Of a DNA stretch of 64,000 nucleotides, positions 1-64,000 are shown piece after piece (within the stretch, counting starts at the first letter, position 1; the number at the start of each line of letters is the position of its first letter). A model generated the notes under the pieces. It worked only from the letters and a program-made list of their open reading frames with translations, made no database searches and was not told the origin of the DNA. The stretch is taken from contig NZ_JXCJ01000001.1 of assembly GCF_000832015.1 (NCBI RefSeq), positions 2,166,225-2,230,224 on the forward strand, read 5' to 3'. The position numbers and the translations under genes are program-made. This stretch comes from Gilvimarinus agarilyticus (GTDB lineage: Bacteria; Pseudomonadota; Gammaproteobacteria; Pseudomonadales; Cellvibrionaceae).

Positions 1-111
1 CTTACCCCCTAAAATCGGCTTCCGTTCGGCTCAGTCGCAGGGGCCCAAAGGCGGCGCTCCGTAGCGCGTTTCGATTGGCGGGTGCGTTCCCAGTTGCGGC
101 AGAATACTCTG

Positions 112-139
112 TTCGAAATTATGCTATATTTGGTATAAA
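112..139 (+). promoter_or_regulatory. Possible promoter of the XRE gene
   Basis: TTCGAA at 112-117 and TATAAA at 134-139 are separated by 16 bp and lie 35 bp before the XRE start codon. Bases 1-111 show no open frame I can support. In HigBA-type modules a toxin gene often precedes such a regulator, but none is visible here. Weak, sequence-only evidence. Confidence 0.35.
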
Positions 140-173
140 ATTGACGGGGATTAAGTCGAAAAGGTTTAGTTAA

Positions 174-503
174 ATGCGTGCCGATAAACGCAAAGAATTA
201 GAGGCTACTGGCTGGACAGTTGGTGATGCAAGCGATTTTCTCGGGTTAACGCCCGAAGAGTCAGCTTATATTGATATGAAAATATCGCTCGGTAACGCTT
301 TAAGAGAGCGTCGAAAAAGCCAGCAAATAAGTCAGGTGGCGCTTGCCAAGCGGGTAAAGTCTAGCCAGTCGCGCATTGCCAAAATGGAGGCCGGCGATCC
401 GAGCGTGTCGATTGATGCGTTGATTAAGTCATTGTTGGCTTTGGGTGCTTCCTCGATGGAGCTGTCTAAGGCTATTTGCAATGCTGACTCGCAAGTGGCT
501 TAA
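174..503 (+). CDS. XRE-family helix-turn-helix regulator, antitoxin-like
   Basis: A 109-residue protein with one Cro/C1-type helix-turn-helix at about residues 38-92 (ISLGNALRERR, then SQVALAKRVKSSQSRIAKMEAG, then VSIDALIKSLLALGAS). The 35-residue N-terminal lead-in and overall size resemble HigA/MqsA-like antitoxins and small phage-type repressors. It would bind DNA as a dimer and probably autoregulates. No toxin gene is adjacent: upstream is non-coding to the window edge, and downstream lies a convergent membrane-protein gene. It could be an orphan antitoxin, or its partner may lie before the window. The fold call is firm; the antitoxin role is inference. Confidence 0.75.
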   Translation: MRADKRKELEATGWTVGDASDFLGLTPEESAYIDMKISLGNALRERRKSQQISQVALAKRVKSSQSRIAKMEAGDPSVSIDALIKSLLALGASSMELSKAICNADSQVA

Positions 504-592
504 AGAATGGCAACCATTTGAGAGCTTCGACTGGTTCGTTTAGTTATCCTGAATTGTGGAAACTGTCCCCGAAATTTCCATATCGCAACCAC

Positions 593-1432
593 CTAAGATC
601 GACCATGTCTCAATATAGACATATGCTCTTCCAGTATATTCTTTTTGTGATTAAACACTCTCAAGTCTGCATAGGGGTCAAACTCCACTACATATTGAAT
701 GAGCGCAATAGCTCCCACGAGATCCGACAAGCGATTCCCAAAGATGCTCCTTAAACCATCAGGAATAGGTAAAAGCCCCTGTGTTACCATAAAGAAGTTT
801 CTAGGTCCGTCCAGCTCCACATCTTCAAGTATAAGATCGCAAAAACTTTCAACCCCATCGATAATTTCTTGTGTTCGTTCCTCGTACCATTCTTGAGGTC
901 TTTGTTTTTCCTCTAGGAGCTTCTCCAGCGCACCATTAATCCAACTTAATTCGTATTCACATCCTCCTAGGAAGTTTTCACAGACGTCGGCTGTCCCATA
1001 AAGAACAGACGGAAAAAATTTTTGATAAAGTTTGCTTGAAGAGTAACTTTTTACTCTTTCAGACTTCCACCCATCCATATAAACCCTAAATTCCTTGAGG
1101 TGGGTGTAGTAGTTAGTAATGGTGGACTGGTGCGCGAACTGCTTGGAGCGGTGATGCGTGGCCATAAGAGCCAACGTGGCTGCCGTAAAAGCCAGCATGC
1201 CAAGGGGCACCTTCATTAAGTTGATAAAGAAGTAATTGAGGCAGTTTGGCGACCAACACCTATCAAACTCCCATGCGGACCACAGAAAGCCACCAGCAGA
1301 TATAGCGAAAAGCGCCAGGCCGATCCCTACTACCCAGCGAACAACCGGTAACTCAAAGAACCCTTTACCTGGGTCAAATACCTGCCTTTCCACTAGCCCT
1401 TCCCTCCAGCGATACTCGTGCCAGCTTGCCAC
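593..1432 (-). CDS. Hypothetical two-TM protein with large cytoplasmic domain
   Basis: A 279-residue protein with a GTG start. Two hydrophobic segments (about residues 30-51 and 70-90) flank a short Cys-containing loop (DRCWSPNC). A roughly 185-residue soluble, charged C-terminal part follows. After TM2 comes a pattern rich in H/R/Q/N (HHRSKQFAHQ, then TNYYTHLKEFRVYM). That pattern recalls small membrane effectors seen beside retrons and in other predicted anti-phage modules, but I cannot assign a family. The gene overlaps the upstream membrane gene by 40 bp on the same strand, so the two are very likely co-translated. The region is more AT-rich than its surroundings, which suggests acquired DNA. 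Function unknown. Confidence 0.6.
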   Translation of the reverse strand: MASWHEYRWREGLVERQVFDPGKGFFELPVVRWVVGIGLALFAISAGGFLWSAWEFDRCWSPNCLNYFFINLMKVPLGMLAFTAATLALMATHHRSKQFAHQSTITNYYTHLKEFRVYMDGWKSERVKSYSSSKLYQKFFPSVLYGTADVCENFLGGCEYELSWINGALEKLLEEKQRPQEWYEERTQEIIDGVESFCDLILEDVELDGPRNFFMVTQGLLPIPDGLRSIFGNRLSDLVGAIALIQYVVEFDPYADLRVFNHKKNILEEHMSILRHGRS

Positions 1433-1833
1433 ATCAGCCCACCGTAGCCTGAAATAAGCGTTCCTAGAATCAGTAGCGCAATAGTTATGATTTGCCTTTT
1501 ACGCCACTGCGGAATGAACCTGCGATTTAGAATCTCATCGATGAGAACGCACATAGGCGCAATTGTGGGAATGAGATCTTTAGCCTTCGCCAACCGATAC
1601 TCCATGTATATAGCAAACGCTACCAGCATCACACCACTCTGCATAAACCAGCTGCTAATCGGCTGGGAGGATGGCGTGAACGCAATCACTATAAACTCAA
1701 ATACTACCATCGCCACTAAAGTAATTGTCCAAGCCTTAAACTCCTTCTGAATCAGAGCGGTATCATGGTCCATTTCAGCCATAGCCTTTTCGCTCAACCT
1801 AGCAACCATGCTATCAATCTCACTATCATTCAT
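1393..1833 (-). CDS. Hypothetical small membrane protein
   Basis: A 146-residue protein. An acidic N-terminal helix (residues 1-30) is followed by hydrophobic segments at about 33-53, 63-80 and 113-133, with a positively charged loop (RRFIPQWRKRQ) before the last one. Its 3' end overlaps the start of the 279-residue membrane protein by 40 bp, and a third gene remnant lies 33 bp upstream on the same strand. Together these suggest a multi-gene membrane operon. No family recognised. The operon's original promoter is probably gone because an IS110-type element sits immediately upstream. Confidence 0.6.
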   Translation of the reverse strand: MNDSEIDSMVARLSEKAMAEMDHDTALIQKEFKAWTITLVAMVVFEFIVIAFTPSSQPISSWFMQSGVMLVAFAIYMEYRLAKAKDLIPTIAPMCVLIDEILNRRFIPQWRKRQIITIALLILGTLISGYGGLMWQAGTSIAGGKG

Positions 1834-1866
1834 CTCACTTGGTTCCCAATCCTAAAAGAACCAAGT

Positions 1867-2040
1867 CTACTGAAGAAACCTAACCCGTGCTAGCGCACCC
1901 GCCATTCTGAATATAGTTCCAACCACCCCACAAAACAGTACCACTACTATAGCCATAACCGCCCGAAACCGGTCGTTATTCTGCCGGTAAGGTATGCTGG
2001 TGCTTTCGAAAACTGAGGACGGTTCACAACAAGGCTGGGC
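1867..2040 (-). pseudogene. 3' remnant of a membrane-protein gene cut by the IS element
   Basis: An open stretch of 57 codons plus TAG has no good start of its own for the whole length. It begins right after an in-frame TGA at 2041-2043, a few bases from the IS inverted repeat. The translation has a polar lead, then a clear membrane segment beginning MAIVVVLFCGVVGTIF, and a basic end (RVRFLQ). An internal ATG would give a 29-residue peptide. Position, strand and the 33-bp gap to the next gene suggest the tail of the first gene in the operon. No matching 5' part is visible on the far side of the element (3426-3680 is stop-rich on this strand), so a deletion or complex insertion is likely. Confidence 0.5.
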
Positions 2041-2046
2041 TCATAT

Positions 2047-2058
2047 ATGGTCCGCCCC
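2047..2058. repeat. IS terminal inverted repeat (distal to transposase start)
   Basis: ATGGTCCGCCCC, the exact reverse complement of 3414-3425. It lies on the transposase-stop side of the element. Confidence 0.85.
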
Positions 2059-2303
2059 GTATTGCAAGATAAAATGTCTCGTAATCGTAAAAAGGTTGCT
2101 TCCATATATCCGGCCTTTGGATGAGGTTATTTAAACCTCTGGCCCTGATGGAATTCGCGCCTATCTGTCTCATCAAGTCTTCGGCTTCTAATGAGCCCGA
2201 GACCCCAGCAGACTTACTGATAGACAGGTATTACCTTTTTTGCCATCACTTGAACTGTATCTACGCAACTCGTTGATAACAGCTTGCTGTTAAATTCTTT
2301 GCA
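2059..2303 (-). ncRNA. Putative guide (bridge/seek) RNA region of the IS element
   Basis: Non-coding stretch between the transposase stop and the inverted repeat, rich in short inverted repeats. TAACAGC and GCTGTTA pair at 2277-2292. GAGGTT/AACCTC at 2123-2139 is nested inside GGCC/GGCC at 2112-2144 with an asymmetric internal loop. CTGTCT at 2165-2170 can pair with AGACAG at 2222-2227 around an inner CTCAT/ATGAG pair (2169-2195). Stems interrupted by internal loops match the known architecture of IS110-family guide RNAs, which in the IS1111 group are encoded 3' of the transposase. Exact RNA ends and guide bases cannot be fixed by eye. Confidence 0.55.
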
Positions 2304-3344
2304 CTATGCTGCGCTGGCCTGATATGTAGATTTCTTGCTAAGTAATGCCCAGGCCACTCGTGCATTTTTGTTGGCGACCGCAACGGCTGATATGTTTTTG
2401 CCTCGCCGCCCTTCTAGCTGCGTCACCCATGTACTACGCTTATCTTCATGCTTGTTTGCCACTCTAACCACTGTGCGTCCGCCGTGTATGAGCAGCGTTC
2501 GTAAATAAGTGTCTCCGCGCTTACTAATACCTAGTAACGTGGGCTTGCCTCCAGTGGAGTGCTGCCGAGGCACTAACCCCAGCCAGGCCGCTAATTCCCG
2601 ACCATTTTTAAAGACGCTAATGTCGCCGATGGATGCCACCATCGCCGTTGCGCTAAGCAGCCCCACACCCGGAATACCCAAAAGACGTTGGCAGTCTTCA
2701 TTCTGGACACAGAGCGATTCAAGCTTGATTTCTAGGGTTTTAATCCGCGCATCCAGATGAACCATTTCATCGTAGAGATTGGCCAGAAGCTCTCGAAACA
2801 TAACGGTTAATTCATTATCGGCATCTTCTAGTATCAGCGGTATCGACTTTCTAACGTAAGCAATCCCCTGCGGAATGATAAGGCCGTACTCCATCAGTAA
2901 GCCGCGGATCTGGTTGGCTTGCGCGGTTCGTCGAGCAACAGCTTGGCTCCTGATGCGGTGCAAGCTTTGGATGTCTTGCTGCTCAAGACTTTTCGCAGGC
3001 ACAAAACGCATCGACGGCCTCTGCACCGCCTCACATATTGCTTCGGCATCGGCAGCATCATTTTTATTGGACTTCACATAAGGCTTTACAAATTGTGGGG
3101 CAATCATATGCACAGTGTGGCCGAATTTCTCAAATACCCGAACCCAGTGGTTTGCGCCACCACAGGCCTCTATGCCAATGGTGCAAGCTGGGAGTTGAGC
3201 GATAAAGCTGTAAAGATCTTTCCTGGATAACCTCTTTTTCAATACAGTTTTTCCACCGGTATCCACGCCGTGAAGCTGGAAGCTTTGCTTTGCCAGGTCA
3301 ATGCCTAACACCGCCACGTCATTTTTTAGGGTATGATTACTCAT
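2304..3344 (-). CDS. IS110-family RNA-guided transposase (IS1111 type)
   Basis: A 346-residue recombinase beginning MSNHTLKNDVAVLGIDLAK. A possible extension to 3380 is less likely because GTGGAG lies 6 bp before this ATG. The N-terminal RuvC-like DEDD domain shows D16 (GIDLAK), E59 (GIEACGG) and D96/D99 (KNDAADAEAI). A coiled linker is followed by the C-terminal Tnp domain with LLGIPGVGLLSA and the serine region PRQHSTGGK, where S263 is the likely nucleophile. All catalytic positions are present, so the enzyme appears functional. It acts as a site-specific DNA recombinase that cuts and joins top and bottom strands under RNA guidance. It is the only gene of the element. Confidence 0.93.
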   Translation of the reverse strand: MSNHTLKNDVAVLGIDLAKQSFQLHGVDTGGKTVLKKRLSRKDLYSFIAQLPACTIGIEACGGANHWVRVFEKFGHTVHMIAPQFVKPYVKSNKNDAADAEAICEAVQRPSMRFVPAKSLEQQDIQSLHRIRSQAVARRTAQANQIRGLLMEYGLIIPQGIAYVRKSIPLILEDADNELTVMFRELLANLYDEMVHLDARIKTLEIKLESLCVQNEDCQRLLGIPGVGLLSATAMVASIGDISVFKNGRELAAWLGLVPRQHSTGGKPTLLGISKRGDTYLRTLLIHGGRTVVRVANKHEDKRSTWVTQLEGRRGKNISAVAVANKNARVAWALLSKKSTYQASAA

Positions 3345-3413
3345 GGTCTGCTCCACTCTTTTTGATGTCTGTTCGCACACACATCATGGCTCATTCGAAG
3401 CCGTATTGGGAGT

Positions 3414-3425
3414 GGGGCGGACCAT
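3414..3425. repeat. IS terminal inverted repeat (transposase-start side)
   Basis: GGGGCGGACCAT, the exact reverse complement of 2047-2058. Confidence 0.85.
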
Positions 3426-3681
3426 TCCATTAGGTCTTGAATTGGGCATTCCGGAGACCTCGTCACCCCCGTTACTCGTTACCCGTCAACCGGGGGGCAG
3501 TTAATTATTTAGGCTGCGCTGTTCCCAGTCTCGGTTCGAGCAAAAATGACCACAGACAAAACCGACACGAGCCACACGCCCTCACGACAAGCTTAACCCT
3601 TTAAACTTCCGTCTTTACCTTGACAGAGTCTCGGTAAAAAGCGGAAGCTAACACACCACACATATCTTCGTAAGAGCCCCC

Positions 3682-4641
3682 GTGAACGACAGTAATCTAC
3701 TATCCACCTTTATCTTTTCGGTATCGGTAAGCACACCTATTTTCTTGATGATTGCCCTAGGCGCGGTATTGCGCCGTGTGAGCCTGATAGATGAGGCATT
3801 TATCAACACCGCGTCACGTTTGGTTTTTTCCGTTGGGCTGCCCGTGCTGTTATTTTTCAGTAACGCTAGCGCGGATTTTGGCTCGGCTACCGATGGTCGC
3901 ATTATGATCGCCGTGGTCACCGGTGCTCTGCTCGTTTTTATATTGAGCTTTGCCACGGCCGGCTGGTTTGTGCGCGATAAAAAAGACCGAGGGGTACTTA
4001 CCCAGGCGGCCTTTCGCGGAAACCTGATTATTATCGGTCTGGCGTACTGCGCGAATGCCTATGGAGAAAAAGGAATCGCTATGGCGGCTCTGCCGTTGGC
4101 CGTCACCATCGTGCTGTACAACATATTATCCGTAGTAGCTCTCAACCGAGACCTGGACGGCGAGCGTGGTTTTCGCGGCGTATTTACGGCCATTGCGCGC
4201 AATCCTTTGATTATCGGCATTGTCGCTGGGCTGATTTACGGCGCTTGGGGGCCGTCTATTGCCGAGCCCGTGCGGCGGGCGGGAGGCTATCTGGGAGACA
4301 TGTCTCTGCCACTGGCGCTGTTGTGCGTTGGAGGATCGCTTAGCATGAAATCGCTGGGCAAAATGGGCGACGGTGTGCTGGCTGCTAGCTGCTGGAAGCT
4401 ATTGGTCTCGCCAGCAATAGCGGTGACGCTGGCGCTACTATTGGGGCTAAAGGGAGATGCGGTCGCGGTGGTCTTTTTATTGGCGGCCGCACCCACCGCG
4501 ACAGTAAGCTTTGTCATGGTGCGCGGCATGGGCGGAAATGCCGCTCTTGCGGCGACTATGATTGTACAGACAACGCTGTTCGGCTTGGTGAGCCTTACCA
4601 TCGGGCTGTGGCTTGTCGAGGCGTTTGCTCCTACGCTGTAA
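3682..4641 (+). CDS. AEC-family membrane transporter
   Basis: A 319-residue polytopic protein with a GTG start. About ten hydrophobic segments run along the whole length, split by a short hydrophilic centre (ALNRDLDGERG, about residue 155). The repeat pattern and motifs such as GAVLRRVSLID near the N-terminus and GLPVLLFFSNAS fit the auxin efflux carrier (AEC/Mem_trans) family. In bacteria these usually export small organic acids such as malate or other carboxylates. No neighbouring metabolic gene hints at the substrate. It is transcribed alone, away from the insertion sequence. Confidence 0.85.
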   Translation: MNDSNLLSTFIFSVSVSTPIFLMIALGAVLRRVSLIDEAFINTASRLVFSVGLPVLLFFSNASADFGSATDGRIMIAVVTGALLVFILSFATAGWFVRDKKDRGVLTQAAFRGNLIIIGLAYCANAYGEKGIAMAALPLAVTIVLYNILSVVALNRDLDGERGFRGVFTAIARNPLIIGIVAGLIYGAWGPSIAEPVRRAGGYLGDMSLPLALLCVGGSLSMKSLGKMGDGVLAASCWKLLVSPAIAVTLALLLGLKGDAVAVVFLLAAAPTATVSFVMVRGMGGNAALAATMIVQTTLFGLVSLTIGLWLVEAFAPTL

Positions 4642-4797
4642 AACATCCACCGAGATCTTTTCGACCCAGGGTGCCCCACGTCTTCTAGCGGCTCGCCGAG
4701 CTTTCCGGTACCCTTTTTAGCCTGCCTACAGGCGTAGACGCGCTTGACGACGGGATACCCCGAACCGAAAACCAGAACAAACCACAGAAAATTCTAT

Positions 4798-5331
4798 ATG
4801 CGCAAAGTAAACGTTATCGGAACCAGTGGTACAGGGAAAACTACTTTCGCAATCGCGCTTGCCGAGCGGCTTGGTTGTCCGGTCATTCATATGGATGCGC
4901 TGTTCTGGAAGCCGGGATGGACGGAGAGCGAGGACGAGGAGTTTTTTGCCAAGCTTGAGCAAGTGCTTTGCTGCGATAGATGGGTGTTGGATGGCAATTA
5001 CAGCCGGAGCCAGCCGGTGAAATGGCAAGATGTGGACACGATCATCTGGTTGGATTTCAGTTTTACCCGAACCTTTGTTCAGGCATTAAAGCGCGCTATT
5101 GGGCGAATATGGATGCAGGAAGAGCTTTGGCCTGATACAGGTAACCGCGAAAGTCTTCGCCTGCTTTTCTCACGGCACTCAATCATACTTTGGACGCTGC
5201 GTATGTACCCAAAAAACAAAAAACGCTACGCGAATTTAATGAACGACCCCCAATACGCGCATATTACATTCGTTCGCCTACAGAGTCCGAGCGAATGCCG
5301 TACCTATATTGAGTCGGCGAGAACGGATTAA
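4798..5331 (+). CDS. P-loop NTPase, adenylate-kinase-like (FlaR-type)
   Basis: A 177-residue cytoplasmic protein. The ATG at 4798 (MRKVNVIG) is preferred over the in-frame TTG at 4744 because the P-loop GTSGTGKTT then falls at residues 8-16, as usual for this family. The family has a Walker A, a substrate-like IHMDALFWKPGW motif, and a DTIIWLDF Walker-B-like strand. These are shared with proteins annotated as DNA topology modulation protein FlaR or adenylate-kinase-related ATPase. The true substrate is unknown, and the DNA-topology label comes from an old genetic observation. Single-gene unit, unrelated to its neighbours. Confidence 0.8.
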   Translation: MRKVNVIGTSGTGKTTFAIALAERLGCPVIHMDALFWKPGWTESEDEEFFAKLEQVLCCDRWVLDGNYSRSQPVKWQDVDTIIWLDFSFTRTFVQALKRAIGRIWMQEELWPDTGNRESLRLLFSRHSIILWTLRMYPKNKKRYANLMNDPQYAHITFVRLQSPSECRTYIESARTD

Positions 5332-5444
5332 GGGAAGTAGGGCCTGAGGGATCAGGGCTTGGCTGGCGTAGAGTCGGGGTTACAAAGTATCTGAGCTATG
5401 CCTTGGATTTCAAAAAAACTTAAACCAGAAGCCCTTTATTGAGT

Positions 5445-5474
5445 TGCCTCTGCCGCCAAACGGCGGCAAAGGCA
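5445..5474. repeat. GC-rich hairpin after the GH43 gene
   Basis: TGCCTCTGCCGCC, loop AAAC, then GGCGGCAAAGGCA. This is a 13-position stem with a single C-A mismatch. It sits just past the GH43 stop codon (5487) but has no T-run on either strand, so it may stabilise the mRNA end rather than act as an intrinsic terminator. Confidence 0.5.
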
Positions 5475-5486
5475 GTTCACAACGCA

Positions 5487-7202
5487 TCAATCCGTACAAT
5501 AAAGCCCAATCAAAGTCCCGACAAAACCACCCGTCACGTTGGTGCTGAGAATGGTGGCGTCTACGCCCTCGGCGAGCGTGTGCTGCGTACCATTTACCTC
5601 GTAGCTTGCCTGCATTTGTCCAGCGTCGAACGCGAGCGTCAGGGTTACTTCCCCTGAGCTGGAAACTGGCATGGCATCGATCAGCTCGTCTTCAGCCGAT
5701 CCGTTTCTGCGGTAAAGCGCTACTTGTTTTTTACCATCGAGTTGGGTGACGCCCAGGAACATTAAGTACTGGTCGTTTTGCACGGCGGCAAGGCCTGCCA
5801 TTTCGCCTTCAGCGGTCGGGTCAAAGGTGACCGTGGTGGAAATATCGGCAATATGGTGTTGTTGGCGGCGCCCGACGAAAGAGGGTACAGCATTCAAGTC
5901 ACCAAGCCCGCCTCGGCAAGCCAGCGAGAGAGCGCCGTTTGCTACTTGATAAAAGTCGTCTTGCGGGTCGCGAATACCCATCCAGCTTACCGAGAGCGTA
6001 TCCCCGTCAAAGTCGTCGGTGTAACTGAAGTCACCGGAGGTGGGGACGTCGGGTTGCGGCTGCTCGGGTAGCGCCGGCTTTTGCATGGCAAAAGGGATGC
6101 GCTCGCCTTGCGGCAACATGTAGGGCCAATCGTTTTCCCAGCGCACGGGTAGCAGGAAGGTCTCGCGGCCGATATTGAACATGTCGTGGTCGTAGGGGCG
6201 GATGGCGAGGAAGGTGGCCCACCAGTCGCCGTTGGGCAACTGAACAAACTTGGCGTGGCCGGCAGCAATGATGGGGTCTTCGCGTTCAAAGTCCAAATCA
6301 CGCTGGGTTAAGATCGGGTTGTGGTCGGCAGGCTTGTAAGGGCCCCAGACATTGTCGGCGCGAAAGATGGTTTGCGAGTGCTGGATGCTGGTGCCACCTT
6401 CGGCCGCGGTGATGTAGTAGTAGCCATTGCGCTTGATGATGTGCGGCCCTTCAATCCACACGGGCTGTTCGGTGATGTCCACACCGCCGTTAATCAGCTG
6501 CTTGCGCTCGCCCACCATTGTCAGGTTTTTCCAGTCGAACTCCTGGATCCAGATGGCGCGGTGGCCGTCGTAGCGGGGCTCTTCGTTGGGGGCGCCGTTG
6601 TTGAGGATATAGGCTCTGCCGTCGTCGGCCCAGTAAATAGAGGGATCAATGCCCTCAAAGCCCAGCCAGTGCGGATCGGACCAAGGGCCGGTGGGTTTAT
6701 CGGCGGTCATCACGAAGTTGCCTTTACAGTCCACGCAGGTGGATGTCAGATAGTAGGTGCCGTCGTGATAGGAAAGATCGGGCGCGAAGATACCGCGCGA
6801 AACGTTAAGGCCCGAGAAGTCGAATTGCTCCGGGCGATCAATAGCGTTGTCGATTTGAGTCCAGTTAACCAAATCTTTCGAGTGATAAATGGGTAGCCCC
6901 GGAAAATGTGTGAACGAGGAGGTCACCACATAGTAGTCGTCACCCACCCGAGCTACGGTAGGGTCGGGGGCGTAGCCCGAAATAATCGGGTTGCGGAACT
7001 CTCCTTTGCCGACGGTGACTTCCTCCTGAGACTGGCCCTGATAGGAAAACTGGGTGAATGTGGCGGCCTTTTGCCCTGCGGACGCTTGGCTGGCGGCCTG
7101 ACCCGCGTGTGACGTACCACTTTGCGGGTTATCGCCCGGGGCGTTGCAGCCAGCGAGAGTGGCGATAAGCACCACAGCGTTGAGTGCGGACACTTTTCTC
7201 AT
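5487..7202 (-). CDS. Glycoside hydrolase family 43 lipoprotein (beta-xylosidase/arabinofuranosidase type)
   Basis: A 571-residue protein. The ATG at 7202 is chosen because the in-frame TTG at 7217 lies in the GAGGA ribosome-binding site. A type II signal peptide ends in LAGC (Cys19), so it is a lipid-anchored envelope enzyme. The five-bladed GH43 domain (about residues 65-370) shows the base Asp in YAPDPTVAR, the pKa-modulating Asp in GIDPSIYW and the acid Glu in WIEGPHII. A beta-sandwich C-terminal domain (about 390-571), like the GH43 xylosidase C2 domain, completes it. Such enzymes trim xylo-oligosaccharides or arabinose side chains. It is monocistronic and divergent from the next gene, with a palindrome in the shared upstream region. 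Confidence 0.9.
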   Translation of the reverse strand: MRKVSALNAVVLIATLAGCNAPGDNPQSGTSHAGQAASQASAGQKAATFTQFSYQGQSQEEVTVGKGEFRNPIISGYAPDPTVARVGDDYYVVTSSFTHFPGLPIYHSKDLVNWTQIDNAIDRPEQFDFSGLNVSRGIFAPDLSYHDGTYYLTSTCVDCKGNFVMTADKPTGPWSDPHWLGFEGIDPSIYWADDGRAYILNNGAPNEEPRYDGHRAIWIQEFDWKNLTMVGERKQLINGGVDITEQPVWIEGPHIIKRNGYYYITAAEGGTSIQHSQTIFRADNVWGPYKPADHNPILTQRDLDFEREDPIIAAGHAKFVQLPNGDWWATFLAIRPYDHDMFNIGRETFLLPVRWENDWPYMLPQGERIPFAMQKPALPEQPQPDVPTSGDFSYTDDFDGDTLSVSWMGIRDPQDDFYQVANGALSLACRGGLGDLNAVPSFVGRRQQHHIADISTTVTFDPTAEGEMAGLAAVQNDQYLMFLGVTQLDGKKQVALYRRNGSAEDELIDAMPVSSSGEVTLTLAFDAGQMQASYEVNGTQHTLAEGVDATILSTNVTGGFVGTLIGLYCTD

Positions 7203-7296
7203 GCTATTGATCCTCAATGTTCTGATTAACGTTATTCTGCGATATTTTTTAAAATATATTATGATAAATAGATATGGTGCATTTAACTATAACTAT

Positions 7297-7315
7297 TTTG
7301 AGGTGTACACTCAAA
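7297..7315. promoter_or_regulatory. Palindrome upstream of the GH43 gene
   Basis: TTTGAG, centre GTGTACA, then CTCAAA. The 6-bp arms are perfect and the centre contains the self-complementary TGTACA. It lies 95 bp upstream of the GH43 start, in an AT-rich segment (7240-7300) suited to a promoter. It is a candidate operator for a sugar-responsive regulator that is not in the window. Confidence 0.35.
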
Positions 7316-7483
7316 CCCGTTCGGCTCAGGCGGAAGCTGTTGGTGTGAGTCTATAGGCGAGCCGCACGATATTTGGAGTTTAAGTCAGGCCGCGCTGTCG
7401 ACTTAAGCCTAAGTAACATCGAGCGCACAGATTACCCGCCAGAGTAAAATGGATAGCGATAGTTGGATGGAGACGCTTAACAT

Positions 7484-8245
7484 ATGAATAAAATTACGGT
7501 GGTGATAGTCGGCATTGGTTTGGCTTGTATTGCTTTAGTGACTTACTTGTACGGTGCCGGGGAGGTTGAGCATAATAACTCTGCCTCTATAGCCCCCCCT
7601 GCCGCCGAGGTCGACGTCTCACCCACCGCAATTGTTAAGCCTCTTGTCGAGAATGCTGAAAGGGCGGCTTTGGTTAGCTCCGACGCTGATTCTGAAGCTG
7701 GAGCGACGCAGGGCGATAAAAGTACTCCGCATACACTTATGGATAATTATGCCGAGCTTCACGAGCAACACGGTTATTATGATGATGTTGACCTTAGGGC
7801 GTACGATAATTACAGCGATGAAACTTTGCATGCCCTTGGGGGCGGCGGCGATGTTAGAGCCTTACTTAAGTTGTCAGAACGTTATGCAAGACGTTTAGAG
7901 CCTGAGGCAAGTCGTGCCCTTTTAATGGAGGCGGCCGCAAGAGGGGCGACCTCCGCTTTAGTGACCAATGCCATATCAATATCCTCCAGGTTACTGGCGG
8001 GACTATACGACGAGCAGGAGTCTAATACGGCCATTTACGAAGTGCTTGCCATGTGCGAAGTATCTTCGAGAATGGGCAATAATGTAGGCTGCTTGGATTT
8101 TCGCGAGGGATTTGTTGAGGATAATAATTTTATTCCAACGGAGCGAGATCGCGAGATTATTGACAGTAGGGCTGATGCTATTTATGAAAGTCTCAATAAA
8201 AAGCGGCGTGCGCTAGGTCTAGGCGACTTTGATGGCGAGAGTTGA
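7484..8245 (+). CDS. Hypothetical membrane-anchored periplasmic protein
   Basis: A 253-residue protein with an N-terminal hydrophobic anchor (residues 4-25). It has no lipobox because GLAC lacks a proper -3 residue. A low-complexity linker rich in A/S/E follows, and then a helical domain from about residue 85. Segments such as ARRLEPEASRALLMEAAARGATSALV resemble Sel1/TPR-like helical repeats, too few to call with confidence. It ends in a basic helix (NKKRRALGLGDF). Probably faces the periplasm. Divergent from the GH43 gene; no family recognised. Confidence 0.6.
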   Translation: MNKITVVIVGIGLACIALVTYLYGAGEVEHNNSASIAPPAAEVDVSPTAIVKPLVENAERAALVSSDADSEAGATQGDKSTPHTLMDNYAELHEQHGYYDDVDLRAYDNYSDETLHALGGGGDVRALLKLSERYARRLEPEASRALLMEAAARGATSALVTNAISISSRLLAGLYDEQESNTAIYEVLAMCEVSSRMGNNVGCLDFREGFVEDNNFIPTERDREIIDSRADAIYESLNKKRRALGLGDFDGES

Positions 8246-8405
8246 CTGAAAACGGTTATTTAAATGAGCTGATGGGGTTGGGGGATGCATTTTATATTCG
8301 CATGTATGCGGCATGCTGTGAAGTTGCATGGCCGCCCCGCTTTCTGTTATTTGGGTGACTGCACAGTCAGTACTCACCACTCACCACAACACTAACGGTA
8401 CGCGC

Positions 8406-8768
8406 TCAATCCTCTTTGCCGCTCAGCTGCGCTTTTAAATCGGCAAAAGGGTTGTAGGTGGCGGGGGCGATTTTCTTTTCTGTGGTACTGCCGTAGCGTA
8501 CGAGGTTTTCAAACTTTGTGTGCTCTTCGTCGTGGCAATAAAGGCATAGCAGCTCCCAGTTGCTACCGTCGGGCGGGTTGTTATCGTGATTGTGGTCACG
8601 GTGGTGCACGGTCAACTCAGAAAGGTTTTTACGAGTGAATTCGCGTGTACAGCGCCCACAAACCCAGGGGTAGAGCTTTAGTGATTGCTCGCGATAGCCT
8701 GCGGCTCTTTTGTTGTTGTATTCCTGCTGGGCGGCGCGCACCTTGTCAAAATTACTGGGGTTGCTCAT
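8406..8768 (-). CDS. yajD: YajD-family HNH nuclease
   Basis: A 120-residue protein. The ATG at 8768 (MSNPSNFDKVRAAQQ) gives the usual YajD N-terminus, and an earlier in-frame start at 8792 would add eight residues. The HNH fold is seen as a zinc knuckle CGRC (about residue 37) and LCLYC later, around the core VHHRDHNHDNNPPDGSNW with the conserved His pair and Asn. The domain order and acidic tail (FADLKAQLSGKED) match YajD, an uncharacterised HNH endonuclease common in gammaproteobacteria. It stands alone here and has no phage context. Confidence 0.88.
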   Translation of the reverse strand: MSNPSNFDKVRAAQQEYNNKRAAGYREQSLKLYPWVCGRCTREFTRKNLSELTVHHRDHNHDNNPPDGSNWELLCLYCHDEEHTKFENLVRYGSTTEKKIAPATYNPFADLKAQLSGKED

Positions 8769-9345
8769 AAAAGCCTCATTTCTGTTTAGCACAAAGCATA
8801 AACTAAAGCCGGTGGTAGGGGTAGGTCGCTGTCAGTGCTGCCTGTTAGCTCCCTCTCGGGCATGAGCGTTTGTGCTGGGGTAGGTCTTCGATCGACACCA
8901 TACGTGCCTCTGTTCTTTGCTGCTTGGCGCGTTGTTGGGGCTATATATAGCTGGAATGGATTCTGCTTGTTCACAGTGGTGGCGGGAAAGCGGCTGATTA
9001 ACGTCGATAAAGTGTAAGGGTTACACGGTGCGCTATAAAAAGTTGCAGTAATGAGAATACCCCGACCATGGCGATGCTCGTTGTGATGTGCCTCGACACA
9101 TCGTAGCTTGTTTTAATGAGAAGTGAATAGTAAGGCTTATATGGCCTTTTACGTCAGAGTCGGCATAGCTGTAATTATGCTTGGCTTTTGTGTTGATGAG
9201 CGGCTGATCATGACATTGCAGAAGATGGTGTTGCAACGTCAAAGCAATGGGTGGCGGCGCGCGCCGCCCCCGAATTGCAAGACCAATAATATAGCTTAGG
9301 CTGTGTTGACGGCTGTGCAGCATTTTGCCTCAGAGGTGATGATAC
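8769..9345. other. Intergenic region of about 580 bp without a supported gene
   Basis: Short open frames exist on both strands, but their composition and lack of ribosome-binding sites do not support them. The only notable structure is a strong GC-rich hairpin at 9244-9278, listed separately. The ExoD gene's ribosome-binding site (AGAGGTGAT) lies at the right end. Confidence 0.5.
9244..9278. repeat. Large GC-rich palindrome/hairpin
   Basis: A perfect 16-bp palindrome GGCGGCGCGCGCCGCC (9253-9268) is enclosed by a second paired stem, GCAAT (9244-9248) with ATTGC (9274-9278). As RNA or single-stranded DNA it would form a very stable hairpin. It lacks a T-run, so it is not a typical intrinsic terminator. 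It could be a REP-like element. Confidence 0.5.
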
Positions 9346-9945
9346 GTGGATAATCAGACGGAAGTTGCGAACCTGGAGCAGGTGATGGATCGCGTAGTGG
9401 AGACCGCGAGGGAGCACGACACCGTAACGGTCGAGGTGATTCTTGGTGCTATCGGCCAGCGCTCTTATGGCCCCGTGCTACTGTTAGTTGGCTTGTTGGT
9501 GCTAGCGCCACTGATCGGTGATATTCCGGGGGTGCCAACCTTATGTGCCATTATTGTTTTGTTGTTTTCGGTACAGCTTATGTTGCAGCGGGAGCGCTTT
9601 TGGCTGCCCAAGTGGCTGCTCAACCGCTCGGTTAAAAGCAGCAGCTTAACCAAGGCGGTAGAGCTTTCGCGCAAACCTGCGCGCTTTATTGATCGCTTAG
9701 TAAAGCCCCGGCTAACGTTTTTAATTCGCGGCTATATTCCCGCCCGCTGTGTGGCACTTTGCAGTATCGTCATAGCGTTAATGATGCCCGCGATGGAGTT
9801 TATTCCCTTCAGTGCCAATCTCGCCGGCGCTGTATTAACGTGCTTTGGCCTTGCCCTAATTGCTCGCGATGGCCTGTTGGTACTGCTGGCATTTTTGCTA
9901 ACCACGGCCGCTGCCGGTTTGGTGCTGTACGGGCTGTGGGGGTAG
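9346..9945 (+). CDS. ExoD-family membrane protein
   Basis: A 199-residue protein with a GTG start preceded by AGAGGTGAT at good spacing. A short soluble N-terminal helix is followed by hydrophobic segments at about residues 45-85, then 125-160 and 170-195. The motif GQRSYGPVLLLVGLLVLAPLIGDIPGVPT (about 38-66, with conserved Ser-Tyr-Gly and Pro residues) is the hallmark of ExoD. ExoD proteins were linked genetically to exopolysaccharide production and alkaline tolerance in rhizobia; the biochemical role is unknown. Single gene. Confidence 0.85.
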   Translation: MDNQTEVANLEQVMDRVVETAREHDTVTVEVILGAIGQRSYGPVLLLVGLLVLAPLIGDIPGVPTLCAIIVLLFSVQLMLQRERFWLPKWLLNRSVKSSSLTKAVELSRKPARFIDRLVKPRLTFLIRGYIPARCVALCSIVIALMMPAMEFIPFSANLAGAVLTCFGLALIARDGLLVLLAFLLTTAAAGLVLYGLWG

Positions 9946-10086
9946 GGCGGCTGGGTGCGGACGTCTTCACGCTGGCGTCTCGCACCTGTAAGATAAGTGA
10001 TATAGAAGAGAGCGCATCAGAAGTATAAAAATAACGGTTGTTACGAGTCTATTGTTTCCAAGCCTTTAACCAAGGAGGGTGAAAGT

Positions 10087-10344
10087 ATGCACAATTATCG
10101 AGCGCTTTTTAAGTTAACTACCTGCATGGGCTTGTTTGCCGGAATTGTGGTGGGTGTTTTTTACGCGGCCGTGGAGTTCATAAAGGGCAATCTAGTTGAT
10201 GCGGTGGTGATTTTATTGGTGTCTCCTGTCCTCCATGTGCTTATGTTCGGTTTTTATTTTTTACTGGCTATTCCGGGTTACCGGCTGGCAATTAAAAAAT
10301 CATTGTTTGGGCTGGATAAAATAGTAATCTCTCAGGAGGACTGA
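10087..10344 (+). CDS. Small two-TM membrane protein, function unknown
   Basis: An 85-residue protein preceded by an excellent ribosome-binding site (AAGGAGGGT, 8 bp before the ATG). Two hydrophobic helices at about residues 10-32 and 39-66 are joined by EFIKGNLVDA, followed by a basic C-terminal tail. The pattern resembles uncharacterised DUF4282-like small membrane proteins, but I do not assign a family. A possible 24-codon frame with its own Shine-Dalgarno follows after 2 bp. Confidence 0.65.
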   Translation: MHNYRALFKLTTCMGLFAGIVVGVFYAAVEFIKGNLVDAVVILLVSPVLHVLMFGFYFLLAIPGYRLAIKKSLFGLDKIVISQED

Positions 10345-10346
10345 TT

Positions 10347-10421
10347 ATGAGCCTTGATAGTAGGCGTACCGCCGGAATATATCTAACAGCCGTGAATGTT
10401 GATTGGCTCGTAACCCAGTAA
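10347..10421 (+). CDS. Possible 24-residue small ORF
   Basis: ATG at 10347, two bases after the preceding stop, with AGGAGG at 10334-10339 at suitable spacing. It encodes MSLDSRRTAGIYLTAVNVDW plus LVTQ and a stop. The ribosome-binding site overlaps the end of the upstream gene, as in coupled genes. There is no homology argument; it may be fortuitous. Confidence 0.25.
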   Translation: MSLDSRRTAGIYLTAVNVDWLVTQ

Positions 10422-10446
10422 TGCAGTAAACAATAAGGAGTGTTGA

Positions 10447-10874
10447 ATGATGTTTAAACCGATGATGGTAGCTGATGTGGCGCTGGCGTTAGCCGCGTGT
10501 TCGGGATCTTCAGATACGGGGATCCCCGACATTGAGGAAGATGTTAGCATTTATCAGGGGTTTATGGGCAGGCGGTTATTTATAACGACGTTGCGGGCGA
10601 GGATCACTCGGTTGATGACGACTTGGGTATTCGCGCGTTTTACTTTACTCAGTACCACGAGGGTGATTACGACACCCCGATTCTGAGCACTAACACCAAT
10701 AATCGCGGTTTTTATGAGTTGCCGCTTGAAACGGATACCGAATATTGCGTGTGCGATGATGTGGCGCGATCGTGTGCCAAGGTGAGCGTGGCTGAGGATG
10801 AATTGCTAAGGCTTGATTACAGCGTCAACCAAGAGGGTGGCCGCTGGGCTCAAGAGCATGCTCGTTGTGACTAG
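10447..10874 (+). pseudogene. Frameshifted lipoprotein gene
   Basis: Two overlapping frames make one sensible protein. The first (from 10447, with AAGGAG 5' of the ATG) has a signal peptide ending in LAAC (Cys18), then SGSSDTGIPDIEEDVSIYQG. The +1 frame continues VYGQAVIYNDVAG, then EDHSVDDDLGIRAFYFTQY, to TNNRGFYELPLETDTEYCVC and a stop at 10874. Restoring one G in the run CAGGGGTTT (G4 at 10557-10560) joins them into about 142 residues. The mature part resembles a short carboxypeptidase-regulatory-like/beta-sandwich surface lipoprotein. This is either a real frameshift, a phase-variable G-run, or a sequencing indel. Confidence 0.65.
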
Positions 10875-11035
10875 GGTGTTTGTAGCCAGAGTGGATGTTG
10901 GGCGCGAGTGAAAAGACCTAAACTGCCCGGGGTGCGATGGGCTCGAGTTCTGAGTGCTAACAGAGTGACAGCCAGTCTATACGGTGCAGCTTGGCATGGC
11001 CGCAATAAAGAAGTTTCCGGTGCTACTCGACACAG

Positions 11036-11065
11036 AAAAAAGCCGCTCAAAAGAGCGGCTTTTTT
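11036..11065. terminator. Bidirectional intrinsic terminator
   Basis: An A-run (11036-11041), then GCCGCTC, loop AAAA and GAGCGGC, followed by TTTTTT (11060-11065). It lies 20 bp past the stop of the OmpA-like gene on the minus strand and also closes the lipoprotein unit on the plus strand. Confidence 0.9.
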
Positions 11066-11084
11066 GCGTCAAGCTAAGCTGTTT

Positions 11085-12101
11085 TTACTTAGGCAGCTCG
11101 GTGCTGACAACCGCTTTACGATCGGCTGGGTTAGGTGATTGGCTGCTTGCCTCACTTTCACCTTTCCAATCCAGAGTAATGCGGCTTGCTGCTACGCCTT
11201 TAGAAACCAAGTATGCTTTAACGGCTTCTGCACGCTCTTTAGACAGACCCATGTTGTACTCTTCAGAGCCCGCGCCATCGGCGTGGCCGGTAACGGTGAT
11301 CTGAGCGTCAGAGTCGCCCATTTCGCTGAGCAGTTGATCCAGCGCACCGGTGTTGCTGACGGTTGAAGAGTCAAAGTCAAACTGGCTAAGCACGTTAACT
11401 GGTTTGGTTTCGGGCTCTGGCTCTACCGGTGCAGCAACGGCTGCTGCCACAGGCTCAGCTACCGGCTCTTGCACGGGGCGGCCTTCAACGTTACCGAATT
11501 GCCACAACAGGCCAAGGGTAACGGATTGCACGTCTGGCTCGCGGTTCCAGTCGCTGTTGCCGTAGTCGCTTACGTATTGATACTGCAGGCGAGTTTGCAG
11601 GTGCTCAGTTGCGCGGAACACGATACCGGCGCCGGCGGTTGGAGCCCAGCCAGTTTCGTTTTGTGACTGCTCCATAAACAGGTCACCACCTTCTACCATG
11701 CTGGCATCGTAATACAGGCCGCCACCACGCACGTAGGCCATCCAGCGATCAGACAGAGGCAAGCCTACCAAAACAGACAGGTCGTAGCCTTCGGCCCAGG
11801 TTTTTTCTTTTTTGCCGTTGTTGCCAACGGCGTACCAAGAGGTTGCTTCGCCCAATTCGCGATAGCTACCTTCCAGGGCAAAGTAATCGTTGAAGCGATA
11901 GCCGGCAAACCAGTTGTAGGCATCGTCGTCGTCTTCACAGCTAATGGTCATGTCGCGACAGCCTGAACCGTACTCGCTCATGCCGTATTCGCCACCGAGA
12001 TAGAGCCCCGATTTAGCGTGGGGAAAGTCATCGGCCTGAGCCGCACTGGTCAGAGCCAGCAAAATGCTTAAAATTCCGGACAACCCGTGTTTAATGTTCA
12101 T
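11085..12101 (-). CDS. OmpA-family outer-membrane protein
   Basis: A 338-residue protein. The ATG at 12101 is chosen for its AGGAG 7 bp upstream and the signal peptide that follows (cleavage near AAQA-DDFPH). The N-terminal 8-strand barrel (about residues 25-195) starts SGLYLGGEYG and includes a Cys pair (GCRDMTISCEDDDD). An Ala/Glu/Pro linker follows. The C-terminal OmpA peptidoglycan-binding domain (about 238-338) has TGHADGAG and NMGLSKERAEAVKAYL with the binding Asp and Arg. The usual final NRR motif is replaced by ADRKAVV. Role: structural link between outer membrane and cell wall, possibly a small pore. Monocistronic. Confidence 0.9.
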   Translation of the reverse strand: MNIKHGLSGILSILLALTSAAQADDFPHAKSGLYLGGEYGMSEYGSGCRDMTISCEDDDDAYNWFAGYRFNDYFALEGSYRELGEATSWYAVGNNGKKEKTWAEGYDLSVLVGLPLSDRWMAYVRGGGLYYDASMVEGGDLFMEQSQNETGWAPTAGAGIVFRATEHLQTRLQYQYVSDYGNSDWNREPDVQSVTLGLLWQFGNVEGRPVQEPVAEPVAAAVAAPVEPEPETKPVNVLSQFDFDSSTVSNTGALDQLLSEMGDSDAQITVTGHADGAGSEEYNMGLSKERAEAVKAYLVSKGVAASRITLDWKGESEASSQSPNPADRKAVVSTELPK

Positions 12102-12554
12102 GTCTAACTCCTGTAATACTCCAAAAATCGCTATCAAGGCTCAGCTTACCATAGAGCTCTTGCCAGTAAGTGTAGGCCACTTTACTAACATCGGCGATTC
12201 ATTATGGTAATTATGATGTTGGCCGCTAGGACTAGCGGTGTTGAGGTGCCAGCGAAACCATTTGTGTGGGTATTCGCCCCCTCAGTAATGAACCTACACT
12301 AACGGGCCACCACTAACGGCGGATTATACAGTTATATTGAACTTACCACCATCATCGTAACTATAAATTTTACGCCGGCGTAACCAAGTCGGTAAAGACG
12401 TAAGCTAGGCTGGGCTGTTACCCCATCAGTGCACCACTGTTGTACGTGTCGTGACGGGCTTTGGATTCGCTCAGTTGCTTGAATATCCGACGCTAGGTTC
12501 ACTGTGCGACGGGAATAACGGTACCTGTGGTTCGCACCCGGTTAAAAATTAGCC
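12102..12554. other. Intergenic region between divergent ompA-like and transporter genes
   Basis: About 450 bp without an open frame I can support. It holds the promoter side of both flanking genes. One perfect hairpin, CCGCTAG-GA-CTAGCGG, lies at 12223-12238. No recognisable RNA family was seen. Confidence 0.45.
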
Positions 12555-13472
12555 ATGGTAAGATGCGCATTTTTCCACAGGCTGTTGGGTATGTTGACTG
12601 TCTTTCGTTTATCGCCGTTGTTGGTGTTGTGTTTGGTAACCATCATCTGGGCGTTTAGCTTCTCGCTGATTGGTGTTTATTTAAGCGGTGAGGTGGATAG
12701 TTATTTGGCGGTTTTGATTCGAGTATCGCTGGCATTGGCGGTACTGTTGCCATTTTTTAGGCCGAAGCAGGTGCCTGGCCGGGTGATGGTGGCGTTAATT
12801 GCGGTGGGCGCTGTTCAGGTGGGGATGACTTACCAATTTCTCTATCATGCGTTTGCTTACTTAAGCGTACCCGAGGTGCTGCTTTTTACTATTTTTACCC
12901 CGCTTTGGATCACCTTAATAGATGAAGTGCTTTTGGGTAAACGGCACTTACCGTTGCGCTGGTGGTTGGGATCGGCGTTAGCGGTTGTGGGGGCTGGGAT
13001 TATTCGTTATCAGGGCATTAGTGGTGATGTGCTCACCGGTTTTTTATTGATTCAGGCTGCCAACCTTTGTTTTGCTTTAGGGCAGGTGGCGTATAAAAGG
13101 TTGCCGATTGATAAACCGCAGCAGCAGTTAAACACCTTTGCCTGTTTCTTTTTAGGCGCGGCGCTGGTGTCGGGCATCGGCTGTGTTTTGTTTACGAATT
13201 GGCACCAGGTGCCAGATACCAGCGTCGAATGGGCGGTACTGATTTGGCTGGGGCTCGGAGCGTCGGGAGTAGGTTATTTAAGTTGGGCGATGGCGAGTAA
13301 GCGCGTGAATACGGGGCAATTAGCCACCATGAACAACCTGCTGATTCCGGTAGGGCTACTGGTTAATGTTATTTTTTGGGGGCAGGGGACGGATTTGCTG
13401 CGGCTAGCGTTGGGCGGCGCGGTTATCGGTTTATCTGTGTGGGTGTGCAGTGTCCGGCAAGCGCAGGGGTAA
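12555..13472 (+). CDS. DMT-superfamily (EamA) inner-membrane exporter
   Basis: A 305-residue protein with ten predicted transmembrane helices in two EamA repeats. The first begins PLLVLCLVTIIWAFSFSLIG; the second starts near TGFLLIQAANLCFALGQVAYKRL. Members export amino acids, carboxylates or other metabolites. The start is uncertain: ATG 12555 lacks a clear ribosome-binding site, and ATG 12591 (MLTVFRLSP) would begin directly before the first helix, as is more usual. No neighbour indicates the substrate. Confidence 0.85.
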   Translation: MVRCAFFHRLLGMLTVFRLSPLLVLCLVTIIWAFSFSLIGVYLSGEVDSYLAVLIRVSLALAVLLPFFRPKQVPGRVMVALIAVGAVQVGMTYQFLYHAFAYLSVPEVLLFTIFTPLWITLIDEVLLGKRHLPLRWWLGSALAVVGAGIIRYQGISGDVLTGFLLIQAANLCFALGQVAYKRLPIDKPQQQLNTFACFFLGAALVSGIGCVLFTNWHQVPDTSVEWAVLIWLGLGASGVGYLSWAMASKRVNTGQLATMNNLLIPVGLLVNVIFWGQGTDLLRLALGGAVIGLSVWVCSVRQAQG

Positions 13473-13510
13473 GCTGGATGATGCGCGTCAATGTGGTTAA
13501 CAACGGGGGT

Positions 13511-13891
13511 TTATAGTTTTTTCTCTAGGTGCTCTCTAAGCAGCCGGGTATTGCGGGTATTGGCTTTAAAAAATGCGTCAAACACGTCGCCCACCAGGGG
13601 GATCAGCCCACCGAGAAAATCGATGCCCATATTGGCCAGTATGCGCAGTTTTACCCAACGGCTGGCGCCGGCGCGGTGCGCCTCAAACAATACATAGCTT
13701 GAGAGCAGCAGGCCGGCGGCATCGCCGACGATGGGTAATATGCCAATAATCGCTTCGGTACCGATCCTAAAATTGGTCAGGGGGATGGGTATGCTGCTGT
13801 CAGTAAGCCGGCTGAATTTATCCAGCCGCGCTAATATTGCTCGCTGCTCAGCGGTAATTGATGTGGTTGTGTCCTGGGTTTGATTGCTCAC
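13511..13891 (-). CDS. DUF4112 membrane protein
   Basis: A 126-residue protein. A soluble N-terminus is followed by the DUF4112 core: a hydrophobic hairpin (GTEAIIGILPIVGDAAGLLLSS, residues about 43-64), then KLRILANMGIDFLGGLIPLVGDVFDAFFKANTRN. The paired Pro/Gly-Asp motifs (LPIVGDAAG and IPLVGDVFD) identify the family. Function unknown. It overlaps the upstream dithiol oxidoreductase gene by 4 bp (ATGA type), so the two are translationally coupled. Confidence 0.85.
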   Translation of the reverse strand: MSNQTQDTTTSITAEQRAILARLDKFSRLTDSSIPIPLTNFRIGTEAIIGILPIVGDAAGLLLSSYVLFEAHRAGASRWVKLRILANMGIDFLGGLIPLVGDVFDAFFKANTRNTRLLREHLEKKL

Positions 13892-14535
13892 TCGGCCTCT
13901 GCTGCAATATCCTGAAACGCTTGTACCAGTGTATCGGCTTCCTGTGCGCCGGATATCAGGTACTTGTTGTTGACGATGAACGCCGGTACAGCGCTAACGC
14001 CGGCTTGCTGATAAGTGGCCTCGTCGTCGCGCACGGTTTGGGCGTATTCGTCTGAGTTTAATACGGCCCGGGCTTGGGTTGCTTCTAAGCCCACGGTGGC
14101 GGCGCACTGAATTAATACATCGTGATTGGATACGTCGTCGGCTCTACCAAAGTAAGCGTCGAACAGTGCTAGCTTCATTTGGGTTTGCAGGCCCTGTTCT
14201 CCGGCCCATTTTACCAGCCGGTGGGCATCAAACGTATTACAGGTAAACCGTTCCTGGAGCTTGTCGAAGTTGACGCCCAGCGCGTTGGCAATCTGTATCA
14301 TTTGATCTTGGTTGGCACGCATTTCGGCCTCGGTGCTGCCGTACTTACGCACCAGTGCCGGTAAAATGGGCTCACCCTCGCCGCTGTGATCCGGGTCTAG
14401 CTCAAATGCGCGCCATTGCACGCTAAAATTGTATTCCGGTGCCAGTTGCTCCATGGCCTGTGTCAGGCGCGCATAGCCGATCGCGCACCAGGGGCAAGCA
14501 ATATCGGAGACGATGTCGATTTGAATATTGTGCAT
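13888..14535 (-). CDS. DsbA/FrnE-family dithiol oxidoreductase
   Basis: A 215-residue cytoplasmic protein. The ATG at 14535 (MHNIQIDIV) begins the thioredoxin fold directly; a 25-residue upstream extension lacks family features. The CPWC active site (SDIACPWCAIG, about residue 14) is followed by an inserted helical domain and the cis-Pro loop (GVSAVPAFIV). The pattern matches FrnE-type 2-hydroxychromene-isomerase-like DsbA proteins, which act as cytosolic disulfide or glutathione-linked oxidoreductases. It has no signal peptide. It heads a two-gene unit with the DUF4112 gene. Confidence 0.88.
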   Translation of the reverse strand: MHNIQIDIVSDIACPWCAIGYARLTQAMEQLAPEYNFSVQWRAFELDPDHSGEGEPILPALVRKYGSTEAEMRANQDQMIQIANALGVNFDKLQERFTCNTFDAHRLVKWAGEQGLQTQMKLALFDAYFGRADDVSNHDVLIQCAATVGLEATQARAVLNSDEYAQTVRDDEATYQQAGVSAVPAFIVNNKYLISGAQEADTLVQAFQDIAAEAE

Positions 14536-14761
14536 AGAGTGTCCTGTTGCCTGGTCGTGCCGCTTTGGGCCGTGTATGGCTGATCTGTGTATTGCAGAGC
14601 ACTGTAACATGAAGTCAGTGTTGTGCTCTCAGATTCACCTGTGACTGGTGAGTTCCGTTGTTGGCGGGGCAGGTTGCAGGGCAGTGGTGGCCGGCGCCTT
14701 GACACCCTCCGCGCCATCTACGACCCTAGCGCCCCAACGTTTCAAATAAGCAAGCACCGTC

Positions 14762-15436
14762 ATGACCGCCACGTTACCGATTTTATACTCGTTTCGCCGC
14801 TGCCCCTATGCTATGCGCGCCCGCCTTGGGTTGCTATTTGCCGGACTACAGGTGGAGCTGCGCGAGGTGGTGTTAAAAAACAAACCGCGCGAGATGCTGG
14901 ATATTAGCCCCAAGGGCACTGTGCCGGTCTTACAATTAACCAATGGTGCGGTGATTGAAGAGAGCCGGGATATTATGCTGTGGGCGCTTGAGCAAAGTGA
15001 CCCACAGGGGCTACTGCCAGAGGGGGCCTTGCCCGAGGTCAACAGTCTGATCGAGCAAAACGATACCGAGTTTAAGTACTGGCTGGACCGTTATAAGTAC
15101 TTCGAACGCCACCCGGGCATGACACAGTCCGAGTACCGCCAGCGTGGGGAAGGTTTTTTGCAGGAACTAGAAGGTCGGCTAAACAAAAGTCGTTTCTTGC
15201 TGGGCGAAACCGTGAGTGTCGCCGATATCGGCATTATGCCGTTTGTGCGTCAGTTTGCTCATGTCGATCGCGAGATGTTTTACCGCCTACCGTATCCGCA
15301 GGTGCAGCGGTGGCTACAAGACTGGCTAAAGCACCCGACTTTTGTGCAAGCGATGATCAAATACCAGCCATGGCAAGCGGGGGATGAGAGCGTGGTGTTT
15401 CCTTTACCGGAATTTCTTGTTCGGGCAAGCCTATAA
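14762..15436 (+). CDS. Glutathione S-transferase-like protein
   Basis: A 224-residue protein. The N-terminal thioredoxin-fold domain starts LPILYSFRRCPYAMRARLGL, with the glutaredoxin-like Cys in RRCPYAMRAR, and has the cis-Pro GTVPVLQL and the glutathione-binding IEESRDIM. The all-helical C-terminal domain (about 90-224) contains the N-capping motif SVADIGIMPFV. It belongs to the Cys-type GST group (omega/beta-like) that mostly carries out thiol transfer or deglutathionylation. Divergent from the DsbA-like gene, forming a redox neighbourhood. Confidence 0.85.
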   Translation: MTATLPILYSFRRCPYAMRARLGLLFAGLQVELREVVLKNKPREMLDISPKGTVPVLQLTNGAVIEESRDIMLWALEQSDPQGLLPEGALPEVNSLIEQNDTEFKYWLDRYKYFERHPGMTQSEYRQRGEGFLQELEGRLNKSRFLLGETVSVADIGIMPFVRQFAHVDREMFYRLPYPQVQRWLQDWLKHPTFVQAMIKYQPWQAGDESVVFPLPEFLVRASL

Positions 15437-15558
15437 GCGGGGTGTCAACCAATCTGTAGATCGGCTTGTGTGGCACCTAAAGTTGCACCATAATCAATAC
15501 AGCCTCTGGGCATCGTGGGGCTAATGGATTTTGTTGTCGCTATAGGATTTGCAACCTA

Positions 15559-17316
15559 ATGCACCGCGTCGCTTTTGATAGATGGTTTGCCAAGGGGCTG
15601 TTATTGCTGGCCCTTAGCTTGTTTAGTGGTTTGCTCGGCGCCCAGCCTGTGCCATTAAGTGCCTTGCAAGGTCAGGATGTGTACAGTGTGTTTCCCTCGC
15701 AACCTATGCGGTACAGCGCTAATGCTAACCTGGATAACCCTGCCTCATACTCGCCCAGCCCTCCCGCTGCCCCCGGCTATTTCGGCGGTGCTTATAAAAT
15801 TGAGTTTACGGCTATTAACGATCTGGCTAGCGATACCATAGTGCTCGAACCGGGCGGCAGTATCGTCGAGCGGGTGTTGTTACAGTTTGGCCAAAAGCCT
15901 CTTAGCGGTGCCCCCGCGCCTGTGTTGCTGCGCCAGGGCGAGCTCTTCCCCAACGCGTACCCTTTTAGCTACGGCTTTTATCTGCATTGGCCCCAAGGGG
16001 AGGTACGACACGTCAGTATTATTGTACAGAGCGATTATATTTATGCCCCCATGCGTCTATGGGTCAACTCCCAGGCGCGTTTTGAGTCGCTATCGCGCCA
16101 GGAGTTGGCGGTACAATGGTTGTGCTTAGGGGCGGGGATAGCGCTTAGTATTTACAACTTAATTATCTATTTTGCCAGCCGCCGGCCCATGCACCTTTAT
16201 TATGCTCTGTTCGCCATCTCTTGGGTGTTTGGTTGGGCGCAAGTGCTACAAGTACCTAAAGAGCTGTTGGGCTGGCAGTGGCCCGGTTTGCATTGGGTTG
16301 GGTTTTTGCTGCTACCGCTGACCAGCGCGCTGTTTTTTAGTGATTTCTTAAGCTTAAAGCACTATCTCCCCAAGCTTTATAAGCTCGCTATATACAATGG
16401 TACTGTGAGTGCGCTTTTGATTCCGGTGGCAATCAAAGTACCAGGGGCGGGAGTGTTGTTTGCCAGTGTATTTACCGGCCTGATGATGGTGTTGGCGATA
16501 ACCGCCGGTGTAATCCGCTTGCGGGCAGGCTATAAACCGGCGTGTTATTTTTTGTTGGCGTATTTGATGTTGTTGTTGCCAAATTTAATGTCCAACTTAG
16601 TTAACCTTGGGCTTTTACCACCGCCGGCTTTTAATCTTTACCTGTTTGGTTTGATGGGCACCGCGCTCGATGCTTTGCTGCTTGCGTTTGCTATGGCTTA
16701 TACGCTCCAGCTTATTAACCAAGAGAATATCCGCTTAAAAAACAATTTGGGTGAGGTGGTATCTGCCAGAACCGAGGCGCTTGAGCTGGCACAACATGAG
16801 CTGCAAAAGAGCAATGCCCAATTGCGCGCGATGGCCTATACCGACCCGTTAACCGGGTTGATGAACCGACGTTATTTTGAAGAGCGGCTCGCGCAAGAAA
16901 CCGAACGAAGTTCTAGGTACAAAGATAACTTTTGCTTGCTACTAATAGACTTGGATTACTTTAAAAAAATAAACGATCAGTTTGGTCACAAGGTCGGTGA
17001 TGAATGCTTGGTTAAAGTGGCTGGCTTGTTAAGGGGTCACGTACGTACGTTAGATGTTGTGAGCCGGTTAGGCGGCGAAGAGTTTTGCGTGTTAATGCCA
17101 GGCGCGGATAGGCAAAACGCCATCCAGCTGGCCGAGCGAATCCGTATTACTTTGGCTAATACCCACTTCCCGGGCTGCGACGGATTGAGTTTAACCTGCA
17201 GCATTGGTATCTCGAGCTCGGCAAGTTTTGCAAAAGATACGGATCTGATTGATAAAGCCGATAAAGCCCTGTATCAGGCCAAAGCCCACGGGCGGAATAA
17301 AGTGATCTTTGCCTAG
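15559..17316 (+). CDS. 7TM-DISM diguanylate cyclase
   Basis: A 585-residue inner-membrane signalling protein. A signal peptide (to about residue 29) leads into a periplasmic 7TMR-DISM-type sensor domain (about 30-175). Seven hydrophobic segments (about 185-385) and a coiled linker follow (NLGEVVSARTEALELAQHELQ). The C-terminal GGDEF domain (about 425-585) has an intact GGEEF signature at 505-509 and an inhibitory RxxD site (RTLD, 496-499) placed five residues before it. It should make c-di-GMP from GTP with product inhibition, responding to a periplasmic ligand, possibly a sugar. Monocistronic. Confidence 0.92.
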   Translation: MHRVAFDRWFAKGLLLLALSLFSGLLGAQPVPLSALQGQDVYSVFPSQPMRYSANANLDNPASYSPSPPAAPGYFGGAYKIEFTAINDLASDTIVLEPGGSIVERVLLQFGQKPLSGAPAPVLLRQGELFPNAYPFSYGFYLHWPQGEVRHVSIIVQSDYIYAPMRLWVNSQARFESLSRQELAVQWLCLGAGIALSIYNLIIYFASRRPMHLYYALFAISWVFGWAQVLQVPKELLGWQWPGLHWVGFLLLPLTSALFFSDFLSLKHYLPKLYKLAIYNGTVSALLIPVAIKVPGAGVLFASVFTGLMMVLAITAGVIRLRAGYKPACYFLLAYLMLLLPNLMSNLVNLGLLPPPAFNLYLFGLMGTALDALLLAFAMAYTLQLINQENIRLKNNLGEVVSARTEALELAQHELQKSNAQLRAMAYTDPLTGLMNRRYFEERLAQETERSSRYKDNFCLLLIDLDYFKKINDQFGHKVGDECLVKVAGLLRGHVRTLDVVSRLGGEEFCVLMPGADRQNAIQLAERIRITLANTHFPGCDGLSLTCSIGISSSASFAKDTDLIDKADKALYQAKAHGRNKVIFA

Positions 17317-17514
17317 CAGGTTGTTGTAAAACCCCTCGCCCTACGGGGCGTTCAGGCTGGCCCGTACTCGGCGTTAGCACTTTTCGATGGGTGGACACAC
17401 ACCTTCACAATGGCGCCTAGATTATGACTCAGCCTGAAAATCTGAGCACGTAAGGTTTTTTCAAAAGCCTGCTAGGGGCCGGCCGCCGAAATAGGTGGTT
17501 GGTTTATGGCGCCT

Positions 17515-17904
17515 TTACCCTAACGCCGGCTCCGCACCAAAACGCTTTTCTAAATACGCAATAATATCCGAAGACTCGTACATCCAGGTGGTTGTGCCGT
17601 TCTCATCAATCCGCAAGCAGGGCACTTTAACCCGGCCGCCACCTTGCGCTAATTCATTGCGGTAGGGCTTGCCCTGTTGCGCGTCTCGCAATTGAATAGG
17701 TAGGTTTAGGCGGTGCAGCGCACGACGGGTTTTAATACAAAAGGGGCAGGCAAAAAACTGATATAGCGACATATTTTTAAGCTCGTTTTCTACCTTGGCC
17801 TGCGCTTCTGGGCTGCGTTTTACTTTGGCCGGGCGAGTGAGCCAGCTAATAAAAGCGATGATACTACCAAGGCCTTCACGCAGTATTTTGATGATTAGTT
17901 TCAT
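17515..17904 (-). CDS. Glutaredoxin-like protein with N-terminal membrane-associated helix
   Basis: A 129-residue protein. Residues 1-25 form a hydrophobic/basic helix that may attach it to the membrane. From about residue 46 a glutaredoxin/GST-N fold follows: SLYQFFACPFCIKTRRAL with a CPFC dithiol, the cis-Pro KVPCLRI and the glutathione-contact YESSDIIAYL. Such YfcF/GrxA-like small proteins reduce mixed disulfides using glutathione. Convergent with the diguanylate cyclase gene; the 200 bp between them hold only a weak CGCCC/GGGCG hairpin (17337-17350). Confidence 0.82.
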   Translation of the reverse strand: MKLIIKILREGLGSIIAFISWLTRPAKVKRSPEAQAKVENELKNMSLYQFFACPFCIKTRRALHRLNLPIQLRDAQQGKPYRNELAQGGGRVKVPCLRIDENGTTTWMYESSDIIAYLEKRFGAEPALG

Positions 17905-18171
17905 GTTTGTTCCTAAGTTTAGTCTTCGCCGCCACGCAAGGGGTAAATCGCCGGGGAGTTACGCTTGCTTGCCGGTATTCATTGGGGTGGCCGTCGTGTC
18001 AGGGCGGCTACCATACCGCATTAGGCCTACCGGTTTCTACCGGGGCTGCTTAAAGACGGCTACCAGAGGGTGCCGCGCGCTAGACGCATTATAGTCATAA
18101 GGACTATAATGTTTTGGGTAGCCCCATTCCCACCTGAACCCAATAGCCAATAATAGAATTAGGTGATCATT

Positions 18172-19092
18172 ATGAAGAGCATGCATGTCAAAGCGTTTTG
18201 TCAGCTGATAGCGTTTAGTTTACTGGGCGTTAGTGCGTTAGCACTGGCGCAAGACGGCAAGATGTATCCCATCGCTGCGCCGGACGAGCCCACAGCAATA
18301 GCCCTGAATACCGGGGGTGTAGATGGGCAGGAGGCCGAAGAATCCTGGTTTCGTCAGTGGGGCGATCCTATGGCGCGCAATATCTCTAAGGCGACTTTGA
18401 CCCCCGTACTGGCGGACCCGGAAAAAGCCAATGGTGTGTCAGTCATTGTTGCACCCGGTGGCGGCTTTATGTGGTTGTCGATGGGTAATGAGGGTTGGGA
18501 AGTGGCCGAGGCATTAGCCGCCGAGGGCATTAATGCCTTTGTTTTAAAGTATCGCCTGCAGCCCACAGCGCCAACTCTGGAGGCCTTTGAAACACAAATG
18601 AACCAGCGGTTTGCGCAGGCGGAAAACATCACCGACGATGAAGGTGGCTCCGGGCGACCACGCTGGGATCTCTCTGATCAAATTGCAGACGTAGAAGCGG
18701 CGTACGCCATGATATTAAAGCGTGCTGATGAGTGGCAGGTAGATCCGGCGCGCATTGGTATGATTGGGTTTTCGGCCGGAGCCGGCTTAACCATGGCCAC
18801 CACGCTAGAGTCCGACAAAGTCGACTTAGCCTTTATCGGCCCTATTTATGGTGGGCTTAACGCCGTCGATGTACCGGCAGATGCGCCACCCATGTTTGCC
18901 GCGATTGCCAGCGATGACTTTTTATTTCACGGTCAGTTTGGTTTGGTCAGCGCCTGGCATGAGGCGGGGATACCCGTTGAGTTTCATTTGTATCAAAATG
19001 GTGGACACGGTTTTGGCCTGGGTAACCCTGATCGCACCAGTAATAAATGGTTCGAATCGTTTATTTACTGGTTAGAGGTGAATGGTTTTTAA
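18172..19092 (+). CDS. Secreted alpha/beta-hydrolase (xylan-esterase-like)
   Basis: A 306-residue protein. The ATG at 18172 is chosen for its AGGTGA ribosome-binding site; the GTG at 18163 lies inside that site. A signal peptide is cleaved near ALALAQ-DGK. The hydrolase domain shows the oxyanion loop VIVAPGGGF (often HGGG in esterases), the nucleophile in GFSAGAG, the acid Asp in ASDDFLF and the His in NGGHGFGLG. This resembles the BD-FAE/acetyl-xylan-esterase-like group often mislabelled endo-1,4-beta-xylanase B. It likely deacylates plant or algal oligosaccharides in the periplasm and would complement the GH43 enzyme. Confidence 0.85.
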   Translation: MKSMHVKAFCQLIAFSLLGVSALALAQDGKMYPIAAPDEPTAIALNTGGVDGQEAEESWFRQWGDPMARNISKATLTPVLADPEKANGVSVIVAPGGGFMWLSMGNEGWEVAEALAAEGINAFVLKYRLQPTAPTLEAFETQMNQRFAQAENITDDEGGSGRPRWDLSDQIADVEAAYAMILKRADEWQVDPARIGMIGFSAGAGLTMATTLESDKVDLAFIGPIYGGLNAVDVPADAPPMFAAIASDDFLFHGQFGLVSAWHEAGIPVEFHLYQNGGHGFGLGNPDRTSNKWFESFIYWLEVNGF

Positions 19093-19294
19093 GCCGTGTG
19101 CGGCACCAGAGCCCCTTAGCCGATAGCCTCTATGAGTAATTTATTGCAGCAGCCTGAGTCTTTGGGGTGTATGTATAAAAGAAAGAAGGGGGAAGGCGTT
19201 GTCATAGCGCAGCCGGAAATCCCGCACGTAATGCTGGGCGTATTGAAATGTGCCCGGCTAATCGAGGGTACAGCAAGCTAAACAGCAGAGCTCT

Positions 19295-20191
19295 TTAACG
19301 TTTAAGCAGCGGGCAGTTAGCCGGTAGTATTACCGGAATTGCGGCTGGGCAAACGCTAAAGCGGATATTGTTGCTTTTGATCGGCTCGCCATCCAAATTA
19401 ATAGGCATCGGCATTTGCGACTGCCACTCGATCCATTCGCAGCTGAAAGCTTTGACGTATTCGTTATCGCTGGCAGGCTGCTGAAGCTCTTTAAGAACTT
19501 GCGTAAATGCCTCGGCCGGAAAGCGACGAATTGCCACTGTATTGAGCAGTCCGTCGTCGATTTTGGCGTGCTCTGCCAGCACTTGTCCGCCGCCGGCTTG
19601 CGAGCCGTTACATACCGCACTGACGATAATCTCATCATGCCATTCGTTATCGGCGTATTTTATACGGCCTTTGTGAGGTGTAAAACGCAGAGCCTGAACC
19701 AAGCCGGACAGTGTATATGCGCCACCGCCCAAACAGTTTTTAAGTGCGGTCGGGGTCGATGCCGTTACCTGTGCGCCAAAGCCGCCGCTGGCTACGTTGA
19801 TAAAGTACCCCTGGTTAGCCTGAATCACATCAATATCGGTTGGCTCGCCGGTTTGCGCGAGGGTGAGTGCGTGGGCGTAATCGCCCGGGACTTTAGCGGC
19901 CGTCGCAAAATCGTTGGCGGTACCCATGGGGATAATGGCAAAGGGGAGGCGCTGCTCGGGGGGCAGTAACATCTGGGCGTTGACCATTTCATTCACGGTG
20001 CCGTCACCGCCGGCAATCACTAGGCGTCGGACTCCGTCGGCGCAGGCTTCGCGGACGAGACGCGCTACATCGCCGTGCTCCCAAGTGACGCGGAGCTCCA
20101 CGGCGGTTTTTCTTCGCGCGCTATATATCGCTGTGCGAAACGCTTCTAGTCCAGCTTTTTTGCCGTTTACAATAACGCGAATAGGGTGCAT
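19295..20191 (-). CDS. yegS: Lipid kinase YegS
   Basis: A 298-residue member of the diacylglycerol-kinase catalytic family. The nucleotide-binding GGDGTVNEMVN lies at about residue 61, followed by IPMGTANDFA and the second-domain beta-sandwich (GGFGAQVTAST, NGSQAGGGQVLA, DDGLLNTVAI, NLDGEPI). The length and motif set match YegS, which phosphorylates lipid substrates such as phosphatidylglycerol in vitro with metal dependence. AAGGA lies 6 bp before the ATG. Monocistronic and divergent from the transglutaminase gene. Confidence 0.9.
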   Translation of the reverse strand: MHPIRVIVNGKKAGLEAFRTAIYSARRKTAVELRVTWEHGDVARLVREACADGVRRLVIAGGDGTVNEMVNAQMLLPPEQRLPFAIIPMGTANDFATAAKVPGDYAHALTLAQTGEPTDIDVIQANQGYFINVASGGFGAQVTASTPTALKNCLGGGAYTLSGLVQALRFTPHKGRIKYADNEWHDEIIVSAVCNGSQAGGGQVLAEHAKIDDGLLNTVAIRRFPAEAFTQVLKELQQPASDNEYVKAFSCEWIEWQSQMPMPINLDGEPIKSNNIRFSVCPAAIPVILPANCPLLKR

Positions 20192-20473
20192 GTTGTGTCC
20201 TTACAAAGTCTTTTACGGCCGTTACCGAGTTTTGCGTTGTGACACGCCCAGGCAAATTGCCAGTTTCCGTGTCAGTGGCGGGTTGCTCGCGCTGATTTGC
20301 GCCGTATTTGCCCATCATTGTAGCCGATAAAAAGTGCGTGTGGCTGGCGCGGATGAGTGTTGCCAGCGCGATCGCGTTGCACGCCTCTAACATACCACTG
20401 TGAAAAGCGGTATGCTGGTGTGTATCGGTTTTACCATTCTCACTGTTTTTCAACAGGTCAATAGGTCTCTCTC

Positions 20474-21271
20474 ATGTGGTTGCGCGCCAGTTGTGAACTA
20501 AGTTTTGATATCTCGGTGCCCACGCCTTTTATTTTAATGTTGCGCCCGCGCAGTGGTGCGCAACAGTGGATAGCGCGTGAGGAGTACAATATCGCGCCCA
20601 GTGTGCCGGTTTACGAGTTTACCGATTTATACGGCAACTTGTGCCAGCGCCTGGTGGCGCCGCCTGGGCGATTCTCTGTGAATACCGTGGCGGAGGTAAA
20701 AACTGCCGACTCTGTCGATCAAGCCCCTGGGGCGGAGTTTATTGAGGTGCAGTACCTGCCAGACGCGGTGCTGGGTTACTTGTTGCCCAGCCGCTATTGC
20801 GAGTCGGAATTGTTTTGCCAAATGGCCACCGAAATTACCGCCGGCTGCAACTTGGGCTACGATCAGGTGGCGGCGATACAGACGTGGCTACGCGAGCGAA
20901 TCCGTTACGAGCCGGGCAGCAGCAATACTCCGATGTCGGCGGTCGATGTCAACCTCAGACAGGTTGGTGTGTGCCGCGACTTAGCCCACTTAGGGATCGC
21001 GTTATGTCGCAGTTTGAGTATTCCGGCGCGTTTGGTGGTGGGCTATTTGCACAACCTTGAGCCTATGGATTTACACGCCTGGTTTGAGGCTTATGTTGGA
21101 GGGCGCTGGTATACCTTTGATGCCACTCAGCAAGTGCTGAATGGCGGTTACATCACCGTGGGCTACGGTCGCGATGCCGCCGATGTGGCGGTTTACAGTC
21201 AGTTTGGGCCACCGGTGTACCCTCTTGAACAGCGTATTGCAGTGACCGATGTGAGTCATTCTCGCGCTTAA
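20474..21271 (+). CDS. Transglutaminase-like cysteine peptidase family protein
   Basis: A 265-residue cytoplasmic protein. An N-terminal beta-rich region resembles the bacterial transglutaminase-like N domain (residues 1-125). The transglutaminase core follows with the catalytic triad visible: Cys in [11 protein letters not shown], His in [11 protein letters not shown] and Asp in WYTFDATQQ. Members hydrolyse or transfer amide bonds, possibly in modification or turnover of small peptides. They are often neighbours of alpha-E/circularly-permuted ATP-grasp genes, which are absent here. Monocistronic. Confidence 0.88.
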
Positions 21272-21597
21272 TAGACGTGTTTAGTGTTCCGTGCTGCCAC
21301 TGATCGAATCCAGTTTATTACGTTAAATATTGCCTTTGCTGGCTTTGTATCACTGCAAGAGTCTCGTGATACACCTTGACGCCCCCTTGCCGGATCTTAA
21401 CGATTCAATACTCTAGTTGCTCGCCAGCCGGTCGATAGTATGTGGTCACCCCACATTCGCGGTACCGGCGGGTGCCTTTTGCATGCTTTTAAGTGTCTGA
21501 TATTTTGTATAAGATATATACTGGTGGCGCGTAAATCATCCTAGGTTGTGGTGTTTTGGCGGGTGCTCCGCTGTTTTGTGATTATTGGGGGGCGTCA
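21272..21597. other. Intergenic region before the MHYT kinase operon
   Basis: About 325 bp. TTGACG at about 21378 is a possible -35 element, with no matching -10. No open frame or RNA fold that I can support. Confidence 0.3.
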
Positions 21598-24500
21598 ATG
21601 CTTTCGGACTTTTTCTTTACTCATCATGACCCGAGCTTGTTATTAAGTGGGGTTTATAACTACAAGCTGGTGGCGCTTTCGGTTTTTACGGCTGTATTCG
21701 CCGGCTATTTTACGTTGCATCTGTTGGATCTGGCCCGGTTAACGCCGATCAATAAATACCGCCACATTGCCCGTGGCATGGCCGCGCTTATTATGGCCGG
21801 CGGTATTTGGAGCATGCATTTTATTGGTATGCTGGCGTTTTCGTTGTGCCGGCAGATTGAGTACGATCCGCTTGTTACACTGCTTTCTTTTATCCCCGCA
21901 TTTGTTTCGTGTTTGTACGCCATTTTTCTGTTAAGTCGCGACGGCTCTTTTAAGAACCTTCTGATCGCCTCGGTATTGTTGGGTGCGGGTATTGGCACTA
22001 TGCATTACAGTGGCATGGCGGCCATGGAGCTGGCTCCTTTGTTGCGATACGACCCCTTAATGTTTGCCTTGTCGATCGTGGTGGCGGTCACGCTATCGTT
22101 TATTGGTTTGCTTTCACGATTCTATTTGCACCGGGTTATGCCCGGGTTGAGCAGTGTCCAGAGCCGGTTGATTGGGGCCGTGGTGCTCGGGTGTGGGGTG
22201 TCGGGCATGCACTATATGGGTATGGTGGCGACTCGTTTTATCGATACCAGTGCCGCGGCGCCACGCAATGCACTGGTGCAATCTGATTTGTCGTTTATCG
22301 CCATTAGTGTTGCCTGTATCACAATAGGCCTAACCTTGGCGGTCGCTGTCATCAACGGCTTGCTGCGTTTTCAGCTGTTGCTTGCCGAAAAAACCGAGCA
22401 AGAGTCGCGCCTCAGTGCGATCTTGTCTACCGCGGTGGATGGCATTGTTACTATTGGTGAAGCCGGCGATATTCTTAGTGCCAACGGAGCCGCCGAAGCG
22501 ATTCTTGGCTATCGTGAAGAGGAACTTATAGGGCAGAGCGCATTGCGCTTAACCGATGATCATCAAGAGCCTCTATCCGTGTGCCCGATAGGTGCTGTGG
22601 CGGTAGATTTGTCGGGCTTTGTGGGGCGAAATAAATTTGTGCAAACGCGCCATAAGGATGGGCACAGTGTGCCTATTCGCTTAGGCGTGGGTGAGGTGCG
22701 CCTGTCATTACGCCAGCGTATGTATGTGGCATTTTTAACGGATTTAACCGAACAGCACAAATTGCAACAAGAGCTGCTAGAGAAAGAGCGGCAGTATCGC
22801 TCGCTGGTGAACAATATTCCTGGGGTGGCATTTCGCTGTGAGGCGACACAACAGTGGCCGGTGATATTTGCAAGCCCCAGTATTCAAGACCTTACAGGCT
22901 ACAATCTGAGCCAATTTCTGAAGCGAGAGATAACCTTAGCTGACTTAGTTCTCTCGGACGATTTACCCGAGATTGAACGCTCACTGCAGCAGGCGATATC
23001 ACGTCGAGCGAGTTATTCGATCGAGTACCGTATTCGGCATCGCACCGGTGAGGTTCGCTGGGTGTGGGAGCAAGCCAGTCATCACCTGGACGGGGATGAC
23101 AAGCCGCTTTGGATTGACGGTGTGCTAATGGATATTACCGAACGTCACGCCTATGAAAACCAACTGAAAGCGGCAAAACAACAAGCCGAACAGGCGGCTC
23201 AATCAAAACAGGCATTTTTGGCCAATATGAGCCACGAGATTCGCACGCCGATGAATTCGATTATCGGCTTTAGCGAGGTGATGTTGGAGTCTGAGCTACC
23301 TGATGATCAGCGCAAACACCTCAGTACGATTCACTCGTCGGCACGATCGTTGATGCATTTGCTTAACGATATTCTCGACTCAGCCAAACTAGAGAAAGGT
23401 AAAGTGGATATTGAGCTTGAGCACTTTTCTCTGTCGGCTTTGCTTGATGGCGTGATTTCGACGTTCTGGCTACTGGCAAAACAAAAAGGCATAGACCTTA
23501 ATTTGGAGTTGGACGATGATCTGGCCCATGTGTATGTGGGAGACCCAAACCGGATTCGGCAAGTGTTAACCAACCTCTTGGGCAACGCCGTTAAATTTAC
23601 CGATACCGGATTTGTAACGGCCCGTGTTACTCCGGCGGCTAACAACGACATACTGTTTGAAGTGATTGACACGGGAATTGGTATAGAGGCCGATAGAGCC
23701 GAATCGATTTTTCAGGCTTTTGAGCAGGCCGATAGCACCACAACCCGCCGCTTTGGTGGTACGGGTTTAGGTACGACGATCAGTAAGCAACTGGTCGAAT
23801 TAATGGGCGGGCGCATTGGTGTAACCAGCGAGCCCAACAAAGGCAGCCACTTTTATTTTAGTTTGCCATTACAGGTGGGTGACGAAGCGGAATTACAACG
23901 TGATACCCGACGAGCGAATGTTGAGCTGCCACCGCTGAATATTTTGGTGGCCGATGATATTGATACCAATATTGAGCTTTTATTCTTAATGTTGTCCCGT
24001 CAGGGGCATCGCGTTATCTCGGCGAGTAATGGGGAGGAGGCGTTTCAACGCTATCGCAACGGTCAGTTTGATATTGTGCTGATGGATGTGCATATGCCCA
24101 TCTGTGATGGGATTTGTGCCACTGAGAAAATTCGTCAACATGAGCGGGAAAACAGTTTGCCTAAAACGCCCATTATTGCGTTAACGGCAAGTGTTCTTCA
24201 GCAGGATCGAGCCACGGCCTATAACGCCGGGATGGACGGATTTGCCAATAAACCGATTAATGTCGATCAGCTTTACAGCGAGATCGGGTGCGCCCTTGGC
24301 TTGTCCGATAGACAGATCTTGCCAGAGGAAAATCTCGGGGGGGGCGCCTGTATAGATTTTGAGCATGGCGAGCTGCTGTGGGGCAGCAGGGATCGTCAGT
24401 GCCGGGAGATTAATACCTTTTTAGAAAAGAACCGAACTTCCTTTAAAGCACTGGAAGAACCGGGTGTCTATCAAAGCGACCAGAATGCCAAGCTGCTCCA

Positions 24501-24942
24501 TACCTTAAAAGGAGTGGCGGGTAATTTGGGTTTGGCGCAACTTGCACGGTTGTTGCGACTGATGGAGCAGGCGAGCTCGGAGGCTGAATACGAAGCTTTC
24601 TGCAGGTGTCTTGCTGATAATGTCAATTCCATTCACGAGTTGCTTGAATTGACGGAGAATGGAGACGATGTATCAACGGGGAGTGCGACGGCAGCTGTGC
24701 TAACGCTGGATGAAACGGTAACCATTTTGCAACGACTGAATACGTTAGCCTCGACGTTTGAAACAGATGTAGCGTTGTTAGAATCCTTAAGAGCGGGTGC
24801 GAACCTGACTCTGCGAGCTGACATCGATAGGTTGATGAGTGCTTTTGATGACTTTGAGTTCGATCAGGCGAGCGCTATTCTCACTCAGCTGGTCAAGCGA
24901 GTTTCGACAATGATAGCCGATATGGACCCCGAAAAGTCATGA
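21598..24942 (+). CDS. MHYT-domain hybrid sensor histidine kinase
   Basis: A 1114-residue protein; ATG 21598 is preferred over the in-frame TTG 21556. An N-terminal seven-helix MHYT sensor has the motifs SMHFIGM, TMHYSGM and GMHYMGM in successive helices, proposed to bind copper and sense O2, CO or NO. Two PAS domains follow (about 275-395 and 400-525). HisKA has the phospho-His in NMSHEIRTPMN; the ATPase core has NLLGNAVKF, DTGIGIEA and GGTGLGT. A receiver domain has the phospho-Asp in LMDVHMP, and an Hpt domain has its His in LLHTLKGVAGN. This is a complete internal phosphorelay. Its stop overlaps the start of the HD-GYP regulator, its likely partner. Confidence 0.93.
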   Translation: MLSDFFFTHHDPSLLLSGVYNYKLVALSVFTAVFAGYFTLHLLDLARLTPINKYRHIARGMAALIMAGGIWSMHFIGMLAFSLCRQIEYDPLVTLLSFIPAFVSCLYAIFLLSRDGSFKNLLIASVLLGAGIGTMHYSGMAAMELAPLLRYDPLMFALSIVVAVTLSFIGLLSRFYLHRVMPGLSSVQSRLIGAVVLGCGVSGMHYMGMVATRFIDTSAAAPRNALVQSDLSFIAISVACITIGLTLAVAVINGLLRFQLLLAEKTEQESRLSAILSTAVDGIVTIGEAGDILSANGAAEAILGYREEELIGQSALRLTDDHQEPLSVCPIGAVAVDLSGFVGRNKFVQTRHKDGHSVPIRLGVGEVRLSLRQRMYVAFLTDLTEQHKLQQELLEKERQYRSLVNNIPGVAFRCEATQQWPVIFASPSIQDLTGYNLSQFLKREITLADLVLSDDLPEIERSLQQAISRRASYSIEYRIRHRTGEVRWVWEQASHHLDGDDKPLWIDGVLMDITERHAYENQLKAAKQQAEQAAQSKQAFLANMSHEIRTPMNSIIGFSEVMLESELPDDQRKHLSTIHSSARSLMHLLNDILDSAKLEKGKVDIELEHFSLSALLDGVISTFWLLAKQKGIDLNLELDDDLAHVYVGDPNRIRQVLTNLLGNAVKFTDTGFVTARVTPAANNDILFEVIDTGIGIEADRAESIFQAFEQADSTTTRRFGGTGLGTTISKQLVELMGGRIGVTSEPNKGSHFYFSLPLQVGDEAELQRDTRRANVELPPLNILVADDIDTNIELLFLMLSRQGHRVISASNGEEAFQRYRNGQFDIVLMDVHMPICDGICATEKIRQHERENSLPKTPIIALTASVLQQDRATAYNAGMDGFANKPINVDQLYSEIGCALGLSDRQILPEENLGGGACIDFEHGELLWGSRDRQCREINTFLEKNRTSFKALEEPGVYQSDQNAKLLHTLKGVAGNLGLAQLARLLRLMEQASSEAEYEAFCRCLADNVNSIHELLELTENGDDVSTGSATAAVLTLDETVTILQRLNTLASTFETDVALLESLRAGANLTLRADIDRLMSAFDDFEFDQASAILTQLVKRVSTMIADMDPEKS

Positions 24943-25919
24943 TGAATACGCCTAGAATATTAGTGGTAGATGACGAACCGACGAACCTAAAAGTTATGCA
25001 GACAGTTCTGTCGGGTGAGTATCGGTTAGCGTTTGCTAAATCTGGTGCGGCAGCGCTCGAAGCGGTTAAACAGAACCCACCAAACTTGATTCTGTTAGAC
25101 GTAATGATGCCTGAGATGAGCGGGTTTGACGTATGTCAGGCACTCAAAGCCGACGTTAGCACGCAACACATACCGATTATATTTGTTACGGCACTGAACG
25201 AAGACGATGATGAATACAATGGCTTTTCACTCGGCGCGGTTGATTATATAACCAAGCCTATAACCCCGGCGCTGGTGAGGGCCCGGGTGCGAACTCACCT
25301 GTCGTTGGTGCAGGCGAAGCAGCTAAAAAAAGCGCATATTGATTTGGTACAACGGTTAGGTGCGGCGGCCGAATACAAAGACACGGATACTGGCGAGCAT
25401 ATTATCCGTATGAGTTTGTACAGTAAGCGCTTAGCGCTGGCTTATGGTGTAAGTGAAGATCACGCCGAGTTAGTGCGTCAAGCCGCACCTATGCACGATA
25501 TTGGGAAAATCGGTATTCCCGACGCGATTTTGCTTAAGCCCGGTAAGTTAACTGCAGAAGAGTTTGCCACTATGCGCGAGCATACAACAATAGGCGCAAA
25601 GATACTGGAGGGTTCTGAGTCTCCCCTGATTCAACTGGCTAAGGTACTGGCTATGGAGCACCATGAAAAGTGGGATGGTAGCGGTTATCCGCGCGGGCTC
25701 AAGGCCGAGGAGATTTCATTAGAGGCGCGCATCGTCGCTATCGCGGATGTGTTTGATGCTTTGACCTCCAGACGCCCCTATAAAGAGGCTTGGACGGCTG
25801 AAGAAGCTTTTACACTGATTGAAGATCAGGCAGGGCGTCATTTTGATCCGACATTGGCGCCATTATTTTTGTCGATAAAAAATGAAATTTTAGAGGTCAA
25901 AAGCAACTACAGTCGGTAG
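24939..25919 (+). CDS. Response regulator with HD-GYP c-di-GMP phosphodiesterase output
   Basis: A 326-residue protein whose ATG overlaps the kinase stop (ATGA), a sign of translational coupling. The N-terminal receiver domain (residues 1-125) has the acidic pocket VVDDE, the phospho-Asp in LLDVMMP and Lys in ITKPITP. The HD-GYP domain (about 140-320) has HD in APMHDIGKIG, the HHEKWDGSGYPRG signature and the second-metal residues. It should hydrolyse c-di-GMP to pGpG or GMP when phosphorylated by the adjacent hybrid kinase through its Hpt domain. It thereby opposes the diguanylate cyclase at 15559-17316. Confidence 0.93.
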   Translation: MMNTPRILVVDDEPTNLKVMQTVLSGEYRLAFAKSGAAALEAVKQNPPNLILLDVMMPEMSGFDVCQALKADVSTQHIPIIFVTALNEDDDEYNGFSLGAVDYITKPITPALVRARVRTHLSLVQAKQLKKAHIDLVQRLGAAAEYKDTDTGEHIIRMSLYSKRLALAYGVSEDHAELVRQAAPMHDIGKIGIPDAILLKPGKLTAEEFATMREHTTIGAKILEGSESPLIQLAKVLAMEHHEKWDGSGYPRGLKAEEISLEARIVAIADVFDALTSRRPYKEAWTAEEAFTLIEDQAGRHFDPTLAPLFLSIKNEILEVKSNYSR

Positions 25920-26143
25920 TTTGAGCTAATAATAGATCGTTAAACCGGGGCTTATGGTGGTTTGCCTGATGTACAGGTGGGCGGTATCTTTGATAGGTAA
26001 GATGGATCTGCAGCAATGAGCTCGGGTATAATTTTGGTAAATTCTTACTCAATGCGTAAGGTGATACCGATTAACCTTTTGATCGCAGTCCGGTTGCACG
26101 GCCTATTAGGTAGCGCTATTGTTGATGGTCCCGCCCCCTACCA

Positions 26144-26539
26144 ATGGGTTGTTGGGTGCTAACTCGTATGGCGTGGCGCGCGCTCGCTTTATTGTTTGTG
26201 GGGTTGGGGCTGATAGGGGCATTGGTGCCAGGTTTGCCCACCACTGTTTTTTTGTTGCTCGGGGCCTGGGCTTCAGGCCATGGCTGGCCGGCACTTAATC
26301 GTTGGCTGTTAACACACCCCAAGTTTGGCCCGTCTATAAATCAATGGCAGCAGCACCGCGCCGTTCCCCGGCGGGCAAAATATGCTGCGGCGACGATGAT
26401 GAGTATCAGCGCACTGTTAATTTGTTTTTCTGGAATGCTCGTTTGGGCAAAGCTGCTGCTAATTGCTGTTATGTTGAGTGTTTTGCTTTGGTTGTGCTTG
26501 CGCCCTGAGGTGGGGGATGACGCTAGACGGAGCCATTAA
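26144..26539 (+). CDS. ybaN: YbaN/DUF454-family inner-membrane protein
   Basis: A 131-residue protein. The DUF454 signature is an N-terminal helix ending GLGLIGALVPGLPTTVFLLLGAWASG, then the cytoplasmic LLTHPKFGPSINQWQQHRAVPRRAK, then two closing transmembrane helices. Function unknown across the family. ATG 26168 (MAWRAL) is an alternative start that would remove eight residues. The 220 bp upstream contain TATAAT at 26027-26032 without a good -35. Confidence 0.85.
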   Translation: MGCWVLTRMAWRALALLFVGLGLIGALVPGLPTTVFLLLGAWASGHGWPALNRWLLTHPKFGPSINQWQQHRAVPRRAKYAAATMMSISALLICFSGMLVWAKLLLIAVMLSVLLWLCLRPEVGDDARRSH

Positions 26540-26572
26540 GAACGTATCGTTTTAGGTTGCGAAGGCGGTTGT

Positions 26573-26608
26573 AAAAGTCTCTGACGGTTGCCCTGATCAG
26601 AGACTTTT
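26573..26608. terminator. Bidirectional intrinsic terminator
   Basis: A perfect 12-bp stem, AAAAGTCTCTGA (26573-26584) with TCAGAGACTTTT (26597-26608), and a 12-nt loop. It ends in T-runs on both strands between the convergent ybaN and metY genes. Confidence 0.85.
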
Positions 26609-26645
26609 AGGGGATGTATAAGTGGCCGTTACCACCAGTACGTGC

Positions 26646-27920
26646 TTAGCTAACGTTATCCAGTGCCTGATCAATATCCGCTAAGATATCGTCGATATGT
26701 TCAATCCCTACCGACAAGCGCACGAGATCCTCAGAAACACCCGCTGATTTTAATTCATCTTCATTGAGCTGGCGGTGCGTAGTGCTGGCTGGATGACAGG
26801 CGAGTGATTTGGCATCCCCAATGTTGACCAAACGCAAAATCATTTGCAGCGCGTCGATAAAGGTTTCACCTGACTTTTTGCCGCCTTTAATGCCAAAACT
26901 TAAAATTCCCGAGGCGTGCCCTGCAGTAATTTTTTTGCACATCGCTTGGTGCGAGCTGTCGGGTAGGGCGGCGTAGTTAACCCAGGTTACTTTGGGGTGC
27001 GCCTGTAGGTGTTTGGCAACAGCCAGTGCGTTTTCGCAATGACGCTCCATGCGGATGCCCAAAGTTTCCAGCCCCTGCATAATTAAAAATGCACTGTGAG
27101 CCGCGAGGGCTGAACCAGTATTACGCAGTGGTACAACCCGGCAGCGACCAATAAAGGCCGCCTCTCCCAGCGCTTCGGTATAAATAACATTGTGGTATGA
27201 AGGGTCCGGCTCATTGAGCATAGGGTAGCGTGTTTTATTGGCGACCCAGTCAAACTTTCCGGAATCAACGATAATGCCACCCACAGTAGTACCGTGTCCG
27301 CCAATGTATTTGGTGAGTGAGTGCACAACAATGTCAGCACCATACGCAAAAGGTTTACATAAGAAGGGTGTGGCCACTGTGTTATCGACGATTAAGGCCA
27401 CGCCGTGCTTATGAGCGATGTTGGCGAGCTTTTCAATGTCTACGATATTACCCGCCGGGTTGCCAATGGACTCACAAAACACAGCTTTTGTGTTGCGGTC
27501 TATTAAGCTCTCGAGTTTGTCATAGTCGTCAAATGAGGCCATGCGTACTTCAATGCCCTGGCGGGGAAAGCTATGGGCAAATAAATTGTAAGTGCCGCCA
27601 TAGAGTTGACTCGTGCTGACGATGTTGTCCCCGGTGCCGGCAATGCACTGAATCGCGTAGGTGATGGCCGCCATGCCGGAAGCTAGGGCAAGGGCGCCAA
27701 TGCCACCTTCCATGGCCGCTACCCGAGCCTCCAGCACCGCATTGGTGGGGTTCATAATGCGGGAGTAGATGTTGCCTTCTACTTTTAAATCGAATAAGTC
27801 GGCACCGTGTTGGGTGTCATCAAAAGTAAAAGACGTAGTCTGATAAATAGGGGTTGTCGCGGCTTTGGTTGTGGGGTCTGAGCTATACCCACAGTGTAGT
27901 GCTAAAGATTCGAGTTTCAT
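26646..27920 (-). CDS. metY: O-acetylhomoserine sulfhydrylase (aminocarboxypropyltransferase)
   Basis: A 424-residue PLP enzyme of the Cys/Met metabolism family. The N-terminus has the family motif ATTPIYQTTSFTFDDTQHGADLF. The PLP phosphate-binding SGMAAITYAI is at about residue 80. The PLP lysine lies in VHSLTKYIGGHGTTVGG, and the C-terminal LACHPASTTHRQL follows. The long form (over 420 residues) and the insert after the lysine (DSGKFDW through PSYHNVIY) are typical of MetY rather than MetB/MetC. It makes homocysteine from O-acetylhomoserine and sulfide in the cytoplasm. It is 57 bp downstream of rnk on the same strand. Confidence 0.93.
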   Translation of the reverse strand: MKLESLALHCGYSSDPTTKAATTPIYQTTSFTFDDTQHGADLFDLKVEGNIYSRIMNPTNAVLEARVAAMEGGIGALALASGMAAITYAIQCIAGTGDNIVSTSQLYGGTYNLFAHSFPRQGIEVRMASFDDYDKLESLIDRNTKAVFCESIGNPAGNIVDIEKLANIAHKHGVALIVDNTVATPFLCKPFAYGADIVVHSLTKYIGGHGTTVGGIIVDSGKFDWVANKTRYPMLNEPDPSYHNVIYTEALGEAAFIGRCRVVPLRNTGSALAAHSAFLIMQGLETLGIRMERHCENALAVAKHLQAHPKVTWVNYAALPDSSHQAMCKKITAGHASGILSFGIKGGKKSGETFIDALQMILRLVNIGDAKSLACHPASTTHRQLNEDELKSAGVSEDLVRLSVGIEHIDDILADIDQALDNVS

Positions 27921-27977
27921 GTTGGTCTCCTACCGAGAATTAGGTGCGTCGATAAAATGTAGCACACAACGTGGGCG

Positions 27978-28367
27978 CTAGAGCGTGGCTGGCGGGGCCA
28001 CTTTATTGACTTGCACGATGGTTTTTTTGCTGGTTGATAGCGGCCAGTCAATCTCAGCCCCTTCTTGCATGCCAATTAGCGCGCTTCCCACAGGCGTTAA
28101 AATTGATAATTTGTGCTCACTATCGTCGAGCTCTGAAGGGTAGACGAGTTGATAGGTAAATGTTTTTTGCGTGGATTGCACCGTAAAGGTCACCGTAGAG
28201 TGCATGGTAACGACATTGGCGGGTAGCTTCTGTGGTGAAACGATCTTTGCGCGTTCCAGCTCATCCAAAAGTTGCTCGGTGATGTCGTCTTCTGGCACCG
28301 AATCAACCAGTGCGGATAAGCTGTTGTAGATTTTTCGAGTAAGTATAATTTTAGGTTTGACGCCCAT
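27978..28367 (-). CDS. rnk: Nucleoside diphosphate kinase regulator Rnk-like (GreA/GreB C-terminal family)
   Basis: A 129-residue protein. A short helical N-terminal part (residues 1-50) replaces the long Gre coiled coil, followed by the Gre C-terminal FKBP-like domain with STVTFTV, YQLVYPSELDDSEHKLSILTPVGSALIGMQEGAEIDW. This layout is Rnk: it binds RNA polymerase near the secondary channel without the acidic cleavage-factor tip. AGGAGG lies 7 bp before the ATG. It may be co-transcribed with metY downstream. Confidence 0.88.
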   Translation of the reverse strand: MGVKPKIILTRKIYNSLSALVDSVPEDDITEQLLDELERAKIVSPQKLPANVVTMHSTVTFTVQSTQKTFTYQLVYPSELDDSEHKLSILTPVGSALIGMQEGAEIDWPLSTSKKTIVQVNKVAPPATL

Positions 28368-28692
28368 GACGGTGCCTCCTGATGTTTGGAATAGGGAAGT
28401 ATAGAAAGCCCTTAAAGCGCAGCTTTAAAAGGCGGGTTGTTTTAGCTTCGGGATAATAAGAGTGGCTTTTGCCTGCATAGACGCTGACAAAAAGCCGACG
28501 CTAGCGTGCCGAGTGCTAGAGCAGCACTCTTTAAAGGGGGAAGAGAGGTGTAAGCCTCCACATAAGAAACTGCAAAATACTGCTCACAAAGGCTGCCGCT
28601 AAACAGGGAATATGAGCTTGAGATTACCGCAACAGTGTATAAAGTCAATCGCTTAAAGCGCCTATTGCAGGCGTGCCACGCTCTAGCTTGCT
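28368..28692. other. Intergenic region between rnk and the sufT-fusion gene
   Basis: About 325 bp between divergent genes. No supported gene; a 68-codon minus-strand open frame inside it (28442-28648) lacks a ribosome-binding site and family features. The right end leads into a regulatory site listed separately. Confidence 0.4.
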
Positions 28693-28717
28693 ATAGTTGA
28701 CTATTTTAGTCGGGTAT
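28693..28717. promoter_or_regulatory. Type 1 IscR-binding site (full consensus match)
   Basis: Left half ATAGTTGACT (28693-28702), centre ATTTT, right half AGTCGGGTAT (28708-28717). Every position fits the published E. coli type 1 IscR consensus: ATASYY then GACT, RWWWY, AGTC then RRSTAT. It ends 22 bp before a TATAAT box, where it would cover the -35 region. Type 1 sites are bound by [2Fe-2S]-IscR, which represses iron-sulfur biogenesis genes when clusters are plentiful. The downstream gene is an Fe-S assembly factor, which supports the call. Confidence 0.85.
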
Positions 28718-28739
28718 TTTTTGTCTTTGCCTGCAGTGG

Positions 28740-28745
28740 TATAAT
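28740..28745 (+). promoter_or_regulatory. -10 element of the sufT-fusion gene
   Basis: A perfect TATAAT 36 bp before the ATG. The expected -35 position (28717-28722) is a T-run at the edge of the IscR site, so transcription probably needs no strong -35 or starts weakly and is gated by IscR. Confidence 0.65.
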
Positions 28746-28781
28746 GACGTTTTGCTGACTCTTCGATTATTAGGACGCTCT

Positions 28782-29624
28782 ATGCCGCCCAAGCTACAAA
28801 TCTCCGACGCCGCCCGCGACTACTTGATTGACCTGCTGCACGGGCGAGGGGTCGAGGCTGTACGCGTTTTTGTTAACCAACCGGGAACACCACGAGCCGA
28901 AACCTGTTTGGCTTATTGCCGCCCTGGTGAAGAGGTGGCTACCGACGTTACGATAGAAAAAGGCGACCTCATCTTGCGCTTAGATAAGCCAAGTTTGCCC
29001 TATTTAGAGGGGTTAGATATTGACCTTAATGAGGTTGGAAGCCGCAGTCAGTTGGTGATGCGTGCCCCGAATGCAAAAAAATCATCCAGCGTGCAGGGCC
29101 GTGAGGTGGTGTTTGAACGTGAGTGCCCCGTTAAAGTTGTGCCGGCGGGGGATGATTTAATGGTGCCAAAAGGTGCTGAAGCGGTTATAACCCAGGCGTT
29201 AGGGGCGAGTTATACGTTGTTGTATCACGGTAACTTGATTCGTATAGATGGCAAAGATGCCGATGCTATTGGGCTTAGCACCAATGCACTGGAGTTTGAG
29301 GCCAGAGCCGATGGCTTGATCGATGAGGATCAAGTGTGGGAGGCGCTTGGCATGGTGTACGACCCCGAAATTCCGGTCAATATTGTCAGCCTGGGGCTGG
29401 TGTATAAAATGAATATCGAGCAAGCCGCCCAGCGGGTGGATGTGGTAATGACATTAACGGCGCCGGGTTGTGGGATGGGCGATGTGTTGGTCAACGATGT
29501 AAAGCGTCGACTTGATGAAGTGCCTAACGTTAAGAGTCATGATGTTGAGTTAGTGTTTGACCCCGCGTGGGACCGCTCGATGATGAGTGAAGAGGCCCAG
29601 CTCGAAACAGGTATGTTTTTTTAG
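28782..29624 (+). CDS. NfuA-N-terminal-domain / SufT fusion, Fe-S cluster assembly protein
   Basis: A 280-residue protein; ATG 28782 has AGGA 9 bp upstream, and an upstream TTG frame is not needed. Residues 1-100 match the A-type carrier-like N-terminal domain of NfuA: ISDAARDYLIDLL, VRVFVNQPGTPRAETCLAYC, PYLEGLDIDL, GSRSQLVMRAPNAK. Instead of the Nfu domain with its CxxC, residues about 110-280 are a SufT/MIP18 (DUF59) domain: VPAGDDLMVPKGAEAVITQALG, then VWEALGMVYDPEIPVNIVSLGLVY, then TLTAPGCGMGDVLVNDVKRRL. SufT supports Fe-S protein maturation. The IscR site upstream agrees. The fused architecture is unusual. It is followed by a DUF3565 gene. Confidence 0.88.
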   Translation: MPPKLQISDAARDYLIDLLHGRGVEAVRVFVNQPGTPRAETCLAYCRPGEEVATDVTIEKGDLILRLDKPSLPYLEGLDIDLNEVGSRSQLVMRAPNAKKSSSVQGREVVFERECPVKVVPAGDDLMVPKGAEAVITQALGASYTLLYHGNLIRIDGKDADAIGLSTNALEFEARADGLIDEDQVWEALGMVYDPEIPVNIVSLGLVYKMNIEQAAQRVDVVMTLTAPGCGMGDVLVNDVKRRLDEVPNVKSHDVELVFDPAWDRSMMSEEAQLETGMFF

Positions 29625-29637
29625 TAGAGGCGCATGT

Positions 29638-29847
29638 GTGCAGCAGCCAATAGTGGGTTATCACCTCGACACAGAGAGTCATTGGGTTGCCGAGCTAGGG
29701 TGTGGGCACTATCAGCATGTGCGTCACAATCCGCCTTGGGTGGTGCGCCACTGGGTGACTACCGAGATGGGGCGTGCGGCCATGCTGGGGTGCCCGTTAC
29801 GCTGTAAAAAGTGCGATGACAAAGCCCCTCGGGATGATCTCCATTAG
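29638..29847 (+). CDS. DUF3565 small zinc-knuckle-like protein
   Basis: A 69-residue protein with a GTG start preceded by AGAGG, 13 bp after the sufT-fusion stop, so probably in the same operon. The sequence shows the DUF3565 pattern: QPIVGYHLDTESHWVAELG, then CGHYQHVRHNPPW, then MLGCPLRCKKC. Three to four Cys and several His could bind zinc or another metal. Family function unknown; it is common in gammaproteobacteria. The pairing with an Fe-S assembly gene suggests, but does not prove, a metal-related role. Confidence 0.8.
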   Translation: MQQPIVGYHLDTESHWVAELGCGHYQHVRHNPPWVVRHWVTTEMGRAAMLGCPLRCKKCDDKAPRDDLH

Positions 29848-30117
29848 CGGTTCCTGATGAGTGTCGTTGAGTCAGTTAGCCGCGGCTAAAGCCCACTTTG
29901 TTGTCATGCAATTAAGTTGTGTCAGTTACTGCCCCCTCTCGGGGCCGTTGCAGCTTTAAAGTCCATAATCGCAATTCCTTATTTGCGTACGATGCAATTT
30001 CTCCTGCCATAAACGCTTGGTTATCTGGGTATTTGCTGACGCCCCCATACCAAATTTCGTTGTTTTTACACCGCATGGCAGCAAAATAAACTTATTTTTT
30101 CGTTTAATATTATGAGC

Positions 30118-30131
30118 TGTAATCGGTTACA
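30118..30131. promoter_or_regulatory. LacI-family-type operator 1
   Basis: TGTAATCGGTTACA has arms TGTAA/TTACA and a central CG, the even-length palindrome form bound by LacI-family sugar regulators. It lies about 930 bp upstream of the TonB receptor start. Confidence 0.5.
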
Positions 30132-30546
30132 TTAGCGTTTTGTGACAGCGCTGTCTCTTGTTGGTCATGCGATAGCCCAGCTGGCAGGCGGCTAAGCGGC
30201 GAGAGTTGTATATATATACATGTTAAAGGTGCGGTGTATCGAGGCTCTGGTAGCGATAACATAAAATTTACCTGTTTTTTTTAGTTTTCTCTTATTCCGC
30301 GCAATCATAAGGGCTTTATGAGGATGATAGCGTGATCATTTTGTCTTGGTGGACTATAACGTTGGTTTTTAATCGAAGGGCTTGGTTAATAAAATAGCTA
30401 TAAAAAACAATTAATTAGAGTTTTTTATGTTGGTCTCAGGGCGACGCCTGAATTTACCAATGGTTTTGATTTTATTTATGGCCGACAAAAGGTGGGCCAT
30501 CAATTAGAAAAATGCGTTACTTTCACGTTAATGTTAACAGCGGGGT

Positions 30547-30560
30547 TGTAACCGTATACA
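30547..30560. promoter_or_regulatory. LacI-family-type operator 2
   Basis: TGTAACCGTATACA has the same length, outer TGTA/TACA arms and central CG as the palindrome at 30118-30131, with one arm pair degenerate. It lies about 500 bp before the TonB receptor start. Confidence 0.4.
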
Positions 30561-31059
30561 TTTTTGGCTTAATAAAATAGCAGTTGAATCCTTAAATTGG
30601 TTACCGTAAATTTCTGTAATGCCTGCTGGCGATTGATAATAAATTTTGCGATTCAAATTTTGCGATTAAGCGTCGCGGGACTTCTCTACAACATATTGTC
30701 CACTAGGTGCCATTGACTCTGAGGTAAAGGACTATGCTTAGAAAGACCCTGCTGTGTTCTCTAGGTTGCTAAGCGCTATTTCGTTATGAGTGCGGAACTT
30801 TTTCGCTGTATGAAAAAAGTCGTTGAAACATCACATTTATTAACGTAAATTTAGCAGATACTTAAAGTCAATAAGACTAAAACGGTGTCGGTGTGACTAT
30901 GTGTGTCTACGCTGGCATGCACTAGGCGAAGCCCAACGCCTTGAAATTGGCGGTTAATACCCGCTAGCTCTTCTGCCGAATCGGTTGCTAAAACGATTGG
31001 GAAAGAAGGCACGCGCTGTACCGGAAATTGATTCCGAATGATAATAAAAGGAGAGACCC

Positions 31060-34000
31060 ATGTATAACAAAGTAAGCTTTAAGCGAAAGTTGATCGCGAC
31101 CGCGGTCGCGTCTTGTGCGTTGTCAGGCGCTAGTGGCCTGACTTTCGCGCAAGACGATCAAATGCTGGAAGAAGTGGTTGTTACTGGTATCCGCGCATCG
31201 CTCGAGCGCTCAATGGATATCAAGCGAGATTCATCGGGCGTTGTCGATGCGATCTCTGCAGAAGATATTGGTAAATTCCCTGACAGTAACCTTGCAGAAT
31301 CGCTGCAACGTATCACGGGTGTGTCGATCGACCGTCGTAACGGCGAGGGCTCCAACGTAACTATCCGCGGCTTTGGCGGTGAGAATAACCTGGTTACTTT
31401 GAATGGGCGTCACATGCCAGCGGCCAGCGCCTATGGTGGCGGTAGTGGCTCTGGTGGTACCCGTAACTTTGGCTCTCGTTCGTTCGACTTTGCAAACCTT
31501 GCTTCCGAGGCGGTACGGGGTATTCAAGTTTATAAAACCGGTAAGGCTAATGTGTCTACTGGTGGTATCGGTGGTACGGTCAATATTCAGACTACGCGTC
31601 CACTCGACAATCCTGGTCTCTCCCTTAGTGTTGGTGCCAAAGCGCTGCACGACACTACTGTTAGCGACTCTCAAGATGACATCACCCCGGAACTCTCCGG
31701 TTTGGTGAGCTGGACGGACGACAACGAAATGTTTGGCGTGTCCTTGTCAGCCAGTTACCAAGAGCGTGATTTTAGCTTTGCCGGTGCGGGTCTTAACGAC
31801 TGGAATATCGCGACCTGGGATGGTCCTGAAGGTAGCTTGTACTCGTTTGCTGATGACTACGAGCTGGTTAATGCACCAGATCAGGGTCAGCTTTACGCCC
31901 GCCCGAACGACATTCGATTAAGCTACTCGGAAAGCCACCGTGAGCGTACCAATGCTCAGCTGACTCTGCAGTTCCGTCCGGTAGATGACATTACCATGAC
32001 GGCTGACTACACATTTGCCGAGAACCATATTCAAGAGCACCGCGGCGAACAAACCTTTTGGTTTGCAAATGGCCAGAGTGTGGATTATTTAGAATTCGAC
32101 GATTCAGGCGTGGCAACACCTCTAATCTATTCTGAAGTTCTCACTAACAAAGACAACGGCTACGAGCAGCAGTATCGAGATCAAACCAATACGTTAGAGT
32201 CGCTTGGCTTTAATGTTGAGTGGAACGTAACTGATAACTTCTCGGTACGTTTAGATGCTCACGACTCATCTATGGAGAGTCTGCCCACTGCTCCGGGCGG
32301 AACGGGCTCGCTTGATGTGAGTGTGGCTGCACCTATTCACGCGTCTCAGCGGGCTTATTTTGGTGCCGATTTGCCAACAGTGGCAACCACCATCAATGAT
32401 TCTAATACCAATAACAATGGTATGTGGGATCTGAACGACTTTGGTACCCAAATGGGACGTATCTGGTACGCTGACCAGGTAACTGATATTTCTCAGGTTA
32501 AGTTAGAAGGTACCTTAGAGTTTGATAATGGACGCTTTGATTTTGGTGTTGAGTCTCGCTCCATGGAAACCACCAGTAAGCAATCTAACAATCAGCTAGT
32601 GTTGGGTAACTGGGGGGTGAATGATGCGGGCCAAATCGATGATGGTCTGCTGCGTGAATTTGATATGCGTAGTAAGTTTGAAGATTACGACATGTCAAAC
32701 CATCAGGCATATGCGGTGCGAGCAACCGACCCCGTTGCCTTGATGACTTGGGCGACCGACACGTATAACTATCCATTTGAAGTGGCTCAGCCATTTACCA
32801 CCAATAACGACCTTAAAGAAGACACTCAGGCTGTGTTCTTACAAGCATCCTTTGATGGTGCTTTGGGTGATATGACCACCAAGTTAACCGCTGGTGTTCG
32901 TTATGAAACTACAGATGTCGATTCGTCGTCACTGGTAGCCGCGCCATTATGGCTGACCTGGAACGATAACAATGATTTCTTGACTGAGACTGATGGTGTA
33001 GAGGCGCAGCCTTACTCCGTAGAGGCGAGTTACGACAACTTGTTGCCTAGCCTGGACTTCAGTATCGACCTAACTGATGACGTTGTGAGTCGTTTCTCGT
33101 ACAGCAAAACGATTGCGCGCGCCGGCTACGGGTCATTGGCGGTGTCCGCCAGTAACTTTGCTACCGTTGGTTCTACTTATTTAGGTACCCAGCCAACTGC
33201 ACAAGCCTCTAATCCAGGGTTGTTACCACTTGAGTCGGATAACTTTGACGTGTCGTTTGAGTGGTATTACAACGATGCAAGCTATGCGTCTGTTGCGTTC
33301 TTTGAGAAGCGGGTAGCTAACTTTATTGGGCAAGAGCAGGTATTGACGACTCACTTTGGCATTAAGGATCAGACCAATGGCCCGCGGATTCGTGCTGCAG
33401 CGGACGCGTTGGAAGCCGAAGGTATGGCATTGAACGATACCAACTTGTTCGTGATGATGGGTGTGCTAGAGCATCCCGGTGAGTTTGGTACTCCTTCGGA
33501 CATTGAGCGTGATGGCAACCAGGTAACCCCTGAATATCAAGGTCAAGTCGTTGATTATGTAGCCGGTTTGACGCCTTATGAGGGGATTATTCCCGCTGAT
33601 GGCGATCCAGAAATGGAGTTTCTAACGGCAACACCAACCAACAACCGTGAAGCAAAGTTGTATGGTTCTGAGCTTGCTATTCAGCACTTCTTTGGTGAGA
33701 CTGGCTTTGGTGTGCAGGCAAACTACACCATCGTACGCGGTGATGTAGGCTTTGATGATCTGGCTGACCCCAGTGAATCGCAGTTTGCATTGACAGGTCT
33801 GAGTGACTCCGCCAACTTGATTCTGATGTATGAGAATTACGGTGTTTCCGCTCGCTTGGCCTATAACTGGCGTGACGAATTCTTGAATGAAACCAACCGT
33901 GGTAACGGCAATAACCCGACTTACGTCGAAGCCTACAGCCAAGTTGATATGAATGTAAGCTATGACATTTCGGATAACTTTACCGTGTTCTTAGAGGGCA

Positions 34001-34110
34001 TCAATATCACGGAAGAAAATACTCGACATCACGGCCGCTCTGAAGCCCAGTTGTGGTACTTGGAGGATATGGGTGCTCGCTACGCTCTGGGTGGTCGTTA
34101 CACCTTCTAA
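31060..34110 (+). CDS. TonB-dependent receptor (carbohydrate type)
   Basis: A 1016-residue outer-membrane transporter. A signal peptide is cleaved near TFAQ-DDQ. The TonB box and plug start DDQMLEEVVVTGIRASLERSMDIKR; the plug continues GKFPDSNLAESLQRITGVSIDRR and NVTIRGFG (about residues 33-175). A 22-strand barrel ends in the terminal Phe of GGRYTF. The IRASLERS/IKRDSSGVVDAISAEDIGKFPD pattern is that of the large receptors in carbohydrate-utilisation loci of Xanthomonas, Caulobacter and Cellvibrionales. Strong ribosome-binding site (AAAGGAGAG). It heads the SapC/cupin/halogenase genes, with an intrinsic terminator between. Substrate unknown; nearby GH3 and PL14-like genes point to a glycan. 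Confidence 0.93.
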   Translation: MYNKVSFKRKLIATAVASCALSGASGLTFAQDDQMLEEVVVTGIRASLERSMDIKRDSSGVVDAISAEDIGKFPDSNLAESLQRITGVSIDRRNGEGSNVTIRGFGGENNLVTLNGRHMPAASAYGGGSGSGGTRNFGSRSFDFANLASEAVRGIQVYKTGKANVSTGGIGGTVNIQTTRPLDNPGLSLSVGAKALHDTTVSDSQDDITPELSGLVSWTDDNEMFGVSLSASYQERDFSFAGAGLNDWNIATWDGPEGSLYSFADDYELVNAPDQGQLYARPNDIRLSYSESHRERTNAQLTLQFRPVDDITMTADYTFAENHIQEHRGEQTFWFANGQSVDYLEFDDSGVATPLIYSEVLTNKDNGYEQQYRDQTNTLESLGFNVEWNVTDNFSVRLDAHDSSMESLPTAPGGTGSLDVSVAAPIHASQRAYFGADLPTVATTINDSNTNNNGMWDLNDFGTQMGRIWYADQVTDISQVKLEGTLEFDNGRFDFGVESRSMETTSKQSNNQLVLGNWGVNDAGQIDDGLLREFDMRSKFEDYDMSNHQAYAVRATDPVALMTWATDTYNYPFEVAQPFTTNNDLKEDTQAVFLQASFDGALGDMTTKLTAGVRYETTDVDSSSLVAAPLWLTWNDNNDFLTETDGVEAQPYSVEASYDNLLPSLDFSIDLTDDVVSRFSYSKTIARAGYGSLAVSASNFATVGSTYLGTQPTAQASNPGLLPLESDNFDVSFEWYYNDASYASVAFFEKRVANFIGQEQVLTTHFGIKDQTNGPRIRAAADALEAEGMALNDTNLFVMMGVLEHPGEFGTPSDIERDGNQVTPEYQGQVVDYVAGLTPYEGIIPADGDPEMEFLTATPTNNREAKLYGSELAIQHFFGETGFGVQANYTIVRGDVGFDDLADPSESQFALTGLSDSANLILMYENYGVSARLAYNWRDEFLNETNRGNGNNPTYVEAYSQVDMNVSYDISDNFTVFLEGINITEENTRHHGRSEAQLWYLEDMGARYALGGRYTF

Positions 34111-34135
34111 AGCTAGTTTTTTGCAGTACTCTAAA

Positions 34136-34161
34136 GCCGCTGATTTTTCAGCGGCTTTTTT
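34136..34161 (+). terminator. Intrinsic terminator after the TonB receptor gene
   Basis: GCCGCTGA, loop TTTT, then TCAGCGGC followed by six T. It lies between the receptor and the sapC gene, so downstream genes need read-through or their own promoter in 34162-34249. Confidence 0.88.
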
Positions 34162-34249
34162 ATTTTCGCCTCTTTTGTTGCCGCGCTCTGTGTGGTTCAA
34201 TAAAGGAAAGCATTAATCAATTATTATAATAAGTTTGACTGGAGCGCTT

Positions 34250-34981
34250 ATGACGAAGCATGTAGTGCTGAATAATATTGAACACAAGGACCTTAGAATC
34301 ATCGAAGATTACTCGGAAAAATACGGAGATGATGTCAATAGCGTCCTTACTTTTCCTACCGAGTTTTCGGATATTCAGCGGAATTACCCAATTTTGTTTA
34401 AAAAGAGCGCTGATGCTGGTGTGTATCAGCCTATTGCTTTGCTGGGGCTGGAAAAAAACGAGAATTTATTTTTACATGAGCCGGATTGGCGCGCTAGCTA
34501 TGTGCCGAGCGTTCAGTCTAGAGGGCCATTTCTTATTGGTTTTCAAGAACGGGAGGCAGATGGCGAAATACGTCGCGAGCCGATTATTCATGTGGATATT
34601 GAAGACCCTAGGGTAAATGAAAAATATGGTTCATCTGTTTTTAAAGAGCATGGTGGGAATACCGCTTACCTTGAAAAAATGGTTGGTACTTTACAGAGAA
34701 TTCATCAGGGGCTGTCAGCCAATAAAGTCATGTCGGCAGAGTTCGAGCGTTTAGAGTTGTTCGAGCCTGTGAGTTTGGAAATTGAGGTTCACAAAGAACA
34801 TGTTTATAAGATTTCTAACTTTTATACGATTAATACAGATAAGTTGGCGGCGCTACGGGGCGAGACGCTAGAGCGCTTGCACCAATCAGGGTTCTTGCAG
34901 TGCGCAACCTTTGCCGTGGCGTCGTTGGCAAATATTAATTCACTCATTGAGTTAAAGCGGAGTAGACTGCTTGAGCAATAA
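34250..34981 (+). CDS. SapC-family protein
   Basis: A 243-residue soluble protein. The ATG at 34250 has GGAG 10 bp upstream; a TTG at 34235 is also in frame. The SapC pattern is VVLNNIEHKDLRI, then SVLTFPTEFSDIQRNYPILFKKS, LLGLEKNENLFL, WRASYVPSVQSRGPFLIG and EPIIHVDIEDPRV, ending in FASLANINSLIELKRSR-like sequence. SapC was named from Campylobacter S-layer work. In many Proteobacteria it is the constant companion of TonB receptors and Trp halogenases, with no proven activity. Second gene of the receptor locus; 18 bp before the cupin gene. Confidence 0.88.
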   Translation: MTKHVVLNNIEHKDLRIIEDYSEKYGDDVNSVLTFPTEFSDIQRNYPILFKKSADAGVYQPIALLGLEKNENLFLHEPDWRASYVPSVQSRGPFLIGFQEREADGEIRREPIIHVDIEDPRVNEKYGSSVFKEHGGNTAYLEKMVGTLQRIHQGLSANKVMSAEFERLELFEPVSLEIEVHKEHVYKISNFYTINTDKLAALRGETLERLHQSGFLQCATFAVASLANINSLIELKRSRLLEQ

Positions 34982-34999
34982 GCTCAAATAGAGGAAGTA

Positions 35000-36037
35000 A
35001 TGATGAAGCCGGTTACAGATAAGAGGGCGCGTACGCTAAACGGTGTTGAGTGGGACGCCATCCCTTTTGCTGAGCTTATTGCAGGGCAGCAGCCGGTCGT
35101 GTTAAAGGGCGCGGTGCGTGATTGGGAGTTGGTTAAAGCGGCCGGGCATTCATCCGGCAGGGTGGTGGAATATTTAAAGTCATTTTATAACGGGAAAACC
35201 GTGGCGACGTATTTGGCGGATGCGTCAGAAAAAGGTCGGTATGCTTATACGCACGATCTTGCGGCCCTCAATTTTTCGACAAAGCGACTGCCTCTGGATG
35301 CTGTGCTAGACGAAATTCTGACCCATAAAAATGATCCCGCTCCTCCAGGAATCTATGTTGGATCAACGACGATTGATGCTTGCTTGCCGGGCCTGCGCAA
35401 AGAGAATGACTTACTGTTTGATGACATAATGTTTGCAGAGCACTCGCCTTTAGCAAGTATTTGGCTGGGTAATGCCTCACTAATATCGGCCCATTATGAT
35501 GCGCCTAATAATATTGCTTGTTGTGCAGTGGGTAAACGCCGGTTTACTCTGTTCCCACCTTCACAAATTCACAACCTTTATCCCGGCCCTTTGGAGCCCA
35601 CGCCGGGCGGACAGGCTATTAGTATGGTGGACTTCGCCAACCCCGACTTTACTAAGCATCCCAGGTTTAAGAGGGCACTTGAGACGGCCCTGGTGGCAGA
35701 GCTTGAGCCAGGGGATGCCTTGTTTTATCCGAGTATGTGGTGGCACCAAGTTGAAGCATTAGAGTCACTAAATGTATTAATTAATTATTGGTGGAGTACA
35801 TCACCTAAATATATGGGCACGCCCATGAACGTTTTGATGCATAGCCTTTTGAGCCTTCGGGACAGGCCGAAAGAGGAGAAGCAAGCCTGGAGGGATGTGT
35901 TTGATTATTACATTTTCGGCGACTCCGAAAGTCCTGTGGAACACTTGCCGGAGCATGCCTGGGGGGATCTTGGCCCATTGGATGATGTGAAAGCTCGTAA
36001 GTTACGTGCCTACTTATTAAACCGTCTCAACCGTTAA
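35000..36037 (+). CDS. JmjC-like cupin (cupin_8) oxygenase
   Basis: A 345-residue protein preceded by GAGGAAG. The double-stranded beta-helix core shows the iron-binding HxD in SAHYDAPNN (about residue 163) and the distal His in SMWWHQVEAL (about 250), plus the Lys/Arg-rich KRRFTLFPP segment after the facial triad start. These are the cupin_8/FIH-like 2-oxoglutarate Fe(II) hydroxylases. In SapC/halogenase loci this member is nearly always present; its substrate, protein or small molecule, is unknown. It lies 18 bp after sapC and 28 bp before the halogenase gene. Confidence 0.9.
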   Translation: MMKPVTDKRARTLNGVEWDAIPFAELIAGQQPVVLKGAVRDWELVKAAGHSSGRVVEYLKSFYNGKTVATYLADASEKGRYAYTHDLAALNFSTKRLPLDAVLDEILTHKNDPAPPGIYVGSTTIDACLPGLRKENDLLFDDIMFAEHSPLASIWLGNASLISAHYDAPNNIACCAVGKRRFTLFPPSQIHNLYPGPLEPTPGGQAISMVDFANPDFTKHPRFKRALETALVAELEPGDALFYPSMWWHQVEALESLNVLINYWWSTSPKYMGTPMNVLMHSLLSLRDRPKEEKQAWRDVFDYYIFGDSESPVEHLPEHAWGDLGPLDDVKARKLRAYLLNRLNR

Positions 36038-36065
36038 TGTTTGCCATAATTAAGAGAGATTACTT

Positions 36066-37562
36066 TTGCACTCTAAGCCTGTAAGAAAAGTCGTAATTGC
36101 CGGTGGTGGAACTGCTGGTTGGATCGCTGCTGCAGCATTGTCTCGCCAGCTTGGTGAGTTGCTGGACATTACGCTAGTCGAATCTGATGATATTGGCACT
36201 GTGGGTGTTGGTGAAGCGTCCATACCGACAATGAAGACTTTTCATAAGCTACTGAAAATTAGCGAGCAGGAGTTTATGAGATGTACCGAGGCGACATTCA
36301 AGCTCGGAATATCTTTTGAAAACTGGAAAGATGTGGGCAAGTCTTATATTCACTCGTTTGGTAAAACTGGTAAAGAAACCTGGCTCGGAGAGTTTCATCA
36401 TTTTTGGTTGCGTGCACGTGAGCTTGGCTTTGGTGAGGATTTTGGCGATTATTGTTTAGAGTTGCAAGCCGCCCGCGAGGGTCGCTTTGCAACATCGGAA
36501 CAATCGGACATTAATTATGCGTATCACCTGGATGCCAGCCGCTATGCCAAGTTTTTACGGGGTATAGCAGAAAAAGAAGGCGTGCACCGTGTTGAGGGTA
36601 AAATTTCGCAGGTACAGCAGGATCACGAGACCGGCGACATCGTGGCGTTGCAGTTGGACTCGGGCGAGCGGCTGGAAGGTGATTTATTTATCGACTGCAC
36701 AGGCTTTCGCGGGTTACTGATCGAGCAAACCCTACACACTGGCTACGAAGATTGGAGTCATTGGCTCCCGTGCGATAGGGCGGTGGCTGTTCAAACAAGC
36801 AGCACTCAAGCGGCTGTGCCTTATACAAGGTCCATTGCCCAGGATTCTGGTTGGCAGTGGCAAATACCTTTGCAGCATCGAATGGGAAATGGTCTGGTCT
36901 ACTGCAGTGCTTACATGTCTGATGAGCAGGCTCAGGCGGCGTTGTTGGCTAACATTTCCGGGGATCGCTTAACGGAGCCCCGATTGATTAAATTTCGTAC
37001 CGGTCGCCGCCGTAAAGTGTGGAATAAAAACTGTGTTGCGCTTGGGTTGGCGGCGGGCTTCTTGGAGCCCTTAGAGTCGACGAGTATTCATCTGATTATG
37101 ATTGGCGTGACCCGATTGTTGCAGTTGTTCCCATTTAATGGCTGTCATACGAGCTTGGTGAATCAATTTAATCAGGTTTCAGCCGATGAAATGGAAAAGA
37201 TTCGTGATTTCATTGTGCTGCACTACAAAGTCACGCAGCGCGCCGATTCGGCTTTTTGGCGTCAGTGTGCTCAGATGGAGGTGCCCGAATCTCTGGCCCA
37301 TCGCTTGGAGCTGTTTAAGTCTGATGCTCAAGCTTATCAAACCGATAGTGAGTTATTTAGGGTCGACTCCTGGACTCAAGTAATGCTGGGGCAGGGGTTG
37401 ATGCCAGATGATTATCACCCGGTGGCACGAGCTATGGGTGATGAGTATTTAAAGAAGTTTATGCTTGAGTACCGTCAGTCTTTGCAAAAAATGGTGCAGA
37501 GCATGCCTCTGCACCATGAATTTATCGCCCAATATTGTTCCAGTAGTCCCGGCCGGGACTGA
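36066..37562 (+). CDS. Flavin-dependent tryptophan-halogenase family protein
   Basis: A 498-residue protein with a TTG start and GAGAG upstream. The FAD-binding GGGTAGW is at residues 13-19. The catalytic lysine is Lys79 in ATFKLGISF, the same number as in PrnA and RebH. The halogenase signature WQWQIP is at 263-268, and the catalytic glutamate region EPLEST has Glu337-Ser338. All key residues are present, so a hypohalous-acid-based halogenase activity is plausible. Related enzymes next to TonB receptors in Xanthomonas and Brevundimonas prefer bromide and free indoles. It needs reduced FAD from a partner reductase not seen here. The natural substrate is unknown. Confidence 0.92.
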   Translation: MHSKPVRKVVIAGGGTAGWIAAAALSRQLGELLDITLVESDDIGTVGVGEASIPTMKTFHKLLKISEQEFMRCTEATFKLGISFENWKDVGKSYIHSFGKTGKETWLGEFHHFWLRARELGFGEDFGDYCLELQAAREGRFATSEQSDINYAYHLDASRYAKFLRGIAEKEGVHRVEGKISQVQQDHETGDIVALQLDSGERLEGDLFIDCTGFRGLLIEQTLHTGYEDWSHWLPCDRAVAVQTSSTQAAVPYTRSIAQDSGWQWQIPLQHRMGNGLVYCSAYMSDEQAQAALLANISGDRLTEPRLIKFRTGRRRKVWNKNCVALGLAAGFLEPLESTSIHLIMIGVTRLLQLFPFNGCHTSLVNQFNQVSADEMEKIRDFIVLHYKVTQRADSAFWRQCAQMEVPESLAHRLELFKSDAQAYQTDSELFRVDSWTQVMLGQGLMPDDYHPVARAMGDEYLKKFMLEYRQSLQKMVQSMPLHHEFIAQYCSSSPGRD

Positions 37563-37566
37563 TGTC

Positions 37567-38286
37567 ATGAACTTTCGGTTACCAGATGACATTACAGTGA
37601 AAGCGCTCGAGTTTGGTCGTGAGTGTTCGCCTTTACTGGTTATAGACCAGTGTATTGACCGCCCTGAGGTGTTGGTCGAATTGGCCAGTGAGTGCGAGTT
37701 TTCCCCGCCTAAGCAGGCTTTCCCGGGCGTTAGGGCGGTAGCTCCAGAGGCCTATCAGGCGTATTTGGCGCTTACGTTGTTTCCTCATTTGGCTGTTGCT
37801 TTACAGCCGTTATTGCAAACCCACTTTTCGCTTACTGGAGATCGGGTCCGGTTTTCAATGTGTCACTATTCATTGGTGACAACGCCCGCGACGCAGTTGG
37901 GCATGATTCAACGGATTCCCCACGTCGATTCGTTTGACTCCCAAGGGCTTGCGACGGTGCATTACCTGTTTCGTAAACCTCTGGGCGGTACTGCCTTTTA
38001 CCGACATCGAAAAACCGGGTTTGAGGTGATAAACGAGTCGCGAAAGCGTGAATACTTTCGTTCTCTCGAGGCCGAGAACGCAGGCCCGGATCTACCAGAG
38101 TCTGGGTATATTAACGGTGATACCCCACTTTTTGAGCAAATAACGCGGCAAGAAGCAGTGTATAACCGAATGCTGATTTATCGTCGTAGCTCGCTGCACT
38201 CCGGCTGTATTGATCCAGCCTTTGTGCCCGATGCCAATCCGGCTACTGGGCGGTTGTCCATTAATTCATTTATCGACATCCTGTAA
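37567..38286 (+). CDS. DUF6445 protein, 2OG-Fe(II) oxygenase-like
   Basis: A 239-residue protein; the ATG at 37567 lies 4 bp after the halogenase stop, so it is coupled. Residues around QRIPHVDSFDSQGLATVHYLF contain HxD, and SSLHSGCI near the C-terminus supplies the distal His with RLSIN following. This is the arrangement of a prolyl-hydroxylase-like iron oxygenase fold. The family (DUF6445) is uncharacterised and recurs in TonB receptor/SapC/halogenase operons. It is the last gene of the unit, with no clear terminator after it. Confidence 0.82.
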   Translation: MNFRLPDDITVKALEFGRECSPLLVIDQCIDRPEVLVELASECEFSPPKQAFPGVRAVAPEAYQAYLALTLFPHLAVALQPLLQTHFSLTGDRVRFSMCHYSLVTTPATQLGMIQRIPHVDSFDSQGLATVHYLFRKPLGGTAFYRHRKTGFEVINESRKREYFRSLEAENAGPDLPESGYINGDTPLFEQITRQEAVYNRMLIYRRSSLHSGCIDPAFVPDANPATGRLSINSFIDIL

Positions 38287-38925
38287 TCGAGACCACACCG
38301 TCAAGTATTGATTTGAGGTGTATGTCGTCACAGCTGGGCCGCAGCTAGCCTCATTGGCTACTATTCAGAAGCCTCGGGTCCGCTGAAAACTGTTTGCCTG
38401 AGAAAGCCTCGCACACAGTTCGGCACCTGATGCTCGGATCGACCAATTCTTGATGCTGCCTGAGATACGATCAATTTTGGTCTGTTCAGAGACGGTATTG
38501 GCTATTGCGTCGATATGGCTGCCTCTGCGCTTGACACAACTTGACCGTAATTTGCGCGAATTACGGCTACAATAAATAGTGTTTCAAGTATCCCTCTTGG
38601 AGGTGCCGCTCCTTACCGGTCAGTTTGGCACATTAGCCACTAAAGTGACTCGCCTCTGTGGTGGGGTTAATTGTGTTCGCCTGCGTCGCCCGTCACGGTA
38701 GCGCTGTAGCGCTTACGTCCACCCGTGCGGCATCGGTAAATGGTAGTAGGCTGACGTGTTGGATAAAAAGTGGCGAATGCCACTTTGCACCTTCGCGCGA
38801 GGTGGGGCGCACTGGTATCCATTTTTGCAGTAATCTTGGCTCCTGTTCGCTATGGTGGCAAGTAGAACCTTTTTTAACGATACGACGTTGATAAACGATT
38901 TTGATAAAACTTATAAGGAGCCTAT
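38287..38925. other. Intergenic region upstream of the GH3 gene
   Basis: About 640 bp. No supported gene; a 77-codon plus-strand open frame (38658-38891) lacks a ribosome-binding site. It contains a long palindrome at 38545-38566 and an 8-bp-stem hairpin, AAAGTGGC-GAAT-GCCACTTT, at 38767-38786. A tandem GTAGCGCT at 38698-38713 resembles half of the xyl-box of xanthomonads. The GH3 ribosome-binding site AAGGAG is at the right end. Confidence 0.45.
38545..38566. promoter_or_regulatory. Palindromic operator candidate before the GH3 gene
   Basis: CCGTAATT, centre TGCGCG, then AATTACGG. Both 8-bp arms are perfect. TTGACA/TTGACC hexamers (38531 and 38541) and TACAAT (38568-38573) overlap it but are not at standard 17-bp spacing. 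It is placed as a regulator site for the GH3 unit or for a transcript starting here. Confidence 0.45.
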
Positions 38926-41499
38926 ATGGCTATTAACTCCTTTCAGCGCCTGACTTTGGCTGGGGCCGTGATGGCTGCTCTGGTCGGTTGTCAAACCCAA
39001 TCTGACTCATCTCAATCAAGCGCTAAAACGACTAAAGTTACCTGGCCCGCCATTGAGAGTGAGGTTCAGAAAGACCCTGCAATTGAGGCCCGAATCGACG
39101 AGTTGTTGTCCCAGATGACGCTTGAAGAAAAAGTGGGACAGATGATCCAGCCTGAAATTAAGCAGGTAACCCCCGACGATATCCGCGATTACCATATTGG
39201 CTCGGTACTTAACGGCGGGGGCACTACACCGGACAATAACAAGTATGCGAGTGTCCAGGACTGGGTGGATTTGGCGGATAGTTATTACTACGCCTCCATT
39301 GATAAATCCGATGGCCGTACCGGCGTGCCCATTATCTGGGGTACCGATGCGGTACACGGCGTGGGTAATGTTGTCGGTGCGACTTTGTTTCCTCACAACA
39401 TTGCCCTGGGCGCAACCCATAACCCTGATTTATTAGAGCAAATTGGCTGGGTAACAGGCCGCGAGCTTAAAATCACCGGTATCGACTGGAACTTCTCTCC
39501 CACGGTTGCCGTTTCGCGCGACGAGCGTTGGGGCCGCGCCTATGAGGCCTGGTCGGAAGACCCAGAGCTGGTTGGGCAATACGCCGGCCGGATGATTCGG
39601 GGCTTGCAGGGCGAGCCAAAATCGGACGACTTCCTAAGCGAAGATCATGTTATTGCCACCGCTAAGCACTTTATCGGTGACGGCGGTACGGATAAAGGTA
39701 TCGACCGTGGCGACACTATCGCCACAGAAGAGCAGCTGCGCGATATTCACGGTGCGGGTTACTTCACCGCAATCGAAGCGGGCGTACAAGTGGTTATGGC
39801 ATCGTTCACCTCGTGGGAGGGCACGCGAATGCACGGCCACGAATACTTGCTAAGTGATGTATTGAAAGGCCAAATGGGTTTTGATGGCTTTATTGTCGGC
39901 GACTGGAGCGGTCACGGCTTTATTCCGGGCTGTACCGCGCTCGACTGCCCACAGGCGGTAAATGCGGGTTTGGATATCTATATGGCGCCCGAGCCAGAGT
40001 GGAAGGAGCTGTTTGCCAGCACGGTCAAGCACGCTGAAGATGGCACTATTCCGATGGCGCGGATCGATGACGCCGTGCGCCGTATCCTGCGCGTTAAACT
40101 GCGGGCCGGGTTATTCGAAGCGGGCCCACCCTCAGAGCGAGGCATAGCCGGTCGCGACGATTTGTTAGGCGCCCCCGAGCATCGAGAGGTGGCTCGCCAG
40201 GCGGTACGTGAATCGTTGGTTTTGCTTAAAAATAACGATGGCCTATTACCCCTGAGCCGTGACATCAATGTGCTGGTGACCGGTGATGGTGCCGATAACA
40301 TTGGCAAGCAGGCCGGCGGCTGGTCGGTTACCTGGCAGGGTACGGGTAATAAGAATTCGGACTTCCCCGGTGCGACTTCCATTTATGACGGTATTGCCGA
40401 GGCGGTAGAGGCTGGCGGCGGCACTGCCGAGCTCAGTGCTAACGGCACTTTTATGGAAAAGCCCGATGTGGCAATTGTTGTGTTTGGCGAAGACCCCTAC
40501 GCCGAAATGCAGGGCGACTTGACCAACCTGATGTACAAGGGTGGCTCTGAGGCGGACTTAAACCTGCTTAAATCTTTCCAGAAGCAGGATATCCCGGTGG
40601 TGGCGTTGTTTATTACGGGCCGCCCGTTGTGGGTTAACCGCGAACTGAATGCCTCGGATGCTTTTATGGTGATTTGGCAGCCTGGTACCGAGGGTGGAGG
40701 TGTTGCTGATGTTGTGTTTCGCGCCAACGACGGCTCGATTAACCACGACGCGAAAGGCCGATTGTCGTTCAGCTGGCCTGAGCGCCCCGATCAGTACCTG
40801 TTAAACCGTGGTGATGAAGACTACAACCCGCTGTTCCCTTATGGTTTTGGCTTAAGCTACGCGGACAAGGACACCCTGGGTGATGAGCTGTCAGAGAAGG
40901 GCCTTAAAAAAGCAGCCACTCAGGATGTATTGGAGTTGTTTAACCGTCGTCCGCTCGATCCATGGGGCATTGAGGCCGTTGGCGCCGAAAATGACCGCGC
41001 GGTAATGAACAGTAACACCCTTCAAACCTCAACCGTCTTGGTCGAAGCGGTAGATCGTAATGAGCAGCAAGACGCTCGCCGCGTGGTGTTTAACGGTGAG
41101 GGGCCCGGTCATGTCGCGCTGTTTGCTGATGATCGTCAGGATTGGAGCGATTATGTAAAAGCAAAATCGGCCCTGTCATTTGATATCAAAGTTGATAAAG
41201 CGCCTACTGAGACGACTTATCTGCGTCTTGGCTGCGGCTCTTATTGCGCTTCTGATATTGATATGACGCAAGGCATGCGTGATCACCTTGCCGGGGCCGG
41301 CTGGCAAACCGTAACCGTAGATTTGGCGTGCTTCCCAGATGCGGGTGAAAACTTTGGTTTAAATCAGCCGCAGTCTGAGTACATTACTCAGGTGGTTCGT
41401 CCGTTTACTATTTATACCACGGGTGAGCTGGAGATGAGCTTTGCCAATGTACGTTTGCTTAAAGGGCGTGCTGCGAGTGCGATGGTGAGTTGCCAGTAA
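38926..41499 (+). CDS. GH3 exo-beta-glucosidase lipoprotein
   Basis: An 857-residue protein. A lipoprotein signal peptide ends in LVGC (Cys22). The GH3 N-terminal barrel begins SQMTLEEKVGQMIQPE and includes KHFIGDGGT and the nucleophile Asp in GFIVGDWSGHG. The GH3 C-terminal domain (about 410-640) has VRESLVLLKNNDGLLPL and the acid/base region VFGEDPYAEMQGD. A C-terminal galactose-binding-like domain (about 690-857) is typical of ExoP/CdxA-type 1,3-1,4-beta-glucan exohydrolases. It would release glucose from oligosaccharides at the cell surface or periplasm. It stands downstream of the TonB/halogenase genes with its own regulatory region and ends at a strong terminator. Confidence 0.93.
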   Translation: MAINSFQRLTLAGAVMAALVGCQTQSDSSQSSAKTTKVTWPAIESEVQKDPAIEARIDELLSQMTLEEKVGQMIQPEIKQVTPDDIRDYHIGSVLNGGGTTPDNNKYASVQDWVDLADSYYYASIDKSDGRTGVPIIWGTDAVHGVGNVVGATLFPHNIALGATHNPDLLEQIGWVTGRELKITGIDWNFSPTVAVSRDERWGRAYEAWSEDPELVGQYAGRMIRGLQGEPKSDDFLSEDHVIATAKHFIGDGGTDKGIDRGDTIATEEQLRDIHGAGYFTAIEAGVQVVMASFTSWEGTRMHGHEYLLSDVLKGQMGFDGFIVGDWSGHGFIPGCTALDCPQAVNAGLDIYMAPEPEWKELFASTVKHAEDGTIPMARIDDAVRRILRVKLRAGLFEAGPPSERGIAGRDDLLGAPEHREVARQAVRESLVLLKNNDGLLPLSRDINVLVTGDGADNIGKQAGGWSVTWQGTGNKNSDFPGATSIYDGIAEAVEAGGGTAELSANGTFMEKPDVAIVVFGEDPYAEMQGDLTNLMYKGGSEADLNLLKSFQKQDIPVVALFITGRPLWVNRELNASDAFMVIWQPGTEGGGVADVVFRANDGSINHDAKGRLSFSWPERPDQYLLNRGDEDYNPLFPYGFGLSYADKDTLGDELSEKGLKKAATQDVLELFNRRPLDPWGIEAVGAENDRAVMNSNTLQTSTVLVEAVDRNEQQDARRVVFNGEGPGHVALFADDRQDWSDYVKAKSALSFDIKVDKAPTETTYLRLGCGSYCASDIDMTQGMRDHLAGAGWQTVTVDLACFPDAGENFGLNQPQSEYITQVVRPFTIYTTGELEMSFANVRLLKGRAASAMVSCQ

Positions 41500-41521
41500 C
41501 GGTGTATTTACCATCCCAAAA

Positions 41522-41549
41522 ATGCCACCCTCGGGTGGCATTTTTTTTT
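41522..41549. terminator. Intrinsic terminator between GH3 and PL14-like genes
   Basis: ATGCCACC, loop CTCG, then GGTGGCAT and nine T. The A-run before it gives a weaker T-run on the minus strand, so it can serve both convergent genes. Confidence 0.9.
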
Positions 41550-41554
41550 GGTTA

Positions 41555-42361
41555 CTAATTGGCGTTGGAAATACTTAACCCATCAAACCACACCTTGGAT
41601 AAATACGCTGGGGCCCAGTCGGGCGTGTTGCCGCCATGAAACGTTGAAAACATAATGCCCCCGATGTATCCCGCCGGCGTGTCTGTTAAGCGGTAGCTCA
41701 TATCCTCGCGGTGCAGGATTTGTTTGCCATCAAACCAGACGGTTAGCTCGCCATTTTCCTGGCCTATTTCGTTGATTTTTATTTGCTGTGCCAGGCAGTG
41801 GCGTTGGCCGGGAATAAAGCGCGCGCCAAGCTCGATGTCCTGGCCCCACGGCTGTCCGCCGTAACGCCCGTTGGGTGAGGGGGGCAAATAGGCGTAAATA
41901 ACCGCGGCGCCATTCTCGCGCCACATATAGCGCATCGTCCAGCCGTTACTGCCGTTTGGTTGATTGCCCCCGGAGCGAGACCATGAGTCTTCGGCCCCCA
42001 TTAGGCCAGGTAGTTTTCCCCCTAGCACAAAATTAAAATCGCTAGAAAACGTAAGGCAGTAATTCAGGCGCAGTGCGGTATAGGAGGGCAATAAATCAGC
42101 CTGTTTCGCAAACTCGATGGGAAACTGAACTCCGCTCTGACCCGGGCCCACGCCAGCTTTTGGATAGCTTACCTGCAGCGAATGCTCGCCGGTCGGGTTT
42201 TGGGTGACAGTGGTGGTGTCAAGCCGGTCGTTCCAGCGTAGTTGCCATTGCCCTGGCCAGTTGGGCTCCGCAAATGAAAACGTTTTAAGCGGTGCCGCCG
42301 TGGCGAGCGGGGGCAATGTGGCGAGAAAAAAGCAGTTAGCGAGTAGGGTAGTCGGCTTCAC
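41555..42361 (-). CDS. Secreted polysaccharide-lyase-14-like protein
   Basis: A 268-residue protein with a GTG start and a signal peptide (to about residue 22, ATAA). The mature part is one beta-jelly-roll domain with ALRLNYCLTFSSDFNFVLGGKLPGLMG, GWTMRYMWRENGAAVIYAY, then WGQDIELGARFIPGQRHCLAQ, ending in TVWFDGKQILHREDMSYR. These motifs are those of the polysaccharide lyase 14 group of bacteria and fungi, which includes alginate and glucuronan-type lyases. Substrate not deducible. Convergent with the GH3 gene, so perhaps part of the same glycan-utilisation locus. Confidence 0.8.
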   Translation of the reverse strand: MKPTTLLANCFFLATLPPLATAAPLKTFSFAEPNWPGQWQLRWNDRLDTTTVTQNPTGEHSLQVSYPKAGVGPGQSGVQFPIEFAKQADLLPSYTALRLNYCLTFSSDFNFVLGGKLPGLMGAEDSWSRSGGNQPNGSNGWTMRYMWRENGAAVIYAYLPPSPNGRYGGQPWGQDIELGARFIPGQRHCLAQQIKINEIGQENGELTVWFDGKQILHREDMSYRLTDTPAGYIGGIMFSTFHGGNTPDWAPAYLSKVWFDGLSISNAN

Positions 42362-42406
42362 GTTGCACCCGATTATTTAGGTTTTAGAAGTCTTTACAGG
42401 CTTTTG

Positions 42407-43060
42407 TCAACGCCAGCGATCCCAGGCATCCATGACTTTAGCGGAGTAGCGGTAGCTGCCATAACTGCCGTTATAGCGGGCCAATGCTTCGGCCAGACGG
42501 CCATCGGCGATGTCGATATAGTGCTTTAAGATGATGCAGCCGTAACGCAGGTTGGTGGCGGTATCGATCAGGTTGTCGTCGGGGCGGCCGATTTCGTTTT
42601 TCCAAAATGGCATAATTTGCATAATGCCCATCGCGCCCACGGGGGATATGGCAAAGCGGTCAAAGTGGCTCTCGGTTTCGATAACGGCCAGAACCAACTC
42701 CGGCTTAACCCCGGCCGAGGTTGCCTCACGGTGTACCAGTCGCAGCAGCGCTAAGCGCTCATCGGGCGATTTAATGTATCGCGCCAAGCGCCCATCCATC
42801 AACATCAGCCAGGCTTCGGCGTCAAAGCGATCGGTAAAGCTATCGGCTTTTTGAATATGATTTTTAAGCAGGTTGCGCAGCTCGTCGTCAACCGTGGATT
42901 GAGGGATGACGGGTTTTTCGGTCACAGGCGTTAAGATGACATTGCCCGCGACGGTTTCAGCATTAAGTGCAGACCAGGGGTAAGCCAAGCTGCACGCAAG
43001 CGCCACGGTGGCGGCTGCGTGCAGCTTAGGGAGGGGTGCGTTAAGCTTGGTTAAGCGCAT
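42407..43060 (-). CDS. Lytic transglycosylase (SLT domain)
   Basis: A 217-residue protein. The ATG at 43060 (MRLTKLNAP) yields a signal peptide (cleavage near ALNA); longer frames run back into proS. The start overlaps the proS stop by 20 bp. The SLT/lysozyme-like domain has the catalytic Glu in [28 protein letters not shown], then [13 protein letters not shown] and ALARYNGS. It cleaves peptidoglycan strands in the periplasm to form anhydro-muramyl ends. It is a short form without accessory domains, made in tandem with ProS. Confidence 0.9.
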
Positions 43061-44774
43061 CGCTAATGAGAGCAACAACATGATCGAGGGCAATATCTTG
43101 TTTGTCCTGATCGCGACGAGCTTTGTATTCGACATTGCCGGCCTCCAGGCCGCGGTCACCGACGACGATACGATGCGGGATGCCCATTAGGTCGGTGTTG
43201 GCCAGTAGCACGCCGAGGCGGGCTTTTTCTTCGTCCATTAGCAAGACGTCGGCGCCGGCCGCCTGTAAGTCGCCGTAAAGTTTCTCACAAGCTTCGCGCA
43301 CTTGCTCCGATTTATGCATGTTGATTGGTACGATCGCCACCTGGAAAGGTGCAATGGCCGCGGGCCAAATAATGCCGTTATCATCGTAGTTTTGCTCGAT
43401 CGCCGAGGCCACGACTCGGGTCACTCCAATGCCATAGCAACCCATGATCATGGTTTGTTCTTTGCCGTTTTCATTGAGCACAGTGGCACCCATGGCTTCG
43501 GAGTACTTAGTGCCCAACTGGAAAATATGGCCCACTTCGATACCGCGCTTAATTTCGAGTGTGCCCTTGCCACAGGGGCTTGGGTCACCGGCAACGATGT
43601 TGCGAATGTCGGCGGCTTCGGCCACGGGTAGGTCGCGTTCCCAATTAACGCCAGTGCTGTGAACACCATCGCTGTTGGCGCCGCAGACAAAATCAGCCAA
43701 GGCCAGAGCGCTGTGGTCGGCAATTACACGAATGTTTAAGCCGCAAGGGCCTATCGAGCCTACGCTTACACCCAGCTCAGCTTTAATGCGTTCTTCCGGG
43801 GCAAAGGTGAGTGGTGTGGCAATACCGGTTAGCTTTTCGGCTTTGATGTCGTTTAGCTCGTGATCGCCCCGCAGTACCAGCGCTACTAAGGGTTGCTCAG
43901 CGCCTTCTTCGGCCGCTTCTCCCAATACAATCAGAGTTTTAACGGTGTGGCTGGCAGCGACGTTAAGAAACTCGGCCACCTCCTCAATGGAGTGTTTGCC
44001 GGGAGTCGCCACATCGGCTTTGTCGCGGCTTGGAGCCGGGCGGCTTGTAGCGGGAGGCAGGGCCTCGGCTTTTTCGATGTTGGCGGCGTAATCCGAGCCG
44101 TCGCTAAACGCAATGGCGTCTTCACCGCTGTCGGCCAGCACGTGAAACTCGTGCGAAAAGGCGCCACCAATTGATCCGGTATCGGCCAGAACAGGGCGGT
44201 AAGCCAGACCTATGCGGCTAAATATATTGCAGTAGGCGCTGTGCATACGCTCGTAGGTTTGCTGTAAACACTCGGCACTGGTGTGAAAAGAATAGGCGTC
44301 TTTCATAATAAACTCGCGCGAACGCATTACCCCAAAGCGCGGGCGGATCTCATCGCGAAACTTTGTTTGTATTTGGTAAAAGTTGGCTGGCAGCTGCTTA
44401 TAGCTGCTAATTTCGCCGCGTACTAAGTCAGTGATGACCTCTTCATGGGTTGGCCCCAGGCAAAAGGCGCGGTCGTGGCGATCGTTAATCCGCAGTAGTT
44501 CCGGGCCGTACTGCTCCCAGCGGCCGGACTCTTGCCACAGCTCGGCCGGTTGCACCACGGGCATCATGACCTCTTGTGCGCTGGCGTTGTTCATCTCTTC
44601 GCGTACGATGTTTTCAACCTTGCGCAGTACCCGAAGCCCCAGCGGGAGCCAGGTGTAAAGGCCGGAGGCGAGTTTACGGATCATGCCGGCGCGCAGCATT
44701 AGCTGGTGGCTGATGACTTCAGCATCGGCAGGGGTTTCTTTTAACGTGGCGATTAAAAAACGGCTGGAGCGCAT
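43041..44774 (-). CDS. proS: Prolyl-tRNA synthetase
   Basis: A 577-residue bacterial-type class II synthetase. Motif 1 is in [29 protein letters not shown]; motif 2 is at [26 protein letters not shown]; motif 3 is in [16 protein letters not shown]. Between motifs 2 and 3 (about residues 225-405) lies the INS editing domain, YbaK-like, that removes mischarged Ala-tRNA(Pro). It has the KTLIVLGE and Lys-containing loops. A C-terminal anticodon-binding domain begins [13 protein letters not shown]. Normal length. Overlaps the lytic transglycosylase gene. Confidence 0.97.
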
Positions 44775-44996
44775 AGTGTCGGATCTTATGTCAGGGCCAA
44801 AGTTTATTGCTGCGTAAATGACTGCGTGTCTACAGTATTAGTCGCTATAATCAGGTTATACCGCCGCATCGGTTGGGCGCGGCTTGGTTAGCGTATTCTA
44901 CGCAGCTTAGGCCTCGGGGTACAGATATCGAGGTGTAATTAGGTAGGCCCGGGGTGCAGTAGTGGCCTTGGCTGGGGATGCTTATTGGAGGGTACT

Positions 44997-45473
44997 ATGT
45001 TTGCACTGGATCACCGCCTGGTCGACGATACGATTATCGTTGGCCGGTTCGAGCTTTCGTTAGTGTTATTGGTAAAAGATGCCAATTATCCGTGGTGTAT
45101 TTTGGTGCCCGAGCGCGAGAACGTGATTGAGCTATACCATTTAAGTGACACTGATCAGCAGCAGCTGACCCGAGAGTCCTGCCAACTGGCGGAGGTGATG
45201 AACAGCCTGTTTGATGCCGATAAAATCAATATCGCGGCGTTGGGTAATAGGGTACCTCAGTTACATATCCACCATGTGGCGCGTTTTGCCGAAGATGCGG
45301 CTTGGCCCGCACCTATATGGGGCGCACAACCGGTTAAACCCTATGAGCCCGAGCTGTTGCAAAAACGTATCGTCAAACTCAGCGATGCGCTAACCGGTGA
45401 GGGCTTTACGCCACTACCAGCTACAGAGCCCTATCAGCCGAGACCCTCCAATATCCCTAAAATCAATTGCTAA
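44997..45473 (+). CDS. HIT-domain protein
   Basis: A 158-residue protein. The ATG at 44997 follows GGAGGG by 5 bp; an in-frame TTG at 44985 overlaps that site. The histidine-triad region is QLHIHHVARF; the third His is absent at its usual position, as is common in this gammaproteobacterial subgroup (usually LHVHVIARF). It has ILVPERENVIELYHLSDTDQQ upstream. A nucleotide hydrolase or transferase of unknown substrate. Divergent from proS; ends at a strong terminator. Confidence 0.88.
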   Translation: MFALDHRLVDDTIIVGRFELSLVLLVKDANYPWCILVPERENVIELYHLSDTDQQQLTRESCQLAEVMNSLFDADKINIAALGNRVPQLHIHHVARFAEDAAWPAPIWGAQPVKPYEPELLQKRIVKLSDALTGEGFTPLPATEPYQPRPSNIPKINC

Positions 45474-45490
45474 TAGCGCCAAATAAATAC

Positions 45491-45517
45491 AAAAAAGCCC
45501 GCAGTAGCGGGCTTTTT
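45491..45517. terminator. Bidirectional intrinsic terminator
   Basis: An A-run, GCCCGC, loop AGTA, GCGGGC, then TTTTT. It separates the convergent HIT and HU-like genes. Confidence 0.9.
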
Positions 45518-45535
45518 ACATAATACCCAGTTGTT

Positions 45536-45958
45536 TTACAGGGCCATTTCTTTCAGTTTTTTCAGTGGGCGCACTTTAACCGTGGTCGTGGCCGGCTTGG
45601 CTTTAAACATGGTTTCTTCGCCAGTAAAAGGGTTGATACCTTTACGGGCTTTGGTGGCTGGCTTTTTAACGGTTTGAACTTTTAACAAGCCGGGCAGAAC
45701 AAATTCGCCACAGGCGCGTTTTTTGATGTGTCCTTCGATAACGGCAGACAGCTCGTCCAGCACAGACTGAACCTGCTTCTTGCTCAGCTCAGTGTTTTCG
45801 GCAATTTGCGTAACAATCTGAGTTTTGTTATAGCGCTCGCGAACGGCGGTGATTTTGCGCTCTGGTGCCGCTTTAACGGGAGCCTTTTTTACAGCGGCTT
45901 TTTTGGCGGGAGCCTTTTTCGCGGGGGCTTTTTTTGCAGGAGCTTTTCTAGCGGCCAT
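45536..45958 (-). CDS. HU-family DNA-binding protein with lysine/alanine/proline-rich tail
   Basis: A 140-residue protein; ATG 45958 has AAGGA upstream (a longer in-frame extension to 46102 is not needed). Residues 2-33 are a histone-H1-like tail of KAPAKK repeats. The remaining residues are an HU/IHF fold: YNKTQIVTQIAENTELSKKQVQSVLDEL, GEFVLPGLLKVQTVKK, then the arm region RKGINPFTGEETMFKAKPA and VRPLKKLKEMAL. It should bind and bend DNA as a dimer, with the tail giving extra non-specific binding. The DNA of the tail is an imperfect 15-bp repeat and might vary in copy number. Confidence 0.88.
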   Translation of the reverse strand: MAARKAPAKKAPAKKAPAKKAAVKKAPVKAAPERKITAVRERYNKTQIVTQIAENTELSKKQVQSVLDELSAVIEGHIKKRACGEFVLPGLLKVQTVKKPATKARKGINPFTGEETMFKAKPATTTVKVRPLKKLKEMAL

Positions 45959-46164
45959 GTTGTGATCCTTGTGTTCAGAGTTAATTAAAGTGTCTGCGTT
46001 AAGCGTTGTAAATGTTGCCGAGAATAGACTTTGGTTAAGCTCGGCAACACAGTTGAGTCTATATATAAAGGATAAAAAAGCGATCAGCAAGAAAAAAGTC
46101 ATTTAAACAGGGGGAAAAGCGCAATATTTACATTGTCGGGCGCATTAAGCCTATATTTGATGCT

Positions 46165-46971
46165 TTATAGCGCTTTATTCAAACGATCAATTTTTATAAA
46201 GAGTTTCTTTCCGTTGTCGGGTAACTGGTAGCGTTTGTTGTTGTCCTGCTGGGTTGTTTGCCTGTTTGAGTCAAGTGCCAGCCATTGACCAACCGGGCCA
46301 GAAACGCGTGTATACAATTCGTAGGCGTCCTGTTGGATGTTGTCGCCATCGTACTGGTGCGCCGCTAACGCAACCGTTGCGATATTGTCGGTAAGTGTGA
46401 CCATGGCAAAGATTTCATACCCTTTCGTTACGTGCGATTGGACCTCAAAGCCGCCCCAGCCTATCGGTATCAATTCATTGTGACTGTGCGAGCGGGCGAT
46501 TTGGGTTGGTTGACCAGTTTGCGTGCGCACTTGTGGGGCATTGCCGGGTGTTTGCGGTGTTTGATAGTGTCGGCTGGTATCGTCAGCGTTGTTGCCTGGG
46601 CGAGTAGTGCGGTACAAGACACTTACGGTGATCTCTTCCGGCGGGGTATCAAGCTCTTGTAGCAGTGTTTCTATGTCGGCAATGTTTTGAGCGGTACTGC
46701 GAATAACCAGTTGTCGGTTGACGGTGGTAATACTGCCAGGTGGTGGAACCAGGGGGGCGAGCTGTTTAGCCGTTGCGGCCGTATCTAGGTGGTTAACAGG
46801 GAGTGTTTTTGTGATTAGTGGGGCTGCGGGTTCAGTACTCGGGTTTGAAATATCGCCCTCTGAAAAACCAAAGTCGGACACCGGTGCACTTGTTGCGTGT
46901 AGGCAGAGCACTAAAAAGGAGCTGAGGATTGCCATAGTCAGCGGTTTTGGCCCGTCTTTAAAGTTGCTCAT
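46165..46971 (-). CDS. Secretin N-domain-containing secreted protein
   Basis: A 268-residue protein; ATG 46971 has AGGGA upstream. A signal peptide (cleavage near HATSA) precedes a secretin/TonB short N-domain: KTLPVNHLDTAATAKQLAPLV, GSITTVNRQLVIRSTAQNIADIETLLQELDTPPEEITVSVLYR. After that the protein lacks the secretin barrel and has a small beta-rich C-terminal domain instead. It is 30 bp downstream of the DUF7931 gene. Likely a periplasmic scaffold-type protein of unknown partner, not a secretion channel. Confidence 0.75.
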   Translation of the reverse strand: MSNFKDGPKPLTMAILSSFLVLCLHATSAPVSDFGFSEGDISNPSTEPAAPLITKTLPVNHLDTAATAKQLAPLVPPPGSITTVNRQLVIRSTAQNIADIETLLQELDTPPEEITVSVLYRTTRPGNNADDTSRHYQTPQTPGNAPQVRTQTGQPTQIARSHSHNELIPIGWGGFEVQSHVTKGYEIFAMVTLTDNIATVALAAHQYDGDNIQQDAYELYTRVSGPVGQWLALDSNRQTTQQDNNKRYQLPDNGKKLFIKIDRLNKAL

Positions 46972-47000
46972 AACAGTATCCCTGTGTGAGGTTTTAGGCC

Positions 47001-47501
47001 TTATAAATGCAAAATCTGTAGCCCCGGCTCGGGTACGGCGTGCTGCCAAAGGCGTTGATATTCATCGGCAAGGGTTTTTACCTCTTGCGCGGCCCGGAAA
47101 TTGGCCACTCCGGCTGCCTGAGTGTCGTCACTTTTGTACACTAACAGCTCCCGGTCTGCGGCAATAAACCCCATCTGTTGGTTGTTGGGTTCGATTGTTA
47201 ATTTGCGCAGATGGACCTTACTGGGGAGCCGTTGGTGTAAGCGTGCCAGTTGGTGGCCGCGTTCTAGTAAGTCCGAGGTGTCCCGTATCAAGATACGGAC
47301 TTGGCTGTCCCTGGCCCGTCGCGCAAATCGGGAAACCGCGTTAACCACATCGTCCCGGTTGTAAACCAGCGGGTCTAACTGGTGGCTCAGTATATACAAG
47401 GTGCGTCGAGCGCGGGATATTAGCGCAAGGGTATGGAGGATGTTGTCTTCCAGTGAATCAAACAGCAGGGATGGGTGAGCGGCGTCCGTTGATTGGTTCA
47501 C
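47001..47501 (-). CDS. DUF7931 protein (PLD-like fold)
   Basis: A 166-residue protein without signal or membrane segments. The sequence DSLEDNILHTLALISRARRTLYILSHQLDPLVYNRDDVVNAVSRFARRARDSQVRILIRDTSDLL followed by HQLARLHQRLPSKVHLRKL resembles half of a phospholipase-D fold lacking the HKD motif. This domain is commonly fused to, or next to, a GNAT acetyltransferase, as here. Cytoplasmic; function unknown. Confidence 0.75.
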   Translation of the reverse strand: MNQSTDAAHPSLLFDSLEDNILHTLALISRARRTLYILSHQLDPLVYNRDDVVNAVSRFARRARDSQVRILIRDTSDLLERGHQLARLHQRLPSKVHLRKLTIEPNNQQMGFIAADRELLVYKSDDTQAAGVANFRAAQEVKTLADEYQRLWQHAVPEPGLQILHL

Positions 47502-47561
47502 TTTGGCTCCTCAGTGCGGTAATGACTTCAATATTATTGTTGCGAGGCTTTGGCGCTGGCT

Positions 47562-48056
47562 TTAACCTGCGACGGTGCGCAAAAGCATGGTGCGGTGCTC
47601 AATGCCTGCATCCATAAAAGTATCGCCAACGGCGCTAAAGCCCAACATTGTGTAAAACGGTATCACGTCGCATTGGGCGTGTAAAAACACCTGCTCACAA
47701 TACTTGTAGTCGCTTTGAGATTGGCACCAGTGCAGTAGTTCACGTATTAACATGGTGCCAATGCCGTTACCCCGATATTGCGCCAGTACCGCGACCCGGC
47801 CGATATGAAAGTGGTTTTCATCGTTATGGCGCTCTCTGAGGATGCGGGCACAAGCGACCGCCTGACCCAAAGAGTGATGCAAATATGGGGTGGTACAGAG
47901 TAAAAAGTGTGTCGCCTCGTGGTCGGCTAACTCCCACTCAAGCTCAGGGGGTACATTTTGCTCTTCAATAAATACCCGCCGGCGAATATGACAAAGCGGG
48001 GCAGAGGCTTCGCCCCATGTAACGATATTACACTGAAATTGGTTGGTCGATTTCAT
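47562..48056 (-). CDS. GNAT-family N-acetyltransferase
   Basis: A 164-residue protein with a complete GNAT fold: RRRVFIEEQNVPPELEWELAD at the start, the acetyl-CoA-binding VAVLAQYRGNGIGTMLIRELL (motif A), and the C-terminal VFLHAQCDVIPFYTMLGFSAVGDTFMDAGIEHRTML. The EEQNVPPELEWD-type N-terminus is that of the ElaA/YjcF-like group. Substrate unknown. It precedes the DUF7931 gene by 60 bp and follows roxA. Confidence 0.9.
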   Translation of the reverse strand: MKSTNQFQCNIVTWGEASAPLCHIRRRVFIEEQNVPPELEWELADHEATHFLLCTTPYLHHSLGQAVACARILRERHNDENHFHIGRVAVLAQYRGNGIGTMLIRELLHWCQSQSDYKYCEQVFLHAQCDVIPFYTMLGFSAVGDTFMDAGIEHRTMLLRTVAG

Positions 48057-48084
48057 CGTAAGCAGTAGCTTTTATCGTGACGCT

Positions 48085-49266
48085 TTAGAGCTCGTCCGGA
48101 TCTTCCTCAGTTGGGTCGATTACTATTTTATTCTCTTCTGCCAGTTGCCGTAGTAGTTGTGTGTCTGTGTCATTTTGGCACAGCGCATCGAGCTCAGTGA
48201 GTGCCCACTGGCGCCGGTTGCTTAACGCCTCGGCGAGCGCTGAGCTACACGGGTAGCCCTGTCCGTCGACAAATAATGTTGTGCCAGCGCTGTCGTTAAC
48301 ATAGCAAAAGCGTGAGGCAATTTCACGCTCGGCCGGGACGTCTAGCGCCAGCCAGCTTTGCCAGGTTGCTGCGTCTATCTCGGTGGTGTGTTGCTCTTGC
48401 GGGTATTTGGCTTCGGTCATATACCGGCCAAACCATTGGGCCACATTGTCGGAGGTAAGGTGTTTGCTTAATGTGGCGACGATTTGCCGCACAACCTCGG
48501 CATCGATTGCGCCGGGCGTTTGTGTGGCTTGAATCTGTGGGTCACGGTAGCGTATGTCGTTGCTTAATGACGTACACAAATACTGACCAAATTCGCCGAT
48601 AATATCGGCCTCTGACGGGGCGCGAAAACCGATCGAAAAGGTCATGCAGTTGTCGTCCAGAGATGTACCCCAGTGGGCCGTGCCGGGCGGGATATAAAGG
48701 ACATCACCAGGCTTGGCGATATAAGTGGCGCTGGGGGTAAAATCACGCAGGATGTTTAACTCGGTGCCGGATACACGCTCGCTGGTGCTGTCGCAAGCCT
48801 GTCCGATTTGCCACTCACGGCAGCCGGCGCCTTGCACCAAAAACACATCGTAATAATCGAAGTGAGGGCCGACGCTGCCCCCAGTGGGGGCGTAACTTAC
48901 CATGACGTCATCGAGCCGCCAGTTGGGAATAAAACGAAACCGCTCGAGTAAATCGGCTACTTCGGGTACCCAGTGGTCTACCGCCTGTACCAACAAGCTC
49001 CAGCGCTCGGCGGGTAGCCGGGTAAAGTCCTGTTCAGTACAGGGGCCGGTTTTTAGCTGCCACGGGGCTTCATCCGAATCAATCACCAGGCGTGATTCGA
49101 TCTCGTCCTCCAGGGCTAGGCCGGCCAGCTCGTCCGGGCTTAATGGCGAGCTAAAGTCGGGCAAAGCCTGAGGGAGAAACACCGCTTCGCGCTGCCAGTA
49201 ACGGCTAAGGAACTCACTGATAGGGATTGAGCCCAGATGGGCAAGAGCCGGCGAGGCAGAAGACAT
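48085..49266 (-). CDS. roxA: Ribosomal protein uL16 3-hydroxylase (ribosomal oxygenase)
   Basis: A 393-residue JmjC cupin matching YcfD/RoxA. HxD is in GSVGPHFDYYDVFLVQ (about residue 131), the distal His is in YIPPGTAHWGTSLDD, and the 2OG-binding REWQIG lies between. The N-terminal LGSIPISEFLSRYWQREAVFLPQAL is the family lead, and a C-terminal winged-helix/dimer region follows. It hydroxylates an arginine in ribosomal protein uL16 in bacteria. It sits between purB and the GNAT gene, as in Pseudomonas. Confidence 0.92.
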   Translation of the reverse strand: MSSASPALAHLGSIPISEFLSRYWQREAVFLPQALPDFSSPLSPDELAGLALEDEIESRLVIDSDEAPWQLKTGPCTEQDFTRLPAERWSLLVQAVDHWVPEVADLLERFRFIPNWRLDDVMVSYAPTGGSVGPHFDYYDVFLVQGAGCREWQIGQACDSTSERVSGTELNILRDFTPSATYIAKPGDVLYIPPGTAHWGTSLDDNCMTFSIGFRAPSEADIIGEFGQYLCTSLSNDIRYRDPQIQATQTPGAIDAEVVRQIVATLSKHLTSDNVAQWFGRYMTEAKYPQEQHTTEIDAATWQSWLALDVPAEREIASRFCYVNDSAGTTLFVDGQGYPCSSALAEALSNRRQWALTELDALCQNDTDTQLLRQLAEENKIVIDPTEEDPDEL

Positions 49267-49312
49267 ACGGAAACCTTAACGAAAAGCCGGCCCCAGGGGC
49301 CGGCTAGTAAGT

Positions 49313-50692
<1,380 letters not shown>

Positions 50693-50823
50693 TTAGTCAG
50701 GTTGAGTTAATCGGCCAGGGGCGTACAGCATATGCGCCATTGCTAGCCAATACGCACGTAAGCTAGCACCCCGGTAATTTAGGGGCGCTATGATACCGGA
50801 AAAGCGGTGTTTTTTCAGTCAGT

Positions 50824-51459
50824 TTATACGCGTAGGTTGCGTAGCAAGTTCTCGGTTTCGGCCAGAATGCGCTTGCGTTGTAGTACCAGATGCAAACGCG
50901 TGCCGCCGAGCTGCCGCCAGAGTGTGGCTGAACGGACGGCGGCTAACAGTAGTGCGCGTATTTGATTGGCGACGCGCTGTTGCTGCAAATACCCCGGGTC
51001 ACCTGACACCTGAATGCGAAACCGAAACTTGCTAAGTGTGTCGCTGTATGTGTCGGCCAAGTTGGCGATGACGTTCTCGTGGGTGGGGCCAAAGTGCAGC
51101 GCCTGTTGTGAGGCTTGTTTAAGTCGGCTCGACAGTACGCCCAGCATGTCGCGGCGTTTGCTTAAGCGCCCTTGTAGGTGCAGGATGCCCGCGCTATAAC
51201 GAACGGTGTTGTTTTGCAGTTGGCGGCTTGAAAGCAGTAAGTCGCGCAGCGTCTCGAGCCCCAGGCGCAGGTTCTCGGGGCGGCCACCGTACACACTTAG
51301 GGTGTCTGGAGGGTTTAAGTCCAGCAGGCTGTTGATGCTGCACTCGTAGGCGTCACTGGGCACAAACCCAGTGCGTGCGAGCTGATCCACCAGAGCAGAG
51401 GCCTGTAAAATGCCGGCGGCTGCCAATGTTACGTCTTGCCAGTTTTGTACCTTAGCCAA
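50824..51459 (-). CDS. hflD: High-frequency lysogenization protein HflD
   Basis: A 211-residue all-helical protein with the HflD (DUF489) sequence pattern: TLAAAGILQASALVDQLARTG, CSINSLLDLNPPDTLSVYGG, LRLGLETLRDLL and PTHENVIANLADTYSDTLSKFRFRI. It is peripheral at the inner membrane. In E. coli it antagonises lambda CII. It follows mnmA by 42 bp on the same strand, the usual pairing, and may be co-transcribed with it. Confidence 0.92.
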   Translation of the reverse strand: MAKVQNWQDVTLAAAGILQASALVDQLARTGFVPSDAYECSINSLLDLNPPDTLSVYGGRPENLRLGLETLRDLLLSSRQLQNNTVRYSAGILHLQGRLSKRRDMLGVLSSRLKQASQQALHFGPTHENVIANLADTYSDTLSKFRFRIQVSGDPGYLQQQRVANQIRALLLAAVRSATLWRQLGGTRLHLVLQRKRILAETENLLRNLRV

Positions 51460-51501
51460 TGGAAGTTGCCTTAGATTGAAGTTGCACTGGGGCGGAGTTT
51501 A

Positions 51502-52614
51502 TCAGCGGTTTTCACTGTACTCGATGACAGCACCACCAAGACAGATGTCATCTTGGTAAAAAACCACCGACTGCCCGGGAGTGACGGCCCGTTGCGGGGC
51601 GTCAAAGGTTACTGCCAATTGGTTGTTGGGCAGCAAGGTGACCTCACAAGCTTGGTCCGCTTGTCGGTAGCGGGTTTTGGCGGTAACGCGGAGTATGTCC
51701 GTGGTTGGGGCGCCATTGATCCAGTGAGCTTGCCCGGCACTTAAAAAGTTTGTGAACAGTAAGGGGTGGTCGGTCCCTTGGGTGACCACAAGTTGGTTGT
51801 GCTCGAGGTCTTTAGCCACCACAAACCAGGGCTCGTCGGGCGCGCCTTTCACACCGCCAATGCCCAGGCCTTGGCGCTGGCCAATGGTGTGATACATAAG
51901 CCCCGCGTGCTGGCCGATGACCTTGCCTTCGGCGGTGACAATATCGCCCGGCTGCGCCGGCAGGTATTGCTGTAAAAAGTCTTTAAAGCGGCGCTCGCCA
52001 ATAAAACAAATACCCGTGCTGTCTTTTTTACTGTGGGTGATTAGATTGTGTTCCTCGGCAATGCGGCGCACTTCGGGTTTTTCTAGCTCGCCTACGGGAA
52101 ACAGGGTGCGGGCAAATTCGGCCTCGCCCACAGCGTGCAAAAAATAGCTTTGATCTTTGTTGTTATCGAGCCCGCGTAACAGATAAGTATGGCCGTCACG
52201 CTCCGCTCGTCTTACATAATGGCCGGTGGCAATAAGGTCGCCACCGAGCATTTCTGCGTATTCAATAAACACTTTAAATTTGATTTCGCGGTTGCACAGA
52301 ATGTCAGGGTTGGGCGTACGCCCGGCTTTGTATTCGGCTAAAAAGTGCTCGAATACATTGTCCCAATACTCGGCAGCAAAATTGGCGGTGTGCAGTTTAA
52401 TGCCCAGTGTGTCGCAGACTTTTTGCGCATCGGCTAAATCTTCTTTGGCGGTGCAGTACTCGGTGCCGTCGTCCTCCTCCCAGTTTTTCATAAAAAGCCC
52501 CTCAACCCGGTATCCCTGCTGCTGCAACAACAAAGCCGAGACGGAGGAGTCCACACCGCCGGACATGCCGACGATCACTAAGGGGGCGTTTTTACTGTCG
52601 CTTGAGCTTGTCAT
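51502..52614 (-). CDS. mnmA: tRNA-specific 2-thiouridylase MnmA
   Basis: A 370-residue enzyme. The PP-loop is GMSGGVDSS at residues 16-24. The first catalytic Cys is in [12 protein letters not shown] and the second in [17 protein letters not shown]; both are present. A central RNA-binding linker and the C-terminal beta-barrel ([24 protein letters not shown]) complete the protein. It places sulfur on U34 of tRNA Lys, Glu and Gln. Forms a likely operon with hflD. Confidence 0.96.
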
Positions 52615-52662
52615 GTAAAGACCAGACGCTTGGGGTGGGCGGTAGTTCCGAAGGCGGGCATT

Positions 52663-53112
52663 TTACCTGTCTACGGCCACGACCTCCAGCCCAAATCGGC
52701 GCCCGGCGAGGTAATCGTCAATAACGTTTAGCACCATGGGGCTGCGCAGCTTGTTATAAGCCTCGGCTATTTGTTCACGGGTAAGCCATACCGGGCCGAT
52801 AATACCGTCATCCAGTGCTAACTCAGGGTGGTGTTGCACGGGGTTGCCGATGAAGGTGGTGCGCACGTAGGTCTCACCATTAGCGGGGGCTTTATATAGG
52901 TCAACGCCAACAATGCCGGTTAGCGTTATGTCCCAGCCGGTTTCTTCCAGAGTCTCGCGGATGGCGGCTTGAGCAAGCGATTCATCGGCTTCCAGGTGAC
53001 CCGCTGGTTGGTTGAGTTTCTCTTCGCCGTCAATCAGTTCGCGCACCAGTAAAAACTGGTCGTTGCGGGGGATCACACAGGCGACGGTAACGTGGGGTAA
53101 GAAGCGAGTCAT
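52663..53112 (-). CDS. Nudix hydrolase (NudJ-like)
   Basis: A 149-residue protein. The Nudix box is GHLEADESLAQAAIRETLEETGWDI, with the REx2EExG metal-binding residues present, preceded by LNQPA. The C-terminal DYLAGRRFGLEVV tail resembles NudJ/phosphatase-like HMP-PP hydrolases found upstream of mnmA. It overlaps the upstream rluE gene by 4 bp (ATGA), so the two are coupled. Confidence 0.9.
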   Translation of the reverse strand: MTRFLPHVTVACVIPRNDQFLLVRELIDGEEKLNQPAGHLEADESLAQAAIRETLEETGWDITLTGIVGVDLYKAPANGETYVRTTFIGNPVQHHPELALDDGIIGPVWLTREQIAEAYNKLRSPMVLNVIDDYLAGRRFGLEVVAVDR

Positions 53113-53765
53113 GATCGGGGGCGCTTACCGTTGGGGTGGGTTTGCTTGGCCCTTTTTGCCTTAGGGCGAGTGGGGTGGGATCGGTCCGCACACTGACCAT
53201 TAGCGGTTTTGCCTGGATTGGGCATATGTACGCTTATCGTGCGCGCCTCGCCAGGCTGCAGCTCGTCTAACGACCAGTTGCCAATACGGGCTCTGACGAG
53301 CCTTAGAGTCGGGTGATTTACCGCTGCCGTCATGCGCCGGACCTGTCGGTTGCGACCTTCGGTGATGATAATTTCGAGCCACTGAGTGGGGATGTTTTTG
53401 CGCTCCCGCACGGGGGTGGAGCGTGGCCACAGCGGGGGTGGGGCAATAGTCTTTACTTTCGCCGGCCGGGTCATTCCATCGTTTAGCATCACGCCCCGAC
53501 GCAGCGCCGCCAACGCCTGTGCGTCGGGCTCTCCTTCTACTTGCACCCAGTAGGTTTTGGCAAGCTTGTGCCGCGGGTGGGTAATCTGATGTTGCAGGGC
53601 GCCGTCGTCGGTGAGTAAGAGTAGCCCCTCTGAGTCCCGATCAAGGCGTCCGGCTGGGTAAACGTTTTTGTCCTGAATGTATTTTGCCAGGGTTTCACGG
53701 CCGCTATCGTCGCGAAACTGACATAAAACGTCATAAGGTTTATTGAAAACTACCAATTTGGCCAT
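53109..53765 (-). CDS. rluE: 23S rRNA pseudouridine synthase RluE-like
   Basis: A 218-residue protein; ATG 53765 (MAKLVVFNKPYDVLCQF) gives the normal start, and 12 codons further up are dispensable. The RsuA/RluB-family motifs are AGRLDRDSEGLLLLTDDG with the catalytic Asp, then GRNRQVRRMTAAVNHPTLRLVRARIG. It lacks an S4 domain, as in RluE, which makes pseudouridine 2457 in E. coli. A basic tail (KAKRAKQTHPNGKRPRS) follows. Heads a unit with the Nudix gene. Confidence 0.9.
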   Translation of the reverse strand: MAKLVVFNKPYDVLCQFRDDSGRETLAKYIQDKNVYPAGRLDRDSEGLLLLTDDGALQHQITHPRHKLAKTYWVQVEGEPDAQALAALRRGVMLNDGMTRPAKVKTIAPPPLWPRSTPVRERKNIPTQWLEIIITEGRNRQVRRMTAAVNHPTLRLVRARIGNWSLDELQPGEARTISVHMPNPGKTANGQCADRSHPTRPKAKRAKQTHPNGKRPRS

Positions 53766-53890
53766 ATAGTTAAGGTAAGCCGAGCTGTGTTGCGTGGGCA
53801 TGCAGTGTACCGCAGCCTATGCTGCGGTGCGAGAAGCCCGACGTAATAAGCCGGAGTGATGGGCCCTAAGCTAAAGCGAGTTGGACAGGG

Positions 53891-54115
53891 TCAGCCAGTT
53901 TGGGCGCCAGGTTGTGGCAGGTTAATGTCAATCGCGTGTAAACCTTTGTCGCCCTTGGATATGTTGAACGATACGATTTGACCGGCCTTGAGAGTTTTAT
54001 AGCCCTCCATTTCGATGGCCGAGTAGTGGGCGAAAAGGTCTTCGGAGCCTTCATCAGGGAGGATAAATCCGTAGCCTTTGGCGTTGTTAAACCATTTGAC
54101 TGTGCCTGTGCGCAT
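53891..54115 (-). CDS. cspD: Cold-shock-domain protein CspD
   Basis: A 74-residue protein with the OB-fold RNA-binding motifs KGYGFI (RNP1) and DLFAHY (RNP2). The Asp/Glu-rich loop PDEGSED and C-terminal extension [11 protein letters not shown] resemble CspD, the stationary-phase single-stranded-DNA-binding replication inhibitor. It sits next to clpS/clpA and is transcribed away from them, as in other gammaproteobacteria. Confidence 0.92.
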
Positions 54116-54649
54116 ATTGTTATTCCTTCTTTATCTAACGAGCGTTCGGCATGCGTGCCGTCACTCCATTTATTATATTGATGTCAGCGCGGTGACCAGT
54201 AGCGGGATACGCTCAGTTTTACTAATGGGTTGATAGATGCATCTAAAACTGGCTGTTGCGCCGTACTTACACTAACACCGTAATTATTATTACCGGTTTG
54301 TACTGGGTGCTTGTGTCGCTAAAAGTTGTTTGCTCTGATGTTGTGATCTTGCTGTTATTGTGTGCTTACGTAAACGCGGCTATATCACTTGAGCTTTGTA
54401 ACATTAAACTGTGCGACCTTGTCAAAGTTAAGTGCTAACTCGTTACTGTTGTGGTGAAATTTTGAGCACCAACAGACTTTTTAGCCGACCGCTTAGGCCT
54501 TGTCAAGTCTAACACCCGGCAAATTTTTGCCGCTTTGTGGCGCCAGGGGATTTAGGTTGTGCTCGGGTCGATGGGTTACAATGGAGCTTTGGTGCTTAGG
54601 CGCTGTAAAAAGTGCAATGACAAAGTCAATATTACGGTCAAAACCATCT
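54116..54649. other. Divergent control region between cspD and clpS
   Basis: About 530 bp. A TACAAT hexamer at 54577-54582 could be the clpS -10. Open frames of 60-80 codons occur but lack family features. No known RNA recognised. Confidence 0.35.
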
Positions 54650-55045
54650 ATGACTATGGGAAAGTTTGAGAACATTCGTCTAACATTAAATCAGTGGCGC
54701 GGTCAGAGCTCTGACGACGAGTATGGCGGCGGCTATGATGAGGGTGTTGCGGTGCAAGAAGCGCCGCCTGAGCTAAAAAGACCCTCGATGTATAAAGTTA
54801 TTATGCTCAATGATGACTATACGCCGATGGAGTTTGTGGTCGAGACACTCGAAGTGTTTTTTGGCATGAATCGTGAAAAAGCAACTCAAGTGATGCTCAC
54901 GGTTCATACAGAAGGTCGGGCAACCTGCGGGATTTATACCCGCGATATTGCCGAAACTAAGGCGGCTCAGGTGAATCAATTCGCCAAAGACAATGAGCAC
55001 CCTTTGATATGCGAGATAGAGGCGACTGAAGGAGACGATGAATAA
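54650..55045 (+). CDS. clpS: ClpS, adaptor for ClpA N-degron recognition
   Basis: A 131-residue protein; ATG 54650 is one choice ([11 protein letters not shown]), with ATG 54656 and an earlier ATG 54617 possible, none with a strong ribosome-binding site. The core (residues about 45-131) has [22 protein letters not shown], where the Asn-Asp-Asp and Met form the N-degron pocket, and [24 protein letters not shown]. It carries destabilising N-terminal residues to ClpA. It is 134 bp upstream of clpA and downstream of the cspD-side promoter region. Confidence 0.93.
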
Positions 55046-55179
55046 TCGCGGTGGCTAGCTAGAGGCAGTAAGTAACATCAGGTAGATACGATTTGTTCTG
55101 CCTGAGAGTTTGGTGCTTGGAGCGCGACACAAGTGATGTCGCACCCTGATTGTAAGCTCCTGATTGAGAGGTACTATTG

Positions 55180-57450
55180 ATGCTGAGTAAAGATCTTGAA
55201 GTCACCCTGAACATGGCGTTTAAAGGTGCCCGTAGCAAGCGTCATGAATTTATGACGGTAGAGCACTTATTGCTGGCGCTTATCGATAACGAGTCGGCGG
55301 CGATGGTGTTGCGCGCCTGTGGTGCCGACCTGGTGGCGCTGCGCCGCGAGCTGATCGAGTTTGTTGATTCAACCACGCCATTGTTACCAGAAAATGAAGA
55401 AGACCGCGAAACTCAGCCAACCCTGGGCTTTCAGCGCGTTCTGCAGCGGGCGGTCTTTCATGTGCAGTCGTCCGGTAAGCAAGAGGTGACCGGTGCCAAC
55501 GTGCTGGTGGCTATTTTTAGCGAGCAGGAGAGTCAGGCTGTTTATTACCTTAAACAGCAGAGCATCGCTCGCATCGATGTTGTGAATTACATTACACACG
55601 GTATCCAAAAGGTGGCCGGGCATGAACACGACAGTGAGGAGCCTTCGCAAGACAGCGTCGATGAAGATTCGCTGGGCGTAGAGCAGCCCTCGCAGAGCCC
55701 GCTCGAAAACTATGCGACTAATTTAAACGAGCAAGCCTTGAACGGTCGAATTGATCCGTTAATTGGCCGTGCATTAGAGCTAGAGCGTGTGGCGCAGATT
55801 TTGTCGCGCCGACGCAAAAACAACCCATTGCTTGTGGGTGAGTCTGGCGTTGGTAAAACCGCTATCGCCGAGGGGTTAGCTCGTCGCATTGTTGATGGCG
55901 AAGTGCCCGACGCGCTGGCCGAAAGTGTGGTTTACTCGCTGGATATGGGCGCGCTGTTAGCCGGTACTAAGTACCGTGGTGATTTTGAAAAACGCTTTAA
56001 GGGCTTGTTAGGCGAGCTGAAAAAGCAAGAACACTCTATTTTATTTATCGATGAAATTCACACCATTATTGGTGCCGGAGCGGCGTCGGGTGGTGTGATG
56101 GACGCCTCTAATTTGCTCAAACCATTGCTTAGCTCGGGGCAACTGCGCTGCATGGGCTCGACCACCTATCAAGAGTACCGCGGTATTTTTGAAAAAGACC
56201 GGGCGCTGTCGCGTCGCTTTCAAAAGGTCGATGTTAACGAGCCAAGTGTGGATGAGACTTACCAAATACTGAAGGGCTTAAAGAAAAATTTTGAAGAGCA
56301 TCACGGCCTGCGCTATACCGATCCGGCGTTGCGCGCCGCGGCCGAGCTGGCCGAGCGCTATATTAATGATCGCTTCTTGCCCGATAAGGCAATCGATGTG
56401 ATTGATGAGGCCGGCGCTTATCAGCAGTTGCAGCCCCCGAGCAAACGGAAAAAGACCGTGGGGGTGGGTGATGTAGAGGCCGTGGTCGCGAAGATCGCCC
56501 GTATTCCGCCCAAGAGTGTGTCCTCGTCGGATTTGGAGCAGCTGCGCAAGCTGGACGACAACCTGAAAATGACGGTGTTTGGTCAGGATGAAGCGATTGA
56601 TACCTTGTCTACCGCCATCAAACTGGCCCGTGCCGGTTTGCGCTCGGGCGATAAGCCCATAGGTTCATTCCTGTTTGCCGGCCCCACCGGGGTGGGTAAA
56701 ACCGAGGTGAGCCGACAGTTGGCCACCTGCCTTGGGGTCGAGTTGATCCGCTTTGATATGTCAGAGTACATGGAGCGTCACACGGTGTCGCGCTTGATTG
56801 GCGCGCCTCCGGGTTATGTGGGCTTTGATCAGGGGGGTTTATTGACCGATGCGGTAACTAAGGCGCCGCACAGCGTAGTGCTGCTGGATGAAATCGAGAA
56901 GGCGCATCCGGATGTCTTTAATCTGCTGTTGCAGGTGATGGATCACGGTACGCTAACCGACAACAACGGCCGCAAGGCGGATTTTCGTAATGTTATTTTG
57001 ATTATGACTACCAATGCCGGCGCTGAAGACGTGAGTCGCACCTCCATCGGCTTTACCAAGCAGGATCATTCCAGCGATGGTAAAGAGGCGATTAAGAAAA
57101 TGTTTACCCCTGAGTTCCGAAATCGCCTGGATGCCACCGTACAGTTTGGCGCATTGCCGCTAAACGTGGTTGAGACAGTGGTGGATAAGTTCTTAACTGA
57201 GCTGCAGTCTCAGCTCGACGACAAGAAGGTTACCCTGGATGTGTCGCCCGAGGCGCGTAAATGGCTCGCGGAAAACGGCTACGATGAAAAAATGGGTGCC
57301 CGCCCTATGGCCCGTTTAATTCAGGAGAAAGTCAAAAAGCCATTGGCGGAGGCTGTGTTGTTTGGCGATTTGGCGGGCGGTGGAACCGTCTCTGTGACAG
57401 TTGCGGAGGATGGCAAGGCTCTAGAGTTGGACTATCACGCCGGCGATTAA
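55180..57450 (+). CDS. clpA: ClpA, ATP-dependent unfoldase subunit of ClpAP
   Basis: A 756-residue protein. The Clp N domain (1-145) starts [18 protein letters not shown]. The first AAA+ module has Walker A GESGVGKT and Walker B ILFIDEIH, and the second has GPTGVGKT and [14 protein letters not shown]. The ClpP-binding IGF loop appears as TSIGFTKQD. The C-terminal D2-small domain ends [12 protein letters not shown]. It unfolds proteins for ClpP, which is not in this window. The TTG immediately before the ATG is not used. Confidence 0.97.
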
Positions 57451-57480
57451 GCACCACTTAGTGGGTAACATAACTCTATC

Positions 57481-57512
57481 AGCAAAATCCCGGCACTTGT
57501 CGGGATTTTGCT
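57481..57512 (+). terminator. Terminator after clpA
   Basis: A perfect 12-bp stem, AGCAAAATCCCG with CGGGATTTTGCT, and an 8-nt loop, 30 bp after the clpA stop. The T-tract lies within the stem's 3' arm, so efficiency is uncertain. Confidence 0.7.
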
Positions 57513-57606
57513 ATTGGGTGTCAGCCAGGCCACCCCGTGATGATGCGCTGCCCCTGGTGTTGCTTTAACCGTGTGCCTTTAGGTTTATGCGGCTGTGCCA
57601 GATACG

Positions 57607-57634
57607 ACAAAGCCCCGCGTTGGCGAGGCTTTGT
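57607..57634 (-). terminator. Probable infA terminator hairpin
   Basis: ACAAAGCC with GGCTTTGT enclosing a GC-rich loop; downstream of infA on the minus strand, with only a short T-run. Confidence 0.5.
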
Positions 57635-57673
57635 AGGGCCGGGCACCGATGGAGGGCGCGGCGGGCGCTTCGC

Positions 57674-57892
57674 TTAGCGCGCGCGGTAGGTAATACGACC
57701 TTTGGTCAAGTCGTAAGGGGTCATCTCTACTTTGACTTTATCGCCGGTCAAAATGCGAATGTAGTTTTTGCGCATTTTGCCAGAGATATGCGCGGTTACC
57801 ACATGGCCGTTTTCCAGCTTTACACGAAAGGTGGTGTTCGGCAGGGTATCGATCACTTCGCCTTCAAATTCAATGTTGTCTTCTTTTGCCAT
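57674..57892 (-). CDS. infA: Translation initiation factor IF-1
   Basis: A 72-residue OB-fold protein, normal length. It starts [29 protein letters not shown], then [19 protein letters not shown] and the end [11 protein letters not shown]. It binds the 30S A site during initiation. It is transcribed opposite to clpA and sits between clpA and bpt, a conserved order in pseudomonads. Confidence 0.98.
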
Positions 57893-58076
57893 TCGGCAGA
57901 TTCCTCAATTTGGTCTCAAGCACGTATCAGTCTTAAACACGCGGCCACGGGCGCGAGATATTGTCACGGCCACGAAAAGCCGGCAATTGTGCCTGAAATA
58001 GACGCGTTAGCCAAGGGTGGGGGCGATATTTTAGCCAAACTGGAGGGAGATAGACCGATTTAATACGTTTGAGTGC

Positions 58077-58784
58077 TTATTTGACCAGCACCCAGCGCTT
58101 GTTGACCAGCATTTGCAGGGGGCGGTATTGGGTTTTATAGGCCATTTTTCGGCACTCACGGATCCAGTAGCCTAAATACACATAGGATAAGCCCATGCGC
58201 TTCGCCTGCTCTATTTGTACCAGTATGGCGAACACCCCAAGGCTGCGGGGGGCTAGCTCGCCGGCAAAAAACGTATACACCGCCGACAATCCGTCGATTA
58301 ATTCATCGCATACGGCAACGCCTACCAAGGTTTCACCGCAGCGGTATTCGATGTAGCGCGTTACGCCCCATTCGCGGCTTAAAAAGGTTTCGTATTGCTC
58401 CCGGGTAGGCGGGTACATATCGCCGTCGCGGTGACGGGTATTAATATACTGCTCGTACAGGGCGTAGTGCTCATCGGTATTGATGTTGTCGATAATCGTG
58501 ACAGTGAGATCCTGATTGCGCTTTAGACATCGTTTTTGGCTGCGACTGGGGCGAAATTGATTCACCGGTATACGGCAGGAGATGCAAGCCTGACAATTAA
58601 CGCAGTGAGGGCGATAGAGGTGTCCGCCACTGCGACGAAAGCCAAGCTCTGACAATTCGCTGTAGAGTTCGGCGTCCACGTCCGCTTGGGGGTCGATAAA
58701 GACAGTGGTCGCTTCCTCGCCCTCTAAATAGCTGCAGGGGTGAGGTGCGGTGGCAAACAACTTTAAGCTTGATAAGTCACTCAT
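58077..58784 (-). CDS. bpt: Aspartate/glutamate leucyltransferase (Bpt)
   Basis: A 235-residue member of the ATE/Bpt transferase family. The Cys-rich N-terminal part has [16 protein letters not shown] and [34 protein letters not shown]. The GNAT-like core ends in [22 protein letters not shown]. The short bacterial form (no eukaryotic C-terminal extension) is Bpt, which adds Leu to N-terminal Asp or Glu and so creates ClpS substrates. It is 12 bp downstream of aat, so likely co-transcribed with it. Confidence 0.93.
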
Positions 58785-58796
58785 GCGGTACCCACT

Positions 58797-59576
58797 TTAA
58801 TCCGTCGGTGTCCCGTGTGTGGTTGTTTTATTTACTGTAGAGGAAATACTGCCATTTGTCTGCCCTTGGGCAATGATAAGTTCACGAATGTTACCTGGCC
58901 AGCAAGAGGCGCCACTTATGTCAGCTTGACGCTTGAGTTGTTCGGCAAACTCGGCGCGGGGCATCTCAATTGCCCCCAAACTGTTTAAGTGATCGCTACT
59001 AACCTGACAGTCGATAAGTGTAAAGCCCCACGAGCGTAAGTGTTGTGCCAGCGTTATAAAGCCAATCTTTGACGCGTTAGTTTGTTTGGCAAACATCGAC
59101 TCGCCAAAAAAAACTCGCCCCAGGGCTAAACCGTATAAGCCGCCCACCAGTTGGTCTTGATCCCACACCTCTACCGAATGGGCAATGCCACGGTTGTGTA
59201 GTTGCAGGTAGGCCTCCTGCATGTCGTCGGTAATCCAGGTGTTGTCGGTTTGCGCCCGGGGTGCAGCGCACTGACTTAGAACCTGAGAGAATGCGGTATC
59301 GCAGCTCACCCGATAAGTCGTTTTGCGCAGCGTTTTGTTCATGGATTTAGAAACGTGCACGCGCTCCGGAAAAACGACTGAGCGCGGATTAGGGCTCCAC
59401 CAGAGGATTGGTTGGTCGTCGTCGAACCACGGAAATATACCCAGACAGTACGCGCGTATTAAGCGGTCCGGGTGCAAGTCGCCACCGCCGGCCAGCAGTC
59501 CGTCGGGGTCGGTGAGCGCCATCTCCAGAGGGGGAAACTCTAGAGTTTGTGGGTCTAGCCAAGGTAATTGAATCAC
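58797..59576 (-). CDS. aat: Leucyl/phenylalanyl-tRNA--protein transferase
   Basis: A 259-residue protein. It starts LPWLDPQTLEFPPLEMAL and has LLAGGGDLHPDRLIRAYCLGIFPWF, then ILWWSPNPRSVVFPE and VGGLYGLALGRVFFGESMFAKQTNASKIG, then LIDCQVSSDHLNSLGAIEMPRAEF. All typical Aat motifs are present. It tags N-terminal Lys and Arg with Leu or Phe, feeding ClpS/ClpAP. Cytoplasmic. A roughly 25-residue Thr/Ser-rich C-terminal tail (NGSISSTVNKTTTHGTPTD) exceeds the usual length. Confidence 0.95.
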   Translation of the reverse strand: MIQLPWLDPQTLEFPPLEMALTDPDGLLAGGGDLHPDRLIRAYCLGIFPWFDDDQPILWWSPNPRSVVFPERVHVSKSMNKTLRKTTYRVSCDTAFSQVLSQCAAPRAQTDNTWITDDMQEAYLQLHNRGIAHSVEVWDQDQLVGGLYGLALGRVFFGESMFAKQTNASKIGFITLAQHLRSWGFTLIDCQVSSDHLNSLGAIEMPRAEFAEQLKRQADISGASCWPGNIRELIIAQGQTNGSISSTVNKTTTHGTPTD

Positions 59577-59644
59577 GGGGCTATTAAATCACAGAAGAGC
59601 AGGTAAGCGTCAAAAGTCGTGAGGCGCAAAAATTATTCAGGCAC

Positions 59645-59672
59645 AAAAAACGGCGGAAACTTCCGCCGTTTT
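59645..59672. terminator. Bidirectional intrinsic terminator between aat and trxB
   Basis: An A-run, CGGCGGAA, loop AC, TTCCGCCG, then TTTT. It lies past trxB on the minus strand and separates that gene from aat. Confidence 0.85.
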
Positions 59673-59700
59673 GTTTAACCATTAACCATTAGGTTATAGG

Positions 59701-60651
<951 letters not shown>

Positions 60652-60885
60652 TTAAAAAATTCAGGCGACAATAATAAGTCAATGTATGAATGTGGGCAAA
60701 ATTGTACTCTTCAATACCTTAGATTGGTAAAATTAATCAGCTTAATAGATGATATAGCCGATATTTTCGGGTTGTGCTGCTCAGTACCTAGCCTGGGCGC
60801 TGTTGGTAACCGGCCGCCATGCATTACAATACCGGCCTACCGTGACGGCGGTGAGACGTTTTTATAACAGTAAGCAGGTACACGT

Positions 60886-63237
60886 TTGAGTAAAAAAAAT
60901 ACCAGTAAAGCGTCAGTCGCTCGACCAGAGGCGTCTACCTTAATTTTACGCGTGGTGCGCGAAGGGGCTCTCATAGGCTTGGTGGCCATTTGCGCCTTTG
61001 TGCTGCTTACGCTCTTGACCTACGATGTCGGTGACCCCGGCTGGTCGCGCACCGGCGATAACGCCCGGGTGAGTAACGCCGGTGGCCCGGCGGGCGCCTG
61101 GTTGGCCGACGTGTTCTTTTCACTGTTTGGTTATCTGGCCTTTTTGTTTCCTGTCATGCTGGGCTATCGCGCCTGGCTGGTATTCCGCGATAGAGCACAC
61201 CCTGCGGCGTTTGATCCAGTGCTGCTGGGGCTTAGAGCTATTGGTTTAGTATTGGTAATGGTGGCCGGTACTGGTCTCGCGGTATTGCACATCGGTGGTA
61301 AAGAGAGTGCGCTGCCTTTTTCCGATGGTGGTATTTTGGGCGTCTCGGTGGCCGATTCGGTGGCCGGGGCCTTTAGTCATACCGGCGGAACCCTCCTGTT
61401 GTTTGCGGTCTTCTTTTTCGGTCTAACAATATTTACCGATTTGTCCTGGCTTGGTTTGATGGACGATATTGGGCGCTGGACATTAGAGCTTATCGGTAAA
61501 ATCCGTGAGTGGTGGGCGAGCTGGCGTGCCAAGCGTGTCAAAAGCCAAGAGGCCAAAGCGCAACAACAACAGCAACAACAGCGCCGGGCGGTTATTGAGA
61601 CGCGCAACAAAGAAGAGTCGAAACGCGTTGCGCCTACCATTACGGAGCCGGTGAAGAAAAAGCCGGTCGAGAGCGCTCGGGTACAAAAAGAGCGCCAGGC
61701 CTCGCTGTTTGACAAAGACACGCCGGTGGTGGGGGAGTTGCCGCCCATTAGCCTGTTAGATCCGGCGGATGCACGCAGCGATAAGGGCTACTCGAAAGAG
61801 TCACTTGAAGCCATGTCTAAGCTGTTGGAGCTTAAGCTGAAGGACTTTGGCATCACGATTGAGGTGGTCTCTGTGCAGCCGGGCCCGGTCGTGACCCGGT
61901 TTGAGATTCAGCCAGCTCCAGGGGTAAAAGCCAGCCGTATTACTAACCTGGCCAAAGATTTGGCCCGCTCATTGGCGGTTATCAGTGTGCGGGTAGTTGA
62001 GGTGATTCCGGGTCGCTCGGTGATGGGGATTGAGATTCCCAACGAACACCGCGAAATTGTGCGCCTGAGTGAGGTCATTGCCTCTGAGCTGTACGATAAA
62101 TCCCGCTCGCGCCTGACCATGGCGCTGGGGCACGATATTGCTGGCGAGCCAGTCATTGCCGATTTGGCCAAGATGCCTCATTTGTTGGTGGCCGGTACCA
62201 CGGGCTCGGGTAAATCAGTGGGGGTTAACGTAATGCTGTTATCCCTGTTGTATAAATCCTCTCCCAAAGACGTCCGTTTGATCTTGGTAGATCCAAAGAT
62301 GCTGGAGCTTTCGGTATACGAAGGGATTCCGCATCTGCTGACGCCGGTGATCACCGATATGAACGACGCGTCAAATGGCTTGCGCTGGTGCGTGGGTGAG
62401 ATGGAGCGCCGCTATAAGTTGATGGCGGCCATGGGTGTGCGCAACCTGGCCGGTTTTAATCGCAAAATTGAAGACGCGCAAAAAGCGGGTGCGCCCATTC
62501 TCGATCCGCTGTTTGTCCCTGACGAGCACTTTGAGGCGGGCAGCGCCGAGGCCAGCGCGCCGGAGCTGGAAACTCTGCCCGCTATTGTGGTGGTGATTGA
62601 CGAATTTGCCGATATGATGATGATTGTCGGTAAAAAAGTGGAACAATTGATCGCCCGTATTGCTCAAAAGGCCAGGGCGGCGGGTATTCATTTGATTCTT
62701 GCTACCCAGCGACCATCGGTGGATGTGATTACCGGCTTGATTAAAGCCAACGTACCGACCCGTATGGCGTTTCAGGTGTCCTCTAAAATTGACTCGCGCA
62801 CCATTCTTGATCAAGGCGGCGCCGAGCAGCTTTTGGGGCACGGTGACATGCTTTATTTGCCCCCAGGCACCAGTGTGCCGGTTAGGGTGCATGGCGCTTT
62901 TGTCGACGATCACGAGGTACATAAAGTGGTCGCCGATTGGAAGCGTCGCGGTGAGCCGGATTATTTGGATGAGATTGTCGATGACAGTACCAACAATATT
63001 CCGGTGCCGGGCTTGTCCGGTGGCGATGAGGGCGGCAGTGACGAGGGTGATGCCCTGTACGATGAGGCCGTTGCTTTTGTACTGGACTCTCGCAAAGCGT
63101 CTATCTCATCGGTGCAGCGCAAGTTGCGCATTGGCTATAACCGCGCCGCTCGTTTGATTGAAACCATGGAGGCCGCCGGCGTTGTGTCGGGCCCAGGCCA
63201 CAATGGTAATCGCGAAGTATTAGCGCCCAAATCTTAA
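60886..63237 (+). CDS. ftsK: DNA translocase FtsK
   Basis: A 783-residue protein with a TTG start. Four N-terminal membrane segments (about residues 24-45, 75-98, 112-130, 155-180) anchor it at the division septum. A short linker (about 205-290) with a run of seven Gln follows. The motor has Walker [11 protein letters not shown], Walker [13 protein letters not shown] and the [12 protein letters not shown] signature. The gamma winged-helix domain ([24 protein letters not shown]) reads KOPS. Short relative to E. coli because the linker is compact. lolA follows 17 bp later. Confidence 0.97.
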
Positions 63238-63254
63238 GTGGTACTGGAGAAAAA

Positions 63255-63896
63255 ATGTTAAACCGATTAAAGCTCATGATATCAGTTGTGTGGCTGGGCT
63301 TGGCGACGGTCTCAGCGGTTTGTGCGGCTGATGAAAGCTCCAGCGTCAATGCTTTGCGCGATACTCTGGCCGCCACAACCAGCTTGAGCGGCAAGTTTGA
63401 GCAAACCTTGCGCGACGCCGAAGGTGAGCTGATCGAGACCAGCGCCGGTAACTTTGTGTTGCAGCGCCCCGGGCGTTTTTTTTGGCATACCCTGGAGCCA
63501 TTTGAGCAACAGCTCATTAGTGATGGCAGCACCATTTGGCTGTACGATCCGGACTTGATGCAAGTGACCGTTCGGCCTGTCACCGATGATCTAAAAAATA
63601 CCCCGGCAGCGCTGCTTAGCGAAAGTGCCGAGTCGCTTGCCGAGGCGTTTTTAATTACGCGCAGCGTAGGGCAAGAAGGGCGTGTAGTGTTTGGTTTAAC
63701 CCCAGTGGATGACGATAGCTTATTCGCCCGCCTGGAGCTTGAGTTTGACGGCCAGCAACTGCTGCGAATTGTAGTGCACGATAGCCTCAATCAAACCACC
63801 GAATTCAGCCTGTCCAACACCGAGCGCAACCAGCCGGTGGATGCGGCGCAATTTACCTTTAGCGCCCCTGATGGCGTTGATGTTCTAATCGATTAA
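63255..63896 (+). CDS. lolA: Outer-membrane lipoprotein carrier LolA
   Basis: A 213-residue protein. A signal peptide (cleavage near AVCA-ADE) is followed by a LolA half-barrel domain: TTSLSGKFEQTLRDAEGELIETSAGNFVLQRPGRFFWHTLEPFEQQLISDGSTIWLYDPDLMQVTVRP. It shuttles lipoproteins such as the GH43 and GH3 enzymes from LolCDE to LolB across the periplasm. It lies 17 bp after ftsK and 10 bp before rarA, as in Pseudomonas. Confidence 0.95.
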   Translation: MLNRLKLMISVVWLGLATVSAVCAADESSSVNALRDTLAATTSLSGKFEQTLRDAEGELIETSAGNFVLQRPGRFFWHTLEPFEQQLISDGSTIWLYDPDLMQVTVRPVTDDLKNTPAALLSESAESLAEAFLITRSVGQEGRVVFGLTPVDDDSLFARLELEFDGQQLLRIVVHDSLNQTTEFSLSNTERNQPVDAAQFTFSAPDGVDVLID

Positions 63897-63906
63897 CCAG
63901 CCATCG

Positions 63907-64000
63907 ATGTCTGACTTGTTTGCTGAAGAGCCTGGTTACCAGCCCTTAGCGGCCAGAATGCGGCCGCGCTCGCTCGATGACTATATTGGCCAAACTCACA
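63907..64000 (+). CDS. rarA: RarA/MgsA replication-associated recombination ATPase, 5' part only
   Basis: ATG at 63907, 10 bp after lolA, starting MSDLFAEEPGYQPLAARMRP and then RSLDDYIGQTH before the window ends. This is the characteristic N-terminus of RarA, which loads at stalled forks. Truncated only by the window edge. Confidence 0.9.
   Translation, partial: MSDLFAEEPGYQPLAARMRPRSLDDYIGQTH

Follow-up and report, generated by a model that had tools for sequence, protein, structure and literature searches.

Recurrent pairing of TonB-dependent receptors with flavin-dependent halogenases, and possible oxidative tailoring of the receptor at a SapC locus of Gilvimarinus agarilyticus

The pairing of TIGR01782 TonB-dependent receptors with flavin-dependent halogenases is widespread and far from chance, and the receptor and the halogenase designated B, which form the two ends of the gene run at SapC loci, co-diverge specifically, an observation that is new here. 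The reading that best explains these data, given a probability of roughly one in three (0.35), is that the gene set of a polysaccharide uptake locus would oxidatively tailor the receptor polypeptide in the cytoplasm, for which we infer the reaction and the substrate.

The window is the whole stretch of DNA analysed, 64,000 nt of contig NZ_JXCJ01000001.1 of G. agarilyticus, and the coordinates below are positions in it. Between 31060 and 38286 there are five genes (receptor, SapC, cupin_8, halogenase and DUF6445), all of them open and in one direction; profile matches and reading frames confirmed this content and these ends as they were given in the preliminary description. A GH3 gene in the window is likely to be part of the same utilisation locus as the receptor set, and the polysaccharide is probably a beta-glucan.

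31060..34110, + strand: TonB-dependent receptor, TIGR01782 (TonB-Xanth-Caul); 1016 aa, N-terminus signal-like
34133..34158, + strand: terminator-like hairpin with T tail in the gap between receptor and enzyme genes; 11 pairs, 6 of them G-C
34250..34981, + strand: SapC-family protein; 243 aa, N-terminus not signal-like; PF07277 E 1.9e-62
35000..36037, + strand: Cupin_8/JmjC protein, candidate FIH-like Fe(II)/2-oxoglutarate oxygenase; 345 aa; H165, D167, H249
36066..37562, + strand: flavin-dependent halogenase, B type (WQWQIP, EPLESTS); 498 aa, TTG start
37567..38286, + strand: DUF6445 protein, probable Fe(II)/2-oxoglutarate oxygenase fold (from motif only); 239 aa
38926..41499, + strand: GH3 glycosidase with Exop_C domain; 857 aa; GH3 E 6e-95, Exop_C E 6e-36

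The receptor scores 685 bits against TIGR01782 (cut-off 310), covering positions 1-868 of the 868 in the model, and contains Plug (E 1.2e-17) and barrel (E 1.6e-22) domains. The hairpin parts the receptor from SapC, so that the receptor and enzyme genes may not share a single transcript. Terminator-like hairpins are present in 36 out of 69 receptor-to-enzyme gaps, compared with 2.8 in base shuffles. The N-termini of SapC, cupin and DUF6445 are all of the cytoplasm type.

The SapC match to PF07277 reaches 211 bits (cut-off 28.9), with the start taken as the ATG at 34250, where the listed reading frame opens earlier, with the TTG at 34235. Its structure was predicted with pLDDT 95.5 and pTM 0.88 from 54 sequences, whereas a model built from only 4 sequences was poor (pLDDT 54.6). 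The model matched no PDB fold and nothing in a viral structure library (best E 0.054). SapC is a soluble protein with a confident model that is unmatched among solved folds. The name SapC presumably points to a role in surface-layer export.

The halogenase, with its TTG start behind AAGAGAGA, scores 658 bits against PF04820 and carries GGGTAG at residues 13-18 (the GxGxxG FAD motif) and WQWQIP at 263-268 (WxWxIP). Lys79 and Glu337, described earlier as intact, are both present in the window sequence, and they are kept in 66 out of 66 upstream and 74 out of 74 downstream halogenases of SapC loci. QhpG (7ctq, PDB label peptidyl tryptophan dihydroxylase) was matched weakly as well, at E 4.6e-4. 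QhpG and LodB are flavoprotein modifiers of protein tryptophan, and the window halogenase has a weak sequence likeness to them; their genes are linked to quinone-cofactor enzymes, whereas here the linkage is to receptors. Equivalence to QhpG or LodB was rejected, the scores of 35.2 of 240 and 22.4 of 400 bits being far under the NCBIfam cut-offs. The best PDB relatives are 6y1w (Xcc4156; E 1e-190) and 9luq (E 7e-170), and the window gene encodes a BrvH/Xcc4156-type flavin halogenase that is predicted, from the activity of its relatives, to halogenate an aromatic substrate. BrvH (6frl) and Xcc4156 (6y1w), the closest solved relatives over the whole chain, share with it the catalytic Lys and Glu and WxWxIP. 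Work on both has dealt with the enzyme by itself, acting on indoles; TonB is not mentioned in the main texts, nor is a setting of receptor, SapC and oxygenases discussed (PMC5945002, PMC7336383). As stated in those texts, neither accepts free tryptophan, their native substrates are unknown and a peptide has been suggested (PMC5945002, PMC7336383).

The cupin_8 profile match has E 5e-74, and the best PDB relatives are chains of FIH (factor inhibiting HIF; E 2e-18), a JmjC protein hydroxylase. The likeness is local, the alignment spanning residues 160-275 only of a cupin that is bacterial, and it includes the HxD...H metal triad. Each of H165, D167 and H249 is found in 78 out of 78 cupins of SapC loci. 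For DUF6445 (PF20043 E 4.2e-72; start taken as the ATG at 37567), the earlier label of oxygenase-like is plausible. All 32 out of 32 members carry H119, D121, H211 and R229, with HxD at 119-121; however, profile matches are weak (2OG-FeII_Oxy_3 in 4 out of 32, best E 0.0019; 2OG-FeII_Oxy_5 in 3 out of 32), hhalign to the cupin gives a probability of 0.6%, and the search against PDB returned no relative, its two matches (best E 0.66) both being glutathione transferases. It is plausible, from the motif alone, that DUF6445 is oxygenase-like with a probable Fe(II)/2-oxoglutarate oxygenase fold. The halogenase pair, the cupin triad and this motif are all conserved, so that the three enzymes keep their catalytic residues, putative ones in the case of DUF6445.

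Across five genomes, 50 out of 56 halogenases have a TIGR01782 receptor no more than 6 kb away, where 4-10% each would be expected by chance, so that the co-occurrence is better than chance; 46 of these 50 are downstream of the receptor on the same strand. Among 114 genomes sampled from the whole class, 3 out of 3 with TIGR01782 receptors encode a halogenase (E at most 1e-80), as do 2 out of 111 without (Fisher 4e-5; 9e-4 excluding the own genome). Counting weak matches too, PF04820 is matched one or more times in 138 out of 144 family genomes. A survey of SapC loci in other genomes, limited to the best 80 of 220, found a halogenase in 77, a cupin in 76 and a receptor in 74, which bears out the claim that the set recurs beside carbohydrate-type receptors; the six loci without a receptor are all cut by contig ends. 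The most frequent arrangement is receptor, halogenase A, SapC, cupin, halogenase B, and order and tight spacing are kept in Alteromonadales, Cellvibrionales, Burkholderiales and others, with median gaps in the enzyme run of 10-36 bases and at most 202. Neighbouring families include GH3, GH16, GH1, GH94 and sugar transporters, and a GH3/Exop_C cluster is present in 44 out of 81 SapC loci. Proteobacterial polysaccharide utilisation loci with TIGR01782 receptors likewise have these families nearby; the halogenase, cupin, SapC and DUF6445 set is extra here.

In a census of 101 receptors, 36 have a halogenase and 65 do not, and the linkage changes at least 20 times on the receptor tree, being often gained or lost. 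SapC goes with the A-type halogenase, occurring at 8 out of 11 loci with A and 3 out of 25 without (Fisher 7e-4, uncorrected for kinship). The window locus has SapC without halogenase A, its main companion. The role suggested earlier for SapC, presenting or recognising the product, is putative.

Receptor and halogenase B distances, with the other three genes partialled out, correlate at 0.60 (interval 0.45-0.73) over 50 complete five-gene loci, using 200 columns per gene and resampling of loci; residual permutation reached this in 0 of 2000. Halogenase B is the gene farthest from the receptor, whereas the adjacent halogenase A gives -0.15. In Alteromonadales alone the receptor-B value drops to 0.47, and halogenase B tracks the cupin too (0.41). 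The signal is distributed along the receptor and does not single out one site. Receptor and B may be an ancient pair later split by insertion of A-SapC-cupin, and the co-divergence may reflect only that. Comparing each receptor directly with its nearest halogenase (mirror test) gave r 0.40 over all 36, but within single genomes the distances agreed in only one of three (G000 0.09, G061 0.11, G122 0.49), and this test was discarded.

The suggestion that the receptor itself is modified gains support from this co-divergence; however, in 18 independent contrasts none of the 147 column-residue pairs tried in the receptor follows the presence of a halogenase (the best have mean counts of 7.8:2.0 and 4.5:0), and a modification site was therefore not found. 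W334 and W937 are carried by 72 out of 72 SapC-type receptors, yet were rejected as target sites because they failed the independent contrasts: W937 is present in 27 out of 36 halogenase-linked and 20 out of 65 unlinked receptors but gives only 2.5:0.5 in contrasts, and SapC-clade receptors without halogenase keep W334 in 6 out of 7 and W937 in 5 out of 7. The most favourable Trp column (4.0:0 in contrasts; Fisher p 0.013 among 23 Trp columns) is missing from the window receptor. Raw receptor Trp content (1.52 vs 1.39 per 100 residues) was likewise set aside as a signal. That the 65 receptors do without a halogenase, and that linkage is labile, was counted against the receptor as target.

Under receptor tailoring, the receptor precursor would be made in excess, aided by a partial terminator downstream of the gene. 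While the receptor polypeptide is still in the cytoplasm, awaiting export, the halogenase would halogenate or oxidise one of its aromatic side chains, with FADH2 supplied by an unlinked reductase. The anticipated flavin reductase nearby was not found, as the sole PF01613 gene of the genome, at C1:2930116, is not close to any of the 11 halogenase loci. The FIH-like cupin and DUF6445 would hydroxylate further residues, and SapC may hold the substrate or hand it over. We infer that the reaction is halogenation and that the receptor is the substrate, as well as the role of SapC, the order of events and any effect on uptake. Rather doubtful in its full form is the extension that each linked halogenase, with the JmjC-type and DUF6445 oxygenases and SapC as adaptor, halogenates or hydroxylates the particular receptor it is linked to, prior to export, so that glycan binding is tuned or phages and toxins no longer recognise the receptor. 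If so, no protein-halogenating transport system would precede it, and the BrvH/Xcc4156 class would gain a native substrate. An older idea in the same direction is the speculation, in PMC11337851, that a halogenase may join in virus-host receptor interactions.

The main rival, tentative but a serious possibility, is tailoring of a small molecule, either an aromatic met with the polysaccharide or a cell-made indole or phenol (for signalling, defence or degradation), with the receptor importing the glycan or the product. Bromination by BrvH and Xcc4156 is described for free indole as well as for its derivatives (PMC5945002, PMC7336383), flavin halogenases of the same fold mostly take small aromatics, going by the names of PDB relatives, and a Pfam scan found halogenases in sugar loci without an adjoining receptor (L215 beside GH97/GH31, L216 near GH43). 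However, BrvH activity on indole is low, and for this reason its authors doubted that indole is the substrate; the locus neighbours listed above point to glucans without aromatic groups. No recurrent biosynthetic partner was seen among the neighbour families scanned, which were 10 of the 12 recurrent ones, and co-divergence of B with the receptor is left unexplained. The own genome has 17 halogenases in 11 loci, tied to many receptors, and 14 of the 17 are 31-55% identical to the window halogenase, which fits many partners and not one common metabolite.

It is unlikely that the substrate is a peptide or another protein, either SapC itself or a product encoded elsewhere, as for MibH or QhpG, although the open active site has been likened to that of the peptide halogenase MibH (PMC5945002), SapC keeps W80 in 53 and H12 in 54 of 54 sequences, and SapC accompanies the A-type halogenase. 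Against this, SapC is absent from 25 out of the 36 census loci that pair a receptor with a halogenase, and the short gaps in the enzyme run make a precursor-peptide gene within it unlikely, so that a RiPP pathway of this kind was rejected for the enzyme run. Very unlikely is linkage without joint chemistry, as co-regulated passengers of carbohydrate loci (redox or stress, for example) kept together by shared regulation and transfer, which the 20 changes in association and a broken halogenase copy in the own genome (L012:10386-11846) would fit, but the conservation of catalytic residues across orders and of order and tight spacing would not.

In searches of an open-licence library no paper was found that joins receptor, SapC and halogenase, and none that mentions DUF6445, PF20043 or PF07277; earlier mention in subscription journals is possible. 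The analysis names the receptor as candidate substrate and halogenase B as the most likely modifier, which is testable by mass spectrometry. If receptor tailoring is wrong, a small molecule would be tied to glucan use; if right, halogenation would be a protein modification in nutrient uptake.

The five genes proposed in the preliminary description as one run (receptor, SapC, JmjC-type protein, halogenase and DUF6445) are all present on the + strand at 31060-38286, followed by a glycosidase and a lyase gene:

31060-34110, +, TonB-dependent receptor (TIGR01782, profile match)
34250-34981, +, SapC
35000-36037, +, Cupin_8/JmjC protein
36066-37562, +, halogenase (PF04820)
37567-38286, +, DUF6445 protein
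38926-41499, +, GH3 glycosidase with Exop_C domain, after DUF6445
41555-42361, -, PL14 lyase (polysaccharide lyase family 14), adjoining the GH3 gene

In the sequence of the window halogenase the FAD motif, WQWQIP and, as had been claimed, K79 and E337 are intact. The H165-D167-H249 triad of the window cupin is shared by all 78 cupins in SapC loci (stretches fetched around SapC relatives), and the FIH likeness of the window cupin is confined to residues 160-275. In DUF6445, an HxD...H...R pattern is invariant (32/32 members), with weak matches only to 2-oxoglutarate oxygenase profiles. Elsewhere in the window, a JmjC_2 protein with a ROXA-like winged helix (48085-49266, -), adjoining adenylosuccinate lyase (49313-50689), resembles ribosomal oxygenases of the YcfD/RoxA type and is unconnected with the halogenase locus.

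The set recurs beside carbohydrate-type receptors, as had been suggested. Among SapC loci from named genomes (the best 80 of 220 relatives, so that the counts depend on the presence of SapC and on its resemblance to the window SapC), 77 have a halogenase, 76 a cupin, 74 a receptor, and 26 DUF6445. In the six receptor-less loci, SapC is at most 2.3 kb from the locus start, where the contig ends; L061, L080, and L120 lack a halogenase and are real exceptions within the stretch covered. Under a strict chain rule, the order receptor-halogenase-SapC-cupin-halogenase occurs in 37 loci, and with DUF6445 in 15 more; the order in the window, without the first halogenase, occurs in eight (five, plus three with DUF6445). 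Hosts are Alteromonadales, Cellvibrionales, Lysobacterales, Woeseiales, Burkholderiales, and one alphaproteobacterial MAG. Counting the window, GH3/Exop_C is near SapC in 44 of 81 loci, alongside MFS_2 sugar transporters (26), GH1 (23), MFS_1 (22), GH16 (22), and, more rarely, LacI regulators (14), polysaccharide deacetylase (12), and GH94 (10). Neighbour families were named from one representative per BLAST cluster; 12 clusters were present in at least five loci, and 10 of these were scanned. Together, the recurrent neighbours point to beta-glucan use.

Halogenases and receptors are paired above chance. Full searches of Gilvimarinus agarilyticus and four other genomes (G001, G061, G122, and G155) gave 56 halogenases, of which 50 have a TIGR01782 receptor no more than 6 kb away; 4-10 % of each genome, an upper estimate, is that close to one. 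Of these 50, 46 are downstream of the receptor on the same strand; seen from the receptor side, 39 of 101 have a halogenase at this range. In G. agarilyticus itself, PF04820 has 17 full-length matches, one of them degenerate, spread over 11 loci, and there are 24 receptors above cut-off and four copies each of SapC, DUF6445, and Cupin_8. Among the unpaired halogenases, one (G061:867) sits at the beginning of a contig with a receptor and a halogenase at its other end, and one in G. agarilyticus (C1:190387) adjoins a sub-cut-off receptor (L009:3310-6015). Another, in locus L215, is in a GH97/GH31 cluster 7.3 kb from a receptor, one in L216 has GH43 close by, and two in G001 (L214) have no receptor seen nearby. 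In a class-wide sample of 114 genomes, with scoring limited to the best candidates per genome, receptors above cut-off were found in three, all belonging to the five with halogenases (E 1e-80 or better).

The enzyme upstream of SapC (halogenase A) tends towards WxWDIG and EPLEASA, and that downstream (halogenase B) towards WQW(R/Q)IP and EPLESTS. The catalytic Lys and Glu are kept in 66 of 66 A and 74 of 74 B enzymes, assigned by position, although a few loci have both types downstream. In the five-genome census, type-A enzymes are present in 11 loci, 8 of them with SapC; of the 25 loci without type A, 3 have SapC. The window halogenase belongs to type B, and an A enzyme is missing from its locus. 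In G. agarilyticus (L014:8160-14039) and G122 (L188), tandem receptors have one type-A halogenase and SapC behind them. A degenerate halogenase-like gene lacking the catalytic Lys/Glu motifs (L012:10386-11846, C1:830k, G. agarilyticus) sits between two intact halogenases, all behind one receptor; G001 also has a weak halogenase-like gene (L214:11995) flanked by two strong ones.

Oxidative tailoring of the receptor polypeptide is ranked first, at a probability of about 0.35, because the receptor is the sole constant non-enzyme partner besides SapC, the large number of halogenases in one genome suggests as many separate partners, and receptor and halogenase B co-diverge. It stays well below one half because a target residue is missing and linkage is labile. 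Small-molecule tailoring follows closely in second place. For the nearest studied relatives of the window halogenase, BrvH and Xcc4156, the published reports give native substrates as unknown and suggest a peptide (PMC5945002, PMC7336383).

Co-divergence was assessed in the 50 loci that have the complete five-gene set, with distance matrices partialled on each other. The first and fifth genes, receptor and halogenase B, have a partial correlation of 0.60 (p-distance), matched in 0 of 2000 residual permutations. On filtered columns it is 0.62 (p-distance), 0.73 (Kimura), and 0.78 (ranks), and with 200 columns per gene and loci resampled 0.60 (0.45-0.73). The receptor and adjacent halogenase A give -0.15 (-0.32 to 0.11), halogenase A and cupin 0.45 (0.25-0.57), and receptor and SapC 0.33 (0.09-0.50). 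Receptor-B is 0.47 in 30 Alteromonadales loci (B-cupin 0.41, B-SapC 0.32) and 0.79 in 20 others (receptor-cupin 0.49); the coupling is broad along the receptor, with a slight peak mid-barrel. An old receptor-B pair, with an A-SapC-cupin cassette inserted between, could give the same pattern. Linkage between neighbours cannot yield this interleaved pattern.

The proposal that the receptor itself is modified found no support in its residues. Of the 101 receptors, 36 are followed in the chain by a halogenase (11 of them also by SapC) and 65 are not. On a FastTree phylogeny with long-branch warnings, SapC-linked receptors fall within one clade of 22 (11/11), and linkage is clustered (20 changes versus a shuffled mean of 29.7, 0/500 as low) and is gained or lost often. 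The best Fisher value was 9e-7 (P953) among 1365 column-residue pairs, each in at least 15 receptors; W937 gave 2.5e-5. In 18 phylogenetically independent pairs, no residue was outstanding among 147 column-residue pairs tried (best mean counts 7.8:2.0, 5.4:0.7, and 4.5:0). In the SapC clade, with 15 linked and 7 unlinked receptors, N175 was the sole residue flagged (13/15 versus 3/7). This is a real negative, but 18 pairs have little power, and halogenases elsewhere could act in trans on unlinked receptors.

The enzymes look cytoplasmic, while the receptor goes to the outer membrane: by a crude hydropathy rule, signal-like N-termini occur in 51 of 71 receptors, 0 of 83 SapC, 1 of 78 cupins, and 1 of 24 DUF6445 proteins, and the halogenase starts directly with its FAD-binding strand. 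A terminator-like hairpin lies 3′ of the window receptor gene (34133-34158). Of 69 receptor-to-enzyme gaps, 36 have such a hairpin, where simple base shuffling predicts 2.8, and a AAGCCGCTG...CAGCGGCTT stem recurs behind receptors across genera (L061, L067, L069, L074, L083, and L090). The hairpin may hold enzyme expression under receptor level.

The SapC model (54 sequences; pLDDT 95.5, pTM 0.88) had no Foldseek match in the PDB at E 0.001 (best 0.097, TM 0.14), none with Z of at least 2 among 994 re-aligned chains, and none in a viral structure library; the sequence profile gave one match at chance level (E 0.34). Near-invariant residues include H12, E38, E71, N72, W80, and D116. In G. agarilyticus, SapC also occurs near a sigma-70-like gene (L030:5768-6511) and DUF6445 near an alkaline phosphatase and SSF symporter (L031:5370-6098), neither with a halogenase in the fetched stretch.

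The component families are already known singly and the neighbourhood is widespread, the locus being a polysaccharide-uptake locus plus a halogenase set. No published description of the receptor-SapC-cupin-halogenase-DUF6445 set was found in the open-licence literature. Should the receptor prove to be the substrate, this would be a categorically new system.
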